Assembly (NCBI GenBank): GCA_017465475.1
Contig: JAFTWC010000029.1
Span: forward strand, 1-64,000
DNA length: 64,000 nt
Origin: Lachnospiraceae bacterium
GTDB taxonomy: Bacteria > Bacillota > Clostridia > Lachnospirales > Lachnospiraceae
Direction: 5' to 3'
Shown: positions 1-64,000 of the stretch, in pieces
Layout of the letters: every line of letters starts with the position of its first letter
How positions within the stretch are numbered: the stretch's first letter is position 1
Program-made: the position numbers and the translations under genes
The notes under the pieces: model-generated
What the model saw: the letters and a program-made list of their open reading frames with translations, nothing else
Databases searched by the model: none
What the model was told of the DNA's origin: nothing

Positions 1-2
1 GA

Positions 3-36
3 AGAGATTATCGGAAGCTTGCTTCCGATAATCTCT
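3..36. other. Perfect 16-bp inverted repeat at left edge
   Basis: Two 16-base arms (3-18 and 21-36) are exact reverse complements around a 2-base loop and would form a very stable hairpin. No T-run follows on the plus strand, so it is not a textbook intrinsic terminator. The gene to the left lies outside the window, so its role cannot be read here. It directly abuts the GC-rich repeats that follow. Confidence 0.6.
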
Positions 37-298
37 GACGATGCGAACGCGCCCACGACTGAGCGACGATAGTCGCGAAGGGCGTGGGAAGCGCGAAGCG
101 CGGAGCCTGCACGCAATAGTAGCTGACGATGCGAACGCGCCCACGACTGAGCGACGATAGTCGCGAAGGTCCACAACGTCCGGGGGACGTTGGTTTTGGA
201 CGGACCGAAACGAAGTGTAGACGTGGGAAGCGCGAAGCGCGGAGCCTGCACGCAATAGTAGCTGACGATGCGAACGCGCCCACGACTGAGCGACGATA
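35..298. repeat. GC-rich non-coding direct repeats
   Basis: A 77-base unit at 83-159 is repeated without mismatch at 222-298. Its 3' part occurs a third time at 35-71, and 35-81 matches 123-169 over 47 bases. Between the long copies lies a hairpin built on CAACGTCC/GGACGTTG (about 174-192). The block is clearly richer in G+C than the neighbouring genes and has short internal palindromes such as CGCGAAGCGCG. One long open frame crosses it on the minus strand, but it has no ribosome site and is made of the repeated sequence. I read the block as an intergenic repeat family of unknown function. Confidence 0.8.
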
Positions 299-345
299 AT
301 CTTGCGAAAAAAATCAGGATGCGACGTGAAAAAGACTGAAAAAGT

Positions 346-374
346 TTGCAATTCGATGAAAAATATGATACAAT
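346..374 (+). promoter_or_regulatory. Sigma-A-type promoter of the chemoreceptor gene
   Basis: TTGCAA (346-351), a 17-base spacer and TACAAT (369-374) lie about 45 bases upstream of the chemoreceptor start codon. A strong GAGGAGG ribosome site precedes the ATG. Confidence 0.7.
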
Positions 375-419
375 ATTGAAAGAAGTACAATCAAATGTTA
401 TGTTGAGGAGGAGTTTGTT

Positions 420-1874
420 ATGACAGAAGAACAGTACAAAAGATCGGGAAAAGTAGCATATCCGGTTGTTATGATGGCATGTGCATTTGTGTTATTAACA
501 TTGCTGGGGACGATGTTACAGAGCAGAGGAGAAGGACGTACTTTTATTCAAGCGGGAATTTTGGTATTTGCAATGATTATTGCCACCATAACCTATGTCA
601 GAAAAGATTATACGAAACGCGGGATGATTATTATTGCAGGCATGGGAGCGTTAATGTATTTGACGGTGTCTGTATTAAATTCCAATAAGTATACGTTTAT
701 GTACGGTTTTGTTATTTTGATTTGTTGTATGTCTTATATGAACCGGCGATTAATAATTTGGGGAGATTTGTTTATTGTTGTCGGCTTTATTATCCGTTGT
801 ATACGTATTGCAACCTCCGGGGATATGGATGTGGAGTTTATGTTCCTGGGTGGTGCTACGGTTTTAATGTGTTGTTTTGCTTCTATCATGGCTGTAACAT
901 TGCTCTTGAAATATAATGAAGAAAGTATGGCAACCATTACCGAAAAGGGAGCACAGCAGGAAAAAGCATTGGAAGTGATGACCGGTGTAGCAGGAGAACT
1001 GGCCAGACGATTTGAAAAGGCATCCGGTCGGATGGATGAATTGGAAGAAGCTTTGCAGGTTAATGATAAAGGAATGCAGGATATTGCAGGCGGAATGACC
1101 AGTATTTCTCAAAGCATTCAGGATGAAGCCAATATGTGTAATGCAATTCAGAAGAATGTAGATCAGGCAGAGAAAGAAACGGAGGAGATGATCGAATCTT
1201 CCGAGAAAGTGAAGGAAACATTAGCGGAAAGTGCCGAAATCGTACAGCAGTTGAAGGTACAGGCAGATGCAGTAAATGAGTCCAACCAAAATACGGTGGA
1301 TGCTATTAATCGGTTGACGGAGAAGGTATCGGAAGTAGAGAATATTACGAATTCCATTTTGACGATTTCAGCCCAAACCAATTTGCTGGCATTAAATGCA
1401 TCCATTGAGGCTGCAAGAGCAGGAGAAGCAGGAAAGGGGTTTGCTGTAGTTGCAGATGAGATTCGTAAGTTGTCGGAAGATACCAGAGAGTCGGCAAATC
1501 AGATTACAGGAATTATCAAAGAATTGGTACTGGATGTAGAAGTTACTACGTCCAGTATGGATATTTCCAGTAAGACCATTGAGGAACAGAGTGACATGAT
1601 TGCGGCTACAAAAGAGAAGTTTGATATGATCGAAACGGAAGTGGCGGATTTGATTCAAAACATCAATGAGACGGAAGTGTTGATGAAGGAGATTATTATT
1701 GCTACAGGGGCCATTAATGAAAGTATTAGTGATTTGTCCGCGGTTGGAGAAGAAATCGCGGCATCTTCCGAAGAAGGAGCCAGCGTTTCTGCCCATGCAG
1801 TGGAAAGTATGCGAAGTGTAAATCATGAGTTGCGTCAGATTCGCAAGCTTTCGGAGAAGTTAAACGAGGTATAA
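420..1874 (+). CDS. Methyl-accepting chemotaxis protein with a compact membrane domain
   Basis: The 484-residue protein starts with about six hydrophobic segments (residues 15-165) and has no sizeable extracytoplasmic ligand domain. A long helical coiled-coil signalling region follows. Around residues 316-360 it carries the MCP hairpin tip ([20 protein letters not shown] then [14 protein letters not shown]), which contacts CheA/CheW in this family. Expected role: sensing a membrane or intracellular signal and controlling a chemosensory kinase. A GAGGAGG ribosome site precedes the ATG, a promoter lies at 346-374 and a terminator follows at 1896. The neighbouring gene is a diguanylate cyclase. 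No che genes are in the window, so its signalling partners are unknown. Confidence 0.9.
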
Positions 1875-1895
1875 TGAGAACAGGTTAAGAGGGGG

Positions 1896-1940
1896 CTGCC
1901 GCAGGCTTTGAAAGAATAGTCTGCGGCAGTTTGTTTTTTC
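1896..1940 (+). terminator. Intrinsic terminator after the chemoreceptor
   Basis: CTGCCGCAG (1896-1904) pairs with CTGCGGCAG (1921-1929), followed by a T-rich run. It separates the chemoreceptor from the diguanylate cyclase. Confidence 0.85.
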
Positions 1941-2006
1941 TTGCTTTTTTGATTAGGGTTATATAAAATAGAAGTGGATATTACCGAAGAAAGGAGCGAA
2001 GTGCTG

Positions 2007-3518
2007 ATGAAAAAGAATTCATTTGGAATAAAGTCCATGACCATTATCGGAGGGGTGATAGCACTTTTTGCTTTATTGTTGCTTTTTACAAGAGAATATC
2101 GTCAGGCAATCCGAGGTCTGTCTTCGGTGCCTTATTTTAACTATAATCCGATTGTGTTGCTATGGCTTGTTATAATGATCGGTGTCGGGGCGATGGGATT
2201 GCTTGGTTGGCAGATTAAATTGATTTTTGAACGGGAACAGTTGCTGTCGGAAGCTGCTATGGAAGTTCGAAAAGTTACAAACAATATTCATGCCGGTGTG
2301 GTCAATTATATTCCGGAGGGAATTTGTAAAATTGTGTATGCCAGCCGAGGGTATTATGAGATTATCGGTGTGGACCGGGAAGGACTGTACGAAATTTATC
2401 AAAACAGCTTATTAGGGTTTATCCCGCCACAATATCATGGCTTTTTTCTGGATATGGCATCTCTTCAATTGGAAGGACACGCGGAGGAAACCATTCAGAT
2501 GCATGATTGTAACGGAAAACCTTACTGGATGCAGGTTACGTTGTCTAAAGGAGTTCATGGTGGAAAAGAAACGGTTTCCGCTGTGTTTGTAGATGTTTCC
2601 GATTTGAAATCTACCCAGGATAAGCTGGTGAAAGAAAAGGAACGTTATCGTATTGTGACGGAATTAAGTGATGAAGTGTTGTTTGAGTATGATTATCCAA
2701 ATGATGTACTTACGCTGTCCGAACGTTTTACGGAATTATACGGCGGAGACTATGTGGTAGAGTATTTCAGGAAGAATTTGAATACTCATATGCAGGCGAT
2801 TCATCCGGATGACCGAAAATTTGCAGTGGAACAGCTCCTGCGGACAAAGCGTGTCGGAGCTAACGAGATACAGGTTCGAATGAAAGATGCAAAGGGAGAA
2901 TATCAGTGGTGCAGAGTGTTGTATCGGGCAGTCTGCGATGAAAACGGCGGTCCGCTTATGGCCATCGGAAAAATAACAAATATCAATATGTTTAAGAAAG
3001 AAATTGAACAGTTAGAGCATGAGTCAAAGACAGACTCGTTAACCGGTGCGTATAATAAGATGGCTACAAAACAGATGATTGACACATATATAGAGAAACA
3101 CCCGGATGGAGCTCATATGTTACTTTTGATTGATGTGGACAACTTTAAAAAGGTAAATGATACCTATGGGCATCAATGCGGTGACGAGGTCCTTACCTAT
3201 GTGATTCAGAATCTGCGGAATGCCTATGTGTCCGATGAGGTAATCGGACGTGTGGGCGGCGATGAGTTTGTGGTATTTATCGGGGATGTGAAAGAGAAAG
3301 AACAGCTTTTGTTTAAAGCACAGGAGTTACACGATTTGCTTCATCGGCCGTATAGGCGCGGAAACCAGGTGGTGCCGGTTTCCGCCTCCATTGGTGTGGC
3401 AATGTACCCGGAGGACGGTGCATGTTACGAAGAACTGATGTATTGTGCCGACAGTGCGTTGTATGAGGTAAAGGCAACGCAAAAAGGCAACTTTGCCATT
3501 TATGAAAAACACAAGTAA
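2007..3518 (+). CDS. Membrane PAS-PAS-GGDEF diguanylate cyclase
   Basis: About 503 residues. Two N-terminal membrane segments (roughly 10-30 and 50-72) are followed by two PAS-like regions (about 80-200 and 210-330) and a GGDEF domain whose signature GGDEF is at residues 417-421. The intact GGDEF predicts synthesis of cyclic di-GMP from two GTP. The usual RxxD inhibitory site just before GGDEF is not visible, so product inhibition through it looks unlikely. The ATG at 2007 was chosen; a GTG two codons earlier is equally close to the AAGGAG ribosome site. The gene converges with the flippase gene, 3 bases away, with no terminator between. Confidence 0.9.
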   Translation: MKKNSFGIKSMTIIGGVIALFALLLLFTREYRQAIRGLSSVPYFNYNPIVLLWLVIMIGVGAMGLLGWQIKLIFEREQLLSEAAMEVRKVTNNIHAGVVNYIPEGICKIVYASRGYYEIIGVDREGLYEIYQNSLLGFIPPQYHGFFLDMASLQLEGHAEETIQMHDCNGKPYWMQVTLSKGVHGGKETVSAVFVDVSDLKSTQDKLVKEKERYRIVTELSDEVLFEYDYPNDVLTLSERFTELYGGDYVVEYFRKNLNTHMQAIHPDDRKFAVEQLLRTKRVGANEIQVRMKDAKGEYQWCRVLYRAVCDENGGPLMAIGKITNINMFKKEIEQLEHESKTDSLTGAYNKMATKQMIDTYIEKHPDGAHMLLLIDVDNFKKVNDTYGHQCGDEVLTYVIQNLRNAYVSDEVIGRVGGDEFVVFIGDVKEKEQLLFKAQELHDLLHRPYRRGNQVVPVSASIGVAMYPEDGACYEELMYCADSALYEVKATQKGNFAIYEKHK

Positions 3519-3521
3519 GGA

Positions 3522-5039
3522 TTATTCTTTCCAGTCTTCTTTCCGGATGATTTTTCCGACAAACAAAAGAAGAATATAAAACAAGCAGTAGAGGCCACAG
3601 ATAAGCAGTAAAAGCAGTAAAGCGGAAAACGTTGTTTGGTTTTGTAAAATGTGGTACAACCATACAAATAGTTGGGCAGGAAGAAATGCGAATAAGGCAG
3701 GAAGCACCAACCACTGTGAAACCGGTGGGAAGGCTTTGCAATATTTTATGACAAGAGCCGCATCGAACAAGGTGCTGACCAGTTGACTGATCAGGAGACT
3801 GATTAATACACCGTAGATACCTGTTTTCGGGACCACGAATACAATGATGGCTAAACGCACCAAAAGTCCGGCTACGGTGGTAAAAAAGGACAGATGAGGC
3901 TTTCCGAGACCGTTGATTACACTGCCTAACGTCGTGGAAAGATATAACAGCGGACAAAGGGGAGATAAAATTCGAATGTAGTCTCCCGCCAGAGGATTAT
4001 GGTAGACCGCGGTCCCGATGTCACGTCCGAAATAAAAAAACACGGCAGTAGAGAACAAACCAATCACGACACTGTATTTTACGGCATTTCCCACGCATTG
4101 TTGCAGACGCGGGCGGTTTTTCTCATCCAGATTTTCCGAAACGGCCGGAAGTAATAGGACAGAAAGCGCATTCGGTATGGCAGATGGAAACAGGATAAAA
4201 GGAATTGCCATACCGTTTAGGATGCCGTAAAGGCTTAATGCGTCAGAGTTCGTCAGACCGCTTAGGCGCAGCATTCCCGGGATGAAAACTGCCTCTACGC
4301 TATGTAAGAGATTGATGACCAAACGGTTTAGGGATAAGGGCATGGAAAGACTAAGTAAGCGTTTGGTAAGGCCGGTGGTACTACAAGGAGATGCGTGTCG
4401 AAGCAGCTTTGTCCGATGCATACGATAAGCAATACAGTTAAAGAGATTGGAGACCACCTCTCCCAGAACGAGACCGATTACAGCAGCAAGACATCTGCTT
4501 TCTTCGTTTGAGAATGTAGGAAGGGTAACGAGATAAAGTACCAGCCCGATGCGTACAAGTTGTTCCAAAAGCTGAGTGAAGGCAGGAACGGCAGTCGTTT
4601 TACATCCGATATAATATCCGTTGATACAGGCGGTTACGGCGCAAAAAGGAAATACAAGGGAAAGAATACGGAGAGAGTCGGTGGCACGAACTTCCATGAG
4701 AAAGTATTTAGCACAAGGTTCAGCTCCTGCATATACGAGGACAGACAAGGTCAGTGCGATACCGAAGGCAAGGAGCATGGAGCGGCGCATCAGACAAGAA
4801 GTCAAAGTAACATTTCCCCGGCTGTTTTCTTCAGCCACCAGCTTGGATACGGCAGTTTGGATGCCGGAAGCATAGAGGGTATAGCAAATGCCGTAAACAG
4901 GAAAGACAAGCTGATAGATGCCCAGATATTCCGCTCCAAGCGCATCCGCAAGACAGATACGGTAATAAAAACCCAGAACTCGGGTAATCAGTCCGGTTAT
5001 GGTAAGGAGGATGGTTCCTTTCAAAATGGCATTTTTCAA
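3522..5039 (-). CDS. SpoVB/MurJ-like polysaccharide flippase
   Basis: About 505 residues, highly hydrophobic with some 12-14 membrane helices, of the MOP-superfamily polysaccharide/lipid exporter type. The N-terminus (LKGTILLTITGLITRVLGF) closely resembles stage V sporulation protein B. Family role: flipping lipid-linked cell-wall or spore-cortex precursors. I chose a TTG start at 5039 because GGAGG lies seven bases upstream and the resulting N-terminus fits the family. The ATG six codons earlier (5057) has no ribosome site. Whether it serves sporulation or general envelope synthesis cannot be told from sequence; no other spo genes are adjacent. Confidence 0.85.
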   Translation of the reverse strand: MKNAILKGTILLTITGLITRVLGFYYRICLADALGAEYLGIYQLVFPVYGICYTLYASGIQTAVSKLVAEENSRGNVTLTSCLMRRSMLLAFGIALTLSVLVYAGAEPCAKYFLMEVRATDSLRILSLVFPFCAVTACINGYYIGCKTTAVPAFTQLLEQLVRIGLVLYLVTLPTFSNEESRCLAAVIGLVLGEVVSNLFNCIAYRMHRTKLLRHASPCSTTGLTKRLLSLSMPLSLNRLVINLLHSVEAVFIPGMLRLSGLTNSDALSLYGILNGMAIPFILFPSAIPNALSVLLLPAVSENLDEKNRPRLQQCVGNAVKYSVVIGLFSTAVFFYFGRDIGTAVYHNPLAGDYIRILSPLCPLLYLSTTLGSVINGLGKPHLSFFTTVAGLLVRLAIIVFVVPKTGIYGVLISLLISQLVSTLFDAALVIKYCKAFPPVSQWLVLPALFAFLPAQLFVWLYHILQNQTTFSALLLLLLICGLYCLFYILLLFVGKIIRKEDWKE

Positions 5040-5147
5040 GAGGGTGCCTCCGGGCATTTTTTATTAGCTTATGATTGGAATGACAGAAACAGAACGAAAA
5101 CAAGGAATTTGAATAAAATAAGGATATAGCAGATTGAGGATAATGGC

Positions 5148-6338
5148 ATGGATAAGAGAATAATATATTTAGATCATGCGGCGACAACGCCTATGTATGA
5201 AGAAGCTGTGGAAGCCATGCTTCCCTATTTTACGGAACGGTTCGGAAACCCGTCCGGTCAGTACGGTTTGGCAAATGAGGGGAAGCGTGCCGTAGAGACT
5301 GCAAGAAAGCAGATTGCGGCAACCATAGGAGCCCGTCCGGAGGAGATTTATTTTACCGGAAGCGGTACGGAGGCTGATAACTGGGCCATTAAGATGGCGG
5401 CGAAGGCTTACGGGGACAAGGGACATCATATTATTACCACGAAAATTGAGCATCACGCGGTACTCCATACTTGCGAAGCTTTGGAGCGGGAAGGATACCG
5501 GGTGACCTATCTGACACCGGATGAAGAGGGGCTTATTTCGAAGGAAAGTTTGCTCAGGGTGCTGACACCGGATACGATTTTGGTATCTGTTATGGCGGCA
5601 AATAATGAAATCGGAACTATTGAACCCATAGAAGAATTGGCAAAAATCGTAACGGAACGGGGCATCTTGTTTCATACCGATGCGGTACAGGCATACGGGA
5701 AACTCCCGCTTTCGGTGGAAGAGGGAACCATAGCCATGCTGTCCGCCAGCGCTCACAAAATCGGCGGACCGAAAGGGGTTGGCTTTTTGTATGTAAGACG
5801 GGATGTGAGGTTGCAATCCTTTTTACACGGTGGGGCGCAGGAAAAGCGTCGTCGTGCAGGAACGGAGAATGTGCCGGGAATCGTAGGGTTTGCAAAAGCG
5901 GCGGAGGTAACCTTTGGGGCAAGGAAAGAGACGGAAGCAAGAGAGCGGGAACTTCGAGATTATTTTATGAAACGGGTTCTTTCTGAAATTCCGTATGTAA
6001 GAGTCACCGGTTCGGTAAGGGAACGGCTTTCCGGGCACGTGAGCTTTTGTTTTCAGTTTATTGAAGGAGAAACCGTCCTGATTATGTTGGATTCCGACGG
6101 CATTTGCGGATCCAGCGGTTCGGCTTGTACCACGGGACAGACAGAACCGTCCCATGTACTCACGGCAATCGGACTTCCGGAGGATGTGGCCCACGGAGCG
6201 CTCAGGTTTACGTTGGGAAGGGAGACCACAAAGGAAGAGATTGATTTTACGATAGAACGGATGAAGGAAGTTATCGGGAAAGTAAGGGCCATGTCTCCTT
6301 ATTACGTAAAGTTTGCGGCAAAGGATGGGAAAGAATAG
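5148..6338 (+). CDS. Cysteine desulfurase (NifS/IscS family)
   Basis: A 396-residue PLP-dependent aminotransferase-fold enzyme that removes sulfur from cysteine to form a protein persulfide. The N-terminus (YLDHAATTP) is diagnostic. The PLP lysine is Lys204 in SAHKIGGPKG, and the sulfur-accepting cysteine is Cys327 in GSSGSACTTG. The gene sits 80 bases upstream of mnmA on the same strand, so its likely job is to supply sulfur for tRNA thiolation. It may also feed Fe-S assembly, which the window's radical SAM enzymes would need. No IscU/SufU scaffold gene is nearby. Confidence 0.93.
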   Translation: MDKRIIYLDHAATTPMYEEAVEAMLPYFTERFGNPSGQYGLANEGKRAVETARKQIAATIGARPEEIYFTGSGTEADNWAIKMAAKAYGDKGHHIITTKIEHHAVLHTCEALEREGYRVTYLTPDEEGLISKESLLRVLTPDTILVSVMAANNEIGTIEPIEELAKIVTERGILFHTDAVQAYGKLPLSVEEGTIAMLSASAHKIGGPKGVGFLYVRRDVRLQSFLHGGAQEKRRRAGTENVPGIVGFAKAAEVTFGARKETEARERELRDYFMKRVLSEIPYVRVTGSVRERLSGHVSFCFQFIEGETVLIMLDSDGICGSSGSACTTGQTEPSHVLTAIGLPEDVAHGALRFTLGRETTKEEIDFTIERMKEVIGKVRAMSPYYVKFAAKDGKE

Positions 6339-6418
6339 AATAGAATGCACTCAAACTTGCTTTAGAAGCAGAAGAGAAAGTGTACAGAAGTATTCTACAG
6401 AAATAGAAAGGCAACAGT

Positions 6419-7492
6419 ATGAAGAAAATTGTAGTGGGCTTATCCGGTGGTGTGGACTCCGCCGTGACAGCATATTTGTTAAAAGAGCAGGGGTATGAAG
6501 TCATTGGTGTTACCCTTTGCATGCACAGAAACGCGGAAAAAGAAGTAAAAGATGCCGCAGAGGTGGCAGAGCGCATCGGCATCAGACATCGTGTGGTGGA
6601 GTTAAAGGAGAAGTTTAAAGAGACGATTATCCGGTATTTTACGGAGTCCTATAAACAGGGGGAAACTCCGAATCCGTGTATGGTGTGCAATCCGTTGATG
6701 AAGTGGACGGCGCTCCTTTCAGTGGCGGAAGAAGAAGGTGCGGATGGTGTGGCAACCGGTCATTATGCAGGTGTAGTGCGTCTTGCAAACGGCAGATATG
6801 CCATCCGGTGTGCGGAGTCGTCTGCGAAGGATCAGGCATATGTGCTGTATGGATTATCCCAGGAGCAGCTGGCAAAAACCATAATGCCTCTGGCCTCTTA
6901 TGAGAAAGAGCAGATTCGCGAAATTGCATCAAAAATAGGACTTTCTGTGGCAGATAAGGCAGACAGTATGGAAATATGCTTTTTAGCCGAAGGAGAGGTG
7001 TATACCGACTATTTGGTGGAGAAGGCTGGGCTTATGCCGGAAAAAGGTAATTTCACAGATGAAGACGGAAAGGTTCTGGGAACCCACCAGGGCATTATTT
7101 ATTATACGGTGGGACAACGGAAAGGTCTTGGAATTGCTTTTGGGGAACCGCGGTATGTGAAAGAATTACGTCCGGAAACCAATGAAGTGGTATTGTCCGG
7201 AAATGAGGCATTACAGAGCAGAACGGTATATGCCAGAGAGTATAAAGGGATGGCGTTAGCGCAGATAGAAGATAACATGCGTCTCCTTGCTAAAATCCGA
7301 TACAGCCACAAGGGAGCTATGTGCACCGCATATCATGAGGGTGAAGGGCTTCGTTTGGAGTTTGACGAACCCCAGCGTGCCGCTACGCCGGGACAAGCTG
7401 TGGTGTTTTATCGGGAAGAAGAGACCGCAGAGGGAAATACAGTACCTGTGGTAGCTGGCGGCGCAGTGATTTGTCGGGCAACGGATGAATAA
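6419..7492 (+). CDS. mnmA: tRNA-specific 2-thiouridylase MnmA
   Basis: A 357-residue ATP-pyrophosphatase that makes 2-thiouridine at tRNA position 34 of Lys, Glu and Gln tRNAs. The PP-loop GLSGGVDSAV is at residues 7-16. The catalytic cysteines are Cys87 in NPCMVCNP and Cys187 in MEICFLAEG, both conserved in the family. A central domain and a C-terminal beta-barrel-like region follow. The partner cysteine desulfurase lies just upstream, matching the known sulfur relay. The ATG is preceded by a weak AAAGGCAAC ribosome site. Confidence 0.95.
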   Translation: MKKIVVGLSGGVDSAVTAYLLKEQGYEVIGVTLCMHRNAEKEVKDAAEVAERIGIRHRVVELKEKFKETIIRYFTESYKQGETPNPCMVCNPLMKWTALLSVAEEEGADGVATGHYAGVVRLANGRYAIRCAESSAKDQAYVLYGLSQEQLAKTIMPLASYEKEQIREIASKIGLSVADKADSMEICFLAEGEVYTDYLVEKAGLMPEKGNFTDEDGKVLGTHQGIIYYTVGQRKGLGIAFGEPRYVKELRPETNEVVLSGNEALQSRTVYAREYKGMALAQIEDNMRLLAKIRYSHKGAMCTAYHEGEGLRLEFDEPQRAATPGQAVVFYREEETAEGNTVPVVAGGAVICRATDE

Positions 7493-7564
7493 AAGACAAC
7501 AGGTAAGATGTGGGAAGAACAGGAAAGCTTCAAAAGACGACGGAGCAATCGGAGGATGGAAACT

Positions 7565-8419
7565 ATGGCAGAGGTAAAAAGGAGTATAATGTTGGCAAAC
7601 GGCTTAGAAATGCCTACCATCGGTTACGGCACTTGGAAGGTAGAACATAGTCCGGCGGGGGCAGATGCGGTGGCAGAAGCCATTGGAGCAGGGTATCGTC
7701 ATATTGATGGTGCGGCTCGATATGAGAATGAAATGAGTGTGGGCGCGGGAATCAAAAAGTCCGGGATTGCCCGTGAAGAATTGTTTGTCACGAGTAAAGT
7801 ATGGTATACCCACAGAAGTTATGAGAGGGTGCTGGAATCCTGCGATACTACACTGAAAGATTTAGGTTTGGACTATCTTGATTTATTTTTGATTCATTGG
7901 CCGGCGGTGGCAAATAATTACGAGAACTGGGAAGCGGTAAATGCAGAAACATGGCGTGCCATGGAGACGATTTATCGGGAAGGAAAGGCCCGTGCCATCG
8001 GAGTCAGTAACTTTTTGCCACAGCATTTGGAACCGCTCCTTAAAACAGCGGAAATCGTGCCGATGGTGAATCAGATAGAGTTTCGTCCGGGGTATCCGCA
8101 AGAAGAATGTGCCAAGTGGTGTATGGAACACGGTATTGTTCCGGAAGCCTGGCGTCCCCTTGGTGCTGGAGCTGCATTAACCGGAGAATTGATGACGGAA
8201 CTATCGAAAACGTATGGAAAAACACCGGCGCAGATTTGTCTTCGCTGGGTATTACAACATGGCCTGGTACCGCTTGTAAAGTCTGCTAATCCTATGCGGA
8301 TGCGGGAAAATCTGGAGGTATACGATTTTTGTCTGAGTGAGGAAGATATGGCACGAATTGATGCACTGCCAAGGGATGATGCCGGCGCGGAAAAGCCGGA
8401 GGAACTGGTGGAACGATAG
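7565..8419 (+). CDS. Aldo/keto reductase
   Basis: About 284 residues, of the NAD(P)H-dependent TIM-barrel aldo/keto reductase family. The catalytic tetrad is visible: Asp and Tyr in HIDGAARYENE, Lys in TSKVWY and His in LIHWPA. The LIHWP and AIGVSNF motifs are diagnostic. It probably reduces aldehydes or ketones to alcohols; the substrate is unknown. The start at 7565 has GGAGG nine bases upstream; the open frame extends further left without a better site. It is closely followed by a VOC-fold gene. Confidence 0.9.
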   Translation: MAEVKRSIMLANGLEMPTIGYGTWKVEHSPAGADAVAEAIGAGYRHIDGAARYENEMSVGAGIKKSGIAREELFVTSKVWYTHRSYERVLESCDTTLKDLGLDYLDLFLIHWPAVANNYENWEAVNAETWRAMETIYREGKARAIGVSNFLPQHLEPLLKTAEIVPMVNQIEFRPGYPQEECAKWCMEHGIVPEAWRPLGAGAALTGELMTELSKTYGKTPAQICLRWVLQHGLVPLVKSANPMRMRENLEVYDFCLSEEDMARIDALPRDDAGAEKPEELVER

Positions 8420-8431
8420 AGGTGAATGACG

Positions 8432-8794
8432 ATGAAACTAAAGAATATTTTAATTGTTGTGAAAGATATTGAAAAATCAAAACAGTTTTATCATGACTTG
8501 TTCGGTATTGATATGGTGCTTGACAATGAGGGAAACATGATTTTAACAGAAGGTCTTGTGCTTCAGGATGAAAAAATCTGGAGCAGTTTTTTAGGAAAGA
8601 ACATTGTTTCCAAAAACAATTCCTGTGAGTTGTATTTTGAAGAATGGGACATAGAGGAATTCATTGAAAAGCTGGAACGGATGTATCCTGAGGTGGAATA
8701 TGTGAATCGGCTTATGACGCATTCCTGGGGACAAAAGGTAGTAAGGTTCTATGATTTGGACGGCAATTTGATCGAAGTGGGAACACCGATGTAA
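8432..8794 (+). CDS. Glyoxalase/bleomycin-resistance (VOC) family protein
   Basis: About 120 residues. The pattern of the vicinal-oxygen-chelate fold is recognisable at both ends: LKNILIVVKDIEKSKQFYHD at the start and VVRFYDLDGNLIEVGTP at the end. Such proteins bind a metal and act as lyases, isomerases or drug-binding proteins; the substrate is not predictable. I chose ATG 8432 because AGAGGTG lies at a proper distance, while the ATG at 8426 is too close. It probably shares a transcript with the aldo/keto reductase 12 bases upstream. Confidence 0.8.
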   Translation: MKLKNILIVVKDIEKSKQFYHDLFGIDMVLDNEGNMILTEGLVLQDEKIWSSFLGKNIVSKNNSCELYFEEWDIEEFIEKLERMYPEVEYVNRLMTHSWGQKVVRFYDLDGNLIEVGTPM

Positions 8795-8844
8795 CACAGA
8801 GAGGGAGAAAAGTGACGGAAATTTGAATTCTACGGAGGTGTGTT

Positions 8845-9042
8845 ATGGAGAAAATCTTAGGTGCAATTTTAATAGGGGCTTTTACAATTTTGTTTTTGGT
8901 TCTGGGCTATTTGGTATGGATAAAAGAAAAAATAACACTATTTCACAGTTATCATTATGATAACGTAGCGGAAGAAAATAGAAAAGCATTTTGTAAAATA
9001 TCGGGGATAGGACTTATTGTAATTGGAATAATAGATATATGA
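8845..9042 (+). CDS. Small membrane protein (DUF3784-like)
   Basis: 65 residues with two hydrophobic helices (about 5-26 and 50-64) around a polar loop containing SYHYDNVAEENRKAFCK. This resembles DUF3784-type proteins, which are usually longer; the C-terminus may be shortened. An excellent ribosome site (GGAGGTG) precedes the ATG. Function unknown. Confidence 0.6.
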   Translation: MEKILGAILIGAFTILFLVLGYLVWIKEKITLFHSYHYDNVAEENRKAFCKISGIGLIVIGIIDI

Positions 9043-9059
9043 TATCTTTTGTAATATGA

Positions 9060-9088
9060 TTGACATTACTTTTGTGCGGTGTTATACT
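9060..9088 (+). promoter_or_regulatory. Consensus sigma-A promoter without an obvious gene
   Basis: TTGACA (9060-9065), exactly 17 bases, then TATACT (9083-9088). The next good gene starts at 9374, beyond a terminator, so the promoter seems to drive a short RNA. Confidence 0.6.
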
Positions 9089-9094
9089 TTTTGC

Positions 9095-9295
9095 TATAAA
9101 TGAAAGGCATATCGTTTGATGTGAAGGGTGATGAAATGATTCGATAGTCTGATTTGGAAACATAATTTATGATTAGGGCCTGTAATAGGTTTTATTTGTG
9201 TTGCCGAAATTAGACTATGATTCATGGATTACCTTTTGATTTGAAAAGGTTTATTTGTGTATGGTCTGTTTTCGAAAGAAAGCGGACCGTTTTTA
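9095..9295 (+). ncRNA. Candidate small transcript upstream of the GNAT pair
   Basis: The stretch between the promoter at 9060 and the hairpin at 9261 has no convincing gene. It holds only a 15-codon open frame from about 9102 without a ribosome site. It contains two near-identical segments, AGGTTTTATTTGTGT (about 9187) and AGGTTTATTTGTGT (about 9247). A roughly 200-nt untranslated RNA or a 5' leader of the GNAT genes would fit. I do not recognise a known RNA family. Confidence 0.35.
9261..9295 (+). terminator. Probable intrinsic terminator
   Basis: GGTCTG (9263-9268) pairs with CGGACC (9283-9288), one pair being G-U, followed by GTTTTTAATT. It lies about 80 bases before the first GNAT gene. 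Confidence 0.6.
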
Positions 9296-9373
9296 ATTGT
9301 GAAAGTTTTTATGGTATGGAAATAAGAATAGTTTACAGGCTCCGGTTAAGTTAAGAAAACGGAGGAAATGAAG

Positions 9374-10240
9374 ATGAAGAATATTGTGAAGAGACCTTAT
9401 CGTGAGATGTGTGATTTTTATAAGGTGTACAATTTTATGGTAAAGAATTTTACCCCGGATTGCAAAAATGGTTGTTATCCACCATTTTTTGAGTATTCTC
9501 TTGCTACACCGTGGTCAGATAATTCCCAGAATCACAGATTTGCTATATGGGAAAAAGATGATGAGATAGTAGCGTTTTGCTGGTATGAAAGCGGTATCGG
9601 AGAGGCTTTCTTTAATCTGACGGACGATTATAACTTTTTGATTCCTGAGATGATGGACCATGCAGAACAACGATTAAGCGATGATAAGGGAAAGATTAAG
9701 CTGAAGATTTATGATGGACAGAAAGCAGTTTTGAAGGAGGCTTTGGATAGAGGGTACCAAATATCATGGCGTGAGGAACAGGGAATCATTGATTTTAGTG
9801 AAACAAAGCTGGATGCGCCATTACCGAAGGGTTATGTATTTGAGCCGGTTGAAAAGTGTGATGCAGAGAAACTGGACGAAATGACCTGGAGAGGTTTTGA
9901 TAACGAGGGGGAGCCGGAGATTGATGTGGAGTCGGGCTTACATACGGAAGCAGCACCCAATGCTACTCCGGAACTGGATGTCATTATTAAGACAGAAGAA
10001 GGGGAATATGTGTGTTATGCCGGAATGTGGTGGGTTCCGGAAAACAAGTTGGCATATCTTGAACCGCTATGTACGGTTCCTGAACACAGAAGAAAAGGGT
10101 TAGCCAAAGCGGCATTATCTGAATTATATCGCAGAACGTCTCTGTTGGGAGCAAGGTACATGAGTGGTGGTACAGATGAGTTTTATTACAAAATTGGATA
10201 TAAAAAAGGATACGAGTTGTTGTATTTAGAGAAATTCTAG
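9374..10240 (+). CDS. GNAT-family acetyltransferase, first tandem copy
   Basis: About 288 residues. The C-terminal third is a GNAT domain: GEYVCYAGMWWVPEN, then PLCTVPEHRRKGLAKAAL, which holds the acetyl-CoA pyrophosphate-binding loop (RRKGLA). The N-terminal half looks like a second, degenerate acetyltransferase fold. It should transfer an acetyl group from acetyl-CoA to an unknown amine. ATG 9374 was chosen because GGAGG is eight bases upstream. The next gene is a clear paralogue, 11 bases downstream. Confidence 0.85.
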   Translation: MKNIVKRPYREMCDFYKVYNFMVKNFTPDCKNGCYPPFFEYSLATPWSDNSQNHRFAIWEKDDEIVAFCWYESGIGEAFFNLTDDYNFLIPEMMDHAEQRLSDDKGKIKLKIYDGQKAVLKEALDRGYQISWREEQGIIDFSETKLDAPLPKGYVFEPVEKCDAEKLDEMTWRGFDNEGEPEIDVESGLHTEAAPNATPELDVIIKTEEGEYVCYAGMWWVPENKLAYLEPLCTVPEHRRKGLAKAALSELYRRTSLLGARYMSGGTDEFYYKIGYKKGYELLYLEKF

Positions 10241-10251
10241 GAGGAAATCAT

Positions 10252-11178
10252 ATGAGAACAATAAGAACAAAACAGTTTCAGGTATTAACAGACATCAATA
10301 TGGCATGGGATTTTTTGGTTGAAATGTATAGCGCGGCCCTTTGTATGGGAAAGGGAAGTATTGAACCCCCTTTCTTTGAGTATGCCCTGACTTCTTCATG
10401 GATGAATAAGGACTACTTGCATTTGTGCCGCTTTTGGATGGAGGAAAATAAGGTAGTAGGATTTGTTTTTTATGAAAACTTAACGGACATTTACTTTGTT
10501 TTGCGTCCGGGCTATGAAGAACTGGCAGAGGAAATGGTTGTTTATGCAAAGGATGCTTTTTATGAATGGAGTGGCGAAAAGAATTTTATGTTTTCCAAGG
10601 GGCAAAAGGAACTTATGGAAGCTGCAAAAAAGCATGGATATCAGTTGGCGTATAAAGATAAAACGTATGTACTTGACATGACAAAGGCGGCACTAAATTA
10701 TAAGTTGCCGGAAGGATTTCATTTTGTGAATCCGGAAGAGACAGATCCAGTGAAGCTTTCCAGATGTACGTGGAAAAGCTTTAATGAGTGGGAGTTAGGT
10801 CCTTTTGAAAACTGGGAGGATACAAGTGATAGCAGAGATTGGAATCCACATAAGTCTTATACCGGAGTTCTTGGATGTGTAATGGCTCCGCCGCCACACG
10901 CAACCTATCAATATAATATCATTATTGCCAATGAAGAAGGCGAGTATGTGTGTTACTCCGGAATGTGGTGGGTTCCTGAAAACGGATTGGCCTACATGGA
11001 ACCATTATGTACGATCCCGGAATATCAGCATAAAGGGTTGGCAGCTGCTGCACTTACCGAGCATTATCGAAGATTTAAGAAGATGGGTGGTAAGCTTTTG
11101 ACCGGAGGCGGAAGTGAATTCTATAAAAAAATCGGATATGACGTAGAGGAGTATTCCTGGGTTTATAGGAAGGCATAA
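10252..11178 (+). CDS. GNAT-family acetyltransferase, second tandem copy
   Basis: 308 residues, paralogous to the gene just upstream. It shares GEYVCYSGMWWVPEN and PLCTIPEYQHKGLAAAAL in the acetyl-CoA-binding C-terminal domain and the early PPFFEYAL motif. It carries an insertion with acidic and aromatic residues before the catalytic domain. The pair is probably one transcript, with AGGAGG before this start. The dispersed 20-nt motif and a terminator follow. The substrate is unknown; the copies have diverged enough to suggest different targets. Confidence 0.85.
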   Translation: MRTIRTKQFQVLTDINMAWDFLVEMYSAALCMGKGSIEPPFFEYALTSSWMNKDYLHLCRFWMEENKVVGFVFYENLTDIYFVLRPGYEELAEEMVVYAKDAFYEWSGEKNFMFSKGQKELMEAAKKHGYQLAYKDKTYVLDMTKAALNYKLPEGFHFVNPEETDPVKLSRCTWKSFNEWELGPFENWEDTSDSRDWNPHKSYTGVLGCVMAPPPHATYQYNIIIANEEGEYVCYSGMWWVPENGLAYMEPLCTIPEYQHKGLAAAALTEHYRRFKKMGGKLLTGGGSEFYKKIGYDVEEYSWVYRKA

Positions 11179-11224
11179 TTGAACGAATTTTCTGTGCGGT
11201 TACTGTTTAGAAATTTCTTTTTTT

Positions 11225-11244
11225 CGTGTAGGTAAAGTGAACAT
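11225..11244 (+). repeat. Dispersed 20-nt motif, copy 1
   Basis: CGTGTAGGTAAAGTGAACAT. It matches copies at 17828 and 44144 with two mismatches to the 44144 copy. A small GCAAGATTGCTTGC hairpin follows, and an intrinsic terminator lies about 60 bases downstream. Confidence 0.7.
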
Positions 11245-11301
11245 TGAGTCGACAGAGCAAGATTGCTTGCGGTCAGTGACGAGCAGGTGGTATTTTTGTA
11301 A

Positions 11302-11340
11302 AAAACGAGTCCCCTATCACCGTTATAGGGGACTCGTTTT
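11302..11340. terminator. Bidirectional terminator between convergent genes
   Basis: An A-run, ACGAGTCCCCTAT, a short loop, ATAGGGGACTCGT and a T-run form a long symmetrical hairpin. It would work on both strands, between the GNAT pair (plus) and the PHP gene (minus). Confidence 0.9.
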
Positions 11341-11346
11341 CGTATT

Positions 11347-12171
11347 CTATAATTTCACCATCATCGGTTTTCGTTCCTTATATACCGCATAATACTGAAA
11401 GCCCAAGTCCTTTAGCAGTCCTGCACACCGTATGATGTCAGCCCCTACATCCGCCGGAGTGTGGGCATCAGAACCAAGGGTCAGCAGTTCCCCCCCCAGT
11501 TCCTTGTAACGTAGAAGGATTTCTTCTTTCGGATGAGGGAAGGAGAGGCCTTTTCTGAGTCCGGCGGTATTGATTTCCAAAGCCTGTCCACGGGAAATCA
11601 GGGTACGAAGTGTTTCTTCAATCAGGTCTGCATAATCCCGTACTGTATAGTCCTTTACAAGGGACACGGAATCCGGTAAATAGCGGATGATGTAGTCCAA
11701 GTGACCGAGAGAGTCAAAGTTTGCGTGTTCTGCTACATTGGTACGAATATCTTCAAAATAGCGAAGCAGACGGTCTCCCGGTAAATCCCAGTATTCCTGA
11801 TAATAAGGGTCCAGTTCGTCTACTACATGAGTAGAACCAATGACAAAATCAAATGAATGCGCAGAAAGCAGGGCATCCATTTGCTCTCGTAAATCCGGGC
11901 GCCCCGGACGAAGTCCCAGTTCAATACCGAGAAGTAATTCAGGCATGCTTTTATCTGCAGAAGTCTGTGCTTTCAGCGGAAGCAATTCTTTGAAGTATTC
12001 CTTTGTATCAAAGACAAACAGGGTATCGTCTCCCGGAAAGTCTAAGTCCATGTGGTCCGTAAAGCAAAGGGCGGAAAGTCCCGCTGCCTTAGCAGCAGCA
12101 AGCATCTTAAGCGGGTTGGCTTCGGAATCACTGGAAAACTTTGTATGAGTATGAGTGTCGGCGAAAAACAT
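11347..12171 (-). CDS. PHP-domain phosphatase (histidinol-phosphatase-like)
   Basis: About 274 residues with the PHP metal-binding motifs: FADTHTHTKFSSD at the start, FTDHMD near residue 48, GSTHVVD in the middle and TLGSDAHTPADVG near the end. PHP enzymes use a three-metal centre to cleave phosphomonoesters; this subfamily includes HisK-type histidinol-phosphate phosphatases. No other his genes are near, so the true substrate is uncertain. ATG 12171 has AAAGGAGG upstream. It follows rqcH by 19 bases on the same strand and is probably cotranscribed. Confidence 0.8.
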   Translation of the reverse strand: MFFADTHTHTKFSSDSEANPLKMLAAAKAAGLSALCFTDHMDLDFPGDDTLFVFDTKEYFKELLPLKAQTSADKSMPELLLGIELGLRPGRPDLREQMDALLSAHSFDFVIGSTHVVDELDPYYQEYWDLPGDRLLRYFEDIRTNVAEHANFDSLGHLDYIIRYLPDSVSLVKDYTVRDYADLIEETLRTLISRGQALEINTAGLRKGLSFPHPKEEILLRYKELGGELLTLGSDAHTPADVGADIIRCAGLLKDLGFQYYAVYKERKPMMVKL

Positions 12172-12190
12172 AAAGGCCTCCTTTGGTACG

Positions 12191-13957
12191 TTAATCATCC
12201 ATCTCAATCAGATGTGAAATGTTCGGTGTTGCAATAAGGGAGTAATTGGTATAATACACCACAAAGCCGGGTTTCGCTCCGTTTGGTTTCTTTACCTGCT
12301 TCTTATCCACATAGTCGATTTCTACCTTTCCCGCATCTTTGTTCTTGGAATAGTAGGCTGCCAATGCCCCTGCATCTTCGAATACATGATCCGGAAGTTC
12401 CCTGCCGTCGTTCTTTAAGATAACGTGGGAGCCTGCACAATCTTTGGCATGGAACCACCAGTCGTTGCCGTTTGCAAATTCAAAGGTCAAATAATCGTTT
12501 TGGTAGTTGTTTTTACCGACATAAAGATCAAAACCATCCTCGGTGCGGTAGTGGAGCGGTTTGGCTGTAATGCGTACCTTTTTCTCTTTCTTTCCCTTGC
12601 CCCCCTTTTGTGCCACCATGTGTTTCTTTAAGTAGCCGTATTCGGTAAGTTCTGCCTTAATCTGTACCAAATCCTCCTCATGTCGTGCGATTTCCAAGGA
12701 GTTTTTGATGGATTCCAAATGAAGGATGGCAGACTTGGTTTCTGCCACCTGTTCGGTGAGCGCCTCATAGGTGCGCTTTAGTTTATTATACTTTTCAAAA
12801 TACCGCTTTGCATTGTCCAGTGCGGACATGGTTTCGTCTAACGGAATGGTCAGCGGTTCGTCGGTATAGTAGTTGGTCACGGTAGTTTCCTTTGCACCCG
12901 GTTCCACACCGTAGCCATAGGCAGTAAGCAGCTCGCCGTATACCTTGAATTTGTCACGGGATTCCGTATCCTTTAACTGCTTGATTTGTAAATCATATTT
13001 TTTTACTTCACGCTCCAGTGCGGACTGCAATACCCGGCGCAAATCCGAGGAACGCTGGCGGATACGGGTGACAGTATTTTTCTCGGAATAGAAGTCCTGT
13101 AATAGTGCGGACACCGAAACAAAGTCTTCTGTTTCATAGGGTTCTTCATTATAAAGTGTAAGTTCCGTAGCGGAAAAGGCTACCGGTTCGCCGTTTTTTC
13201 GCACTAGATTCGGTGAGAATTCTCCCTTTTTAATATCATCCGTAAGCTCCGTAAACACACGGAACAGATGGCGCATAAAATCTTCCGAAAACTCCGATGC
13301 AGGCATGTCAGGAGAGAGTCCCGCACGATGACAAAGCTCGTTGGCAGTCTGCGGAGAGAGACCGGTAAAGGTGGTATACAGAGCCTTGCTAAGCTCCATG
13401 GGTTTTTCTTGTATGATTAAGAACTCTTCGAAAGAGACTGTTAAGGGGTCCAGTTTTTCCTGAGTCTGCGGAATAAAATACGGTCGTCCCGGCAAAACCT
13501 CACGGACGGAGCTCACCATACCGGATACTCGTTTAATGGAGTCCAAAATTATGCCGTTTTCATCCACTAAGATAATGTTGCTGTGTTTCCCCATCAGCTC
13601 CACCATAATGTGCTTCTTACAAACATCTCCCAGTTCGTTTAAATGCTCCACCGTAAAATCTACGATACGTTCCAGCCCCGGCTGGGTAACGGAAAGAATT
13701 CTTGCACTGTTAAAATGTTTCCGTAACAGCATACAGAAATTCGGCGCGGTCAGCGGGCTTTGTTTGCCATCCTCTGTTAAATACAGAAGCGGAAGAGAAG
13801 CGTCCGCGGAAATTAAAAGTTTATAAGTATCATAATTTTTTATTTGTAACTGCAGCTCGTCTTTTTCCGGCTGGGCAATCTTTACGATGCGTCCGCCGGT
13901 TAAGGTATCGGAAAGCTCCTTGACCAATGCTGCGGTCATAAGTCCGTCAAATGCCAT
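12191..13957 (-). CDS. rqcH: NFACT protein RqcH (ribosome quality control)
   Basis: 588 residues of the NEMF/Tae2/FbpA family. The N-terminus MAFDGLMTAALVKEL and GGRIVKIAQPEKDEL are typical, a coiled-coil pair lies in the middle (about 290-440), and the C-terminal NFACT-R domain has WWFHAKDCAGSHVIL. In Bacillus this protein binds stalled 50S subunits and adds alanine tails to trapped nascent chains; older names are fibronectin-binding protein or FbpA. It heads a two-gene minus-strand unit with the PHP phosphatase. A GAAAGGATT ribosome site precedes the ATG. Confidence 0.9.
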   Translation of the reverse strand: MAFDGLMTAALVKELSDTLTGGRIVKIAQPEKDELQLQIKNYDTYKLLISADASLPLLYLTEDGKQSPLTAPNFCMLLRKHFNSARILSVTQPGLERIVDFTVEHLNELGDVCKKHIMVELMGKHSNIILVDENGIILDSIKRVSGMVSSVREVLPGRPYFIPQTQEKLDPLTVSFEEFLIIQEKPMELSKALYTTFTGLSPQTANELCHRAGLSPDMPASEFSEDFMRHLFRVFTELTDDIKKGEFSPNLVRKNGEPVAFSATELTLYNEEPYETEDFVSVSALLQDFYSEKNTVTRIRQRSSDLRRVLQSALEREVKKYDLQIKQLKDTESRDKFKVYGELLTAYGYGVEPGAKETTVTNYYTDEPLTIPLDETMSALDNAKRYFEKYNKLKRTYEALTEQVAETKSAILHLESIKNSLEIARHEEDLVQIKAELTEYGYLKKHMVAQKGGKGKKEKKVRITAKPLHYRTEDGFDLYVGKNNYQNDYLTFEFANGNDWWFHAKDCAGSHVILKNDGRELPDHVFEDAGALAAYYSKNKDAGKVEIDYVDKKQVKKPNGAKPGFVVYYTNYSLIATPNISHLIEMDD

Positions 13958-14144
13958 GGTGTAATCCTTTCTTTATTTACTGAACTATAGTGTACCACGG
14001 AATTGTGGATGTTGTCACTAGCAAATTTGTTTTTACTTTAATAATAAAGTTGTTGGAGTGGCATGGAAAATGTGATAGAATGAATGAAGGAAATAAATGT
14101 GAAAAATATAGAAATATGACAATAAGAAAAACAGAGGAGAATAT

Positions 14145-14810
14145 ATGAAAACAATCTTAATCGTAGATGATGATTTACATATCGGAAATATGGTGGAAGA
14201 GGTGTTGACAAAGGAAGGCTACAGAGCGCTGAGAGCCTATTCCGGTACGGAAGCGGTGCTTTTGTTATCGCAGAAAAAGCCGGATTTGGTTTTACTTGAT
14301 TTGATGCTTCCGGGACTTTCCGGGGAAGAAGTACTCCAAAAGATAAAAGGAATTCCGGTGATTGTTGTCAGTGCAAAAGTTGATGTGGATGACAAAGTAG
14401 ATTTACTGCTTGGAGGCGCGGCGGATTATATAACGAAGCCATTTCATACAAAGGAATTACTTGCACGAATAGCGGTACAGCTTCGAAAAGAGCAGGAATC
14501 CGGAAAATACTCGGTACTTACCTTCGAAGAGATTAGGATGGAGACCGATACCCACAGGGTAACGGTAGATGAGACAGAACTTAAGCTTACCCGAACGGAA
14601 TACGCTGTTTTGAAAATTCTTTTGATGAATCCGACTCAGGTAATAACAAAATCCGCGTTGTTAGACAGGATAATGCAGGAGACACCGGACTGTACGGAGA
14701 CTTCGTTGAAAATGCATGTAAGCAATTTACGTAAAAAGTTAAAAGAGGGAAAGGACAAGGATTATATTGAAGCGGTTTGGGGCATTGGTTTTAAATTAAA
14801 ATCGCAGTAA
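14145..14810 (+). CDS. OmpR/PhoB-family response regulator
   Basis: 221 residues. The receiver domain (1-115) has the acidic pocket VDDD, the phosphorylated Asp52 in LVLLDLMLPG and Lys in ITKPF. A winged-helix DNA-binding domain follows (about 125-220, with AVWGIGFKL at the end). Its kinase partner is probably the histidine kinase at 16675, and its probable target is the direct-repeat array at 14812, just before the ABC genes. The order regulator-ATPase-permease-kinase is the usual layout of self-controlled ABC systems in Firmicutes. Confidence 0.92.
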   Translation: MKTILIVDDDLHIGNMVEEVLTKEGYRALRAYSGTEAVLLLSQKKPDLVLLDLMLPGLSGEEVLQKIKGIPVIVVSAKVDVDDKVDLLLGGAADYITKPFHTKELLARIAVQLRKEQESGKYSVLTFEEIRMETDTHRVTVDETELKLTRTEYAVLKILLMNPTQVITKSALLDRIMQETPDCTETSLKMHVSNLRKKLKEGKDKDYIEAVWGIGFKLKSQ

Positions 14811-14811
14811 A

Positions 14812-14863
14812 TCTTTACCGTATCTTTACTGTTTTCTTTACCGGTTTCTTTACCTTTCTTTAG
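14812..14863 (+). promoter_or_regulatory. Phased direct-repeat operator for the response regulator
   Basis: TCTTTAC occurs at 14812, 14823, 14835 and 14847, and TCTTTAG at 14857: five boxes spaced 10-12 bases, one per helical turn. This is the arrangement bound by OmpR/PhoB-type regulators. A possible -10, TAGAAT (14864-14869), follows directly, so the last boxes occupy the -35 region, which points to activation. The array sits between the regulator gene and the ABC ATPase gene. Binding is inferred. Confidence 0.75.
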
Positions 14864-14897
14864 TAGAATGATAACATCAAAAAAGAGGAGGGTATTT

Positions 14898-15812
14898 ATG
14901 GAATATGTTTTGACAACCGATGAGCTTTGCAAAAATTACAAATATTGTAAAGCACTAAACAGACTGTCCATGCATGTACCGAAGGGTGCTATCTATGGTT
15001 TGGTCGGTCGAAACGGTGCCGGAAAGACAACATTAATTCGTTTGATTTGCGGATTACAGGAACCTACATCCGGAGAGTACACGTTGTTCGGAAGGAAGAA
15101 TACCGAAAAACAGGTGGTAGCATCTCGGAGAAGAATGGGAGCGGTGATAGAAACACCGGCGGTGTATACGGATATGACAGCGGTGGAGAATTTAAAGCAG
15201 CAGTACCGGATTCTGGGGCTTCCGTCATTTGAAGGAATCAAAGAGATTTTAGAGTTGGTAGGTCTTGCGGACACAGGAAAAAAGAAAGCAAAGCATTTTT
15301 CTTTCGGAATGAAACAGCGTTTGGGAATTGCAATTGCACTTTGCGGAGATCCGGATTTTCTGGTGTTGGACGAACCGGCTAACGGCTTGGATCCGCAGGG
15401 AATTATTGATATCAGAGAACTGATATTGAAGTTAAACAAAGAGAGACAGGTTACGGTTTTAGTTTCCAGTCATATTTTGGAAGAACTGTCAAAGTTTGCA
15501 ACACATTACGGTTTTGTAGACGGAGGACGAATCGTAAAAGAGTTAAGTGCAAAAGAACTGGAAGCATCCTGTAGAAAGTGTATGCATGTGGAAGTCAGTG
15601 ATGTAAGGATTTTGGCGAGAGTGTTGGATGCAAAAGGGCTTGAATATAGCATTTGGTCAGAAAATGCAGTGGATATTTATGCACAAATAGGAGTAACGGA
15701 GCTTGTAGGGGAACTGTTAACGGAAGGGTGTGAGCTTTACAGTATCACAGAAAAGGATGAGTCACTGGAAAGCATTTATGTTAGTCTGGTAGGAGGTGGT
15801 GGTGATGCGTAA
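14898..15812 (+). CDS. ABC transporter ATP-binding protein
   Basis: About 304 residues. Walker A GRNGAGKTT, signature FSFGMKQR and Walker B FLVLDEPANGLDP are all present, with a switch region SSHIL. The extra C-terminal domain of about 80 residues is typical of bacitracin/lantibiotic-type exporters (BcrA-like). It energises the permease encoded just downstream, whose start overlaps its end by 8 bases. ATG 14898 has AGAGGAGG upstream. The likely role is export of, or resistance to, an antimicrobial peptide or similar envelope compound; this is inferred from the gene order. Confidence 0.9.
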   Translation: MEYVLTTDELCKNYKYCKALNRLSMHVPKGAIYGLVGRNGAGKTTLIRLICGLQEPTSGEYTLFGRKNTEKQVVASRRRMGAVIETPAVYTDMTAVENLKQQYRILGLPSFEGIKEILELVGLADTGKKKAKHFSFGMKQRLGIAIALCGDPDFLVLDEPANGLDPQGIIDIRELILKLNKERQVTVLVSSHILEELSKFATHYGFVDGGRIVKELSAKELEASCRKCMHVEVSDVRILARVLDAKGLEYSIWSENAVDIYAQIGVTELVGELLTEGCELYSITEKDESLESIYVSLVGGGGDA

Positions 15813-16626
15813 ATTACTTTCTGCAAACTTTTCACGCTTGTTTCACAGTAAAGTGTTCTGGTGTTGTTGGGCAGTTATGATTAGTCTGACGGCAATTCCT
15901 GTGTTATACTTTAATAGATTGTGGAATAGTGCGCAGGTTAGGTTTTTGTATGGCGGAGACGAACTGCTTCCGTTTGTATCGGCGGTACTTATCGGTCTGT
16001 TTCTGGGGACGGATTACAGTAACAGAACCATACGGAATAAACTTGTTGCAGGACATGTACGTCGCGATATTTACGGCTCGAATTGGGTGGTGTGCACGGT
16101 TTCTGTCTTGATATTTCATGTGACTTCTTTAGCTATGGTGCTGTTTCTTGAATATCTGTTATCCGGAAGTTTTTATCGTTTGCCGAAGAACTTGTTTGCC
16201 GGAATTTTAGTAAGCACATTTGCGGTAGTGGCAGTTTCGACCCTGCTTTTGTTTGTTTCCATGCTGATTCAAAGCAGAGCAATCGGAGTTGTGGTAACCA
16301 TTATTACGGGGCTTTTTCTGTATGGCAGTGGTTCAAAGTTGAGGGGGGCTTTACTACGGCCGGAGTATATTTCTGAATATATATCAGACGGTAAAGGGAA
16401 TTTGCTGTTTGACGGAAATGTGTTGAATCCGAATTATGTGAGTGGGGTAAGGAGAGACATATATGAGTTCCTTGTGGATATTCACCCGGTGGGACAGATT
16501 TTGCAATTTGATGAATGTACGGAACTGCCGAGAGCATGGGTTCTTTTCCCGGTGTATTCTGTTATTTTTACGATTGTTATTTTTTTCGTCGGCTACTACT
16601 TGTTCCGCAGGAAGGATATAAAGTAA
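15805..16626 (+). CDS. ABC-2-type transporter permease
   Basis: About 273 residues with some six hydrophobic helices and the segment LFLGTDYSNRTIRNKLVAGH, which is characteristic of ABC-2 permeases of the BcrB/LanE kind. It forms the membrane channel for the preceding ATPase. The start (ATG 15805, AGGAGG eight bases upstream) lies inside the end of the ATPase gene, implying translational coupling. The ligand is unknown. Confidence 0.87.
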   Translation: MRKLLSANFSRLFHSKVFWCCWAVMISLTAIPVLYFNRLWNSAQVRFLYGGDELLPFVSAVLIGLFLGTDYSNRTIRNKLVAGHVRRDIYGSNWVVCTVSVLIFHVTSLAMVLFLEYLLSGSFYRLPKNLFAGILVSTFAVVAVSTLLLFVSMLIQSRAIGVVVTIITGLFLYGSGSKLRGALLRPEYISEYISDGKGNLLFDGNVLNPNYVSGVRRDIYEFLVDIHPVGQILQFDECTELPRAWVLFPVYSVIFTIVIFFVGYYLFRRKDIK

Positions 16627-16674
16627 GGTACTTTGTGTAAGGTGGGAAAAACCGGAAAACGGATAGGAGAGAAA

Positions 16675-17568
16675 ATGATGGAGATTCGGTTATGGGTCGT
16701 AATCGGCATTATGGCAGTGGTGATTGTCGGCTTGCTTATAAAACTTCATAGTGTACGTAAGTCAACAAGAGAAATTACCGATGCCTTTGCAAAACGGCTC
16801 GTAACCGACACCAATATCCTCATTGATGTTGCCGGTAGGGACAGGCATGTAAGACAGTTGGCTGCGGAACTGAATGTGCAGTTACGGAAGCTACGGGAGC
16901 TGCGTCACCGCTATGTACAGGGGGATGTGGAATTAAAGAATGCGGTGACGAACATTTCCCATGATTTACGGACGCCTCTCACAGCAATCCAAGGCTACCT
17001 TGATTTACTTTGTCAGGAGGATTTGTCGGAGGACGGGATTCGTTATGTAGAAATGATAAAAAACCGTACGGAGCATATGAACAATCTTACAGAGGAGTTG
17101 TTTCGGTATTCTGTGCTGTTATCGGAAGAAAAAGAACTTGCCAAGAAGCCGGTGGTGTTAAACGCAGCGTTGGAAGAGAGCGTGGCAGGATTTTATGCAG
17201 TGCTTACGGAACGAAAAATCCAACCGGAGATTCGTATGCCGGAAGAAAAAGTGGTACGGCTTTTAGATGTTTCCGCATTATCCAGAGTTTTTTCCAATTT
17301 ATTGAACAATGCCTTAAAATACAGCGACGGTGATTTATTGATTGAATTGACGAAGGAAGGAGAGATTATCTTTTCCAACAGGGCAAAAGAATTAGATGAG
17401 GTACAGGTAGGAAAGCTTTTTGACCGTTTTTATACCGTGGAAGCTGCAAGAAAGTCCACAGGTCTGGGACTTTCGATTGCAAAGACGTTGGTGGAGCAGA
17501 TGGAGGGGAGTATTGCAGCGAACTATGAAGAGGGAAGGATTAAAATCATTATTTTTTTCCCGGAGTAA
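16675..17568 (+). CDS. Sensor histidine kinase
   Basis: About 297 residues. One N-terminal membrane helix (5-23) is followed by a short linker, a HisKA domain with the phosphorylated His96 in NISHDLRTPLTA, and a HATPase domain with LNNALKYS and STGLGLSIAKTL. There is almost no extracytoplasmic part, so it may sense the state of the ABC transporter rather than a free ligand, as known for intramembrane-sensing kinases. It ends the regulator-ATPase-permease-kinase cluster. ATG 16675 is preceded by AGGAGAGAAA. Confidence 0.9.
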   Translation: MMEIRLWVVIGIMAVVIVGLLIKLHSVRKSTREITDAFAKRLVTDTNILIDVAGRDRHVRQLAAELNVQLRKLRELRHRYVQGDVELKNAVTNISHDLRTPLTAIQGYLDLLCQEDLSEDGIRYVEMIKNRTEHMNNLTEELFRYSVLLSEEKELAKKPVVLNAALEESVAGFYAVLTERKIQPEIRMPEEKVVRLLDVSALSRVFSNLLNNALKYSDGDLLIELTKEGEIIFSNRAKELDEVQVGKLFDRFYTVEAARKSTGLGLSIAKTLVEQMEGSIAANYEEGRIKIIIFFPE

Positions 17569-17575
17569 TCCATAC

Positions 17576-17604
17576 TTGACAAGGGGATGACAACGTGTTA
17601 AGAT
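17576..17604 (+). promoter_or_regulatory. Promoter of the leader RNA before the MutS2-like gene
   Basis: TTGACA (17576-17581), a 17-base spacer and TAAGAT (17599-17604), close to consensus. The expected transcript starts near 17611 and runs into the hairpins at 17800 and 17926 before it reaches the gene at 18100. Confidence 0.75.
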
Positions 17605-17650
17605 AGCAACGTAAATACATTACATTTTAATTTTCAGAAAAGAGGATTTT

Positions 17651-17680
17651 ATGAATAGCATTGTAGGAAGAACAAGATAG
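17651..17680 (+). CDS. Candidate 9-residue leader peptide
   Basis: ATG followed by eight codons and TAG, reading MNSIVGRTR. AGAGGA lies 4 bases before the ATG. The start region can be hidden in the long-range pairing with 17768-17782. Such short frames sense ribosome stalling in antibiotic-inducible leaders; that role here is inferred. Confidence 0.45.
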   Translation: MNSIVGRTR

Positions 17681-17799
17681 GACACCGACAACGAAACAGT
17701 TGCGAGGATTGACTTTTTACGCTAGAAGTCTGCCCTTTGGTATCTGCCTTACATATGCTTCATAAATCTATTCATAGAATTCGTTATGACGAGATTGTG

Positions 17800-17827
17800 A
17801 GCAGAACTGTATGGTTCTGCTTTTTTT
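17800..17827 (+). terminator. First intrinsic terminator of the leader
   Basis: AGCAGAAC (17800-17807) and GTTCTGCT (17814-17821) pair perfectly around a 6-base loop, followed by seven T. It lies 270 bases upstream of the MutS2-like gene and would stop most transcripts from 17576. Confidence 0.85.
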
Positions 17828-17847
17828 CGAGTAGGCAAAGTGAGCAT
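17828..17847 (+). repeat. Dispersed 20-nt motif, copy 2
   Basis: CGAGTAGGCAAAGTGAGCAT, one mismatch to the copy at 44144. It begins right after the T-run of the first leader terminator and is followed by a GCAAGTGTACTTGTGC hairpin and a segment (CGATATGCGAACACGC) resembling part of the repeat at the left edge of the window. Confidence 0.7.
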
Positions 17848-17925
17848 AGAGACGCTGCGCAAGTGTACTTGTGCAAATGCCGATATGCGAACACGCTCGC
17901 TTGAACTATCTTTAAAGAACGATGA

Positions 17926-17979
17926 AAAGACCATGGATTTATCAGCTTTTTAAGGCAAAATCCATGGTTTTTCTTTTTG
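17926..17979 (+). terminator. Second intrinsic terminator of the leader
   Basis: CCATGGATTT (17931-17940) pairs with AAATCCATGG (17958-17967), extended by A-U pairs, then TTTTTCTTTTT. This is a second barrier between the promoter at 17576 and the gene at 18100. A smaller hairpin (CTATCCGT/ACGGATGGATAG) lies at about 17985-18006. Confidence 0.75.
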
Positions 17980-18099
17980 CCAAACTATCCGTGAACGGAT
18001 GGATAGAGCGAGTCATGGATGATACTTCGGTGTTCTTTTCGGTGAAAAATGGCGTACAAGATAAAACGGTAGAAAAGAAAGAATACAAGGAGTATCAAA

Positions 18100-20085
18100 A
18101 TGAATCGAGAAGAACAGTTATTGGAATTTGACAAAATAAAGGAGCTTTGGGCGGAGTACGCCCTGACGGAGGCAGCTAAGGAACAGATACGGGAGACAAA
18201 GCCGATTCTATCTGAAACGGAGCTTTTGGTAAAGCAACGGGAAACAACCCAGGGAAAGCGGATGATAGAACTGTGCGGAACTCCGCCCCTTGCCTCCATA
18301 CAAGGACTTGCAGAAATTGTGGATATTGCCGGAAAAGGAGACTGTCTTTCTGTGGAACAGTTGCTTACGGTACAGATATCCCTCACCATGGTAGCAAGAC
18401 TTAAAAAGTATTTGTGTCAGGGAAAGCAGTACGAGATTTCTCTTGCCTGGTACGAAGAAAACTTAGAGCCTTTGGAGGAACTGAGGGAGAGTATTTATAC
18501 CCAGATTGTAAACGAACAGGTGGCGGACAATGCTTCGAAGCTGTTAAAATCACTGCGAACAGAGATTGCGCAGACAGAAAGTCGTATGCGGGAGAAGGCG
18601 GATGCGGTGATGCGCGCCAATAAGGATTGTATGTCAGATAGCTTCAGTACCATGCGGAACGGTCGGATTTGTGTACCGGTAAAGAAAGAGTGCAAGTTTC
18701 GGATTTCGGGAAGCGTCATTGATAAGTCCTCCACGGGAAATACATTGTTTATCGAACCGACAGCCTGTGCAAATCATTACGCAGAGCTTCAGAGTCTTTC
18801 TATGGACGAGGAAAACGAAGTACGAAGAATTCTGTATGAATTGACCGTGCAGGTGGATCGTCATGGCGAGGCAATGAGAGAGAATATCAAGTACATTGAG
18901 AAGTTGGATTACATTTTCTCGAAAGGAAAGTTAAGTTTTCTCTATGACGGTGCGGAGCCGGAGATTGTAACCAATCGAGAGATTAAACTTACGGATGCCA
19001 GACACCCGTTAATGAAAAAAGAAATCTGTGTACCGCTTCAGTTTCAAATCGGAAACGGCGTAAACGGTATCGTGATTACGGGACCGAATACCGGAGGAAA
19101 GACGGTAGCCTTAAAAACAGTGGCATTAAACTGTATGTTGGCACAGTGTGGTCTTCATGTGTCTTGTAAGGAAGCAAGAGTCTGTATGAACAGCAATTAC
19201 CTGTGTGATATCGGTGACGGGCAGAATCTTTCGGAAAATCTGTCTACTTTTTCGGCACATATTACCAACGTGTTAGACATTTTACGCAGAGTCAATGAAC
19301 AGAGTTTGGTGCTGATGGATGAGCTTGGTTCCGGTACGGATCCCCTTGAGGGGATGGGCATTGCGGTGGCGATTTTGGAGGAACTGAAAAATAGCGGAGC
19401 GCTGTTTCTTGTGACAACCCATTATCCGGAGGTTAAGGTATATGCAGAACAAACGGAAGGCATCGTAAATGCCCGTATGACCTTTGATAAGGAGAATTTA
19501 AAACCGACCTATCAAATGGTCATCGGTGAGGCAGGAGAAAGTTGCGCCTTTCATATTGCAAGAAGGCTTGGAATGCCGTCCGGAATGTTAAAGAGAGCAG
19601 CGGAAGCGGCATATGGAGAACGGAGGTCGGAGTGTATATCGGTGTCGGGTGCGACGATGGATGTGAAATATCATGTTGAGGAGAATACACAGGAAAAGAT
19701 ACAAAAGGAAATTTCCCCACGCATCGTAAAGAAAAAGAATCCGGCATCGAAGAAAGCGAAACAATGCGAGTACCGAATCGGTGACAGCGTCATGATTTAT
19801 CCGGACAAGAAAATCGGCATTGTATGTCAGCCTGAAAATGAAAAGGGTGTGTTACAAGTTCAGATGCCGAATAAGAAGATTTGGATTAACCATAAACGGG
19901 TGAAACTTCATGTGGCAGCGGAGGAACTGTATCCGGAGGACTATGATTTTTCTATTATCTTTGACAGTGTGGAAACGAGAAAACTGCGGCATGACATGGA
20001 GCGGAAACATGTGGAAGGTGTGGCGTTGGAACTTACCGGAGCAGAGGCACAGCGGGCGGAGATGCTTGGAAAGAAGAACAGATAA
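18100..20085 (+). CDS. MutS2-like ATPase lacking the Smr domain
   Basis: 661 residues. The N-terminal region (LLEFDKIKELWAEYALTEAAKEQI) and the clamp/lever coiled coils match MutS2. The ATPase has Walker A GPNTGGKTVALKT near residue 328 and Walker B LVLMDELGSGTDP near 406. A KOW-like segment (GDSVMIYPDKKIGIV) follows around 565-620, then the protein ends without the C-terminal Smr nuclease domain of MutS2 (usual length about 785). In Bacillus, MutS2 acts on collided ribosomes and in recombination control; this shorter form may keep the ribosome or DNA clamp function without cleavage. The leader upstream suggests conditional expression. Confidence 0.85.
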   Translation: MNREEQLLEFDKIKELWAEYALTEAAKEQIRETKPILSETELLVKQRETTQGKRMIELCGTPPLASIQGLAEIVDIAGKGDCLSVEQLLTVQISLTMVARLKKYLCQGKQYEISLAWYEENLEPLEELRESIYTQIVNEQVADNASKLLKSLRTEIAQTESRMREKADAVMRANKDCMSDSFSTMRNGRICVPVKKECKFRISGSVIDKSSTGNTLFIEPTACANHYAELQSLSMDEENEVRRILYELTVQVDRHGEAMRENIKYIEKLDYIFSKGKLSFLYDGAEPEIVTNREIKLTDARHPLMKKEICVPLQFQIGNGVNGIVITGPNTGGKTVALKTVALNCMLAQCGLHVSCKEARVCMNSNYLCDIGDGQNLSENLSTFSAHITNVLDILRRVNEQSLVLMDELGSGTDPLEGMGIAVAILEELKNSGALFLVTTHYPEVKVYAEQTEGIVNARMTFDKENLKPTYQMVIGEAGESCAFHIARRLGMPSGMLKRAAEAAYGERRSECISVSGATMDVKYHVEENTQEKIQKEISPRIVKKKNPASKKAKQCEYRIGDSVMIYPDKKIGIVCQPENEKGVLQVQMPNKKIWINHKRVKLHVAAEELYPEDYDFSIIFDSVETRKLRHDMERKHVEGVALELTGAEAQRAEMLGKKNR

Positions 20086-20123
20086 AAATGATACGATGAA
20101 ATAAAATAACGGAGGTGTTTAAA

Positions 20124-20786
20124 ATGAATCATATTGAAAAGTATAAAAAGTATTTTACAAAGGAGTATTTGATGGGACCGAATTCCTTTCGGCTGCTAGA
20201 TGAGTTAATTCAAAGAAATCCTGAGGACACGAAGTATAAAAGAACGTTGGATTTGGGATGTGGTTTCGCATTGACGTCCCTATTTATTGCGCAGGAAACA
20301 AACGCGCAAAGTGTTGTAGCCTTTGATTTGTGGGTTCCTGCATCGGAAAATTACAGGAGAATAAAGGATAGCAATCTTGAGGATACCATTATTCCGATTC
20401 ACGGAGATGCTCTTTCGATGCCCTTTGCACAGGAGTATTTCGATGCAATTATCAGCGTGGATTCCTATCATTATTTTGGCTGTAAGAAGGGTGTGTTTGC
20501 GGAAAAAATATTGCCGTTCGTAAAAAAGGAAGGCTATGTGATGATTACGATTCCGGGCTTAAAGGAAGAACCAAAGGGAGAAATAAAAGAACTCTTCGCC
20601 ACATGGGCCGAAGGGGATGATGCAGAGTTGTTTCAAACGGTAGATTGGTGGAAAGCTCTTTTAGAAAAAGAATGCGGTGACCGGTGTGACATTACGGTAA
20701 AAGAGGCAGACTGCTTTACTGTAGCTTGGCAGGAGTGGTTTGAGACAGGACACGAATTCGGGATTCGGGATAAAGCGTTTTTATAG
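20124..20786 (+). CDS. SAM-dependent methyltransferase
   Basis: About 220 residues of the class I (Rossmann) methyltransferase type. Motif I is LDLGCGFALTSLF (about residues 37-49), with the acidic end of strand two in VAFDLW and a DALSMPF segment typical of motif III. The substrate is unknown. ATG 20124 follows GGAGGTG. It stands between the MutS2-like gene and the ABC half-exporters and may belong with the latter, but no motif shows a small-molecule target. Confidence 0.82.
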   Translation: MNHIEKYKKYFTKEYLMGPNSFRLLDELIQRNPEDTKYKRTLDLGCGFALTSLFIAQETNAQSVVAFDLWVPASENYRRIKDSNLEDTIIPIHGDALSMPFAQEYFDAIISVDSYHYFGCKKGVFAEKILPFVKKEGYVMITIPGLKEEPKGEIKELFATWAEGDDAELFQTVDWWKALLEKECGDRCDITVKEADCFTVAWQEWFETGHEFGIRDKAFL

Positions 20787-20852
20787 AGGGGACTGGATAG
20801 GATTTTGAATTTTATTCTTATCTACGTGAAAAAGAGAAAGTAAGGTGAGTTT

Positions 20853-22703
20853 ATGAAAAAAGAGAAAGAGGAAAACACTTTGCAGGTGACACGGTACGGA
20901 ATCGGTTCCAATACATGTTTTCTGTTTAAGGAAACGATGAAATGTTATCCGTTTTTGTTGGTGTTATGCTTTTTATTAATTGTGATAGGAATTGTAATTC
21001 CTGTAATTACTACGTTTTTGCCCAAGATTGTGATTGAACACATCGAGGAGAGAGCGGCAATGAAAGAGGTTCTGACAGTTACGTTAATCGGAACAGGACT
21101 ATTGGCTTTGTGTGCCGGAGGTAAAGTATTCTTTGAAAAGCTGTTGTATTTTCAGAAGTTTCGCATGAATACTCACTATACGGAAATGGTGGCCATAAAA
21201 GGAATGACAGCGGATTATTGTCACCAGGAAACAGAACGGTTCCGCAAATTACATACGGAGAGTGCAGGGGCATGCAACGGAAATTATTCTCCCATGATTC
21301 AGGTGTACGATGTGGGAATCGGTCTTTTTACAAGTGCTTTGGGATTCGGGTTATACTTTGGAATTCTGGCACGTTTACATATAGGACTGGTGCTGTTTTT
21401 GATTGTGGTGACGGTGTGTAGTTGTCTGCTGAATCATAAGGTAATCCGGTGGACAGAAAAGCACCGGGAGGAAAAGGTGCGGTATCAGCAGAGAACAGAC
21501 TATTTGACAAGTGTGTCCGGGGATATAAAGTCAGCAAAGGATATTCGGTTGTACCGGATGAACCGGTGGCTGTCGGATGTGTACCGTAAGAACGTAGAGG
21601 GCTTAAACGGATGGTATCGCAGATATACAAAGGCTGTGTTAGGTGTGGCGGCAGGAGATGCAGGATTGTCTCTGGTACGGGAAGTGGTTGCTTATCTGTA
21701 TTTGTTGTATCTTGTTTTAACGAAAGATATGGCTGTTGCGGATTTTGTGTTGTACTTCGGAGTGATTACCGGATTCTCTGCCTGGTTGTCCGGATTGTTC
21801 GGTCAGGTAACGGCACTTTCCCGTATCAGCAGTTCCGTAGATTATGTACGTACTTTTTTAGCGTATCCGGATACCTACACGAGAGAAGGAGGATGCGAAC
21901 TTCCGAAAGATTCGGAGGGACCGAAAGAACTGTCCCTTTGCAATGTAAGTTATCGCTATGAGGGAGCAAAGCAGGATACCTTGTCCGGTCTTACGTTGAC
22001 CGTTGCTCCCGGTGAACATCTGGCTATTGTCGGATTAAACGGTGCGGGAAAGACCACCCTTGTAAAGCTTTTGTGCGGGCTTACCGATTCGACGGAAGGT
22101 TTTGTCCGTTATAACGGAGTAGATGTGAAAGCATATAACAGAGAGGCTTACTACGGATTGTTTTCTGCGGTGTTTCAACAATTCTCCCTGCTGCCGGTTA
22201 CTTTCGCAGAAGCAGTGGCTGAAGATGAGCCGGGGAAGATTGACAGAAATAAGGTGGAAGCGTGTTTGAAAACCGCCGGACTATGGGAAAAAATCGGGTC
22301 TCTTTCAAAGGGCATGGACAGCGAATACAGCAGAGCGGTGAATGATGAAGGAACGGAGCTTTCCGGCGGTCAGGTGCAGAAATTATTGTTGGCAAGAGCC
22401 CTGTACCGAAATGCACCGTTTATGGTACTGGATGAGCCTACAGCTGCATTGGATCCGATTGCGGAAAGTAATTTATATGAAATGTACCATGAAGTGATGA
22501 AGGACTGCTCTACGGTGTTTATTTCTCATCGTTTGGCATCCACCCGGTTTTGCGACCGTATTGTACTGATGGAGGACGGGAAGATTATCGAGGAAGGAAC
22601 TCATACAGAGCTTCTTGCAAAACAAGGGCGGTATTTTGAACTGTACGAGACTCAGGCGAAGTATTATAGGGAGCATGCGGAAGAAGGAGGTGTTGCAGAA
22701 TGA
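20853..22703 (+). CDS. ABC exporter half-transporter A
   Basis: 616 residues. A membrane domain of about six helices (residues 30-325) is fused to an ATPase with Walker A GLNGAGKTT, signature LSGGQVQK, Walker B FMVLDEPTAALDP and the switch histidine in ISHRLAS. Family role: export of lipids, peptides or drugs. The next gene encodes a second half-transporter and overlaps this one by 4 bases, so the two very likely form a heterodimer. The substrate is not evident. The adjacent methyltransferase might hint at a modified product, but this is weak. Confidence 0.9.
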   Translation: MKKEKEENTLQVTRYGIGSNTCFLFKETMKCYPFLLVLCFLLIVIGIVIPVITTFLPKIVIEHIEERAAMKEVLTVTLIGTGLLALCAGGKVFFEKLLYFQKFRMNTHYTEMVAIKGMTADYCHQETERFRKLHTESAGACNGNYSPMIQVYDVGIGLFTSALGFGLYFGILARLHIGLVLFLIVVTVCSCLLNHKVIRWTEKHREEKVRYQQRTDYLTSVSGDIKSAKDIRLYRMNRWLSDVYRKNVEGLNGWYRRYTKAVLGVAAGDAGLSLVREVVAYLYLLYLVLTKDMAVADFVLYFGVITGFSAWLSGLFGQVTALSRISSSVDYVRTFLAYPDTYTREGGCELPKDSEGPKELSLCNVSYRYEGAKQDTLSGLTLTVAPGEHLAIVGLNGAGKTTLVKLLCGLTDSTEGFVRYNGVDVKAYNREAYYGLFSAVFQQFSLLPVTFAEAVAEDEPGKIDRNKVEACLKTAGLWEKIGSLSKGMDSEYSRAVNDEGTELSGGQVQKLLLARALYRNAPFMVLDEPTAALDPIAESNLYEMYHEVMKDCSTVFISHRLASTRFCDRIVLMEDGKIIEEGTHTELLAKQGRYFELYETQAKYYREHAEEGGVAE

Positions 22704-24568
22704 AAGACAGAATTACCATAAAGGAACGGGTGAAAATCACCGGCCGCGGTATCGGAATTTTACGAAAGTATTGTCCGGGGCTGGCAGGCGGGAAAGCAGT
22801 ATCGGCATTGATTGCGGCGATACAACCGTTACTTTCTGTGTGGCTTTCGGCTAAAATCATTAATGAACTGGCAGGAGCACGACGGACAACCTATCTGTTG
22901 ACATATGTGGCAGCGGTGGTACTTTGCAATTTTCTTCTGCTTCTTATGAAAAGTATGGTAGACCGGGTGACGGAAGAAAAGGAAGCCCAAATGTGGAACT
23001 TTTTCGGAAAGGTGTTTGCCGACAAATCCATGACCATGGATTATGCTGATTTAGAGGATGTTAGGGTGTTACAGAAAAAGCAGGAGGCATCGGAAAATCT
23101 GTTTATGTTCGGAAACGGGCTGGGACAGCTTGTATGGGGGATAAACAGTCTGGTGAACGCAACGGCAAGTATTGTACTTTCTTTATCGCTTACCGTAACC
23201 TTGTTTTTCACGGATACCGGCAACGGTTGGATGGATTCTCCCCTTTGGATTGTGGGAATCGGGGGTTGCGTGATCGTGGGAGGCATTGCAAATGCAAATG
23301 CGACACGAAAGGAAAACTCTGTATTTGAAACCTGGTGTAAAGAGACTGTATGGTTTAACCGGGCATTCATGTTTTTCGGGCATGAACTTGCGAAATCCCC
23401 GGAGCGTGCAAAGGATGTAAGAATTTATAGTCAGCATAAAGCGGCAACCAGAGCATTTGCTGAGATGAGAAAGAGAGATGAGGCTGTGGGAGGTTACCTG
23501 CGTGTTATGGCCACCTATCCGGCACTGGCAGCGGTAGTGGTGGGTATCGGTACCGTAGTATGTTGGGTGTTTGTGGTGCTAAAGGCTTCCTTGGGTGCCT
23601 TTGGTGTGGGAAGTATTGTCCAGTATATCGGAGCGTTGGGGAAACTTTCCACCGGTGTACAGGATATGATGTTTGTGGTGGCGGATAATGAGGTGTATTG
23701 CAGACATTTGAAAGGTTTGTACGAGTATCTGGATATTCCGAACCGTAAAGAAGAAGGAACGCGGACCCTGGCCCCGGATGTTTTCGGCGACGGAAACGAT
23801 GGACACGAAGCGGATTATGAAATCGAGTTTTGCAATGTCAGTTTCCGGTATCCGGGTGCAGAAGAATACTCTTTACGCAATCTTTCCCTTAAGTTTAAGA
23901 TAGGAGAGAGACTGGCAATCGTTGGGAAAAACGGTTCGGGCAAAACTACCTTTATCAAGCTGTTATGCAGACTGTACGATCCGACAGAGGGAGAAATCCG
24001 GTTAAACGGTGTGGATATCAGAGAGTATGCGTACGAAGAATATTTGCGCATCTTTTCCGTGGTATTTCAGGACTTCAAGCTGTTTTCCTTCTCTTTGGGA
24101 CAAAATGTGGCTACAGACATGGAATACGACAGGGAGAAAGCAGAGAAGTGTCTTATAAAAGCCGGATTTACAGAACGGTTAAAAGCAATGCCTAACGGTT
24201 TGGATACTGCTATGTATAAGGATTTTGAATCGGAGGGGGTGGAGATTTCCGGTGGCGAGGCGCAGAAAGTAGCACTGGCACGGGCCTTATATAAAGACGC
24301 ACCGATCGTTGTATTGGATGAACCGACGGCAGCCCTGGACCCGATTGCAGAAGCGGAGGTTTATACGAAGTTTAATGAGTTAATCGGCGAGAAAACAGCT
24401 ATCTATATCAGTCATCGGTTATCCTCCTGTAAGTTCTGTGATGAAATTGCAGTGTTTGACGAGGGAACGGTGGTACAGAGAGGTGCCCATGAGGAATTAT
24501 TACGGGAAGAAGATGGGCTGTACCATAAGTTGTGGACAGCACAGGCGCAGTATTATGAAGCGGGGTAG
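22700..24568 (+). CDS. ABC exporter half-transporter B
   Basis: 622 residues with the same membrane-plus-ATPase layout as its upstream partner. Walker A is GKNGSGKTT, the signature ISGGEAQK, Walker B IVVLDEPTAALDP and the switch histidine is in ISHRLSS. All catalytic motifs look intact, so both ATP sites of the heterodimer may be active, although its LSGGQ signature is altered. The ATGA overlap with gene A indicates coupled translation. Substrate unknown. Confidence 0.9.
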   Translation: MKDRITIKERVKITGRGIGILRKYCPGLAGGKAVSALIAAIQPLLSVWLSAKIINELAGARRTTYLLTYVAAVVLCNFLLLLMKSMVDRVTEEKEAQMWNFFGKVFADKSMTMDYADLEDVRVLQKKQEASENLFMFGNGLGQLVWGINSLVNATASIVLSLSLTVTLFFTDTGNGWMDSPLWIVGIGGCVIVGGIANANATRKENSVFETWCKETVWFNRAFMFFGHELAKSPERAKDVRIYSQHKAATRAFAEMRKRDEAVGGYLRVMATYPALAAVVVGIGTVVCWVFVVLKASLGAFGVGSIVQYIGALGKLSTGVQDMMFVVADNEVYCRHLKGLYEYLDIPNRKEEGTRTLAPDVFGDGNDGHEADYEIEFCNVSFRYPGAEEYSLRNLSLKFKIGERLAIVGKNGSGKTTFIKLLCRLYDPTEGEIRLNGVDIREYAYEEYLRIFSVVFQDFKLFSFSLGQNVATDMEYDREKAEKCLIKAGFTERLKAMPNGLDTAMYKDFESEGVEISGGEAQKVALARALYKDAPIVVLDEPTAALDPIAEAEVYTKFNELIGEKTAIYISHRLSSCKFCDEIAVFDEGTVVQRGAHEELLREEDGLYHKLWTAQAQYYEAG

Positions 24569-24577
24569 TGTTAAAAG

Positions 24578-24606
24578 TTGACAATATGGCATATATGCCA
24601 TATAAT
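24578..24606 (+). promoter_or_regulatory. Perfect-consensus promoter with palindromic operator
   Basis: TTGACA (24578-24583), exactly 17 bases, TATAAT (24601-24606). The spacer and the first bases of the -10 form a perfect 20-bp palindrome at 24584-24603 (core TATGGCATATATGCCATA). A dimeric repressor bound there would block RNA polymerase. The HTH protein encoded next is the obvious candidate, giving autorepression. Confidence 0.85.
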
Positions 24607-24623
24607 GATTGAAAGGAGTACAG

Positions 24624-24659
24624 ATGAAAAGAAGGTGTGAGTCTAATGAAGAACTTTGA
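24624..24659 (+). CDS. Possible 11-codon leader frame before the HTH gene
   Basis: The best ribosome site here (GAAAGGAG, five bases before ATG 24624) drives a short frame reading MKRRCESNEEL and ending at 24659, out of frame with and overlapping the HTH start. It could couple translation to the HTH gene or be the remnant of a lost upstream gene. Confidence 0.3.
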   Translation: MKRRCESNEEL

Positions 24660-24930
24660 TGATTTTTTAGAAAACCAATTACAGGATGAGGAGTTTCGGA
24701 AAGAATATGAGAGTATGCAACCGGAATTTGATGTTATCAAGGCGATGGTTGCAGCCAGAACTTCTCAGAATCTGACGCAAAAGGAATTGGCGGAACGTAC
24801 CGGAATTCATCAGGCGGACATCAGCAAGCTGGAAAACGGAACGAGGAATCCGTCGTTAAATTTGCTGAAACGTTTAGCGGAGGGGATGGGAATGGTGCTA
24901 AAAGTAGAGTTTATTCCTAAGGAAAAGTAG
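24646..24930 (+). CDS. XRE-family HTH protein (antitoxin-like, no toxin partner)
   Basis: About 94 residues. The N-terminal acidic segment (FDDFLENQLQDEEFRKEYE) is followed by a lambda-repressor-type helix-turn-helix (LTQKELAERTGIHQADISKLENG at about 48-70). The architecture resembles HigA-like antitoxins, but no RelE/HigB toxin gene lies on either side. It most likely binds the palindrome in its own promoter. It is followed 14 bases later by the GH31 glucosidase and probably cotranscribed. The start is uncertain: ATG 24646 has only AGAAGG upstream; a GTG at 24637 is the other choice. Confidence 0.8.
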   Translation: MKNFDDFLENQLQDEEFRKEYESMQPEFDVIKAMVAARTSQNLTQKELAERTGIHQADISKLENGTRNPSLNLLKRLAEGMGMVLKVEFIPKEK

Positions 24931-24944
24931 AAGGAGATGTGACT

Positions 24945-26939
24945 ATGATAGAAAGATTCAGATTCGGAACCCCGATTGAGACTTGCGCAGTTGTAGAGCA
25001 ACTTCCCGTTACGGAAGGGATGCTTCCGTTCTTTGAGATTAGCAGTAAAAATGGGATTACAGAGTTCGTCTATAAGCTTGCGGATAAGGATATCGTTTAC
25101 GGTCTGGGAGAACAGGTTCGCGGTATCAATAAGCGGGGGTGGTGCTATGTCAGCAGTAACAGTGATAACCCGCATCATCAGGAAGATACCCGGTCTTTAT
25201 ACGGTTCTCATAATTTTATGATTGTTTCCGGAAGAGAGCTATTTGGCGTATTTTTCGATTATGCAGGAAAAGTTACCTTTGATGTGGGGTATACCAATCG
25301 AGATATCTTATGTATCATGCCGGAAGATTTAAATCTGGATGTATATGTGATTACCGGAGAGAGTGAAAAAGACATTGTAAAGCAGTTTCGTAAGCTTATC
25401 GGACGGAGTTATATTGCACCGAAGTGGGCCTTTGGCTACGGTCAGAGCCGTTGGGGCTATAAGGATGCGAAGGATATTCGTCAGGTGGCGGAGGAGTACC
25501 GGAAGCGTAACATTCCGTTAGACAGTATTTATATGGATATTGATTATATGGAGCGATACAAAGACTTTACGATTGATGAGGAAGCGTTCCCGGAGTTTGA
25601 GGACTTTTGTGCCGAAATGAAAGCACAGGGGATTCATTTGGTGCCGATTATCGATGCGGGAGTAAAAATAGAAGAGGGCTATGATGTTTACGAAGAGGGA
25701 GTGAAGAACGATTATTTCTGTAAGGATGCAAAGGGAAAGGACTTTGTGGGTGCGGTTTGGCCGGGCAGAGTGCACTTTCCGGATTTTCTAAAGTCTGAGA
25801 CAAGAAACTGGTTCGGACAGAAGTATAAGTTTTTGTTGGATAAGGGCATCGATGGGTTCTGGAATGACATGAATGAACCGGCAATTTTCTATACGGAAGA
25901 ACGTCTTGCAAGTGTAATGGAACGTATCAGTGAGCTTAGTAAAGAAAATCTCGATGTGAACAGTTATTTTGAGTTTACGGGTTTGGTGGCCGGCATCGGT
26001 AATAATGTGGGAGATTATGAGACTTTCTTCCATGATATGGAGGGGAAGAAGGTGCCCCACAGTAAGGTCCACAACCTTTACGGCTATAACATGACAAAGG
26101 CGGCGGGAGAGGCTTTTGAAATGCTTTCGCCGGACAAGAGAATCCTTATGTTTTCCCGGTCGTCCTATATCGGTGCCCATCGGTACGGCGGTATTTGGCA
26201 GGGAGATAATAAGTCCTGGTGGTCTCATCTTTTGATGAATCTGCAGATGATGCCTTCTTTGAATATGGCGGGATTTCTTTATACCGGTGCGGATGTGGGA
26301 GGCTTCGGCAGCGACGTAACGGAGGATTTGATGCTTCGGTGGTTACAGCTTGCGGTATTTACGCCACTGATGCGAAATCATTCCTGCAGAGGAACAAGAG
26401 AACAGGAATTATATCGGTTTGATAATTGTGATGACTGTAAGAAGATGATAGAGATTCGTTACGGACTTGTTCCGTATCTTTACAGTGAATATATGAAAGC
26501 AGTATTAAGCGATGAGATGATGTTCCGGCCTCTTTCCTTTGACTTCCCGACAGATGCGGATGCGAGAGGTGTGGAGGATCAGTTACTCCTGGGAAACGAG
26601 CTTATGATTGCACCGGTCTATACCCCAAATGCCACGGGACGGTATGTGTATTTGCCGGAGGAGATGATGTGTGTACGGATGCGGAGTCTTGACGATTACG
26701 AGACAAACACATTGGCAGCGGGGCATCATTTTGTAAAGGCAGAACTGAACGAGCTTGTATTTTTTATCCGGAACGGAAAGGCAATCCCGGTAGGGAAAAC
26801 GGCAATGAATACAAAGAAGCTGGATGCTGCAACGCTTATGTTACTCGGATTCGAAGGTGCGGAGTACGATTTGTATGAAGATGACGGATATACGAAGAAG
26901 TACGATAGAAGTGCACGAGTGAGAGAAATCAGAAGATAG
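24945..26939 (+). CDS. Glycoside hydrolase family 31 alpha-glucosidase
   Basis: About 664 residues. The catalytic nucleophile is Asp308 in GFWNDMNEPAIF, the GH31 signature. FGYGQSRWGYKD and YMDIDYMERYKDF precede it, and LYTGADVGGFGSDV and LMRNHSCRG mark the substrate pocket and acid-base region. It should hydrolyse alpha-linked glucosides (or xylosides) from the non-reducing end. No signal peptide is visible, so it acts on imported oligosaccharides in the cytoplasm. AAGGAG precedes ATG 24945. Being behind the HTH gene, it may be controlled by the promoter at 24578. Confidence 0.92.
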   Translation: MIERFRFGTPIETCAVVEQLPVTEGMLPFFEISSKNGITEFVYKLADKDIVYGLGEQVRGINKRGWCYVSSNSDNPHHQEDTRSLYGSHNFMIVSGRELFGVFFDYAGKVTFDVGYTNRDILCIMPEDLNLDVYVITGESEKDIVKQFRKLIGRSYIAPKWAFGYGQSRWGYKDAKDIRQVAEEYRKRNIPLDSIYMDIDYMERYKDFTIDEEAFPEFEDFCAEMKAQGIHLVPIIDAGVKIEEGYDVYEEGVKNDYFCKDAKGKDFVGAVWPGRVHFPDFLKSETRNWFGQKYKFLLDKGIDGFWNDMNEPAIFYTEERLASVMERISELSKENLDVNSYFEFTGLVAGIGNNVGDYETFFHDMEGKKVPHSKVHNLYGYNMTKAAGEAFEMLSPDKRILMFSRSSYIGAHRYGGIWQGDNKSWWSHLLMNLQMMPSLNMAGFLYTGADVGGFGSDVTEDLMLRWLQLAVFTPLMRNHSCRGTREQELYRFDNCDDCKKMIEIRYGLVPYLYSEYMKAVLSDEMMFRPLSFDFPTDADARGVEDQLLLGNELMIAPVYTPNATGRYVYLPEEMMCVRMRSLDDYETNTLAAGHHFVKAELNELVFFIRNGKAIPVGKTAMNTKKLDAATLMLLGFEGAEYDLYEDDGYTKKYDRSARVREIRR

Positions 26940-26973
26940 AGACCCTTTTGAAAACTGAAAATAATGGGACGAG

Positions 26974-27012
26974 AAACGGCGGTTGCATTGTAAAATGTAA
27001 TTGCCGTTTTTG
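26974..27012 (+). terminator. Intrinsic terminator after the GH31 gene
   Basis: AAACGGC (26974-26980) pairs with GCCGTTT (27003-27009); the inner bases pair as well, with a GTAA loop, and a T-run follows. Confidence 0.85.
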
Positions 27013-27072
27013 GTATGGAAAATGAAAGGAAATACAGATTGTATACAATTATACATTTTTTTAGAAAAACAC

Positions 27073-27101
27073 TTGCACAATAGAAAATCTTGGTGTATAA
27101 T
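27073..27101 (+). promoter_or_regulatory. Promoter of gdhA
   Basis: TTGCAC (27073-27078), 17 bases, TATAAT (27096-27101), about 100 bases upstream of the glutamate dehydrogenase start. Confidence 0.8.
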
Positions 27102-27201
27102 ATCGAAGAAGCACGGCGGTGACCCCATTTTTTGGAATGTGATTCCGGAGGGAAAGACGTGATGTGCACTATTTTTTTGAGGACGAAAGGAGAGCTTTAA
27201 G

Positions 27202-28551
27202 ATGGGATACGTTGATGAAGTAATTGAGTTAGTATCTAAGAAAAACGCTACCGAGCCGGAGTTCCTTCAGACTGTAGAAGAGGTATTATCCTCCCTGAAG
27301 CCGGTTGTAGACAAGAATGAAGCAACTTACAGAAAGGCAGCACTTCTTGAGAGAATGTGTGAGCCGGAGAGAGTAATTGAGTTCCGTGTTGCATGGGTTG
27401 ATGACAATGGTCAGACTCAGGTAAATCGCGGTTATCGTGTACAGTTTAACGGTGCAATCGGACCGTACAAGGGAGGCTTACGTTTCCATCCGTCCGTAAA
27501 CTTATCCATCATGAAGTTCCTCGGTTTCGAGCAGACCTTCAAGAACAGCTTAACGACCCTTCCGATGGGTGGTGCAAAGGGTGGTTCCGACTTTGACCCG
27601 CGCGGTAAGAGCGATGCTGAAATTATGAGATTCTGTCAGGCATTCATGACTGAGTTATATCGTCACATCGGTCCGGACGTAGACGTTCCAGCAGGTGACA
27701 TCGGTGTAGGCGGACGTGAGATCGGTTATATGTACGGTCAGTACCGTCGCATCAGAGGCGCATTCGAGAATGGTACCTTAACCGGTAAGGGTCGCTCCTA
27801 CGGCGGTTCCTTGATTCGTCCGGAAGCTACCGGTTACGGCGCAGTTTATTATTTGTGTGAAGTATTAAAGCATGAGGGCGAGACCATCGAGGGCAAGACC
27901 GTTTCCATTTCCGGTTTCGGTAATGTAGCATGGGGCGCAGCAAAGAAGATTGCTGAACTCGGCGGTAAGGCAGTAACTCTTTCCGGTCCGGACGGATATA
28001 TTTACGATCCGGATGGTGTTGTGACGGAGGAAAAGATTAACTTCCTTCTTGAAATGAGAAATTCCGGCCGTGATAAGGTTCAGGATTACGCTGATAAGTT
28101 TGGTTGTCAGTTCTTCCCGGGTCAGAAGCCGTGGGGCCAGAAGGTTGATATCGTTATGCCGTGTGCAACCCAGAACGATGTAAATCTTGACGAGGCTAAG
28201 AAGATTGTTGCTAACAACATTAAGTACTACATCGAAGTAGCAAATATGCCGACCACCAACGACGCTCTGAGCTTCTTAATGTCTCAGAAGAATATGATCG
28301 TTGCTCCGTCTAAGGCTGTAAATGCAGGTGGTGTACTTGTTTCCGGTCTTGAGATGAGCCAGAACAGCGAGAGATACAGCTGGACTGCAGAAGAAGTTGA
28401 TGCAAAGCTTCATCAGATTATGATCGGTATTCACGATTCTTCCGCAGCAGCAGCTGAAGAGTACGGCTTAGGTTATAATCTTGTGGCAGGTGCTAACATC
28501 GCAGGCTTCTTGAAGGTTGCTGATGCAATGCTGTCTCAGGGTGTATTCTAA
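27202..28551 (+). CDS. gdhA: Glutamate dehydrogenase (GdhA, hexameric type)
   Basis: 449 residues, the usual length of the bacterial hexameric enzyme, which interconverts glutamate with 2-oxoglutarate and ammonia. The substrate pocket is seen in GAIGPYKGGLRFHPSVN (catalytic-region lysines) and PMGGAKGGSDFDP, and the dinucleotide fold in VSISGFGNVAWGAA. It is probably NADP-linked and assimilatory by resemblance, though cofactor choice is inferred. The gene stands alone between its own promoter (27073) and a terminator (28582), and its codon use looks like that of a highly expressed gene. The ribosome site AAAGGAGAGC is good. Confidence 0.95.
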   Translation: MGYVDEVIELVSKKNATEPEFLQTVEEVLSSLKPVVDKNEATYRKAALLERMCEPERVIEFRVAWVDDNGQTQVNRGYRVQFNGAIGPYKGGLRFHPSVNLSIMKFLGFEQTFKNSLTTLPMGGAKGGSDFDPRGKSDAEIMRFCQAFMTELYRHIGPDVDVPAGDIGVGGREIGYMYGQYRRIRGAFENGTLTGKGRSYGGSLIRPEATGYGAVYYLCEVLKHEGETIEGKTVSISGFGNVAWGAAKKIAELGGKAVTLSGPDGYIYDPDGVVTEEKINFLLEMRNSGRDKVQDYADKFGCQFFPGQKPWGQKVDIVMPCATQNDVNLDEAKKIVANNIKYYIEVANMPTTNDALSFLMSQKNMIVAPSKAVNAGGVLVSGLEMSQNSERYSWTAEEVDAKLHQIMIGIHDSSAAAAEEYGLGYNLVAGANIAGFLKVADAMLSQGVF

Positions 28552-28581
28552 TACATACGCGTGAGAATATTTGTTTGAAAG

Positions 28582-28619
28582 AAAGAGATCCGTAAACAAA
28601 GGTTTATGGGTCTCTTTTA
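28582..28619 (+). terminator. Intrinsic terminator after gdhA
   Basis: AAAGAGATCCGTAAAC pairs with GTTTATGGGTCTCTTT (two G-U pairs), ending in T's. Confidence 0.85.
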
Positions 28620-28630
28620 TGTTGAAATAC

Positions 28631-28659
28631 TTGCAAAAAGCGGGTCTTTGTGCTATATT
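28631..28659 (+). promoter_or_regulatory. Promoter of the DUF6465 gene
   Basis: TTGCAA (28631-28636), 17 bases, TATATT (28654-28659), followed about 40 bases later by GGAGG and the start codon at 28707. Confidence 0.75.
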
Positions 28660-28706
28660 CAATATGAAAGTTGCAATAAACATAGTTTCTGAACGGAGGA
28701 TTTGAT

Positions 28707-29081
28707 ATGGCAAAAAAAGCAACCGGTAAAAAGGTAGCAGAGGAAGTGAAGGAAATGAAAGTGACAGCAGCAGAAACGGTAGCCAAAGTGCAGCCGGCAG
28801 AGGAAAAAGTAGCAAAAGAGATGAAGAAACCGGGAAGTGTGAATAAGAGTACGGCAGCGAAGGCTGTGGAAAAGAAGCCGGAAAAGAAGGATGAAGTATT
28901 TGTTCAGTTTGCAGGTGAAGAGTATGCTGTGGCTGAGGTTATGGAGAAAGTGAAAGCTGCTTATGTGGCAGAAGGTCACAGAGCTTCCGGTGTTAAGTCG
29001 GTTCGTTTATATATTAAGCCGGAAGAAAGAAAGGCTTATTATGTAATCAACGATAAGGCGGCAGGAAGTATTGATTTATAA
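28707..29081 (+). CDS. DUF6465-like protein with Lys/Ala-rich tail
   Basis: 124 residues in two parts. Residues 1-70 are a disordered Lys/Ala/Glu-rich tail reminiscent of histone-like tails. Residues 72-124 are a compact domain (VFVQFAGEEYAVAEVMEKV, VRLYIKPEERKAYYVIND) seen in small Lachnospiraceae proteins of the DUF6465 type. The basic tail suggests nucleic-acid contact, but no function is known. It is a single-gene unit with its own promoter and GGAGG ribosome site. Confidence 0.75.
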   Translation: MAKKATGKKVAEEVKEMKVTAAETVAKVQPAEEKVAKEMKKPGSVNKSTAAKAVEKKPEKKDEVFVQFAGEEYAVAEVMEKVKAAYVAEGHRASGVKSVRLYIKPEERKAYYVINDKAAGSIDL

Positions 29082-29102
29082 GAAGAAATGATTTATGCGC
29101 TT

Positions 29103-29140
29103 TGGACGGAGGAGGTAGCTTCTCCGTTCACTTCATTTTA
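29103..29140 (+). terminator. Possible weak terminator
   Basis: ACGGAG (29106-29111) pairs with CTCCGT (29122-29127), followed by an imperfect T-rich stretch. The stem is short. Confidence 0.35.
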
Positions 29141-29185
29141 TGACTGTTTTTTATCAAAAAACGCGCAAGAAAGGATATGGGAGCA

Positions 29186-30055
29186 ATGAAGTTGAAAAAA
29201 ATTGTAGGGGCTCTTGGCGTATTAATGACGGTTACTGCCGTTGGTTGCGGGAGTTCCGATAATACTGCGAAGAACGATATTACCAATAGTCCGTCGGAAA
29301 CGGTAACGAAGGGGCCTCTATCAGGGGTGGAAGAGGATGTGCCGGGTGGTATTGAGATAACGAAGCCGGTACAGGAAGAAGAGTTTTCGTATGAATTGCA
29401 ATACAGTTTGAAAGAAGAGTCGGAAGAAGAAAAAGACGGAGAGTTTGTATATTTTAAGTCTGCGATAAATTATCCTGTCTTTGAGGGAAAGTATGCAGAA
29501 AATATGAATCGTTTTGTTGCTTCTTTGACGGAAGGGGTTCGGGAAGAACTGTTTACGGCAAGGGACAATGCAAAATTTGATTATGAGGAGTCCAAAAACG
29601 ATGAATACAGGATTGCTATGTTCCCGGAGGAAGAAGAGTATATTGTCAGTTGTATCCGGAACAAAGAGCAATATTATACGTTATTTACCAAGTGGTTCAG
29701 TTATAGCGGAGGAGCCCATCCGAACACATTTTGTAAAGCCTATGTGGTGGATGTGACGAAGGGGGAAGAAGAGTCCTTTGAAAATATGATACGTCCCTAC
29801 GGTGTAAGTGTGGAAGAGGTGGTTGAGTTTGCTATGACCAGAATTCAGAGTGAGCATGGGGATGAATTGTTTGAAACGGATGACGAAAGTGCTTTGAAGG
29901 AATGGATACATATGTTTACGCAGGAAAATCAATGGTATTTAAACGATAAGGGACTTGTACTGTTTGCCAATCCTTATGACATTGCTGCATACGCATACGG
30001 TATGATTGAATGTGAAATATCCTATGAGGAATTAGAACAAGGCTTGAAAAAATAA
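29186..30055 (+). CDS. RsiV/PdaC-like lipoprotein (DUF4163-DUF3298 type)
   Basis: About 289 residues. A hydrophobic signal ending in a lipobox (TAVGC) predicts a lipoprotein anchored at the outer face of the membrane, followed by a Ser/Thr/Asp-rich linker. The rest matches the DUF4163/DUF3298 pair of anti-sigma factor RsiV and deacetylase PdaC: ESEEEKDGEFVYFKSAINYPV, FSYSGGAHPNT and LVLFANPYDIAAYAYG. In RsiV this domain binds lysozyme; the role here is unknown. There is no sigma-factor gene nearby. ATG 29186 was preferred for spacing from AAAGGA; the ATG at 29177 is too close. Confidence 0.8.
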   Translation: MKLKKIVGALGVLMTVTAVGCGSSDNTAKNDITNSPSETVTKGPLSGVEEDVPGGIEITKPVQEEEFSYELQYSLKEESEEEKDGEFVYFKSAINYPVFEGKYAENMNRFVASLTEGVREELFTARDNAKFDYEESKNDEYRIAMFPEEEEYIVSCIRNKEQYYTLFTKWFSYSGGAHPNTFCKAYVVDVTKGEEESFENMIRPYGVSVEEVVEFAMTRIQSEHGDELFETDDESALKEWIHMFTQENQWYLNDKGLVLFANPYDIAAYAYGMIECEISYEELEQGLKK

Positions 30056-30071
30056 TAAGATGTGCTATACT
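30044..30071 (+). promoter_or_regulatory. Probable promoter of mscL
   Basis: TTGAAA (30044-30049) inside the last codons of the upstream lipoprotein gene, 16 bases, TATACT (30066-30071). Confidence 0.6.
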
Positions 30072-30134
30072 TGATGAGTAGGATAAAAAAGTATCTCCTA
30101 AAGGAGATTGGAAGGATTCAAAGGAGGAAATACT

Positions 30135-30596
30135 ATGTTAAAAGAGTTTAAGCAGTTCGCAATTAAGGGAAACATGATTGATCTTGCTGTCGGTATGATT
30201 ATCGGTACCGCATTCAATAAGTTGGTATCGTCTCTTGTAAATGATATGATTATGCCGCTTCTTGGTTTGTTGACCGGAAAGATTGATTTTGCAAAGCTTT
30301 TTATTGCGCTGGACGGAAACAAATATGAGACCCTTGCCGAAGCGGAAGAACTTGGTGTGGCATGCTTTAAGTACGGTGCTTTTATTGCAGGTTTAATCGA
30401 CTTTATTATCATGGCATTTGTGGTGTTCTTGTTTGTGAAGTGGATGAATAAGCTCCGCGATATGGGAAAGAAGGAAGAAGTAGTTGTGCCGGCTGCACCG
30501 ACTACAAAGGTATGTCCGTTCTGTAAGTCTGAAATTGCAATCGAGGCAACCCGTTGCCCGCATTGTACTTCTGAACAGCCGACGACGGTAGAATAA
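30135..30596 (+). CDS. mscL: Large-conductance mechanosensitive channel MscL with zinc-ribbon tail
   Basis: About 153 residues. [27 protein letters not shown] is the conserved start with the gating helix, and the second membrane helix lies at about 78-100. MscL opens under membrane tension to release solutes during osmotic downshock. The C-terminus carries [18 protein letters not shown], a four-cysteine zinc ribbon that replaces the usual helical bundle end. ATG 30135 has AAAGGAGG upstream. The next gene is a CobW GTPase 19 bases away, which may share the transcript. Confidence 0.93.
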
Positions 30597-30615
30597 ATTT
30601 TGGAGGTAGTAAGTG

Positions 30616-31767
30616 ATGACAAAGATTGATATTATTTCCGGATTTTTGGGTGCCGGAAAAACGACACTTATTAAGAAATTGTTAGAGGAAGCATACAAAG
30701 GTGAAAAGGTTGTTTTAATTGAGAACGAGTTTGGCGAAATCGGAATCGACGGCGGATTCTTAAAGGATGCCGGTGTAGAGATTACGGAAATGAATTCCGG
30801 TTGTATCTGTTGTTCTTTAGTAGGTGATTTTGGAAAATCTCTGAAAGAAGTGTTAGAACGCTTTTCTCCGGACCGCGTGATTATTGAGCCGTCCGGTGTG
30901 GGTAAACTTTCTGATGTTATTAAGGCAGTACAGGATGTAAAAGAAGAGTTGCCGAATGCAAAATTAAACAGCTTTTCTACAGTAGTAGATGTATCAAAGG
31001 CTGCAATGTATATGAAGAATTTCGGTGAGTTTTTCAATAATCAGGTAGAGAGCGCAAAGACCATTATTTTAAGCCGTACGCAGAAGTATGATGCGGCAAA
31101 GACCGAAGTGGTAGTAGGAAAGCTTCGTGCACAGAATCCGAAAGCGATTCTTATTACAACAGCTTGGGATGAAATTGACGGTAAGGTAATTCTTTCTGCT
31201 ATGGAGCAGGAGTCTTCCTTTGAAAATGAGTTGCTGAAAGAGGCACAGGAGCATCATCACCATCACGAGCATGGGGAGGACTGCACTTGCGGTTGTCATG
31301 ACCACGACCATCATCATGAGCATGAGCATCACCATGAACACGAGCACCACCACGAGCATGGGGAGGACTGCACGTGCGGTTGTCACGACCATGATCATCA
31401 TCATGAGCACGAGCACCACCATGAGCATGGGGAAGACTGCACCTGCGGTTGCCACGATCACGACCATCATCACCACCATCACCATGCGGACGAAGTATTT
31501 ACCAGCTGGGGAAAAGAGACACCGCATAAGTATGAGCGTGATACCATGCGCGAGATTTTAAATAAGCTTGCCAATACGGAAGACTATGGAGTGATTCTTC
31601 GTGCAAAGGGTATGGTTCCGGCGACAGATGGTACTTGGATTTATTTTGACCTGACTCCGGGTGAATTTGAACTCCGCGAAGGAACACCGGATTATACCGG
31701 ACGTATCTGTGTGATTGGTTCAAAAATTAAAGAAGATGCGTTGGAAGTTTTATTTGAACTTGCATAA
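30616..31767 (+). CDS. CobW/G3E metallochaperone GTPase with His/Cys-rich repeats
   Basis: About 383 residues. Walker A GFLGAGKTT is at residues 9-17, the metal motif CICC lies in EMNSGCICCSLVGDF, and EPSGVGKLSDV follows. G3E GTPases load metals such as Zn, Co or Ni into target proteins. Residues about 213-292 are a His/Asp/Cys-rich insertion with three copies of HEHGEDCTCGCHDHDHHH, a metal-binding reservoir. A CobW C-terminal domain completes the protein. GGAGG precedes; GTG 30613 is an alternative start. A second GTPase of the same family is directly downstream. Confidence 0.9.
   Translation: MTKIDIISGFLGAGKTTLIKKLLEEAYKGEKVVLIENEFGEIGIDGGFLKDAGVEITEMNSGCICCSLVGDFGKSLKEVLERFSPDRVIIEPSGVGKLSDVIKAVQDVKEELPNAKLNSFSTVVDVSKAAMYMKNFGEFFNNQVESAKTIILSRTQKYDAAKTEVVVGKLRAQNPKAILITTAWDEIDGKVILSAMEQESSFENELLKEAQEHHHHHEHGEDCTCGCHDHDHHHEHEHHHEHEHHHEHGEDCTCGCHDHDHHHEHEHHHEHGEDCTCGCHDHDHHHHHHHADEVFTSWGKETPHKYERDTMREILNKLANTEDYGVILRAKGMVPATDGTWIYFDLTPGEFELREGTPDYTGRICVIGSKIKEDALEVLFELA
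31258..31490 (+). repeat. Coding tandem repeat of a His/Cys metal-binding module
   Basis: The DNA encodes HEHGEDCTCGCHDHDHHH three times, starting near 31265, 31352 and 31421, the first two separated by extra HEHEHH blocks. The copies are nearly identical at DNA level but vary in length, which suggests recent expansion or contraction. Confidence 0.85.
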
Positions 31768-31793
31768 CAGAGGTTAAAGAGAGGAATCTTAAA

Positions 31794-32735
31794 ATGGAGA
31801 TACCTGTATATATTATTACCGGATTTTTAGAAAGCGGTAAAACTACATTCATTAAAAACACGTTGGAAGACCCGAATTTTGCTTCCGGAGAAAAGACCAT
31901 TCTCCTTCTTTGTGAGGAAGGAATGGAGGAGTATGATACGGAGAGTTTGGAAAAAAACAATATCTTTATCATTCCGGTGGAAAACGAAGAAGATTTGTCT
32001 CCGAGCTTTTTGAAAAAGTGTCAAACCGATTATCGTCCGGAGCGGGTAATGATTGAGTTTAACGGAACCTGGAGCATGTCCGGTTTTATTGAGCGGGGGA
32101 TGCCGCGAGGTTGGGAACTGGCACAGATGATTACCATGGCAGATGCAGGCACCTTTGAAGTGTATATGAGTAATATGCGTCAGATGATGGCGGAACAGAT
32201 TAATTTTACGGAGCTTGTGATTTTTAACCGATGTACGGCAGACACAAAGAGAAATACGTTCCGTAAAGCGGTACGGGCATTAAATCGACGCGCTCAGGTT
32301 CTTTTCGAGTCAGAAGACGGAGAAGACGGCTTTGATGATGAGATTGATTTGCCGTATGATTTGAATGCAGATGTGATTGAGATAGAGGATGATGATTACG
32401 GTATTTTTTATCTGGATGCATTAGACCAACCGCAAAAGTATGCGGGAAAGACCGTACGATTTACAGCAATGGTATACAAAGGACGAGATATTCCGAAGGG
32501 TTTTTTTGTTCCGGGACGTTTCGCCATGACTTGTTGTGCGGATGATATCGGATTTGTGGGAATGCTTTGTAAAGGACCTCAAGCGGATAATTTTAAATTG
32601 AGAGACTGGGTAAAAGTCACGGCAAAGGTTTCTGTAGAGTACCAGAGAGAATACGGCGGGGAAGGTCCTGTGTTGTATCTTGTGGACATGGTGCATACGG
32701 CAAAACCGAAAGAGCACCTGATTTATATGAATTAG
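31794..32735 (+). CDS. CobW-like GTPase fused to a TIGR03943/DUF1980-like domain
   Basis: 313 residues. The N-terminal part is a G3E GTPase with Walker A GFLESGKTT at residues 10-18, but it lacks the CxCC metal motif of its neighbour (MIEFNGTWSM replaces the EPSG region). The C-terminal part (about 200-313), with YAGKTVRFTAMVYKGRDIPKG and MTCCADDIGFVGMLC, resembles the TIGR03943/DUF1980 domain usually fused to membrane partners. It lies 26 bases after the His-rich GTPase. The pair probably works in metal trafficking; which metal is unknown. Confidence 0.8.
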   Translation: MEIPVYIITGFLESGKTTFIKNTLEDPNFASGEKTILLLCEEGMEEYDTESLEKNNIFIIPVENEEDLSPSFLKKCQTDYRPERVMIEFNGTWSMSGFIERGMPRGWELAQMITMADAGTFEVYMSNMRQMMAEQINFTELVIFNRCTADTKRNTFRKAVRALNRRAQVLFESEDGEDGFDDEIDLPYDLNADVIEIEDDDYGIFYLDALDQPQKYAGKTVRFTAMVYKGRDIPKGFFVPGRFAMTCCADDIGFVGMLCKGPQADNFKLRDWVKVTAKVSVEYQREYGGEGPVLYLVDMVHTAKPKEHLIYMN

Positions 32736-32750
32736 GATTGCGAGGAAAAA

Positions 32751-33602
32751 ATGAAACAGACAGGCAGTAAACGGCATATCTTTTCAGTAACGACACGGAA
32801 GAAATGCTTAAGGACTGCATGTCTGTTTTTTTTAGTTGCAGTTTTCCTGAGTGTATGTATGTTAAAAAGTGAGCGTATGGAGAGGACATTTATGAGAAAA
32901 ACAATTATGATTACAGCCCACAGAGGAGCATCCTACGGAACTCCGGAAAACACAAGAGCATCCATAGATTTGGCGATTGCAGAACAGGCGGATTATGTAG
33001 AGATAGATGTGAGAATGACAGCAGACAAGGTTCCTGTATTGATGCATGACCGGGCATTATTTCGTACCACAGGAGTTGTGAATGATATCGATAAAGTGAC
33101 GTATGAGGAGGTTTCTTACTATGATGCGGGAGCTGGATATGCAAAAGAATTTGTAGGAGAACAGGTTCCTTCTTTGCAGGAAGTATTAGAAGAATACGGC
33201 GGTAAAATAAAGTTTAACATCGAATTGAAAGAAGAAGAGAACAGAGAACTGGCAGAATCCGTAGTGGCATTGATAGAACGGTACGGATTAGAAGAGCGTT
33301 GCGTGGTAACTTCTGCATTCTATGAACAGTTGGAATATGTGAAAAAAGAAAATAAATCCATTAGAACCGGCTACATTTTGTCTTTGGTATACGGGGAAAT
33401 TTTTCATTGTGATGCGGCAGACTTTTTCAGTATTAAATGGAATTATATTACGGAGCAATTGGTAAAGGGGGCACATAAAAGAGGAAAAGAAGTCCATGCA
33501 TGGACAGTAAATAAGAAACATGAAATAAAACAAATGCAGGAGCTTAATGTAGATAATATAATAACGGATAAGCCGGCTTATGTAAGGGAAGTGATTCAAT
33601 GA
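32751..33602 (+). CDS. Glycerophosphodiester phosphodiesterase, membrane-anchored
   Basis: 283 residues. One membrane helix (about 21-38) is followed by a GDPD TIM barrel: TAHRGASYGTPENTRASI, VEIDVRMTADKVPVLMHD and a late HAWTVN. Catalytic His, Glu and Asp positions are present. It should release sn-glycerol 3-phosphate from glycerophosphodiesters at the outer membrane face. The start ATG 32751 has GAGGAAAAA upstream; an internal ATG at 32892 would give a soluble form. It lies 15 bases after the GTPase pair. Confidence 0.88.
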   Translation: MKQTGSKRHIFSVTTRKKCLRTACLFFLVAVFLSVCMLKSERMERTFMRKTIMITAHRGASYGTPENTRASIDLAIAEQADYVEIDVRMTADKVPVLMHDRALFRTTGVVNDIDKVTYEEVSYYDAGAGYAKEFVGEQVPSLQEVLEEYGGKIKFNIELKEEENRELAESVVALIERYGLEERCVVTSAFYEQLEYVKKENKSIRTGYILSLVYGEIFHCDAADFFSIKWNYITEQLVKGAHKRGKEVHAWTVNKKHEIKQMQELNVDNIITDKPAYVREVIQ

Positions 33603-33668
33603 TGCAACATTTCAAAAAACTGCCGTATTATATTTGTAGAATGTAAACGATATGATGCGGAGGTTTGT

Positions 33669-34460
33669 ATGGCAGTAAAGGTTGCACTGGATGCAGGACA
33701 CGGCGGATATGATAGCGGAGCGGTACATGAAGGTCGCAGGGAAAAGGATGATAATCTTGCACTTACGCTTGCGGTAGGAGAAATTTTGGAACAAAACGGA
33801 GTGAATGTGGTGTATACAAGAACAGAAGATGTGTATGATTCTCCGGTACGAAAAGCGCAGATTGCAAATGAGTCGGGAGCAGACTATTTTATTTCTTTTC
33901 ATCGCAATTCCAGTCCCAATGACAATCAGTATACCGGTGTAGAGACTCTTTTGTATGATGAAAACGGAGTTAAAGCAGAGATGGCGCGTGCTATCAATGC
34001 AGAACTTGCGAAAGTAGGATTCCGGGATTTGGGATTAAATATAAGACGGGATTTGGCAGTACTTCGGCGTACCCAGATGCCGGCACTTCTTTTGGAAGTA
34101 GGATTTATAAATACCGATGCGGATAATGCACTTTTGGATGCTAGATTTGATGACACGGCTCAGGCTATTGCCAACGGAGTATTACAGACCATTGGAGGAG
34201 AAATCGGTCCGGGAGCAGGAACCGGCTCCGGCAGGCCGGTATCAGAGGCCTACGCGGTACAGGTAGGCTTGTTCCGGAATCCGGAAAATGCCGATAATTT
34301 ATATCGGGAGCTGGTAGCTCTCGGAATTCCGTCAGATATTTCAAGAAGCGGAAGTTTTTATGCGGTACGAGCGGGAAGAACGGAAAGTCTGAATGAAGCG
34401 GTGGCATTGCAACAGGAGTTACAGCAGTTGGGATATGATACGTTAGTGGTAACGTTATAG
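33669..34460 (+). CDS. N-acetylmuramoyl-L-alanine amidase with SPOR domain, no signal peptide
   Basis: 263 residues. The Amidase_3 domain (1-175) has the zinc ligands in LDAGHGG, the first glutamate region (GRREKDDNLALTLA), FISFHRNS and the catalytic Glu in LLLEVGFINT. A Gly-rich linker leads to a C-terminal SPOR domain (about 192-262, YAVQVGLFRNPENADNL), which binds glycan denuded of peptides. The enzyme cleaves the muramyl-alanine bond of peptidoglycan. No signal peptide or upstream in-frame start exists, since a TGA lies 22 codons back, so the route to the wall is unclear. The ribosome site is GGAGG. Confidence 0.88.
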   Translation: MAVKVALDAGHGGYDSGAVHEGRREKDDNLALTLAVGEILEQNGVNVVYTRTEDVYDSPVRKAQIANESGADYFISFHRNSSPNDNQYTGVETLLYDENGVKAEMARAINAELAKVGFRDLGLNIRRDLAVLRRTQMPALLLEVGFINTDADNALLDARFDDTAQAIANGVLQTIGGEIGPGAGTGSGRPVSEAYAVQVGLFRNPENADNLYRELVALGIPSDISRSGSFYAVRAGRTESLNEAVALQQELQQLGYDTLVVTL

Positions 34461-34877
34461 TTTCTTTTTACAAAGAAGGCGCTCAAATAATAGTCCGGCC
34501 AAGGCCCAACAAGGTGCATAATCCAGTCGGATAACGCCTTTATAATTGAGTTTTGCCTTGCTGTAATCCCAAGGGCAGGCATTGTGACGTTTCAGAAGGA
34601 CACCGGTAGTGAATTCGCAAAAAAAGATTCCGGTAGCGTAAATCAGACCGCGGACGACAGCAGACTTTTCTTTGATTTTGTTATAAACAGCAGGGATAAC
34701 GGCGGCAAGACCGTAGATGGGAAACATCCACACGGAAGTACGGCAAAAGAGCCGGTTATCTTTTGTGTGGTTCTTTACGGAATGGAGACCGGTCCAAAAA
34801 CATTCCAGACACCAACCGGTGAAACCGCAACGGATAAAGTCGGAACAAAAGTGTCCCACGGAATGAAAAAAATGCAT
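34455..34877 (-). CDS. Membrane protein of the ABC_trans_CmpB type
   Basis: 140 residues with four hydrophobic segments. GFTGWCLECFWTGL, MFPIYGLAAVI and NYKGVIRLDYAPCWALAGLLFE correspond to the conserved blocks of the CmpB-like putative permease family common in Clostridia. Function unknown. The AGGAGG ribosome site lies in the 3' arm of a long inverted repeat (34879-34943). The 3' end overlaps the amidase gene by 6 bases on the opposite strand. Confidence 0.7.
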   Translation of the reverse strand: MHFFHSVGHFCSDFIRCGFTGWCLECFWTGLHSVKNHTKDNRLFCRTSVWMFPIYGLAAVIPAVYNKIKEKSAVVRGLIYATGIFFCEFTTGVLLKRHNACPWDYSKAKLNYKGVIRLDYAPCWALAGLLFERLLCKKKL

Positions 34878-34878
34878 A

Positions 34879-34943
34879 AAAACCTCCTGTATTATTTTCC
34901 GTTTTAGTATGTACCGATAAGGAAAAAATATACAGGAGGTTTT
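34879..34943 (-). promoter_or_regulatory. Inverted repeat that buries a ribosome site
   Basis: Arms 34879-34892 and 34930-34943 are 14-base exact complements. On the minus strand the downstream arm ends in AGGAGGTTTT directly before the ATG of the CmpB-like gene, so folding hides its ribosome site. The same hairpin, ending in T's, could terminate transcripts coming from tyrA. Confidence 0.7.
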
Positions 34944-34966
34944 GAATATAGTGCTATGGGAACCGA

Positions 34967-36058
34967 TTACCGATATACGGTAAAACGGTTATCTGATAGT
35001 AGTGTATATGCACGTTCTAAAGAGTCTCTGTCATAAAACTCGATGCGAAGAGCTCCTTGTTCGTAGGCACGATTATGCACGATACCGATATTTTTTAAGC
35101 TGATGCCGTGGACTGCCAACAGGGTGGCGAAGGTGGCGATGGCACCGGCTTCATCACGAAGGTCCGCATGAAGGACAAAGGATTCCGGAAGAACGCCTTT
35201 CCGTTCCTGGAGGGAGCTGCGGAATTCGCCGGCCTCGGAAAACAGTGCACGGATTTCTTCTTTGTTATCTGAAGATAATGCCTGTTCTGCCTCGGTAAGT
35301 AAAGAAATGTAGCGACGCAATGTAGGCAAAACATAGTCGGTATTTGCGGATAAAATGCTCTCCCAAAGGGATGGGGAGGAAGAGGCAATCCGGGTAATGT
35401 CCTTAAAACCACCGGCTGCTAAAAGGCGCATGGTGTCGGCCTCTTCCGAGGTGCGCACCAAATTTACAAGCTGTGCCGCAATTAAGTGGGGTACATGACT
35501 GATGGCGGACACGGCATCATCGTGTTCTGACGGAGAAAGAACCACAGGAATGGATTTTATTTGTTTTACCAAAGTAAGAAATGCCTCTACCCGTTCCTGC
35601 GGACAATCTTCGGTTAAAGTAACAGCATAGTATGCATTTTCCATAAGAAGAGCATTGCTGTTTGTAAAGCCGGTTCGTTCAGAACCGGTCATCGGGTGTC
35701 CACCGATAAATTGAGTAGAAAGACCTGCGGCTTTTGCAGCGGCATGAATTCCGGATTTTACACTGCCTACGTCCGTAAGAATGGTTTTATTCGAAATGAC
35801 TTCTTTTAATTTCGGCAAATAGGAAATATTGCAATCTACCGGCGCACAAAGAAAAATGTAGTCGCAGTTGGAAAGCTCTTTTAACGAAAAAACAACATTA
35901 TCCAATACCGCAGTGTTTAACGCATTCTTTAAGTCATCAGAGAGTTCCGGTCTTCTGGAGTATGCCGTAATTTTGCAGGAAGGGGTTGTTTCCCGCAGAG
36001 CTCTGGCGATGGAGCCGCCGATTAGGCCGAGACCGATAAAGCCAAATTGTGTATCCAT
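34967..36058 (-). CDS. tyrA: Prephenate dehydrogenase with ACT domain
   Basis: 363 residues. An NAD-binding fold starts at once ([17 protein letters not shown]). [14 protein letters not shown] and [16 protein letters not shown] are prephenate dehydrogenase motifs. The C-terminal 70 residues form an ACT domain ([20 protein letters not shown]) for amino-acid feedback, presumably by tyrosine. It converts prephenate to 4-hydroxyphenylpyruvate in tyrosine synthesis. It follows aroF by 12 bases, so the first enzyme of the aromatic pathway and the tyrosine branch are coexpressed. AAAGGAG precedes the ATG. Confidence 0.93.
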
Positions 36059-36070
36059 GAAAAGACTCCT

Positions 36071-37087
36071 TTATAAAAGTGGTTTGCCCATCATAGCAGA
36101 GAGTGGGCGAAGGGTATCACAAAGTTCCTCAAATTGTGCGAAGGTAAGAGACTGCGGGCCGTCGGAAAGAGCTTTTTCCGGACACGGATGGGTCTCAATC
36201 ATAAGACCGTCGGCACCTGCGGCGACAGAAGCAAAGGCTAATGGTTTTACATAATCTCTGACACCGGTGGCGTGACTTGGGTCAACGATAATCGGAAGAT
36301 GGCTTTTTTGACGAATTACCGGCACTGCAGCCAAATCCAACGTATTTCTGGTGGCGGTTTCAAAGGTGCGGATACCGCGTTCGCAAAGAACTACATTTGG
36401 GTTGCCTTCCGCAAGAATATACTCTGCTGCATTTAACCACTCGTCAATGGTAGCAGATAACCCCCGCTTTAACAGTACCGGAAGCCCGGTTTTTCCCACT
36501 TCTTTTAACAGGAAGAAGTTCTGCATGTTTCTTGCACCGATTTGTAACATATCTACATACTTTACTGCGGCTTCTACGGCAGCAAGACTGGTTACTTCAC
36601 AAACAACCGGAAGACCGGTGGCATCTTTGGCTTCTTTCATTAAACGAAGACCGTCTTCTTCCATACCCTGGAAGGAGTACGGAGAAGTCCGGGGCTTGTA
36701 AGCACCGCCGCGTAAAATCTGAGCACCGGCTTTCTTTATTGCGATAGCAGTTTCCAGTACCTGATCAGCGGATTCCACCGCACACGGCCCTGACATAATA
36801 ACAAGGTTATTTCCGCCGATGTTTGCATTACCGACTTTTACAACGGTTGGTTCCGGATGAAACTTTTTATTGGCAAGTTTATAGCTTTCGGTGACGGCAA
36901 CAATGCGATCAACGCCTTCTTTAATTTCAAGGTTCTTATCGGCAAGAACCGTTTTATCGCCTACCACACCGATAATGGTGACTTCATGGCCGTGGGAGAG
37001 GTGGGTATCCAATCCCTGACTCTGAACGAAAGAAACAACATTGTTAATTGCTTCCATGGAAGCATTGGGTTTCATTACTATAATCAT
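36071..37087 (-). CDS. aroF: 3-deoxy-7-phosphoheptulonate synthase (DAHP synthase)
   Basis: About 338 residues. An N-terminal ferredoxin-like regulatory segment ([20 protein letters not shown]) precedes the catalytic barrel: [43 protein letters not shown] and VDPSHATG. It condenses phosphoenolpyruvate with erythrose 4-phosphate, the first step of aromatic amino-acid synthesis. It is the type common in Bacillus/Thermotoga, with feedback through the N-terminal domain. ATG 37087 follows GAGGAGATACGAAC; an upstream in-frame ATG lacks a site. The promoter is at 37141-37169, with no T-box visible. Confidence 0.94.
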
Positions 37088-37140
37088 GTTCGTATCTCCT
37101 CTGTAACAATTTATTTTCATGTGATTTTTGTTCTATCGTT

Positions 37141-37169
37141 ATTGTAAACCCGGTTTTTTTATTTGTCAA
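37141..37169 (-). promoter_or_regulatory. Promoter of aroF-tyrA
   Basis: On the minus strand TTGACA (37169-37164), 17 bases, TACAAT (37146-37141). The leader of about 50 bases is too short for a T-box or attenuator. Confidence 0.85.
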
Positions 37170-37308
37170 CGCTTTTTTGCTTTAAAGCGCAACGGTTTAA
37201 AGTGACAATATCGTAAAACCCGCAGAATATAAGGAAAAATTACGATTTTATTTTAAAAAATTTTTGTGTAAACTATGCAGGAGATTATTGCAGACTATGC
37301 GAAACCTA

Positions 37309-37336
37309 TTGCGAAAAAAATTTTTTCGTGTATGAT
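37309..37336 (+). promoter_or_regulatory. Promoter of the LytTR gene
   Basis: TTGCGA (37309-37314), 16 bases, TATGAT (37331-37336). Its position excludes the GTG at 37328 as translation start and supports the TTG at 37379. Confidence 0.65.
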
Positions 37337-37378
37337 AAACTTAACGAGCTCGATGGAAGAGGGAAGGAGGAGCGGGAG

Positions 37379-37831
37379 TTGAACATACGACTGAATGTCA
37401 GTGACGAGCATTATGAAGAACTGGAACAAAAGCTAAAGGCAGCAGGCTTTGTCATTGACGATGAAGCAGAGTTTGTATTGACGGAGCAGGGGCGGTTTGC
37501 CGGGCATTTGTCTGTAAAAACAAAGGAAGGGAAAAAACTGAAACTTGCCATAGAAGAAATTGTTTTTATCGAAAGTCTGGGGCACGATGTACTGGTTCAC
37601 GGAGCCGACGGGGAATGCTATTATGCTTACGACAGATTATATCAGTTGTGCGCAGTGTTAGACAATACAAAATTTTTGCGTGTCAGCAATTGTGCCATCA
37701 TTGCAAAGGCCCATGTAAAAAAGATTAAACCGTCCATTTCCATGAAATTTGTTTTGGTGATGTCGGACGGAGCGCTGGTGGACGTAACCAGGAGTTATTA
37801 TAATAGTTTTCGGTCATTTTTTCATATATAA
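37379..37831 (+). CDS. LytTR-domain DNA-binding regulator
   Basis: About 150 residues without a receiver domain. The N-terminal 45 residues are of unknown type; the LytTR DNA-binding domain (about 50-150) shows LAIEEIVFIESLGHDVLVH, FLRVSNCAIIAKAHVKKIKP and VDVTRSYYNSFRSFF. LytTR proteins without receivers often pair with a membrane protein that inhibits them, and the next gene (18 bases downstream) encodes one. The TTG start at 37379 has GGAGG eight bases upstream. Targets are unknown; it may control its own divergent region. Confidence 0.85.
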   Translation: MNIRLNVSDEHYEELEQKLKAAGFVIDDEAEFVLTEQGRFAGHLSVKTKEGKKLKLAIEEIVFIESLGHDVLVHGADGECYYAYDRLYQLCAVLDNTKFLRVSNCAIIAKAHVKKIKPSISMKFVLVMSDGALVDVTRSYYNSFRSFFHI

Positions 37832-37848
37832 GAATAGGAGGATGAGAG

Positions 37849-38856
37849 ATGAGTGCAAGTGTAGTTTATTTACCGATTCTTGTTTTATTCGTGTTGGCAC
37901 TTTGTGTGCTGGGATATTTTATTTGTTACAGGATTATGATAAACCGTAAGCTTAAGCAACAGGAAAGCGAGGCTCATGTGCCGATGGCATCCACGGAGTC
38001 GGTGTTTAAGATAGTGGTGATTATCGGAGTGCTGGTAATTTACAGTTCTTTGAATTCGAAACTGGTGGACCTTCGGAGTGAATTACGGGATACAAAAAGT
38101 GCGCTGTCCGATAAAATTTATGCGTTACAGTATGAGTTGTATGAAATGAAGGAAGCAGCCAAAAAGGAGGCTTCTTTGATTAGCGGAGCATATTATGAGT
38201 TCGGAGAACTTGATGCGAAAGAGCATACGGCAGAGCTGCAGTTTTTTGTGACACCGAAAAGCTATAGTGAAGGAACGGAAGTATCGGTGGTGTTCCGGGG
38301 CGAAACGATTCCGTTAACGCATGAAAGAGGCGGGCGGTTTACGGGAAGTACCATTGTTTCGATTTTTGAAGATGTCTACGAGAAATGTGTGATCACTGTT
38401 ACCGAAGACGGTGTGACGAAAACGGAAGTATGGGAGAACGCTCCGCAGGGAAGACTGTGTTTTAATTGTCTACCGGTATTAGCTGTGGGAGGTGGTGGCG
38501 GAAGCCAAATGTCTAAGAACTCGTTACGGGTAGAATATGAGTATGAGCTGTTTCCGGAGTATGCAGATTCTTTTCGGAATCTAACACTTTATGTGAAAAA
38601 AGGCGGCACGACAGTGGAGGAATTTCAGTTTGTGGATGGTCATATATCCATTAACCAAAGTTATTCGGTAAAGAAGGGAGAAAAGGGAGAGACCATTGAG
38701 TTTTATCTAAGAGGTGTGGATGAATACGGCTTTATCCATGAGAAGCTTGAGGGGACATGGAATGTCGGGGAGACCATAGGAAATGAGGCACATAGCACCA
38801 TGGATAATTATGATTACCAGATTTATGCCCCGGACGGAACCTTATTGACAAAGTAG
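37849..38856 (+). CDS. Membrane protein, probable partner of the LytTR regulator
   Basis: 335 residues, not a family I recognise. Two membrane helices (about 6-28 and 51-67) flank a short cytoplasmic loop. A coiled coil follows (about 70-105, SKLVDLRSELRDTKSALSD), then a beta-rich extracytoplasmic region of about 220 residues with two similar halves and a CFNCLP motif. It is cotranscribed with the LytTR gene and ends at a terminator. It may hold the regulator at the membrane or pass on an envelope signal; this is inferred from the gene order. Confidence 0.7.
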   Translation: MSASVVYLPILVLFVLALCVLGYFICYRIMINRKLKQQESEAHVPMASTESVFKIVVIIGVLVIYSSLNSKLVDLRSELRDTKSALSDKIYALQYELYEMKEAAKKEASLISGAYYEFGELDAKEHTAELQFFVTPKSYSEGTEVSVVFRGETIPLTHERGGRFTGSTIVSIFEDVYEKCVITVTEDGVTKTEVWENAPQGRLCFNCLPVLAVGGGGGSQMSKNSLRVEYEYELFPEYADSFRNLTLYVKKGGTTVEEFQFVDGHISINQSYSVKKGEKGETIEFYLRGVDEYGFIHEKLEGTWNVGETIGNEAHSTMDNYDYQIYAPDGTLLTK

Positions 38857-38870
38857 GAGAAGGATTGTGA

Positions 38871-38904
38871 GAAAGGCTGCACGGAATGCAGTCTTTCTTT
38901 TTTC
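38871..38904 (+). terminator. Intrinsic terminator
   Basis: GAAAGGCTGCA pairs with TGCAGTCTTTC (one G-U pair), then TTTTTT. Confidence 0.88.
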
Positions 38905-39000
38905 TGAACAATAATTTATATAGAAAAAAAGAAAAAGATGTGATATGATATAAAATGATGCAGACTGTTTTGCAAGAAGAAAGGGATAGGTACAGATGTT

Positions 39001-39972
39001 ATGGCGATAAAATGGGGCGTATTAGGTACCGCAGGAATTGCGGCAGGTTGTACAATTCCGGGCATGCAGATGGCAGCGGGATGTGAGCTGTATGCCATTG
39101 CAGGCAGAAGTGAAACGAAAGTGAATGAGTTTAAGGAACGATTCGGGTTTCAAAAGGCCTATGTAGGATATGATGCATTGCTTGCAGATAACGAGGTGCA
39201 GGCAGTTTATATACCGCTTCCGAATCATTTGCATTTTGAATGGGTTATGAAGGCCATTGAGGCAGGAAAGCACGTGTTGTGCGAAAAGCCGTTGGCATTA
39301 AATACATTGGAAGCGGAGGAAATGTTCCGGGCTGCAAAGCGCAAAGGAGTGCAGTTTGCGGAAGCCTATGCGTATCTTCACAGCCCTTATGTGGCGTCTT
39401 TGCGTGAAGTCATCGAAAGCGGCAGTATCGGTGAAGTGGATTATATCGAAACTGCATTTGTAACCCAGGGATATGAAGAGGATTACCGTCTGCATAAGGA
39501 GTTTGGCGGCGGTGCCATGTATGATTTGGGATGTTATTGTACTACCATGATGTTATCGTTGGTGGATGCAGAGCCTTCTTTTGTTAGAGCTTGCGCGGAG
39601 TTTGGCGGGGATGATGTGGATTTTCATACCGCGGGCATTGTAAGGTTTGAAAACGGAGTGAGGGCCTCCTTTAATGTAGGGATGATTTTCGGCAGAGGAG
39701 CGAACGGCAGATTTGATCGTTTGTATATTCACGGTTCCAAAGGTTGTATCCGCTCCGAAGTGGAATATAATCAGGCAGGAGAATTAAGTTATCGTGTAGT
39801 AACAAACGGTACGGAAACGACAAAGACTGTTACCGCACGGCAGAATTATTGTTTGGAAGTAGAACAGATGAACCGGGCCATCGAAGGTACGGGAAGGTTA
39901 CTTGTAACACCGGAGTTTTCCGTCCGGAACGCAAAACTGATGGATGCGGTATTGCGGGAAATTGGATATTAG
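39001..39972 (+). CDS. Gfo/Idh/MocA-family oxidoreductase
   Basis: 323 residues. The N-terminal Rossmann fold starts with WGVLGTAGIAAGCTIPGM, CEKPLALN carries the conserved EKP lysine, and GGAMYDLGCYCTTMML holds the family's catalytic-region Asp/His position. These enzymes oxidise or reduce sugars, inositols or related compounds with NAD(P). The substrate is not predictable from the neighbours. The ribosome site is AAGAAAGGG. Confidence 0.88.
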   Translation: MAIKWGVLGTAGIAAGCTIPGMQMAAGCELYAIAGRSETKVNEFKERFGFQKAYVGYDALLADNEVQAVYIPLPNHLHFEWVMKAIEAGKHVLCEKPLALNTLEAEEMFRAAKRKGVQFAEAYAYLHSPYVASLREVIESGSIGEVDYIETAFVTQGYEEDYRLHKEFGGGAMYDLGCYCTTMMLSLVDAEPSFVRACAEFGGDDVDFHTAGIVRFENGVRASFNVGMIFGRGANGRFDRLYIHGSKGCIRSEVEYNQAGELSYRVVTNGTETTKTVTARQNYCLEVEQMNRAIEGTGRLLVTPEFSVRNAKLMDAVLREIGY

Positions 39973-40003
39973 GGAACTGTAGGTTAGAAAGGCAGGATGT
40001 GGC

Positions 40004-41929
40004 ATGAAGGATTTTTTGCCGATTTGCAGAGAAGACATGGAAAAGCGTGGCTGGGATCAGTGCGACTTTGTATATATTATCGGAGATGCCTATGTGGACC
40101 ATACTTCCTTCGGTCCGGCAATTATCAGCCGAGTGTTGGAGAGTCACGGCTATAAGGTGGGCATCATATCCCAACCGGATTGGAAGGATGAGACAAGCGT
40201 ACAGCGTTTGGGCGAACCGAGACTTGGTTTTTTAGTATCTGCGGGAAATATGGATACTATGGTAAACCATTATACCGTAGCGAAAAAACGTCGAAGTCAG
40301 GATGCGTATACTCCGGGAGGCGTCATTGGAAAGCGTCCGGACAGGGCTACCATTGTTTATTGTAATTTGCTTCGTCGTGTGTATAAAAAGAAGCCGATTA
40401 TTATCGGTGGGATAGAGGCATCCCTGCGTCGTTTGGGACATTATGACTATTGGTCGGATACGGTGAAGCGTTCTGTTTTATTGGATTCCGGTGCGGATTT
40501 GTTATCTTACGGCATGGGAGAAAAGTCCATCGTGGAAATTGCGGATGCGCTTGCCTCCGGCCTGGCGGTAAAGGACATTACGTTTGTTCCCGGAACCGTA
40601 TACCGGGCATCGACGTTGGATTCGGTGTATGATGCGGTTCTGCTTCCGGCTTTTTCCGAGATAAAGGAAGATAAAAAGACCTTTGCAAAAAGCTTTTACG
40701 TGCAGTATTGCAATACAGACCCGTTTTCGGGAAAACGGTTGGTGGAAAAGTACAGTGATACGGAATATGTGGTACAGAATCCGCCGGCAGCCCCTCTTAC
40801 CCAGGCGGAACTGGACCGGGTGTATTCTCTTCCGTATATGAGAAACTATCATCCGTCTTATGAAGAAGCAGGCGGGATTCCTGCAATTGATGAGTTGAAA
40901 TTCAGTCTGGTAAGTAACAGAGGATGTTTCGGGGGATGCAGCTTCTGTGCGTTAACCTTCCATCAGGGACGTATTATTCAGACCCGAAGTCATGAGTCCA
41001 TATTGGAAGAGGCTAAGCTTATGACCTGGGATCCGGATTTTAAAGGATATATCAATGATGTGGGCGGTCCGACGGCGAATTTTCGCGCACCGGCTTGCGA
41101 AAAGCAACTTACAAAGGGAGTGTGTCCGAATAAGCAGTGTTTGTTCCCGACACCATGTAAGAATTTAAAGGTAAATCACGAGGATTATCTGGCTCTGTTA
41201 AGAAAATTGAGAGAATTACCGAAAGTAAAAAAGGTATTTATTCGTTCCGGAATCCGGTTCGACTATTTGATCTATGATAAAGACCGTACATTCTTAAGAG
41301 AACTATGTGAACATCATGTCAGCGGACAACTGAAAGTTGCACCGGAGCATGTATGCGATGCAGTGCTTTCTAAGATGGGCAAGCCGAGCCGTCATGTATA
41401 TGACACCTTTATTGCTGAGTATAAAAAGATGAATGCACGGTTAGGAAAAGAGCAGTATGTGGTTCCGTATCTTATGTCTTCCCATCCGGGATCTACTATG
41501 AAGGAAGCGGTGGAACTGGCAGAGTACTTAAGAGATTTGGGCTATATGCCGGAACAGGTACAGGACTTTTATCCGACACCGTCCACCATTTCCACCTGTA
41601 TGTATTATACGGGATTGGATCCGCGGACTATGGAGCCGGTGTATGTGCCGAAGTCGCCTCATGAAAAAGCCATGCAACGTGCGCTCATTCAGTATCGTAA
41701 TCCAAAGAACTATGAGTTGGTGGAAGAGGCATTAAAACTTGCTCACAGAGAGGATTTAATCGGATTTGATAAAAAGTGTCTGATTCGTCCGAGAGGACAG
41801 AAGCCGTCAGGCGGTTATTCCGGCGGAACATTTTCAGGGAAAAAGAGAAGCGGAAAAACAGAACAGAAGTCATTGGTTCAGAATAAGAAGAAAACCATAC
41901 GAAACGTACATAAGAAAAAGAGTAAATAA
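40004..41929 (+). CDS. YgiQ-family radical SAM protein
   Basis: 641 residues. The radical SAM cluster motif is CFGGCSFCA, about residue 308. The N-terminal DUF3... segment ([25 protein letters not shown]) and the C-terminal [17 protein letters not shown] are characteristic of the uncharacterised YgiQ family. The Lys-rich tail is probably disordered. The substrate and reaction are unknown in general. It uses S-adenosylmethionine and a 4Fe-4S cluster. It begins about 30 bases after the oxidoreductase gene. Confidence 0.9.
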
Positions 41930-41966
41930 AGTACAATTCGAGGATTGTTTAGAACAGGAGGAAGTT

Positions 41967-42473
41967 ATGTTTAAAAAATTGTATCCGAAGGAAGAGTGGG
42001 ATTCAGCCTATGCTCCGGAATATGAACGTCTGTATGAAAATGGATTCCGTGGTATTATTTTTGATATCGATAATACCTTGGTGGAACACGGCGTACCGGC
42101 CAATGATAAGGCAATTGCGTTGGTAGATAAGTTACGTCGAATGGGCTTTTCCGTATGCTTTTTGTCTAATAATGACAAGCCGAGAGTAAGTGAATTTTGT
42201 AAACCCATGGATGCGGTTTATATTTATAAGGCAGGGAAACCGAAGTACAAAGGATATGAAGCAGCCATGAAATTAATCGGAACTACAAAGGCGCAGACGG
42301 TATCCGTAGGCGACCAGATATTTACCGATATGTGGGGGGCGAACCGCGCCGGTATTTATACGGTTTTAGTTAAGCCTGTAGGAAAAAAAGAAGAACTTCA
42401 GATTGTATTAAAACGATACTTGGAAAAGATTGTATTATTCTTTTATAGAAAAAGTAAGAAGAAGGGAAAGTAA
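41967..42473 (+). CDS. YqeG-family HAD phosphatase
   Basis: 168 residues. HAD motif I FDIDNTLVEHG carries the nucleophile Asp; FLSNND is motif II and VGDQIFTDMWGANRAG motif IV. This matches the YqeG family IIIA HAD phosphatases of Firmicutes, whose relatives dephosphorylate phosphatidylglycerol phosphate. It ends one base before shikimate kinase, which suggests cotranscription. The ribosome site is AGGAGG. Confidence 0.9.
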   Translation: MFKKLYPKEEWDSAYAPEYERLYENGFRGIIFDIDNTLVEHGVPANDKAIALVDKLRRMGFSVCFLSNNDKPRVSEFCKPMDAVYIYKAGKPKYKGYEAAMKLIGTTKAQTVSVGDQIFTDMWGANRAGIYTVLVKPVGKKEELQIVLKRYLEKIVLFFYRKSKKKGK

Positions 42474-42474
42474 G

Positions 42475-42999
42475 ATGAAAAAGAATAATATTGTATTAAT
42501 CGGATTTATGGGATGCGGAAAAAGTACGGTTGGAAAGAAATTGGCAGGAGCTCTTTCCTATACGTTTCAGGATACGGATGCAATGATTGAGGAATGCTAC
42601 GGTAAGACTATTTCGAAAATGTTTGAAGAAGACGGAGAAGAGTTCTTTCGGAATGCTGAGACCGCACTTTTAAAGCAACTTTCAGAGGAGGCAAGGGGAG
42701 TGGTTCTTGCCACCGGCGGAGGAATGCCCATGAGGGAAGAGAATGTGGCGTTTCTTCATAACATCGGTACGGTTGTATTTTTGGAAGCAAAGATAGAAAC
42801 CATTTTAGAACGTTTGCAGAATGATACGGGAAGACCTCTTGCTGACGGAGAGGACAGAGAAAAACGACTTCGTCCGTTGTATGAAAAACGTTTGCCGGTA
42901 TATCGGGCGGCAGCAGATTATATTTTAGATACCGAGGACAAGTCCTTTTACGGAATGATAGAAGAAATCAAGAAGGTTATGGACAACGTAACGGAATAA
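42475..42999 (+). CDS. aroK: Shikimate kinase
   Basis: About 174 residues. Walker A is GFMGCGKST, DTDAMIEE contacts shikimate and ATGGGMPMR is the shikimate-binding glycine loop. It phosphorylates shikimate at the 3-hydroxyl in chorismate synthesis. ATG 42475 begins just after the stop of yqeG, and aroQ follows 17 bases later. AroK versus AroL cannot be separated by eye. Confidence 0.93.
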   Translation: MKKNNIVLIGFMGCGKSTVGKKLAGALSYTFQDTDAMIEECYGKTISKMFEEDGEEFFRNAETALLKQLSEEARGVVLATGGGMPMREENVAFLHNIGTVVFLEAKIETILERLQNDTGRPLADGEDREKRLRPLYEKRLPVYRAAADYILDTEDKSFYGMIEEIKKVMDNVTE

Positions 43000-43016
43000 A
43001 AAAGGAGGCAGAAGCT

Positions 43017-43445
43017 ATGAGAATTTTGGTGATAAACGGACCGAATTTAAATTTTCTGGGGATTCGTGAACCGTCTCAGTACGGTACGGAAAACTACGAG
43101 GCACTGTGTGCAAAGATAAAGGCTGCGGCTGCGGAAAAAAATGATACGGTGGAAGTTTTCCAGAACAACTGCGAAGGCGCCATTATTGATCGGATTCAGG
43201 CTGCTTACAGTGACGGAACGGAAGGTATCATTATTAATCCGGGAGCCTATACTCATTACAGCTATGCTATCCGGGATGCGCTTTCGTCCATTACGGTAAA
43301 AAAAATCGAAGTACATATTTCAAATATACATAAGCGGGAAGAGTTTCGCCATATGTCTGTGACGGCACCGGCGTGTGACGGACAGATTGTGGGTCTGGGA
43401 ACCAACGGTTATTTGCTTGCTATGGAAGCTTTGCACATGGCTTAA
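43017..43445 (+). CDS. aroQ: Type II 3-dehydroquinate dehydratase
   Basis: 142 residues, normal for the dodecameric type II enzyme. INGPNLNFLGIREPSQYG holds the arginine and tyrosine of the active site, NPGAYTHYSYAIRDAL the substrate-binding Asn/His and EVHISNIHKREEFR the catalytic histidine. It converts 3-dehydroquinate to 3-dehydroshikimate. It is the third gene of yqeG-aroK-aroQ, and the pathway's entry enzyme is encoded 6 kb away on the other strand. Confidence 0.94.
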   Translation: MRILVINGPNLNFLGIREPSQYGTENYEALCAKIKAAAAEKNDTVEVFQNNCEGAIIDRIQAAYSDGTEGIIINPGAYTHYSYAIRDALSSITVKKIEVHISNIHKREEFRHMSVTAPACDGQIVGLGTNGYLLAMEALHMA

Positions 43446-43521
43446 AGAAGGTTTATGAATCGAATTTTTGCTAAATCCGTGAAAATCGGATAAAACAAAT
43501 ACATTTTTTTGAAATTTGGTA

Positions 43522-43550
43522 TTGAAAAAATTGTCAGAGTGCGATACACT
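43522..43550 (+). promoter_or_regulatory. Promoter of efp
   Basis: TTGAAA (43522-43527), 17 bases, TACACT (43545-43550), about 30 bases before the start codon. Confidence 0.7.
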
Positions 43551-43581
43551 AGAGAGTAGTGAATTCTAAGGAGGATTTTAT

Positions 43582-44139
43582 ATGATTTCTGCAGGTGATT
43601 TCAGAAACGGTATTACCCTTGAGATTGAGGGAAACGTTTATCAGATCGTTGAGTTCCAGCACGTTAAGCCGGGTAAGGGCGCAGCGTTTGTTAGAACAAA
43701 GTTAAAGAATATTAAAAACGGTGGTGTTGTCGAGAAGACTTTCCGTCCGACGGAGAAGTTCCCGGCTGCACATATCGAGAGAGCAGATATGCAGTATCTG
43801 TATTCCGATGGTGAGATGTATCACTTCATGGACGTAGAAACCTACGACCAGATTGCTATGACCGAAGATCAGATTGGTGATTCCTTAAAGTTCGTTAAGG
43901 AAAACGACATGGTTAAGATGCTTTCTCACAATAAGCAGGTATTTGCTATCGAGCCGCCGTTGTTTGTAGAACTTGTAATTACCGATACAGAGCCGGGCTT
44001 CAAGGGTGACACCGCAACCGGTGCTACTAAGCCGGCTACCGTAGAGACCGGAGCTGTTGTACAGGTGCCGTTATTCGTTGAGAATGGCGAGACCATCCAG
44101 ATTGACACCAGAACCGGTGAATACATGAAGAGAGTATAA
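43582..44139 (+). CDS. efp: Translation elongation factor P
   Basis: 185 residues in three beta domains. The loop [16 protein letters not shown] carries the lysine that is modified or works directly at the ribosomal peptidyl-transferase centre, and the C-terminal signature is [20 protein letters not shown] rescues ribosomes stalled on proline runs. It has its own promoter, an AAGGAGG ribosome site and a strong terminator. Its codon use looks like a highly expressed gene. Confidence 0.96.
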
Positions 44140-44143
44140 GCTT

Positions 44144-44163
44144 CGTGTAGGCAAAGTGAGCAT
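44144..44163 (+). repeat. Dispersed 20-nt motif, copy 3
   Basis: CGTGTAGGCAAAGTGAGCAT, starting 5 bases after the efp stop codon and 4 bases before the terminator stem. Confidence 0.75.
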
Positions 44164-44167
44164 ATGG

Positions 44168-44206
44168 CAGGCACTAAGGAATACATTCCTTAGTGCCTGT
44201 TTTCTT
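44168..44206 (+). terminator. Strong intrinsic terminator after efp
   Basis: CAGGCACTAAGGAAT (44168-44182) and ATTCCTTAGTGCCTG (44185-44199) are exact complements, then TTTTCTT. The following 160 bases hold two small hairpins (GGAAAT/ATTTCC, GAGCA/TGCTC) and no gene. Confidence 0.92.
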
Positions 44207-44370
44207 GCTTTATAGGAAATTACACATTTCCAATAGAGCAAAAATGCTCCGCTATGATACACCCGTGTTATATAAAATCTGGAAATCCCTTCCATGTATA
44301 AGCCTCTTTTCTTGCGGAATACTAAAGAAGCAACTAAGTATATGCATGATATGCGAATAAGGAGGCTTTT

Positions 44371-44811
44371 ATGAAAAGAAAAATTTTCTGCCTTATGGCA
44401 ATGTGCTGTATGTCTCTGTTTTTGATGGCGTGTGCCTGCGGAGAAGACATGGGAAATGAAGATGTGACTCCGAGCCCGGCAGTAACACAACAGCCGACTA
44501 CCACTCCTGTGCCGACTGCTGCTCCGACGACAACACCGAGTCAGAACAACGATTCTGATATGAACGGAAACAATGTGGGCGGAACCGATACGGATGGAAT
44601 CGGCGGAACCGGAGATAACGGCGTTATCGGTGACATCGGTGATGGTGTAGGTGATGTGATTGACGGTGTAGGCGACGGTGTGAATGACGTTATGGATGGT
44701 GTGGGAAACGCTGTGGATGACGTAACCGGAGGAAACGGAACCAACGGTGACGCAGGTGCCGGTGCAACCGGCGGTATGGGAAGCGGCGGAAGCGCAGCAG
44801 GTGCAAGATAG
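44371..44811 (+). CDS. Gly/Asp-rich low-complexity lipoprotein
   Basis: 146 residues. A signal sequence ends in a lipobox (LMAC), predicting a lipid-anchored surface protein. A Pro/Thr linker (about 32-57) follows, then a degenerate repeat of the type DGVGDGVNDVMDGVGNAVDD and a Gly/Ala tail. No catalytic domain is visible. The AGGAGG ribosome site can pair with AAGCCTC at 44300-44306. It ends at a terminator shared with the convergent HAD/GNAT gene. Function unknown; perhaps an envelope or spore-coat spacer. Confidence 0.7.
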   Translation: MKRKIFCLMAMCCMSLFLMACACGEDMGNEDVTPSPAVTQQPTTTPVPTAAPTTTPSQNNDSDMNGNNVGGTDTDGIGGTGDNGVIGDIGDGVGDVIDGVGDGVNDVMDGVGNAVDDVTGGNGTNGDAGAGATGGMGSGGSAAGAR

Positions 44812-44835
44812 TCGTTATTTCTGTCATAAAGGAAA

Positions 44836-44885
44836 AGAAAAAAGATGTCTCGGACTTTTTAGTGAGTTTGAGACATCTTTCTTTT
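44836..44885. terminator. Bidirectional terminator between convergent genes
   Basis: AAAGATGTCTC (44841-44851) pairs with GAGACATCTTT (44870-44880), with an A-run before and T's after. Confidence 0.9.
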
Positions 44886-44886
44886 G

Positions 44887-45753
44887 TTATTTGTCTAAAT
44901 CAATTCGAAATATCAGTGCATCGGAAGTTTCAGCGGTACATTTATAAGGAAAAAGGCAACGTTCCAGCACTTTTAAGGAAATGGAATTGTTTTTTCTTAT
45001 TTTGGCAGAAACGTAGCGGCATCCTTGGCAGCTTGCAAAGTGTAAAACAGCAGGAATGCATTCTTTGGCGTAACCACGGTTACGATATGGAGTATCAATC
45101 AAATATCCCAGCCAATAGCAATTGGAATCATCCTCCGGGAGGGAGAAGCCGACACGACCGATTAACTTACCGGATTCACGTTCATAGACACCCCAGAGGG
45201 CCAGTTCGTAAAAGGGGTAGATGTTTTTTATGTAAGAACGGTGCTTTTCCTGCTCTGTATCGTAATCAGAGAGAGTTTCATCCATAAAAGCGGCAGACTC
45301 CGGTTTAGTGCACATGGTATATAGGGATGGAAAATCCTCCATGGAAAGTTCTTGAATGATCAGTCGTTCGGTGCGAATGATAAATGCCGGATAAGAAAGT
45401 GCATGAGCGTGGGTTCGACTTAAGTAGCCCGGATCTACTTGCCGGAAACTTTGAATGACGGAATATGCGCCGAATAGGTTGTTGGAGTTTCCCGGCGGTT
45501 CATAACCGATACAAGGAATGCCGGCAGCTTTTGCGGCATAAACACCTTCTGAGGAATCAGTAATGACAAGACAGTCTTGCGGAGGAAGAGCCAGCCGATG
45601 CGCCATATCCCAATAGAGGTCTGAGGATGGCGATGCTCCGCTTTGCTTTTGTATAAAATCGATGCCCCAGTTGCCGAAATCTTCACATAAAAAAGGAAGA
45701 TGGTGGATATCTTCGGCAGTAGGTGTGAAATCAAACAGTACTCCCTTTAACAT
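44887..45753 (-). CDS. Degenerate HAD segment fused to a GNAT acetyltransferase
   Basis: 288 residues. Residues 1-88 look like a shortened HAD phosphatase: the start LKGVLFDFTPT replaces the DxDGT nucleophile motif, the cap domain is missing, but CLVITDSSEGVYAAKAAGIPC keeps the motif IV region. Residues about 125-285 are a GNAT domain (IRTERLIIQELSMEDF, GYLIDTPYRNRGYAKECI). The acetyltransferase should be active; the HAD part is probably dead and kept as a scaffold or binding domain. A frameshift explanation was looked for and not seen. Substrates are unknown. Confidence 0.8.
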   Translation of the reverse strand: MLKGVLFDFTPTAEDIHHLPFLCEDFGNWGIDFIQKQSGASPSSDLYWDMAHRLALPPQDCLVITDSSEGVYAAKAAGIPCIGYEPPGNSNNLFGAYSVIQSFRQVDPGYLSRTHAHALSYPAFIIRTERLIIQELSMEDFPSLYTMCTKPESAAFMDETLSDYDTEQEKHRSYIKNIYPFYELALWGVYERESGKLIGRVGFSLPEDDSNCYWLGYLIDTPYRNRGYAKECIPAVLHFASCQGCRYVSAKIRKNNSISLKVLERCLFPYKCTAETSDALIFRIDLDK

Positions 45754-45961
45754 AAATGTTCCCTTTCTTTTTCCTTTTTTATAAGTTTATCACGGTAACA
45801 AAGAAGTGTAAAGCAGAAAAAAAGGTTTCGTTTCACAAAAAAATGAAAAAAAATAAAAAAAAGACTTGATTATCTTCTCGTTTTGTGTTTTTCTATTAGT
45901 ATGGATTTTTATTAGCAAAAAATCTGATTCTATATGAACTGAAAGGTTGGTAAGAAGCATT

Positions 45962-47281
45962 ATGAAAAAGGTAGTTAAGTTTGGCGGTAGTTCTTTAGCC
46001 AGTGCAGAGCAGTTTAAGAAGGTAGGCGATATCATTCGTGCGGACGAAAGCCGCGTATATGTAGTACCGTCTGCACCGGGTAAGCGTCATTCCAAAGATA
46101 CAAAGGTAACCGATATGTTATACGGTTGTTACGCGTTGGCAGAAGCGGACAAGGACTTCTCCAAGGAACTTAAGGCAATCGAGGCACGTTACAATGAGAT
46201 TATCGAAGGTTTAGGTTTAAAGCTTTCCTTAAAGGAAGAGTTCGAGGTTATCGAGCAGAACTTTAAGTTAAAGGCCGGCAGCGATTATGCAGCTTCCCGT
46301 GGAGAGTATTTAAACGGTCACATTATGGCGGCTTATCTCGGTTACGAGTTCATTGATGCTGCTGAGGTGATTTTCTTCCACAGTGACGGAAGCTTTAATG
46401 CAGAAAAGACCGATTCTATTCTTAGTAAGCGCCTTGCACAGACGCCTCGTGCGGTAATTCCGGGATTCTACGGTGCGAAGAAGAGCGGTGAAGTAAAGAC
46501 TTTTTCCCGTGGCGGTTCCGACGTAACCGGTTCCATTGTTGCAAGAGCAGGTAAGGTTGATCTTTACGAGAACTGGACCGACGTTTCCGGTTTCCTCGTG
46601 ACGGATCCTCGTATCATCGACAATCCGAAGCCGATTACCACCATTACATACAGAGAGCTCCGTGAGCTTTCCTACATGGGTGCAGGTGTTCTTCATGAAG
46701 ACGCTATCTTCCCGGTTCGTAAAGCTGGTATTCCGATTAATATCCGTAATACCAATGCTCCGGAAGATGAGGGTACCATGATTGTAGAAAGCACATGCCG
46801 TATTCCGGAATATACCATTACCGGTATCGCAGGTAAGAAGGGTTTTGTTGCTGTTAATATTGAAAAAGATATGATGAATGCCGAAGTAGGTTTCGGACGT
46901 AAGGTATTGCAGGCTTTCGAAGAGAACGGTATTTCTTTTGAGCATGTACCGTCCGGTATCGATACCATGACCGTATTTGTACATCAGCCGGAGTTCGAAG
47001 GTAAGGAGCAGAATGTGCTGGGCGCACTTCATCGTTTGGCGGCTCCGGATTCCATCGATTTAGAAGCAAATCTTGCATTGATTGCGGTAGTAGGTCGCGG
47101 TATGAAGTCCAATCGTGGTGTGGCTGCTCGTATTTTTGCTGCACTTGCTCATAACAACATTAACATCAAGATGATTGACCAGGGTTCCAGTGAGCTTAAC
47201 ATCATTATCGGTGTTCGTAATGAGGACTTTGAAAATGCTATTAAGGCAATCTACGATATTTTTGTTACCGTAGCGCTTTAA
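45962..47281 (+). CDS. Aspartate kinase
   Basis: About 439 residues. KKVVKFGGSSLASAEQFKKV is the kinase N-terminus. FSRGGSDVTGSIVA and YENWTDVSGFLVTDPRI line the ATP and aspartate sites, and two C-terminal ACT domains follow (about 295-439). It forms aspartyl phosphate for lysine, threonine and methionine synthesis, with feedback through the ACT pair. ATG 45962 starts at the conserved MKKVVKFGG; an upstream in-frame GTG is unlikely. The next gene is a DUF4867 protein. Confidence 0.94.
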   Translation: MKKVVKFGGSSLASAEQFKKVGDIIRADESRVYVVPSAPGKRHSKDTKVTDMLYGCYALAEADKDFSKELKAIEARYNEIIEGLGLKLSLKEEFEVIEQNFKLKAGSDYAASRGEYLNGHIMAAYLGYEFIDAAEVIFFHSDGSFNAEKTDSILSKRLAQTPRAVIPGFYGAKKSGEVKTFSRGGSDVTGSIVARAGKVDLYENWTDVSGFLVTDPRIIDNPKPITTITYRELRELSYMGAGVLHEDAIFPVRKAGIPINIRNTNAPEDEGTMIVESTCRIPEYTITGIAGKKGFVAVNIEKDMMNAEVGFGRKVLQAFEENGISFEHVPSGIDTMTVFVHQPEFEGKEQNVLGALHRLAAPDSIDLEANLALIAVVGRGMKSNRGVAARIFAALAHNNINIKMIDQGSSELNIIIGVRNEDFENAIKAIYDIFVTVAL

Positions 47282-47323
47282 TATAAAGAGAATGACAATT
47301 AAGAGAAAGCGGGGTATTGCAAC

Positions 47324-47938
47324 ATGAAGATTCAAAACGTAACTGATGCAGCATTTAAGAAGTACGGTAAGGTTGTAACCGGAATTGATTTTTCCGATAT
47401 GATCGCCGAGATGAAGAAGATGGAGATTCCGGCAGATGTAGTGTATGAGCCGGGTCTTGCAAGCCTTGAGGCTTGTGCTTCCGCAAAGGATCTTTGCGAG
47501 AGCGTATACGGCGGTATGCCGATTCAGGTTGGTCACTGCAGCGGTAACAACAACAAGTTAAACGCAGTGGAGTACCACAGAGATTCTGAAGTGAACATTT
47601 CCGTAGACGGTATGATTTTACTCCTTGGCTTGGAGCAGGACATCGAAGACGACTTTACTTACGATACTGCAAAGATTGAGGCATTCTTAGTACCGGCCGG
47701 TGTAGCAGTAGAGCTTTATGCAACTACGCTTCACTATGCTCCGTGTAATTCCGAAGCAACCGGATTCCGTGGCATCGTAGTGCTTCCGAAGGGAACCAAC
47801 TATGATCTTAAAAAGCAGCCGAATAAGACTCCGGAAGATAAGCTTATGACCGCTGTAAATAAGTGGCTCATTGCACACGAAGATGCAAAGATTGCAGGTG
47901 CATGGAACGGCTTAAAGGGTGAGAACATTACGCTGTAA
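47324..47938 (+). CDS. DUF4867-family protein
   Basis: 204 residues, a cupin-like protein family of unknown function common in Clostridia. Conserved-looking blocks are QVGHCSGNNNKLNAVEYHRDSE, GMILLLGLEQDIED, VELYATTLHYAPC and GIVVLPKGTN. The His/Glu-rich pattern suggests a metal-binding double-stranded beta helix, possibly acting on a sugar acid. It follows aspartate kinase by 43 bases and ends at a strong terminator; a functional link is not evident. Confidence 0.8.
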   Translation: MKIQNVTDAAFKKYGKVVTGIDFSDMIAEMKKMEIPADVVYEPGLASLEACASAKDLCESVYGGMPIQVGHCSGNNNKLNAVEYHRDSEVNISVDGMILLLGLEQDIEDDFTYDTAKIEAFLVPAGVAVELYATTLHYAPCNSEATGFRGIVVLPKGTNYDLKKQPNKTPEDKLMTAVNKWLIAHEDAKIAGAWNGLKGENITL

Positions 47939-47959
47939 GTCAGAAATAGTTTAAACTTT

Positions 47960-48006
47960 AAGAGGTCATCCTACGGACTATGGTCCGCTGGGATGACCTC
48001 TTTTTA
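47960..48006 (+). terminator. Intrinsic terminator after the DUF4867 gene
   Basis: AAGAGGTCATCC (47960-47971) pairs with GGATGACCTCTT (47991-48002); an inner CGGAC/GTCCG stem adds stability and TTTTT follows. Confidence 0.9.
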
Positions 48007-48024
48007 CGGAATGGATTCCGTTAT

Positions 48025-48879
48025 CTACAATATCATAGAAATTAAATACAGTATCAGCAAATGTGCCGGATAAAAGATGTAGAAGAAATACTTAAACTTT
48101 TGTGAAAGGATGATTTTACCGTTGTACATGGCAATCGGAACAAATGCCAATAAAGAGGCAATGTTCATACCGGTGCTTAAGAAAATAACACAACCAAAGA
48201 TGATTTGCATTTTCTTGGAATTACGGAAATAATACAATACGGCAATAAATAAAATACCGATGTAGCTGTAATCCGTTTTGCAAAATACAGACAGGATACA
48301 TGCGGTGATGACACATAATAAATGCCCGAACATTTGCTTTATAACGGCTTTTGGGAGAATCTCCGTGGTTTCGAACCGCTTCATTCCGTACAGCATCAAC
48401 AGACCGATAAACAGGGTAAATACGGTATTCTGGTACTGTGGGAAGAAGAAAGATGCACCGTCAGCTTCCCATCCGTAAATCGGAGCGGCGTTGGTTACGA
48501 TTAGGTTAAACGGAAGTTCTGCAACGAGGGCGCAAATGCCTACCCGAAGAAGATAACGTTTGTAGTTGGATGTATGCATAAACCCTTCGTAAAGAAGAAA
48601 TGCAAACAGAGGAAATGCAATACGGCCTACGAGACGCATAACAGTATAGGCAGAATAGAGATTTAAGTAGTCTGCCGGAATGGCCTGAATCTGTTCTGCT
48701 GTGGTATCCTGGGAAAAAAGCAGGCTCAGATACTCCGGAAATTTTGCCATTTTTGCATAAACCAATGTGATTGCCGCATGGTCGATTAACATAGTCAAAG
48801 CCGCAAAAATCTTTAAAAAGTTTGCCGGAAATCCGGATTGCGGTGTGGAATTGTTTATGGTTGTTGATTGATTTGTCAT
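48025..48879 (-). CDS. TraX-family membrane protein
   Basis: 284 residues with about eight membrane helices. FLKIFAALTMLIDHAAI near the start and VMRLVGRIAFPLFAFLLYEGF are TraX-family signatures. In conjugative plasmids TraX N-acetylates pilin; chromosomal copies in Clostridia are thought to be membrane acyltransferases with unknown substrate. No conjugation genes are nearby. GAGGAGG precedes the ATG. It is divergent from the AI-2E-family gene. Confidence 0.88.
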   Translation of the reverse strand: MTNQSTTINNSTPQSGFPANFLKIFAALTMLIDHAAITLVYAKMAKFPEYLSLLFSQDTTAEQIQAIPADYLNLYSAYTVMRLVGRIAFPLFAFLLYEGFMHTSNYKRYLLRVGICALVAELPFNLIVTNAAPIYGWEADGASFFFPQYQNTVFTLFIGLLMLYGMKRFETTEILPKAVIKQMFGHLLCVITACILSVFCKTDYSYIGILFIAVLYYFRNSKKMQIIFGCVIFLSTGMNIASLLAFVPIAMYNGKIILSQKFKYFFYIFYPAHLLILYLISMIL

Positions 48880-48970
48880 TGATGTTTCCTCCTCTTTATG
48901 TTATGATTATATAGAACAAAGGAAAGAATTTCAAGTAAGGAATTTCTTTTTTTCATGAAGGAGGAGAAAA

Positions 48971-50179
48971 ATGGAACGGCGGCGTTTTTTGAGCTATTTT
49001 CTTGCGGCGGCGGGATTGATTGTATTGTATTGTTTATTGCAAAAATTATCAGTGGTTGGTGTGGCCGTGAAATGGGTATTGGGTATTTTTTCTCCTATAT
49101 TTACCGGGTTTATTGTTGCATTCGTTTTAAATCTTCCCATGCGTGGTTTGGAGAAGCTTTGGGATAAATGTGAACTGGGAATAAAAGCGCTTTTTTATAA
49201 AAAACGAAAGAAAAAAGCCGGCGATACGGTTCAAATCAGTCGGTTCAGCGCAATAATGCGCCGACCGTTGTGTTTGTTATTGTCTATTTTGATTATTGTT
49301 GTAATTCTTGTTGCTGTGGTGAATTTGGTACTTCCGGAACTGGGAAATGCAGTGAGACTTTTGGTGGAAGGTGTACCGGAATGGTTGAAGAAGGCCATGG
49401 AGTGGTGCATGCAGTATGCAGAGGAATATCCGTTTATTTATGAGACCATTATGGAAATCAATATTGATTGGGAGACTACTGCAAAGGGGTTACTGAATTT
49501 GATAGGGTCCGGAACCATTGATGTGGTAGGAAATACGATTACCAGTATAATCGGTGCTCTTGGTGGTGTGGTAGACTTTGTAATTGCATTAATTTTTGCA
49601 ATTTATGTCTTGTTAAACAAAGAAACCTTGTCCGGTCAGATTAAGAGATTATTTCAGGCATTTTTACCGAATAAGGCCAGAGATACCATATTGCATGTGG
49701 CAACCACTGCCCACGGGGTATTTTGTGCATTTATAACCGGTCAGTGTATCGAAGCGGTGATTTTAGGAAGTCTTTGTGCGGTGGGTATGTTGATTTTCCG
49801 GTTCCCGTACGCGGCTATGATTGGTGTGTTGGTGGGTGTGACAGCCTTGATTCCGGTGGTGGGAGCCTTTATCGGAGCCGGAGTGGGAGCTTTTCTGATT
49901 TTAATGAACGACCCGTTCCAGGCATTGATGTTTATTATATTTATAGTGATTTTGCAACAGATTGAAGGAAATGTCATTTATCCGAAAGTAGTAGGAAATT
50001 CGGTAGGCCTTCCTGCTATGTGGGTGCTGGCGGCAGTAACGGTTGGTGGCGGTATCGGCGGTATTGTAGGTATGTTGTTTGCAGTTCCTACAGCGTCGGT
50101 AGTATACACATTACTTCGTGAAGCAACGGAAAAACGTATAGAGAAAAAGAAAGAAATGAACAATGGGGGAAGTTTTTGA
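48971..50179 (+). CDS. AI-2E-family transporter (PF01594 type)
   Basis: 402 residues with about seven to eight membrane helices. The N-terminal hairpin, the long amphipathic middle (about 100-210) and the C-terminal LVGVTALIPVVGAFIGAGVGAF and EGNVIYPKVVGNSVGLP are typical of the family. Members export autoinducer-2 or act as ion antiporters; the cargo here is unknown. Its stop codon overlaps the start of the signal peptidase gene (TGATG), so the two are translationally coupled. Confidence 0.9.
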   Translation: MERRRFLSYFLAAAGLIVLYCLLQKLSVVGVAVKWVLGIFSPIFTGFIVAFVLNLPMRGLEKLWDKCELGIKALFYKKRKKKAGDTVQISRFSAIMRRPLCLLLSILIIVVILVAVVNLVLPELGNAVRLLVEGVPEWLKKAMEWCMQYAEEYPFIYETIMEINIDWETTAKGLLNLIGSGTIDVVGNTITSIIGALGGVVDFVIALIFAIYVLLNKETLSGQIKRLFQAFLPNKARDTILHVATTAHGVFCAFITGQCIEAVILGSLCAVGMLIFRFPYAAMIGVLVGVTALIPVVGAFIGAGVGAFLILMNDPFQALMFIIFIVILQQIEGNVIYPKVVGNSVGLPAMWVLAAVTVGGGIGGIVGMLFAVPTASVVYTLLREATEKRIEKKKEMNNGGSF

Positions 50180-50741
50180 TGAAACATGAAAATGTACAGA
50201 CTAACAGAAAAAGTGTAATAAAGGAAATTCTCAGTTGGATTGTAGTGTTTGTAGTAGCTGTAGGACTTGGTACCGTGATTAACAATTTTGTGTTGATGAA
50301 AGCCGTAATACCGTCCGGTTCGATGGAACATACATTGAATGTGGGAGATAAAGTATTCGGATATCGTATGGCCTATTTGTTTTCGGAACCGGAACGTGGA
50401 GATGTGGTGATGTTTGACTATCCGGACGATGAAGAAATTTTATATGTGAAGCGGGTAATCGGATTGCCGGGAGAAACAGTAGAAATTGTTGACGGAAAGG
50501 TATACATCTGGCAGGACGAGACCGGAGAAGAAAAGTTGTTACTGGAGGAGACTTATTTAAAGGAAGAAGCTGTGGGGTCTTACGGACCGTTTCATGTACC
50601 GGAAGACAGCTATTTTATGCTGGAGATAACCGAAATAATTCCTGGGATTCCAGAAAATGGGAAAACAAGTTTGTAAGTAAAGAAAAAATCAGGTGTAAAG
50701 CGTGGTTTCGCTATAAACCTGATTTCGGAATCATTAAATAA
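50179..50741 (+). pseudogene. lepB: Signal peptidase I with a one-base frameshift
   Basis: An N-terminal membrane anchor (about 16-38), catalytic Ser48 in SGSMEHT and Lys91 in VKRVIGLPGE are intact. After YFML at about 50622 the frame fails: as written it adds 17 unrelated residues and stops at 50676. Restoring one G after 50622 gives GDNRNNSWDSRKWENKF and a family-like end, with a stop at 50739-50741 and a total of about 187 residues, the normal SipS length. Either the gene is freshly broken or this is a sequencing or assembly error. The missing GDNR..S.DSR box is needed for the fold. Confidence 0.85.
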
Positions 50742-50746
50742 ATGGG

Positions 50747-51013
50747 TTAGTGACGCGGGTGCTTGCTGATAATCGCATGTGCCTGCGTGATTTCTGCCAT
50801 GATGGAAGCTTTGAACTGACCGTCAAACTCGCAGAGACGAGACATGAGTTCTCCCTGTGTGGTTGCCACATATTTGGGTTTAAGACGATTTAAGGTATAG
50901 GATGCAATGTCAAGGCGACAGCGTTCGCATTTACAACCGTCCAAAAAGCCTAACATTTCGTCTAAGGTGATGATTACATATTCTTCCATAATATTCCGTA
51001 GAATTAATTGCAT
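50747..51013 (-). CDS. ComFB-like protein
   Basis: 88 residues. LDGCKCERCRLDIASYTLNR with its CxCxxC cluster and LKPKYVATTQGELMSR match the late-competence ComFB family. Family members bind zinc, and in cyanobacteria some bind cyclic dinucleotides, which is notable given the diguanylate cyclase at 2007. GGAGG precedes the ATG. It lies between the broken signal peptidase and the hydE cluster, and belongs to neither by strand. Confidence 0.85.
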   Translation of the reverse strand: MQLILRNIMEEYVIITLDEMLGFLDGCKCERCRLDIASYTLNRLKPKYVATTQGELMSRLCEFDGQFKASIMAEITQAHAIISKHPRH

Positions 51014-51114
51014 AGGTAAAGCCTCCGTTCATTTATATACTGATACATTCCCCACCTAATATGGTATCACTTTTTTGTCGGAATGTAAAGAAAAACATAA
51101 AGGAAGTTAGCAAG

Positions 51115-52170
51115 ATGACAGATAACAAATGGATAGCGGATAAACTACTTGCAGAACGCAGTTTGTCAATGCAAGAATGGCGTAATCTTTTGGAGAATCC
51201 GCAGGAAGATATCGTGGAATATGTTCGTCTGAAGGCAAGAAAAGTGACGGATCGCGTGTTCGGACGACAGGTTTATGTGCGAGGTCTGATTGAGTTTACT
51301 AATATATGCAAAAAAGATTGTTATTATTGCGGAATTCGGAAAAGTAACAATGAAGTGGAACGATATCGTCTGACAGAGGAAGAAATTCTTATTTGCTGTG
51401 AAGAAGGATATGATGCCGGTTTTCGTACCTTTGTATTACAAGGAGGGGAAGACGGGTATTATACGGAAGATCGTCTTTGCGGATTGGTAAAAGAGATACA
51501 CAAAACGTATCCGGATTGTGCGATTACCTTATCGGTGGGAGAATGGGAAACGGAGAGTTATCGAAAGTTTTATGAAGCGGGAGCAGAGCGCTTTTTGCTC
51601 AGACAGGAGACCGCCAATGAGGTACACTATGGAAAGCTTCATCCGAAAATGCAGACATTTTCCAATCGGATGAGGTGTTTGCATGATTTAAAAGAAATCG
51701 GTTACCAGACCGGATGCGGTTTTTTGGTAGGTTCTCCGTACCAGTCTTTCGATTGTATTATAGAGGATTTATTGTTTTTGGAACGGTTTCAACCACATAT
51801 GGTGGGAATCGGACCTTTTTTACCGGCGAAGAATACTCCGTTTTCCGAGGAGCAGGCCGGTAGCAGTGAGATGACGTTGTTCCTTCTTTCTGTTATTCGC
51901 CTGATGCTTCCGACGGTTCTTTTGCCGGCTACGACAGCCCTGGGAACGGCCAGAGCAGATGGTCGTATCAAAGGTCTTCTACACGGCGCCAATGTTATTA
52001 TGCCGAATTTGTCTCCGAAAAGAGTAAGAGATAAATATGCGTTATATGATAATAAAGTGCATAGCGGAACCGAAGCGGCAGAACATTTGGAAGCATTACG
52101 AAAAGAACTTGCAAAAGAAAACTTTACAGTGGCAATTTCCCGAGGTGACGCACCCGGGTTTGCAAAATAA
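51115..52170 (+). CDS. hydE: [FeFe]-hydrogenase maturase HydE
   Basis: About 351 residues, radical SAM with the cluster motif CKKDCYYCG (Cys65, 69 and 72). LQGGEDGYYTEDRLC and LRQETANEVHYGKLHP fit HydE, which acts on the organometallic Fe(CO)2(CN) cysteine precursor in H-cluster assembly. The identification leans on the adjacent hydG and hydF, since HydE resembles PylB and BioB. ATG 51115 has AAGGAAG upstream; the open frame begins earlier without a site. Confidence 0.92.
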   Translation: MTDNKWIADKLLAERSLSMQEWRNLLENPQEDIVEYVRLKARKVTDRVFGRQVYVRGLIEFTNICKKDCYYCGIRKSNNEVERYRLTEEEILICCEEGYDAGFRTFVLQGGEDGYYTEDRLCGLVKEIHKTYPDCAITLSVGEWETESYRKFYEAGAERFLLRQETANEVHYGKLHPKMQTFSNRMRCLHDLKEIGYQTGCGFLVGSPYQSFDCIIEDLLFLERFQPHMVGIGPFLPAKNTPFSEEQAGSSEMTLFLLSVIRLMLPTVLLPATTALGTARADGRIKGLLHGANVIMPNLSPKRVRDKYALYDNKVHSGTEAAEHLEALRKELAKENFTVAISRGDAPGFAK

Positions 52171-52222
52171 ATTATTTTACTAACGGGAAAGTGTTTCTGA
52201 CCCGGAAGAAAGGAAAAAGAAT

Positions 52223-53641
52223 ATGTATAACAAAGCATCATTAAGAGCAGATGAGTTTATCTCTCATGAGGAAATCACTGCCACCCTTGCGTATGCTGAG
52301 GAGAACAAGGAAAATTTCGCCCTGATTGACGAAATCCTTGCGAAAGCAGAGCTGTGTAAGGGACTTGACCACAGGGAAGCCTCCGTGCTTCTTGCCTGTG
52401 AAGAGCCTACAAGAGTAGCCAGAATGTACACTATGGCGGAAGAACTGAAGAAGAAGTTCTATGGGAACCGTATTGTTATGTTTGCCCCGTTGTATCTTTC
52501 AAATTATTGTGTCAACGGTTGTGTGTATTGTCCGTATCACATGAAAAACAAGCACATTGCAAGAAAGAAACTGACGCAGGAAGAGATTGTAAAAGAAGTA
52601 ACCGCATTACAGGATATGGGACACAAACGTCTTGCACTGGAAGCAGGAGAAGACCCGGTAAATAACCCGATTGAGTACATTTTGGAGTGTATTGATACTA
52701 TTTACCGTATTAAGCATAAGAACGGTGCCATTCGAAGAGTAAATGTCAATATTGCCGCAACGACGGTTGAAAACTATCGGAAGTTAAAAGAGGCAGGTAT
52801 CGGTACGTATATTTTGTTCCAAGAGACGTATCACAAGGAAAGTTATGAAAAGCTGCATCCTACGGGACCGAAGCATGATTATGCGTACCATACGGAGGCC
52901 ATGGATCGTGCCATGGAAGGCGGGATTGATGATGTGGGCCTTGGTGTATTGTTTGGATTAGAGCTGTATAAGTACGAGTTTGCGGGACTTTTAATGCATG
53001 CGGAGCATTTGGAGGCAGTACACGGCGTAGGTCCCCATACCATCAGTGTACCTCGTATTAAGCGTGCGGATGATATTGATCCGACGGTATTTGATAACGG
53101 CATCAGCGATGAGATTTTTGCAAAACTTTGTGCACTCATCCGTATTTCCGTGCCATACACCGGTATGATTATCTCTACCAGAGAAAGTAAGGAAGTTCGA
53201 GAGAAGGTCATTCGTCTCGGGGTTTCCCAAATCAGCGGTGCATCGAAAACCAGCGTGGGCGGATATTCCGAACCGGAACCGGAGGAGGAAAATTCCGAAC
53301 AGTTTGATGTCAGCGACAAGCGTACCCTAGATGAAGTAGTACGCTGGCTCATGGAATTCGGCTATATTCCGTCCTTCTGTACGGCATGTTACAGAGAAGG
53401 CAGAACCGGTGACCGGTTTATGAGCCTTTGTAAAAGCGGTCAGATTCAGAACTGCTGTCATCCGAATGCACTGATGACATTAAAAGAATATTTGATGGAC
53501 TATGCTTCCGAAGAGACGAAGAAAATCGGAGAAGCATTGATTCAGGCAGAACTTAATAACATTCCGAAGGAAAAAGTAAGAGAAGTCTGTGAGGATCATT
53601 TAAAGAAGATAGAAGAAGGAATCCGGGATTTCCGGTTCTAG
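52223..53641 (+). CDS. hydG: [FeFe]-hydrogenase maturase HydG
   Basis: 472 residues. The SAM cluster motif is CVNGCVYC (Cys96, 100 and 103) and the second cluster is at the C-terminus (CTACYREG, then QNCCHPN), which is specific to HydG. It splits tyrosine to yield CO and cyanide for the hydrogenase H-cluster. VNVNIAATTVENYRKLKEAG and FQETYHKESYEKLHPTG are shared with the tyrosine-lyase family (ThiH). It is the second of the three maturases, 52 bases after hydE. Confidence 0.95.
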   Translation: MYNKASLRADEFISHEEITATLAYAEENKENFALIDEILAKAELCKGLDHREASVLLACEEPTRVARMYTMAEELKKKFYGNRIVMFAPLYLSNYCVNGCVYCPYHMKNKHIARKKLTQEEIVKEVTALQDMGHKRLALEAGEDPVNNPIEYILECIDTIYRIKHKNGAIRRVNVNIAATTVENYRKLKEAGIGTYILFQETYHKESYEKLHPTGPKHDYAYHTEAMDRAMEGGIDDVGLGVLFGLELYKYEFAGLLMHAEHLEAVHGVGPHTISVPRIKRADDIDPTVFDNGISDEIFAKLCALIRISVPYTGMIISTRESKEVREKVIRLGVSQISGASKTSVGGYSEPEPEEENSEQFDVSDKRTLDEVVRWLMEFGYIPSFCTACYREGRTGDRFMSLCKSGQIQNCCHPNALMTLKEYLMDYASEETKKIGEALIQAELNNIPKEKVREVCEDHLKKIEEGIRDFRF

Positions 53642-53743
53642 TTCTTAACAATGGGATTTGAAATATAATTGCGATAACGATGAGAGAAGAAGTCGGGTTC
53701 CTGATACAGATAGGAATCCGATATCTTCTTAGGAGGAATAACT

Positions 53744-54955
53744 ATGAGTTTGCAAAATACACCCGCCTCCGAGCGGGTACATATTGCATTCTTCGGGAGA
53801 AGAAATGCCGGGAAATCCAGTTTGATTAATGCGATTACCGGACAGGAGCTGTCTGTGGTATCTGATGTGAAGGGAACCACCACGGACCCGGTGTACAAAA
53901 CCATGGAATTACTTCCTATAGGACCGGTGGTGCTTATTGATACACCGGGCTATGATGATGAGGGAGAATTGGGTGAACTTCGGGTAAAGAAGACCCGTCA
54001 GGTATTAAATCGTACCGACTGTGCTATTTTAGTAGTAGATGGCTCGGTGGGATTAGGCGATTGTGAGCAGTCATTAGTGGCGCAGTTTGAGGAACGAAAG
54101 ATTCCGCATCTGATTGTGTATAATAAAGCAGATTTGGAAACAAAGGCTAAGTCTGATGTTATCCGGGAAGGTCAGAGGTTTTCGGTCAGTGCAAAGACGG
54201 GAACCGGAATCTATGAATTAAAAGAAGGAATCGGAGCCTTACTTCATACCGAAGAGGAAAAACGTCTGCTTATCGGAGATAAGATAAAACCACAGGATGC
54301 AGTGGTGCTTGTGGTGCCCATTGATGAAGCAGCGCCCAAAGGACGACTTATTTTACCGCAACAGCAGACTATCCGCGATATACTGGACGCAGAAGGGATT
54401 CCGGTGGTGGTGAAAGATACCGGTTTGCCGGCAGCGTTTTCTTCCTTGACGAAGCAACCGGCCATGGTGATTACGGACAGTCAGGTGTTCGGAAAAGTAG
54501 CAAAACAGGTACCGGAAGAAGTGCCGTTAACGTCGTTTTCCATTCTGATGGCGCGATACAAAGGATTTTTATCTACGGCTGTAGAAGGAATCCGAACATT
54601 GGAACGGATTCAGAATGGGGACAAAATACTTATTTCCGAAGGCTGTACCCATCACAGACAATGCGGAGATATCGGTACGGTGAAGCTTCCGGCCATGATT
54701 CGGAAGTTTACCGGAAAAGAGCCTGAGTTTGTGTTTACGTCAGGAAAGGACTTCCCGGAAGAATTAAGCGGGATTCGTCTTGTAATCCATTGCGGAGGCT
54801 GTATGCTTACGGAACGGGAGCTTTCCTACCGGAAAAAGACGGCAGAAGGTGAAAGGGTTCCGTTTACCAATTATGGAATTGCCATGGCGTTTATGAACGG
54901 CATTTTGGAACGGAGTGTGGCATTATTTCCGGAAGTGGCGGAGTTGTTGAAATAA
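53744..54955 (+). CDS. hydF: [FeFe]-hydrogenase maturase GTPase HydF
   Basis: 403 residues. An Era-like GTPase (GRRNAGKSS, DTPGYDDEG, YNKADLE) is followed by a dimerisation region and a C-terminal Fe-S site with CTHHRQCG and HCGGCM. HydF is the scaffold that delivers the two-iron subcluster to the hydrogenase. A bulged hairpin (53693-53721) precedes the AGGAGG ribosome site. No hydrogenase structural gene lies in the window, so hydA must be elsewhere. Confidence 0.95.
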   Translation: MSLQNTPASERVHIAFFGRRNAGKSSLINAITGQELSVVSDVKGTTTDPVYKTMELLPIGPVVLIDTPGYDDEGELGELRVKKTRQVLNRTDCAILVVDGSVGLGDCEQSLVAQFEERKIPHLIVYNKADLETKAKSDVIREGQRFSVSAKTGTGIYELKEGIGALLHTEEEKRLLIGDKIKPQDAVVLVVPIDEAAPKGRLILPQQQTIRDILDAEGIPVVVKDTGLPAAFSSLTKQPAMVITDSQVFGKVAKQVPEEVPLTSFSILMARYKGFLSTAVEGIRTLERIQNGDKILISEGCTHHRQCGDIGTVKLPAMIRKFTGKEPEFVFTSGKDFPEELSGIRLVIHCGGCMLTERELSYRKKTAEGERVPFTNYGIAMAFMNGILERSVALFPEVAELLK

Positions 54956-54975
54956 AAACGGAAGGATTTTAAAGT

Positions 54976-55935
54976 ATGAATATTGTAGTGTTGGAGCGAA
55001 ATAGTGTGGGACCGGATATTTCAGTGGAGTGTTTCAGTGAATTGGGAACTGTGACCTGTTATACAAATACAGTGACCATGCAAGAGGTCAGAGAACGGGT
55101 AAAGAATGCGGACATTATTGTGGCAAACAAGTCTCCCATGTGTGAGGAGAGTTTAAAGGACGCGCCGAATGTGAAAATGATTTGCGAGTTGGCCACCGGC
55201 TATGATAACTGTGATTTGGAGTATTGTAAGTCAAGAGGTATCCGTGTGACCAATGTGGTGGATTATTGTTCTGCTATGGTGGCACAGCATACTTTTACAC
55301 TGGCACTGGCATTGTCCCAGAAGCTTCCGTACTATGATAATTATGTAAAGTCAGGTGCTTATAGTGCCCAGGACCGATTTTCAAATTTCGACTGTTCGTT
55401 TTATGAATTGGAAGGAAAGACCTGGGGCATCGTTGGCATGGGTAATATCGGAAAGCGGGTGGCAAAGATAGCTACAGCTTTCGGGTGTAAAGTTATCTTC
55501 CATTCCGTTACAGGAAAAAGTACTGTTACCGAGTACCAACAGGTAGATAAGGAGACCTTGCTTTCTGAAAGCGATTTTCTTTCATTACATTGTCCTCTCA
55601 GCGATTTGACTCGTAATTTCATTGACAAAAAAGCGTTGCAACAGATGAAGCCGATGGCTTATTTGGTCAATGTGGCAAGAGGACCGGTGGTTAACAACAC
55701 CGATTTATATGAGGCGTTGGAAGCGGGACAGATTGCCGGAGCGGGATTGGATGTATTGGAGAAAGAGCCCCTGGAGCTTACCAATCCTCTCAGTAAAGTG
55801 AAAGACAGCAACAAACTGATTATCACGCCGCACCTTGCCTGGGGCAGTGTGGAAGCCCGTAGGCGCTGTGTAGAGGGGGTATACGAGAATATAAAGGCGT
55901 TTCAGAGAGGGGAAGAAAGGAACGTAGTGATTTAA
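54976..55935 (+). CDS. D-isomer 2-hydroxyacid dehydrogenase
   Basis: 319 residues. The NAD fold is GMGNIGKRVAKIATAFG; the catalytic Arg is in NVARGPVVNN, Glu in LEKEP and His in TPHLAWGS. It reduces a 2-oxo acid or oxidises its D-hydroxy acid; hydroxypyruvate/glycerate is a fair guess but not provable here. It starts 20 bases after hydF and probably shares the transcript, which ends at the terminator 55957. A link to hydrogenase maturation is not evident. Confidence 0.9.
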   Translation: MNIVVLERNSVGPDISVECFSELGTVTCYTNTVTMQEVRERVKNADIIVANKSPMCEESLKDAPNVKMICELATGYDNCDLEYCKSRGIRVTNVVDYCSAMVAQHTFTLALALSQKLPYYDNYVKSGAYSAQDRFSNFDCSFYELEGKTWGIVGMGNIGKRVAKIATAFGCKVIFHSVTGKSTVTEYQQVDKETLLSESDFLSLHCPLSDLTRNFIDKKALQQMKPMAYLVNVARGPVVNNTDLYEALEAGQIAGAGLDVLEKEPLELTNPLSKVKDSNKLIITPHLAWGSVEARRRCVEGVYENIKAFQRGEERNVVI

Positions 55936-55956
55936 TCTAAGAGATAACTATAAAAG

Positions 55957-55995
55957 AGCGGTACTCCGAACAGGTGGGAGTGCCGCTTGTTTTAT
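55957..55995. terminator. Terminator between convergent genes
   Basis: AGCGGTACTCC (55957-55967) pairs with GGAGTGCCGCT (55977-55987), followed by TGTTTTA. It ends at the stop of the minus-strand glycosylase gene. Confidence 0.8.
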
Positions 55996-56468
55996 AGTAT
56001 AATCTGTTTCCATTTTTCTGTCAAACGTTCCAAAGACCATGCCGCGTTAGCAGGAGAGGTGGAAGGAAGACAAACAGCGTCGCGACCGATGGTATTTCGG
56101 ATGTATTTATTATAATATTTTTCTGCGGTTTTCCCGTTTACAAAAATCTGTTCTATATTCGCAACATTCAAAATCGTTGTCAAATCATTCGGTACCACGT
56201 TTTTGATGGAGCTGTCGGAACTTCCTATAATGTCGCAGGACGCAATCACATCCCATACGGCAATGCCGTGGGAGAGAAGAAAGGCTTTTTTCTCTTCCAC
56301 TGTGTGTGGCTCCGATACCCCAAACACGGCAGAAGTCACCTTCCAAAAGCGATTCTGCGGATGACCGTAGAAAAACTGTGCTTCCCGGGATTTTACGGAA
56401 GGAAAACTACCAAGGATGAGAATTTTTGAATTGTGGTCGAAAACCGGCGAAATCGGGTGGAAAATCAT
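55992..56468 (-). CDS. DNA-deoxyinosine glycosylase (UDG family 6 type)
   Basis: 158 residues. ILGSFPSVKSREAQFFYG with HPQNRFWKV, and the later LPSTSPANAAW, are signatures of the hypoxanthine/mismatch DNA glycosylases. The enzyme should remove deoxyinosine from deaminated DNA. It is the last gene of the padR unit, starting 3 bases after the small gene upstream and without its own ribosome site, so translation is probably coupled. Confidence 0.88.
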   Translation of the reverse strand: MIFHPISPVFDHNSKILILGSFPSVKSREAQFFYGHPQNRFWKVTSAVFGVSEPHTVEEKKAFLLSHGIAVWDVIASCDIIGSSDSSIKNVVPNDLTTILNVANIEQIFVNGKTAEKYYNKYIRNTIGRDAVCLPSTSPANAAWSLERLTEKWKQIIL

Positions 56469-56471
56469 AGT

Positions 56472-56684
56472 TTATTGAATGTCAAAGCTGCCTTTGTGCT
56501 TTGTGGCAATGATTTTTATGATGACGTCTCCCGTAACGTCGATTTCATAGTTTCCGGATGCAAGCGTTGTTTCCTCGAAGAGAATTTGATCTTCTATGTC
56601 TTTGATTGTAAGAGATATATCACCGGATTCCGTTTCTACGGTAACTGTAAGGGTGTCGTTATTTGGATTAAGTCTTTTTGTCAT
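56472..56684 (-). CDS. Small beta-rich protein of the padR unit
   Basis: 70 residues, not assigned to a known family. The alternating pattern (TLTVTVETESGDISLTIKD, NYEIDVTGDVIIKIIATKHK) suggests a small beta sandwich. It has an AAAGGAG ribosome site and sits between the DUF2812 gene and the glycosylase gene with almost no spacing, so it is a real member of the operon. Confidence 0.6.
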   Translation of the reverse strand: MTKRLNPNNDTLTVTVETESGDISLTIKDIEDQILFEETTLASGNYEIDVTGDVIIKIIATKHKGSFDIQ

Positions 56685-56685
56685 T

Positions 56686-57273
56686 TTACCACTCCTTTGT
56701 TTTTGCGCTTTTTTTAAGTCGTTCTATTTCAATCTGAATCAGAATGATACAAACAAGATCCAGAGCTACAAGCAATGCAGTGAAAAAGGACGGACGAACA
56801 ATGAAAAGGATCAAAAAGAACACCAAAAACCAAATCCATGGAGTGCGCATGCGCATTGTATACAGTAAGCGGTCCTCAAAGGTAGTATGAAGTTCAAATG
56901 GAGTACCGTCTTTTTTCTTTTCCACAATCAAAAGTTCTTTGTTCAGCGTAGTTTTTGAGGTTCCCCATTTGCCTCCTTTTTCCGCACCGGGACGCCAGTA
57001 AACTTTTCCGGTGGAGTAGTTTATATTGATATTTTTGTAAAAAGTACGATATCCCAAATCCTCTAACAAGGTCTTATATTCTTCCATATGCTCCGGTGTC
57101 ATATAACCGATGTATTCCACAGCGTATTCGTATTCATCCGGGGAACAAGGTTCAAATTCATAATGGGTCAGATCGGTGCGAATCAAACGGTAGCCTTGAG
57201 ATGCCATTTTGTTTAACCATCGAGCTTGGGAATGCATAAACCCTGCAAAATAACGAAAAACTTTTTTATTCAT
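56686..57273 (-). CDS. DUF2812 membrane protein
   Basis: About 195 residues. The DUF2812 domain (1-110) includes GFMHSQARWLNKMASQGYRL, YEYAVEYIG and an aromatic-rich end. Two membrane helices follow (about 145-165 and 168-188). DUF2812 proteins usually accompany PadR regulators in Firmicutes, with unknown function. The start at 57273 overlaps the end of padR by 8 bases, which implies translational coupling. Confidence 0.85.
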   Translation of the reverse strand: MNKKVFRYFAGFMHSQARWLNKMASQGYRLIRTDLTHYEFEPCSPDEYEYAVEYIGYMTPEHMEEYKTLLEDLGYRTFYKNININYSTGKVYWRPGAEKGGKWGTSKTTLNKELLIVEKKKDGTPFELHTTFEDRLLYTMRMRTPWIWFLVFFLILFIVRPSFFTALLVALDLVCIILIQIEIERLKKSAKTKEW

Positions 57274-57601
57274 GAGAACTCCCCCCTTGTAAAATGATTG
57301 CTTCCGCAACAGGAAGCAGTTGTTGCAGACGCAAAAGTTCCGTTTTTGCAATATGTTTGCCTAGCGTAGTAATTAAATACTCTTTCTTTCTTCCGGATGC
57401 GGTTCCGTAGGGCGCAATCCATCCCTTTTCCGTAAGAGAAGTCAGGGCACCATACAGTGTACCGGCACCTAATGTCAACCGTCCACCGGTAGTATCTTCA
57501 ATAAACTGCATAATGGAATATCCATGCCTCGGTACATACAAAGCAAGCAAAATATAGAACGTTACCTCTGTAAGAGCTCCGCCTTTTACATTGTCACGCA
57601 A
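57266..57601 (-). CDS. PadR-family transcriptional regulator
   Basis: 111 residues with the PadR winged helix: FYILLALYVPRHGYSIMQFI, LTLGAGTLYGALTSLTEKGWI and KKEYLITTLGKHI. It probably represses its own operon through the two TTACTGTAAT boxes in the promoter. The start is TTG at 57601 with AGAGGTG upstream; no in-frame ATG is suitable. Its ligand is unknown. It heads padR, DUF2812, a small protein and the DNA glycosylase. Confidence 0.9.
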   Translation of the reverse strand: MRDNVKGGALTEVTFYILLALYVPRHGYSIMQFIEDTTGGRLTLGAGTLYGALTSLTEKGWIAPYGTASGRKKEYLITTLGKHIAKTELLRLQQLLPVAEAIILQGGSSHE

Positions 57602-57616
57602 ATAATCACCTCTTTT

Positions 57617-57665
57617 ATTACGGTTACTGTAATATGATTATATCGTTTACTGTAATAAATGTCAA
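57617..57665 (-). promoter_or_regulatory. Perfect-consensus promoter with tandem operator boxes
   Basis: On the minus strand TTGACA (57665-57660), exactly 17 bases, TATAAT (57642-57637). TTACTGTAAT (plus-strand reading) occurs at 57624-57633, just downstream of the -10, and at 57647-57656, inside the spacer. The copies are 23 bases apart; the first is also part of a near-palindrome, ATTACGGTTACTGTAAT. Binding by the PadR protein is inferred. Confidence 0.85.
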
Positions 57666-57753
57666 TAAAAAAAGCGGACCGAAATGAAACGAAGACGAAC
57701 TAGAAGCCTGGGTAAAAAGGCCCATTCGCTTCGGGAAACAAAGCTAATCTTGG

Positions 57754-57770
57754 TTTATGCGGATGGTGGG
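57754..57770. repeat. Duplicate of the tRNA-Leu 3' end
   Basis: TTTATGCGGATGGTGGG at 57754-57770 is identical to 57920-57936, which covers the last 13 bases of tRNA-Leu plus 4 flanking bases. An inverted copy of its first 11 bases lies at 57872-57882. Confidence 0.75.
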
Positions 57771-57785
57771 GTGAGACGGAAAAAG

Positions 57786-57808
57786 AAAAAGGTCCTGTGG
57801 ACCTTTTT
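57786..57808. terminator. Perfect hairpin with A/T tracts
   Basis: AAAAAGGTCC (57786-57795) pairs with GGACCTTTTT (57799-57808); it works as a terminator on either strand. A second perfect 11-bp hairpin lies at 57845-57870. Confidence 0.7.
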
Positions 57809-57879
57809 CCGTTGAACCGACCGACGAGGCGTTGTACGCCGAGGAGACCTTGAACATGGGTTCAAGGTCTTATCCGCAT

Positions 57880-57922
57880 AAAAAAGAAGGCCCCCGGCAA
57901 TAAGCCGAGAGCCTTCTTTTTT
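57880..57922 (-). terminator. Terminator of tRNA-Leu
   Basis: AAAAAAGAAGGC (57880-57891) pairs with GCCTTCTTTTTT (57911-57922), with an inner CGGC/GCCG stem. On the minus strand it begins right after the tRNA. Confidence 0.85.
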
Positions 57923-57923
57923 A

Positions 57924-58006
57924 TGCGGATGGTGGGACTTGAACCCACACGATCGTGAAACCGGCAGATTTTGAGTCTGCTGCGTCTGCCATTCCGCCAC
58001 ATCCGC
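57924..58006 (-). tRNA. tRNA-Leu (anticodon CAA)
   Basis: An 83-nt minus-strand cloverleaf. The acceptor stem is GCGGATG/CATCCGC with discriminator A, and the anticodon stem GCAGA/TCTGC holds the loop CTCAAAA, giving anticodon CAA for UUG. A long variable arm (class II) is followed by the T arm GTGGGTTCAAGTCCCAC. CCA is not encoded. The D-loop region reads GGCGGAATGGCAGACGC. Confidence 0.95.
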
Positions 58007-58106
58007 ATGTACCGACGAAACAACCTCGCCGAACAGGAAATAGTGTACCATACTTTTTCCTGTTTGGCAAGAGATATTTTGAAATTTTTTGAAAAACTTA
58101 AATAAT

Positions 58107-59546
58107 TTATTTCTTCCAGGTGGAAGGGTGGAAGAGAACCATCATTGGGATAATTTCCAAACGTCCCGCTAACATGTCAAACATAAAAACAAACTTTGAA
58201 AGAGTGGAGAACTCGGAAAAGTTTCCGGTAGGTCCAACAACGTTTAATCCCGGACCAATGTTGTTTAAAGTTGCAGCCACGGAAGTAAAGTTTGTAGTCA
58301 TATCAAAACCGTCTAAGCAAATAAGCAGTAAGGATACAATAAAAATAACGATGTAAGCCATCAGTAAGGTATTACAAGAATGCACTACGGAGTGTTCCAG
58401 TGCTTTTCCGTCCATCTTTAAAACTCGAATTCGTTTCGGATGAATTTGTTGCATCAGTTCCTTTCGAACCTGTTTTAAGTAAATCATAATACGGGAAACT
58501 TTGATTCCGCCGCCGGTGGAACCGGCACAAGCACCGATAAACATAAGACAAACCATAATGGCTCGCCCAAACTCCGGCCAGAGATTAAAATCGGTGGTGG
58601 CATATCCGGTGGTGGTCATGACCGATGCTACTTGGAAGGCTACGGTCTGAATACTTTCTCCGATGCCACCGCCTTCTGCGACGAGAGAAACGGTAATAAG
58701 TGCAACGGCACCTAGAAAGATAATAAAGTACCAACGTACTTCTTCCATACGGAAAGCATCCTTTACCTTGCGAATCAAAATGTAATAATAGAAGGTAAAG
58801 TTTACACCAAATAAAAACATGGATATGGTGATTACGTTTTGTAAATAGGTGGAGTATCCCGCTAAACTGTCATTTTTGATGCCGAAGCCACCAGTACCTG
58901 CCGCACCGAAGGCATGGCAAAGGGAGTCAAAGAGGGGCATGCCGCCAAACAAAAGAAAAATCACGGTAATAATGGTCATAACCAAATAGATAGCGTACAG
59001 TAAAAATGCGGTCCGCTGCATTTTGGGAACCAGTTTTCCCACGGAAGGCCCCGGGCTTTCCGCTTTCATGAGGTTTGTGGTGGAACCTCCGGTCATAGGA
59101 AGAATAGCAAGAATAAATACAAGCACACCCATACCGCCGATCCAGTGACTGAAACTTCTCCAAAGAAGATTTGCATGGGAGAGAGCCTCTACATCGGTTA
59201 AAATGCTGGAACCGGTGGTGGTAAAACCGGAAATGATTTCAAACAGTGCATCCGGATAGTACGGAATGTCCTTGGTAAGTACGAAGGGAAGAGCACCGAT
59301 AGCACTCATTACAATCCAGCTTAAAGCCACGGCAACAAAGCCTTCTTTTGCATAAAAGGCGGTCTTGTTTAATTTTTGCCGACGAATCAAACCGCCGCTA
59401 ATAATGCAGAGAATGCCCAGCAGAAGATAAATCAAGGCATCATTGTATTCTTTATAAATGAATCCGGTTAGGGCCGGAGGTAAAAAGAAAATACCTTCTA
59501 ATTGTATGACCCAGCCGATAATTTTAAAAATGATGGAATAGTTCAT
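58107..59546 (-). CDS. trkH: TrkH/KtrB-type potassium transporter subunit
   Basis: 479 residues, about ten membrane helices in four M1-P-M2 repeats. Selectivity-filter-like segments are visible as TTTGSSIL, AAGTGGFG and STGGGIKVSR. It carries K+ uptake, gated by the TrkA protein encoded 11 bases upstream in the same unit. AGGAGAATTTGCC precedes the ATG. Confidence 0.92.
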   Translation of the reverse strand: MNYSIIFKIIGWVIQLEGIFFLPPALTGFIYKEYNDALIYLLLGILCIISGGLIRRQKLNKTAFYAKEGFVAVALSWIVMSAIGALPFVLTKDIPYYPDALFEIISGFTTTGSSILTDVEALSHANLLWRSFSHWIGGMGVLVFILAILPMTGGSTTNLMKAESPGPSVGKLVPKMQRTAFLLYAIYLVMTIITVIFLLFGGMPLFDSLCHAFGAAGTGGFGIKNDSLAGYSTYLQNVITISMFLFGVNFTFYYYILIRKVKDAFRMEEVRWYFIIFLGAVALITVSLVAEGGGIGESIQTVAFQVASVMTTTGYATTDFNLWPEFGRAIMVCLMFIGACAGSTGGGIKVSRIMIYLKQVRKELMQQIHPKRIRVLKMDGKALEHSVVHSCNTLLMAYIVIFIVSLLLICLDGFDMTTNFTSVAATLNNIGPGLNVVGPTGNFSEFSTLSKFVFMFDMLAGRLEIIPMMVLFHPSTWKK

Positions 59547-59557
59547 GGCAAATTCTC

Positions 59558-60931
59558 CTATTTCACGGAATCGTCCAGAATATCGGAGATATCCTGTAAT
59601 CCCTTATGGGTAGTAACGACAATAACTTTATCACCTTTTTGGATAAAGTCCCGGCCACTCGGGGTGATGATGCGTCCGTTCCTGATAATACAGCAAATCA
59701 AAAGGTTTTTCTTTAAATTCAAGTCGATAAACGGAATATCGGTCACAGCGCATTCCTCTTTTACAAGGAACTCCAATGCTTCTACCTGATTATCCATCAG
59801 GCGGTAAAGTGCTTCCACATTACTTCCGTAAGAATTATTTTGGGAGCGTACATACTGTAATATGTACTCAGTGGTTATGTCTTTAGGAGAGATGGTGCTG
59901 CCAATCGGTAAATCGTTTATAATCTCGTTCAGTGCTAAACGATTTACTTTTGTTATTTTTTTACAGGTCGAATTCGATTTGTTGGCATATAGGGAGAGGA
60001 AGATGTTTTCTTCGTCTACCGCAGTCAAAGAAACGAAAGCGTCAGTCTTTTCAATGCCTTCTTCCAGTAAGAGGTCATGATCCGTAGCATCGGAATGGAT
60101 AATGGTTGCCTTTGGAAGGGCATCACTTAAGAAATCACAGCGTTCACGATTGCGTTCAATGATTTTTACTTCGATACCGGAACGAAGCAGCATTTGAGCA
60201 AGATAGTAAGGAATCATACCGCCACCGGCGATCATGACATCCTTGATTTCCCGAATGGTGGCCAGATTGCTCATTCGATAAAAACTGTTGATTTTCTTTC
60301 TTGGTAAAATAATGGAGATAGTGTCTCCTGCCATAAGTACGGAATTACCGTTCGGAATACAAACCTGGTGGTCATGAACTAAAATGCAGATGAGGATTTC
60401 ATGGTTGAATTTGCGGGAAAACTCCTGAACCTTCATGTTGTGAAGAGGGGAGTTCTCAGTTATTACTACCTGCATTAAGTCAACCTTCCCTTTTGCGAAG
60501 GAATCAATGTCCATAGCATCCGGAATCTGAATCAGCTGTGCGATTTCCGTAGCTGCTGCGAATTCCGGATTAATTATCATGGAAATGTCCATGCAATCTT
60601 TAAAGTAATTGACTTCTTTAAAATACTCCGGATTCCGGACTCTGGCAATGGTGCGACAGTGACTGGATTTTTTCGCAAGCAGACAAGAGATGAGATTGAT
60701 TTCATCCTGATTGGTAACTGCAATGAACAAATCAGCATGCTCTATACCGGCTTCCTGTAAAGTTAACACACTGGAAGCATTTCCTACCACACCTTGTAAA
60801 TCTAAATTGGACAGGGCGGGTTGTAAACGCTCTGCAGAGTTATCGATTAAAGTAAGATCGTGTCCTTCGTCATTTAACTGTTGTGCAAGAGCGTAGCCCA
60901 CCCGGCCACAGCCCGCAATGATGATTTTCAT
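59558..60931 (-). CDS. trkA: TrkA potassium-uptake regulator, tandem RCK
   Basis: About 457 residues in two halves, each an NAD-binding TrkA_N fold (MKIIIAGCGRVGYALAQQL at 1 and DVMIAGGGMIPYYLAQML near 230) plus a TrkA_C domain. It forms the cytoplasmic gating ring of TrkH and senses nucleotides. The second nucleotide loop is GGGMIP rather than GxGxxG, so ligand preference may differ between halves. ATG 60931 has AAAGGAG; the open frame extends upstream without support. Confidence 0.93.
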   Translation of the reverse strand: MKIIIAGCGRVGYALAQQLNDEGHDLTLIDNSAERLQPALSNLDLQGVVGNASSVLTLQEAGIEHADLFIAVTNQDEINLISCLLAKKSSHCRTIARVRNPEYFKEVNYFKDCMDISMIINPEFAAATEIAQLIQIPDAMDIDSFAKGKVDLMQVVITENSPLHNMKVQEFSRKFNHEILICILVHDHQVCIPNGNSVLMAGDTISIILPRKKINSFYRMSNLATIREIKDVMIAGGGMIPYYLAQMLLRSGIEVKIIERNRERCDFLSDALPKATIIHSDATDHDLLLEEGIEKTDAFVSLTAVDEENIFLSLYANKSNSTCKKITKVNRLALNEIINDLPIGSTISPKDITTEYILQYVRSQNNSYGSNVEALYRLMDNQVEALEFLVKEECAVTDIPFIDLNLKKNLLICCIIRNGRIITPSGRDFIQKGDKVIVVTTHKGLQDISDILDDSVK

Positions 60932-61025
60932 AGGAAAACTCCTTTCATATACAAAATGTCCTACGCTATCAGTGTAGCACAAAACGGAAAAAAAGTCATT
61001 ATAAATACGTGTTAGGAAAGCGAAA

Positions 61026-61778
61026 TCAGAGTTTCTTTATACGTTCTAAGCGATGCAATTGCGGTTGCATCGTCAATTCTGTTAGGTTGAGCCCTTCCCT
61101 GGCAGTAAGGGCAAAGAGTGCATAATCGGCTACTTCTTCCGGTGTAAGGGAAGCATCGGCATCGTTTGCGGCACAGAATGAAGCGTTTCGGTATAAGTCG
61201 GTTTGGGTCATATCGGGAGCCAGAACTGTCACGCGGACACCGTATTTTCGTACTTCTTCAAACAAGCTTTTAGCGAAGTTCGAAATCCCTGCCTTTGTGG
61301 CACCGTAGGCACACCCGTGGGTATTGTTTGTTTTTGAAGCAGTTACGGAAGAAATAAACAGGATATGTCCCCGGTTGTTTTTTATGTCTCGTAAAAAGCG
61401 GTTGGTTAATAGGAGCGGAGCCGTAAAATTGACGGCAGAAAGCTCAGCAATGTGTTTTGCGGAAAGCTCTTCGTGGGGACCGTAAAAACCCACACCGGCA
61501 TTTAAAAGAAGTAAATCCGGGTGTAGGTTCTCTTTGTGCATGGCGTCTGCCAAGGATTCGATTTCGGAGGTGTTTCGTAAATCACAGACGAACAGAACAA
61601 CCCGTTGTAATTCCTCGTTTGTTAAGGAAGAAGAGAGTTCTGCCCATAAGACTTCTTTGCGGTCCTGGTTCTTTACAACGCCGTAAACTAAACATCCTTC
61701 TTTTAATAAGCGAAGCAATAAGCATTTTCCGATGCCGGAAGAAACACCGGTGATTAGTGCGAGTTTATTTTTTAACAT
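61026..61778 (-). CDS. Short-chain dehydrogenase/reductase
   Basis: About 250 residues. The cofactor loop is ITGVSSGIGKCLLL, then LNAGVGFYGP, the catalytic Ser in FISSVTAS and the YGATKAG Tyr/Lys pair. It oxidises or reduces an unknown alcohol or ketone with NAD(P). It begins 22 bases after the stop of the nucleosidase-radical SAM gene, so the two are probably one transcript. AAGGAG precedes the ATG. Confidence 0.9.
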   Translation of the reverse strand: MLKNKLALITGVSSGIGKCLLLRLLKEGCLVYGVVKNQDRKEVLWAELSSSLTNEELQRVVLFVCDLRNTSEIESLADAMHKENLHPDLLLLNAGVGFYGPHEELSAKHIAELSAVNFTAPLLLTNRFLRDIKNNRGHILFISSVTASKTNNTHGCAYGATKAGISNFAKSLFEEVRKYGVRVTVLAPDMTQTDLYRNASFCAANDADASLTPEEVADYALFALTAREGLNLTELTMQPQLHRLERIKKL

Positions 61779-61800
61779 AATGTTCTCCTTCTTGTGAAAA

Positions 61801-63711
61801 TTATATTTCCCCGGACTCGTCGGGAGTCCAGAGAAAAAGTTGGTTTTCTGTGATACCGTGACGACAGAGGGTATCACGTACTACCGAAAGCAGTTCTTCG
61901 CAACGTTCCTTACGGTAGTGACACACATTGTTGGTCAGTTCATAAGGATAATGAGAAACGGAACAGCTTGGCTTAGCCTTTTTTAGCTGTTTTAAGTAAT
62001 CCTTTGATATGCGGAAGACGCCCAGGCTGACGTCGGTAAGATCTTCCGGTGAAAGTACGGAAAATACATTATCTACAAGAGTAGAATATAATTCCGACGC
62101 ATTCGGTACATCTAATATCGGGTCAAAACAAAGTCTTAAAGAAAAGCCACGCTTTACAGCTTCTTTTGCGGTACGCAATCTTGCCCGCAAGGATGGTGTG
62201 TAATGTTCGTATCGACAAATCAACTCATCCGGAGACAGGGTAAATGCCATGATGATATTTTTCGCTGCCGGAAGTTCTCTTACAAAGGGAAGGGCAGCAC
62301 TTTTTGTACGCAATTCCAATCGTAACTCGGGATGAGTCGCGGCATACTCGCAAAAGGCTTTTGCATGAGGAAGCAAACCATTTAAAGCAGCCAAATCCGA
62401 ATCATAGGAACAGCAAAGGTAAACAGGATGATTCGCAAGAAGTGTATCCAGTTCCTTAAAGTAATCTTCCAAATTCACAAAAACTACCATGTTTCTGCCG
62501 GGATACATGCCCTGTAAGTAGCAGTAGTCACAGTCATACAGACAATTCATGACGCAGGAGGTGTACATAAAGTGTTCTTCTCCGAAACTTTGACAAACCG
62601 GGGCGCCCGGATAAAAATAAGTTCCGTTATTTTTTGCAAGGATAAGAGAAGGTTCTTTTTCCTGCATGGATAAATCCTGTTTTCCACGGTTAAAGACATC
62701 CTTATAGTGTTCCACCGGAATGACGGAAGAATTTGGCAGGCGGGAAAGAATCTGTCGGGTAACCGGGTGTGTCAAAACATCCCGCTCCACGTAAATGTGC
62801 CGAAACGGTCGACGGGGGTCTGAAGATAAATCGAATGGCTTCCCGGAATCGGAAGTGCTTTTATTCGTAAGGACAAAGGATTCCAGTGCGTCCAAAAGCT
62901 GCAAGGCTTCCTTTTTCTTGTGAGGAGTATCTGTTGGCTTTGGCAAAGCAGAAAATAGTTCCTGTTCTGATAAGCCTGCATGGAATGCATAGGTGAGAAG
63001 TCCCTTCAGCTTGCGCTCCATGGTGGTGGAAAAGGTATAGTCAGCGGCTATATTCTTTGCCATGGAATCGATTTTATGTTGCGGGGCATTGTTTTCGGTT
63101 AGGAAAAGGGAAAGCTCTTCTTCTTTCATTTTCAAATAAGTAAGTAACGGAGCAAGTTGACGTTGTATCAGTTTCGTGACTGCTTCCGGAGAAGGAACTG
63201 TTCCGTCACAAATATCGGAAACAATTTTATAGAAGAAACAATGGGACGGCATAACCTTGCGAAATAATGGGACGGCAACACCATAGGCTTCCATATCGTA
63301 AAGGACAGGGAGATTTCCCTCCTGTTTTATAAAAGGGGAGGTAACCGGAGTGTCGGACGTAAACAAGCGGGCTTCCGGGAAAGGGTGATGGTACAACTCC
63401 GGGTAAACGGATTTTCCTGTGGTAAGCTCTGTAACAGAGGCGCAAAGATAAGCATCTCCCACAGAAGAATCGGAATCTCCGCCGCAAATACCGATATTAC
63501 AAAAAATGTCCTGTGGAGAAACGGAATGAATGGTTAAATACTCCGTCATTGCCATAGCAGCATTTAATTTGCCGGAACCGGTAAGCAGAAGGCGCAGAGC
63601 ATCCTGCTCAGATTCGTACAGTGTAAAGCTGTTGTATGCCACCTTTTTCATGGAAAACCCCGAAAGAATTGCATTTGCCTCCGGAAAAATTGCAGTAATC
63701 AGTATAATCAT
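61801..63711 (-). CDS. MTA/SAH-nucleosidase-like domain fused to a spore-photoproduct-lyase-like radical SAM domain
   Basis: About 636 residues. Residues 1-200 match the nucleosidase fold: ITAIFPEANAIL with Glu11, LTGSGKLNAAMAM, NIGICGG, SVGDAYL, DMEAYG with Glu141 and IVSDICDG with Asp166. These are the positions of Glu12, Glu174 and Asp197 of E. coli MTA/SAH nucleosidase. After a helical linker (200-300) comes an SPL-like domain with the cluster motif CLYDCDYC (Cys390, 394 and 397), and CCSYDSD (433-439), which lines up with the hydrogen-donor cysteine of SPL. The fusion could cleave 5'-deoxyadenosine produced by the radical SAM part. ATG 63711 has AAAGGAG. Confidence 0.88.
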   Translation of the reverse strand: MIILITAIFPEANAILSGFSMKKVAYNSFTLYESEQDALRLLLTGSGKLNAAMAMTEYLTIHSVSPQDIFCNIGICGGDSDSSVGDAYLCASVTELTTGKSVYPELYHHPFPEARLFTSDTPVTSPFIKQEGNLPVLYDMEAYGVAVPLFRKVMPSHCFFYKIVSDICDGTVPSPEAVTKLIQRQLAPLLTYLKMKEEELSLFLTENNAPQHKIDSMAKNIAADYTFSTTMERKLKGLLTYAFHAGLSEQELFSALPKPTDTPHKKKEALQLLDALESFVLTNKSTSDSGKPFDLSSDPRRPFRHIYVERDVLTHPVTRQILSRLPNSSVIPVEHYKDVFNRGKQDLSMQEKEPSLILAKNNGTYFYPGAPVCQSFGEEHFMYTSCVMNCLYDCDYCYLQGMYPGRNMVVFVNLEDYFKELDTLLANHPVYLCCSYDSDLAALNGLLPHAKAFCEYAATHPELRLELRTKSAALPFVRELPAAKNIIMAFTLSPDELICRYEHYTPSLRARLRTAKEAVKRGFSLRLCFDPILDVPNASELYSTLVDNVFSVLSPEDLTDVSLGVFRISKDYLKQLKKAKPSCSVSHYPYELTNNVCHYRKERCEELLSVVRDTLCRHGITENQLFLWTPDESGEI

Positions 63712-63912
63712 GGAAAACTCCTTTATATCAAAGTAATGTATGGCTTTATTATAGCGAAGGGGAGAAAACATTACAAGGAAAAACGTGGTTTTAGAAAGGA
63801 AAATCTACTTTTTTCCAAAACATACTTGAAAATTTTTGCAAAGTATGAGAAACTATGTAAGGATTTCAAAAAGATTGTTAAAAAAATGTTTATAGAAAAG
63901 GAGACAAAGAAC

Positions 63913-64000
63913 ATGAGCAAAAAGACAACGGTTCTGATGATTTTAGACGGTTACGGCGTAGAAAACAGTGAGAAAGGCAATGCAATCGCACAGGCAAAGA
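63913..64000 (+). CDS. gpmI: Start of 2,3-bisphosphoglycerate-independent phosphoglycerate mutase (cut by window end)
   Basis: Only 29 codons are present: a short Lys/Thr stretch then VLMILDGYGVENSEKGNAI, the N-terminus of the alkaline-phosphatase-type mutase, with the metal-binding Asp in LDGYG. The full enzyme interconverts 3- and 2-phosphoglycerate in glycolysis. An AAAGGAG ribosome site lies about ten bases upstream of the ATG. The rest lies outside the window. Confidence 0.85.
   Translation, partial: MSKKTTVLMILDGYGVENSEKGNAIAQAK

Follow-up and report, generated by a model that had tools for sequence, protein, structure and literature searches.

The MutS2-like gene at 18100-20085 of the stretch of Lachnospiraceae DNA analysed here (64,000 nucleotides, hereafter the window) follows a leader that we consider likely to be a ribosome-controlled attenuator, in which an early stall on a short upstream ORF (uORF) would allow read-through into a MutS2 paralogue lacking a recognisable SMR domain, the product of which most likely splits or rescues ribosomes. 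An earlier note, made from the window's sequence, had compared this leader with those of ribosome-targeting antibiotic-resistance genes. The comparison holds for the uORF, its pairing partner and the terminators, which recur in many genera, and the leader is attenuator-like in most of our folding tests, but not in all of them.

Organization of the locus

The genome holding the window comprises 3.07 Mb in 81 contigs (coded G000, with the window on contig C41). The leader and the genes that follow it lie on the plus strand. A sigma-70 type promoter is found at 17576-17604 (TTGACA-17-TAAGAT, with TG before the -10 element); its description as near-consensus in the earlier note is accurate, as it agrees with 10 of 12 consensus positions and ranks top of the 10 promoter-like sites in 16500-20500, where 7.2 are expected from shuffles. 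It is the only plus-strand promoter-like site between 17321 and 18718. The note had regarded a main promoter after 17980 as incompatible with its proposal, and no plus-strand promoter-like site occurs from 17980 to the gene. Promoters matching at least 10 of 12 positions are present no more than 100 nt upstream in 41 of 47 aligned leaders, compared to 3% of shuffled upstream sequences (a 48th leader was too short and was left out).

Downstream of the promoter, the Shine-Dalgarno sequence AAGAGGA (17640-17646) precedes the proposed 9-codon frame, MNSIVGRTR* (17651-17680), which is present as described and has counterparts in the leaders of relatives. The uORF is followed by a small hairpin, P2 (CAAC..GTTG, 17689-17702), which is a covarying helix of the aligned leaders, and by a second hairpin predicted by folding, GACTTTTTACGCTAGAAGTC (17711-17730), with a conserved TGCCC after it; AGTCTGCCC, at this hairpin and TGCCC, is conserved in the leader alignment. 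Next is a segment that we call the R element (17743-17783), which pairing, covariation and folding models identify as a potential partner of either the uORF start region or the 5' arms of the terminators.

Two intrinsic terminators are predicted between the uORF and the gene. Terminator 1 (T1; 17799-17822), found by terminator scan and fold energy, was called perfect in the earlier note and merits the term: it has a stem of 10 pairs, a loop of 4, a fold energy of -12.8 kcal/mol, and is followed by U5 ending at 17827. The second terminator that had been reported is likewise present by fold energy (T2; 17926-17972, -18.8 kcal/mol, 104 nt beyond T1); it is absent from the list of our terminator scan, which allowed only loops of 3-8. 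The sequence TGTGAGCAGA (17796-17805) overlaps the 5' arm of T1 and is predicted to form antiterminator 1 with TCTGCCTTACA (17743-17753), while the T2 5' arm GGATTTATCAGC (17935-17946) is predicted to form antiterminator 2 with GCTTCATAAATC (17757-17768). Counterparts of T1 and T2 were assigned in 32 and 38, respectively, of 48 aligned leaders. The T1 loop (CTGTATGG or near) recurs in many loci despite changes in the stem, which is GCATG in relatives and GAGCAGAAC in the window's genus. The region between the terminators (17820-17896) contains a dispersed repeat. Parts of this region are matched elsewhere in the genome at 36 places with E<=10 (21 with E<=0.01), most often across a core of approximately 30 nt just after T1; one such match lies inside the window at 44142-44164.

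The Shine-Dalgarno sequence AAGGAG (18087-18092) precedes the MutS2-like gene, which encodes 661 amino acids. After a 29-nt gap comes a SAM-dependent methyltransferase gene (20115-20786), perhaps in one operon with it, and then the two halves of an ABC exporter (20853-22703 and 22700-24568), which overlap by 4 nt; the methyltransferase and the exporter halves were assigned by family matches. The upstream neighbours (14145-17568) encode a response regulator, an ABC-2 type transporter and a histidine kinase. The ATPase of this transporter is nearest to lantibiotic-protection ABC proteins and the kinase is nearest to VanS-type kinases, each scoring below the respective cut-off.

Conservation and covariation of the leader

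Searching with the MutS2-like protein yielded 60 loci with relatives. We aligned 14 leaders of other genera, named the structure by hand and built the covariance model R1, which then served for realignment. RNAalifold found no pairs in the first MAFFT alignment, probably because the variable hairpins misalign. At E<=1, R1 has a match upstream of 47 of the 60 related genes, and at E<=0.01 upstream of 43; among the 46 loci outside the training set, 29 match at E<=0.01. The leader in the window has an E-value of 0.006, and those of five relatives of the same genus range from 1.6e-5 to 2.1e-3. Thirteen loci have no R1 match at E<=1 (L022, L023, L028, L034, L039, L049, L057, L060, L064, L065, L069, L070 and L074); five of these have less than 300 nt upstream on the contig, and L022 and L034 show the leader by eye.

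The earlier note had proposed a covariation analysis of the leader in related genomes, and its outcome favours the proposed structure. Among 48 aligned leaders, both-side changes occur in 26 of 35 pairs (16.1 in shuffled alignments), and the covariation score is 0.245 versus 0.156 for shuffled alignments, with none of 500 shuffles as high; the alignment (A3) was fitted to the R1 structure and so leans towards it. Paired cells amount to 85.8%, versus 78.1% in shuffled alignments, and slid structures reach 35-44%. The inner helix between the uORF and R has both-side changes in 6 of 6 pairs, whereas the outer helix has them in only 3 of 10; in the latter the commonest pair is found in 25 to 42 of the 48 leaders, and one position is unpaired in 19. 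In relatives, P2 has the form TTGCAA..TTGCAA spanning the uORF stop, with both-side changes in 4 of 6 pairs. No Rfam 15 covariance model matches the leader at its gathering score (the best weak match is sbrA, with 22.6 bits against a gathering score of 45), and a T-box or other described leader was rejected on this ground. In the window as a whole, a minus-strand tRNA (57924-58006) is the one sequence that reaches the gathering score of an Rfam model.

The earlier note would have given up its proposal had the short frame proved unconserved. Instead, a uORF is present in all 75 leaders read, 48 from alignment A3 and 27 from the genome survey described below; these were picked by a model favouring a start codon at that place and are not wholly independent, and they contain 65 distinct uORF sequences. 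By a lenient criterion (GGA, GAG or AGG no more than 16 nt before the uORF), a ribosome site is likewise kept in 75 of 75. In relatives the uORF mostly reads ML[S/I]V(V/I)VMEKxAK*; 12 codons is the commonest length (42 of 75), and nine uORFs have 6 codons (e.g., MLSVVM*). At codon 4 (GTN) the third base is the least conserved, as in coding sequence, while at codon 3 (Ile, Ser, Asn, Thr or Arg) the second base varies most, as RNA pairing predicts. The uORF may be under both RNA and peptide constraint. We found no proven arrest motif in it.

Linkage of the leader to one clade of genes

In a survey of the family that covered 299 genomes (nearly one for each genus), 34 genomes gave a single R1 match each at E<=0.001. 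Under the stricter thresholds and filters of these genome searches, the window's own leader is not listed, and 34 is therefore a lower bound. In 29 of the 34, a MutS2-like gene lies downstream on the same strand, either directly next or with another gene in between, an ABC exporter in G211 and an acetyltransferase in G097. In two (G214 and G168) the downstream region runs off the contig, and in the three with no MutS2-like gene in the stretch examined, the leader is followed by an acetyltransferase (G163 and G198) or an ABC-2 exporter (G195). The MutS2-like gene itself is found in 60 of the 299 genomes at E<=1e-105, after removal of one of 61 matches (G270), a canonical MutS2. Leader and gene occur together in 32 genomes, the leader alone in 2, the gene alone in 28 and neither in 237 (Fisher 4e-24). 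From the sequences, then, the parts of the leader, their conservation and covariation, and their linkage to this gene clade are evident. A further leader copy is found in G039 (L107, 1501-1650) ahead of an ABC-2 exporter; the frame preceding it we take to resemble part of a methionyl-tRNA synthetase gene. In L038 an in-frame stop divides the MutS2-like frame (3992-5974) into two parts, and the leader scores well.

Within approximately 4 kb of the gene, a methyltransferase family is found in 10 of 61 loci, and two acetyltransferase families occur in 5 and 3 loci, respectively; ABC exporter halves are present in 7 loci and an ABC-2 system in 4. The majority of the remaining neighbours are not common to the loci. 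In L019, an acetyltransferase occupies the slot that holds the methyltransferase in the window, L015, L016 and L018. This complement of neighbours would suit a drug-response operon, without proving one.

A MutS2-like protein without an SMR domain

The earlier note had described the downstream gene as MutS2-like, which is correct, but its product has no recognisable SMR domain. The core and ATPase of the protein are recognised by TIGR01069 (MutS2; 545.7 bits against a cut-off of 400), with residues 3-505 aligned and the profile covered only to position 512 of 790. Its family matches include Pfam MutS_V and NCBIfam mutS2, KamC and mutS; the HflX family is not among its profile matches. We considered KamC, a MutS-like reactivase ATPase, and discarded it because the score of 216 bits falls short of the cut-off (300). 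A profile alignment with 12 canonical MutS2 proteins covers the core, the ATPase, a shortened linker and a KOW-like segment, and ends at position 689 of 795, before the SMR domain. Pfam Smr is recognised at E<=0.1 in none of 30 clade members and in 12 of 12 canonical proteins. The same counts were obtained for Pfam MSSS, the MutS2 SH3/KOW family, at E<=0.1 (0 of 30 versus 12 of 12); the KOW-like stretch GDSVMIYPDKKIGIVC is covered by the profile-profile alignment without an MSSS match, indicating that this segment has diverged and is identified by the profile alignment. In a tree of these 30 and 12 rows, the Smr-less proteins group together and separately from canonical MutS2 (support 100/100), and they share a conserved C-terminal tail, ELYPEDYDFSIIFDSV.

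The window's genome also encodes a canonical MutS2 (on C10), with 36% identity to the MutS2-like protein. The earlier note had extended the action of Bacillus MutS2 on collided ribosomes to this gene; because the gene belongs to the Smr-less clade and a canonical copy is present in the same genome, that action cannot simply be carried over. As reported for B. subtilis MutS2, the KOW and SMR domains recruit the protein to collided ribosomes, the KOW domain binds uS10, and ATPase mutants lose splitting; mutation of Walker B confers erythromycin sensitivity, which is only modest in KOW and SMR mutants (PMC10897456). Given these domain roles, it is plausible that the Smr-less paralogue is a splitter with altered recognition.

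Folding models of a predicted switch

The 225-nt leader folds at -58.2 kcal/mol, compared to a shuffled mean of -43.8 (z -3.6), and none of 200 shuffles folds as low. The earlier note had also claimed that the ribosome site and start codon of the uORF can pair over 15 positions with a segment ahead of T1, and this pairing exists: GGATTTTATGAATAG (17644-17658) is complementary to CTATTCATAGAATTC (17768-17782) when G-U pairs are allowed. None of 1000 dinucleotide shuffles of the leader downstream of the uORF reaches a helix of that length, and 11 of 1000 equal or better it by duplex energy. A second register, pairing the uORF with TCTGCCTTACATATGCTTCATAAATC (17743-17768), is predicted at -19.4 kcal/mol, versus -17.1 for the 15-position register. 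It is the stronger of the two in the window and its four nearest relatives, and it is the part common to other genera.

In models of the window's transcript through T1, a free uORF gives approximately 24 expected uORF:R pairs, 9.0 pairs in T1 and 3.0 between R and T1. A ribosome footprint masking the uORF start changes these to 2.1, 3.7 and 9.7, respectively, and a ribosome at codon 6 to 0.1, 6.3 and 8.4. With a ribosome at the stop codon, T1 stays formed (9.6 pairs, with 0.2 for R:T1). Only early stalls are thus predicted to switch T1, which the mask at the start opens and the one at the stop codon leaves formed. As long as the transcript lacks the 3' arm of T1, masking makes little difference (R:T1 pairs 9.4 for a free uORF, 11.4 for a masked one). 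In a transcript ending before the 3' arm of T2, R:T2 pairing rises from 0.3 with a free uORF to 13.3 with a masked one; once complete, T2 forms whether the uORF is masked or free, and control at T2 would therefore have to be kinetic.

Similar behaviour is predicted across loci. With the uORF start masked, a gain exceeding 0.5 pairs is predicted for R:T1 in 30 of 32 loci (means 2.3 to 9.1) and for R:T2 in 35 of 38 (means 1.9 to 9.3), and the masked pairing exceeds that with shuffled arms (p 7e-5 for T1 and 5e-7 for T2). A control mask gives means of only 2.7 for T1 and 2.3 for T2, a slight rise (p 0.01 and 0.002). The exceptions for T2, seen with the shorter cut, all belong to the window's genus and are the window itself (0.6 to 1.0), L016 and L019; the outcome of folding depends on the point at which the transcript is cut. 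By prediction only, then, the leader contains a mutually exclusive anti-antiterminator and antiterminator, and a switch between uORF:R and R:terminator states is predicted.

The fit of each R to the terminators of its own locus was assessed by permutation. For T2, R scores -9.82 against its own 5' arm and -8.54 against those from elsewhere (p<=0.0004, n=32), with p 0.0002 when near-duplicates are kept and 0.011 with other window choices in the test, although T2 was assigned or filtered manually in nine loci (L033, L038, L040, L046, L055, L058, L062, L073 and L087), which may favour this result. As a control, R was also scored against the T2 3' arm, with p 0.012 in one run and 0.18 in another. 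For T1, three permutation runs gave p 0.037, 0.08 and 0.88, and coevolution of R and T1 is not established; T1 is very uniform, leaving the test with little power. Six near-duplicates had been dropped from the tests giving p<=0.0004 and 0.011 for T2 and 0.08 and 0.88 for T1. Nor did a direct test show significant mimicry of the uORF sequence by the T2 arm (p 0.26).

A working model could be as follows. In unstressed cells a ribosome would clear the 9-codon uORF fast, its ribosome site and first codons would pair with R, and polymerase would stop at T1 or, failing that, at T2. A ribosome-targeting antibiotic, or another early block of translation, would hold a ribosome at the first uORF codons. 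With the uORF strand covered in this way, R would be left to pair with the 5' arm of T1 and, further on, that of T2, and antiterminated transcription would enter the gene. Its product, the Smr-less MutS2 paralogue, would most likely split or rescue stalled ribosomes in an ATP-driven manner, and the methyltransferase and ABC exporters would come next. That stalling is the signal and that the protein acts on ribosomes we infer from VmlR, HflXr and MutS2.

Alternative explanations

Many uORFs in relatives open with consecutive Leu, Ile and Val codons (e.g., MLIVIV), raising the possibility of an amino-acid attenuator that stalls when charged branched-chain tRNAs are short; masking of the uORF would act identically in the folding models. 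We regard this as highly improbable, as the genes downstream encode MutS2-like proteins, methyltransferases, acetyltransferases and ABC exporters and none serves amino-acid synthesis, while codon 3 can be Ile, Ser, Asn, Thr or Arg and the window's uORF contains just one Ile and one Val. It is also quite improbable that the uORF is incidental and the tandem terminators just limit expression, as a constitutive brake, or that the leader transcript is a trans-acting small RNA. Both terminators are strong in isolation, and complete T2 forms at equilibrium regardless of the uORF, as such a brake would predict; against this stand the presence of the uORF in every leader read, the covarying helices, the fit of R to its cognate T2 arm, and the linkage of the leader to one gene clade.

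A third alternative keeps the attenuator and changes its output: the protein could act on nucleic acids, in recombination or repair, rather than on ribosomes. It is a MutS-family ATPase, and older work on MutS2 reports DNA activities (PMC3335848, PMC4739419). We consider this unlikely, since the leader and the neighbouring genes suggest ribosome-acting drugs, and the KOW-like segment, though without a Pfam match, aligns with the canonical MutS2 KOW domain, which is described as binding uS10 in B. subtilis (PMC10897456). An early-stall attenuator leading to a ribosome-acting MutS2 paralogue is thus the reading that we prefer.

Relation to known systems

The nearest parallel is HflXr, a duplicated ribosome splitter under an attenuator. 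As described for Listeria monocytogenes, this second splitter copy, with another copy elsewhere in the genome, is controlled by rli80, an attenuator with a short ORF, an anti-antiterminator, an antiterminator and a terminator (PMC6310831). The two systems differ in that HflX is a GTPase with GTP-dependent splitting (PMC6310831), whereas the protein here is a MutS2-derived ATPase; in that the HflXr ORF encodes 14 amino acids containing RLR (PMC6310831), compared to mostly ML[S/I]V.. here; and in that the present leader has two tandem terminators predicted to share one R element. The vmlR leader of Bacillus subtilis resembles ours in having a uORF within the anti-antiterminator helix, such that an early stalled ribosome permits the antiterminator; according to the same report, it differs in its uORF of 3 codons, its single terminator, a helix that hides the ribosome site of the gene, and an ABCF effector (PMC9226507). 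Leaders through which ribosomes control an ABC exporter or ABCF protein have also been reported in Firmicutes for bmrCD (PMC4191407) and cplR (PMC10201436). These leaders and their effectors differ from the present ones, as it is usually a MutS2-like gene that stands closest to the leader here. Compared to canonical B. subtilis MutS2, loss of which is reported to cause sensitivity to chloramphenicol, tetracycline and erythromycin (PMC10897456), the N-terminal core and ATPase align and the KOW domain does so less securely; the window's clade differs in its absent SMR domain, shorter linker, own C-terminal tail and separate position in the tree.

The attenuator logic would thus be a known one; what appears new is the effector clade and the presence of two terminators that a single R element is predicted to control. 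In the open-licence literature, as judged by titles and the starts of abstracts and with subscription papers mostly outside the scope, we found no description of an Smr-less MutS2 with such a leader. With more doubt than confidence, we put forward a further proposal: the Smr-less clade could be a dedicated antibiotic-inducible family of ribosome-splitting resistance proteins, the second after HflXr, which would act on single, early-stalled ribosomes, having lost the SMR domain, which contributes to the recognition of collisions. One leader family would then drive a small regulon, consisting of this protein, a methyltransferase or acetyltransferase, and ABC exporters, in approximately a fifth of the family's genera.

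Which further factors split stalled ribosomes has been raised as a question for B. subtilis (PMC11633108), and the Smr-less clade provides a testable prediction in this regard. More broadly, a widespread MutS2 paralogue, present in 60 of 299 genomes of the family, is tied to a conserved, predicted RNA switch of the kind found with ribosome-protection genes, which suggests an intrinsic resistance route in gut commensals.
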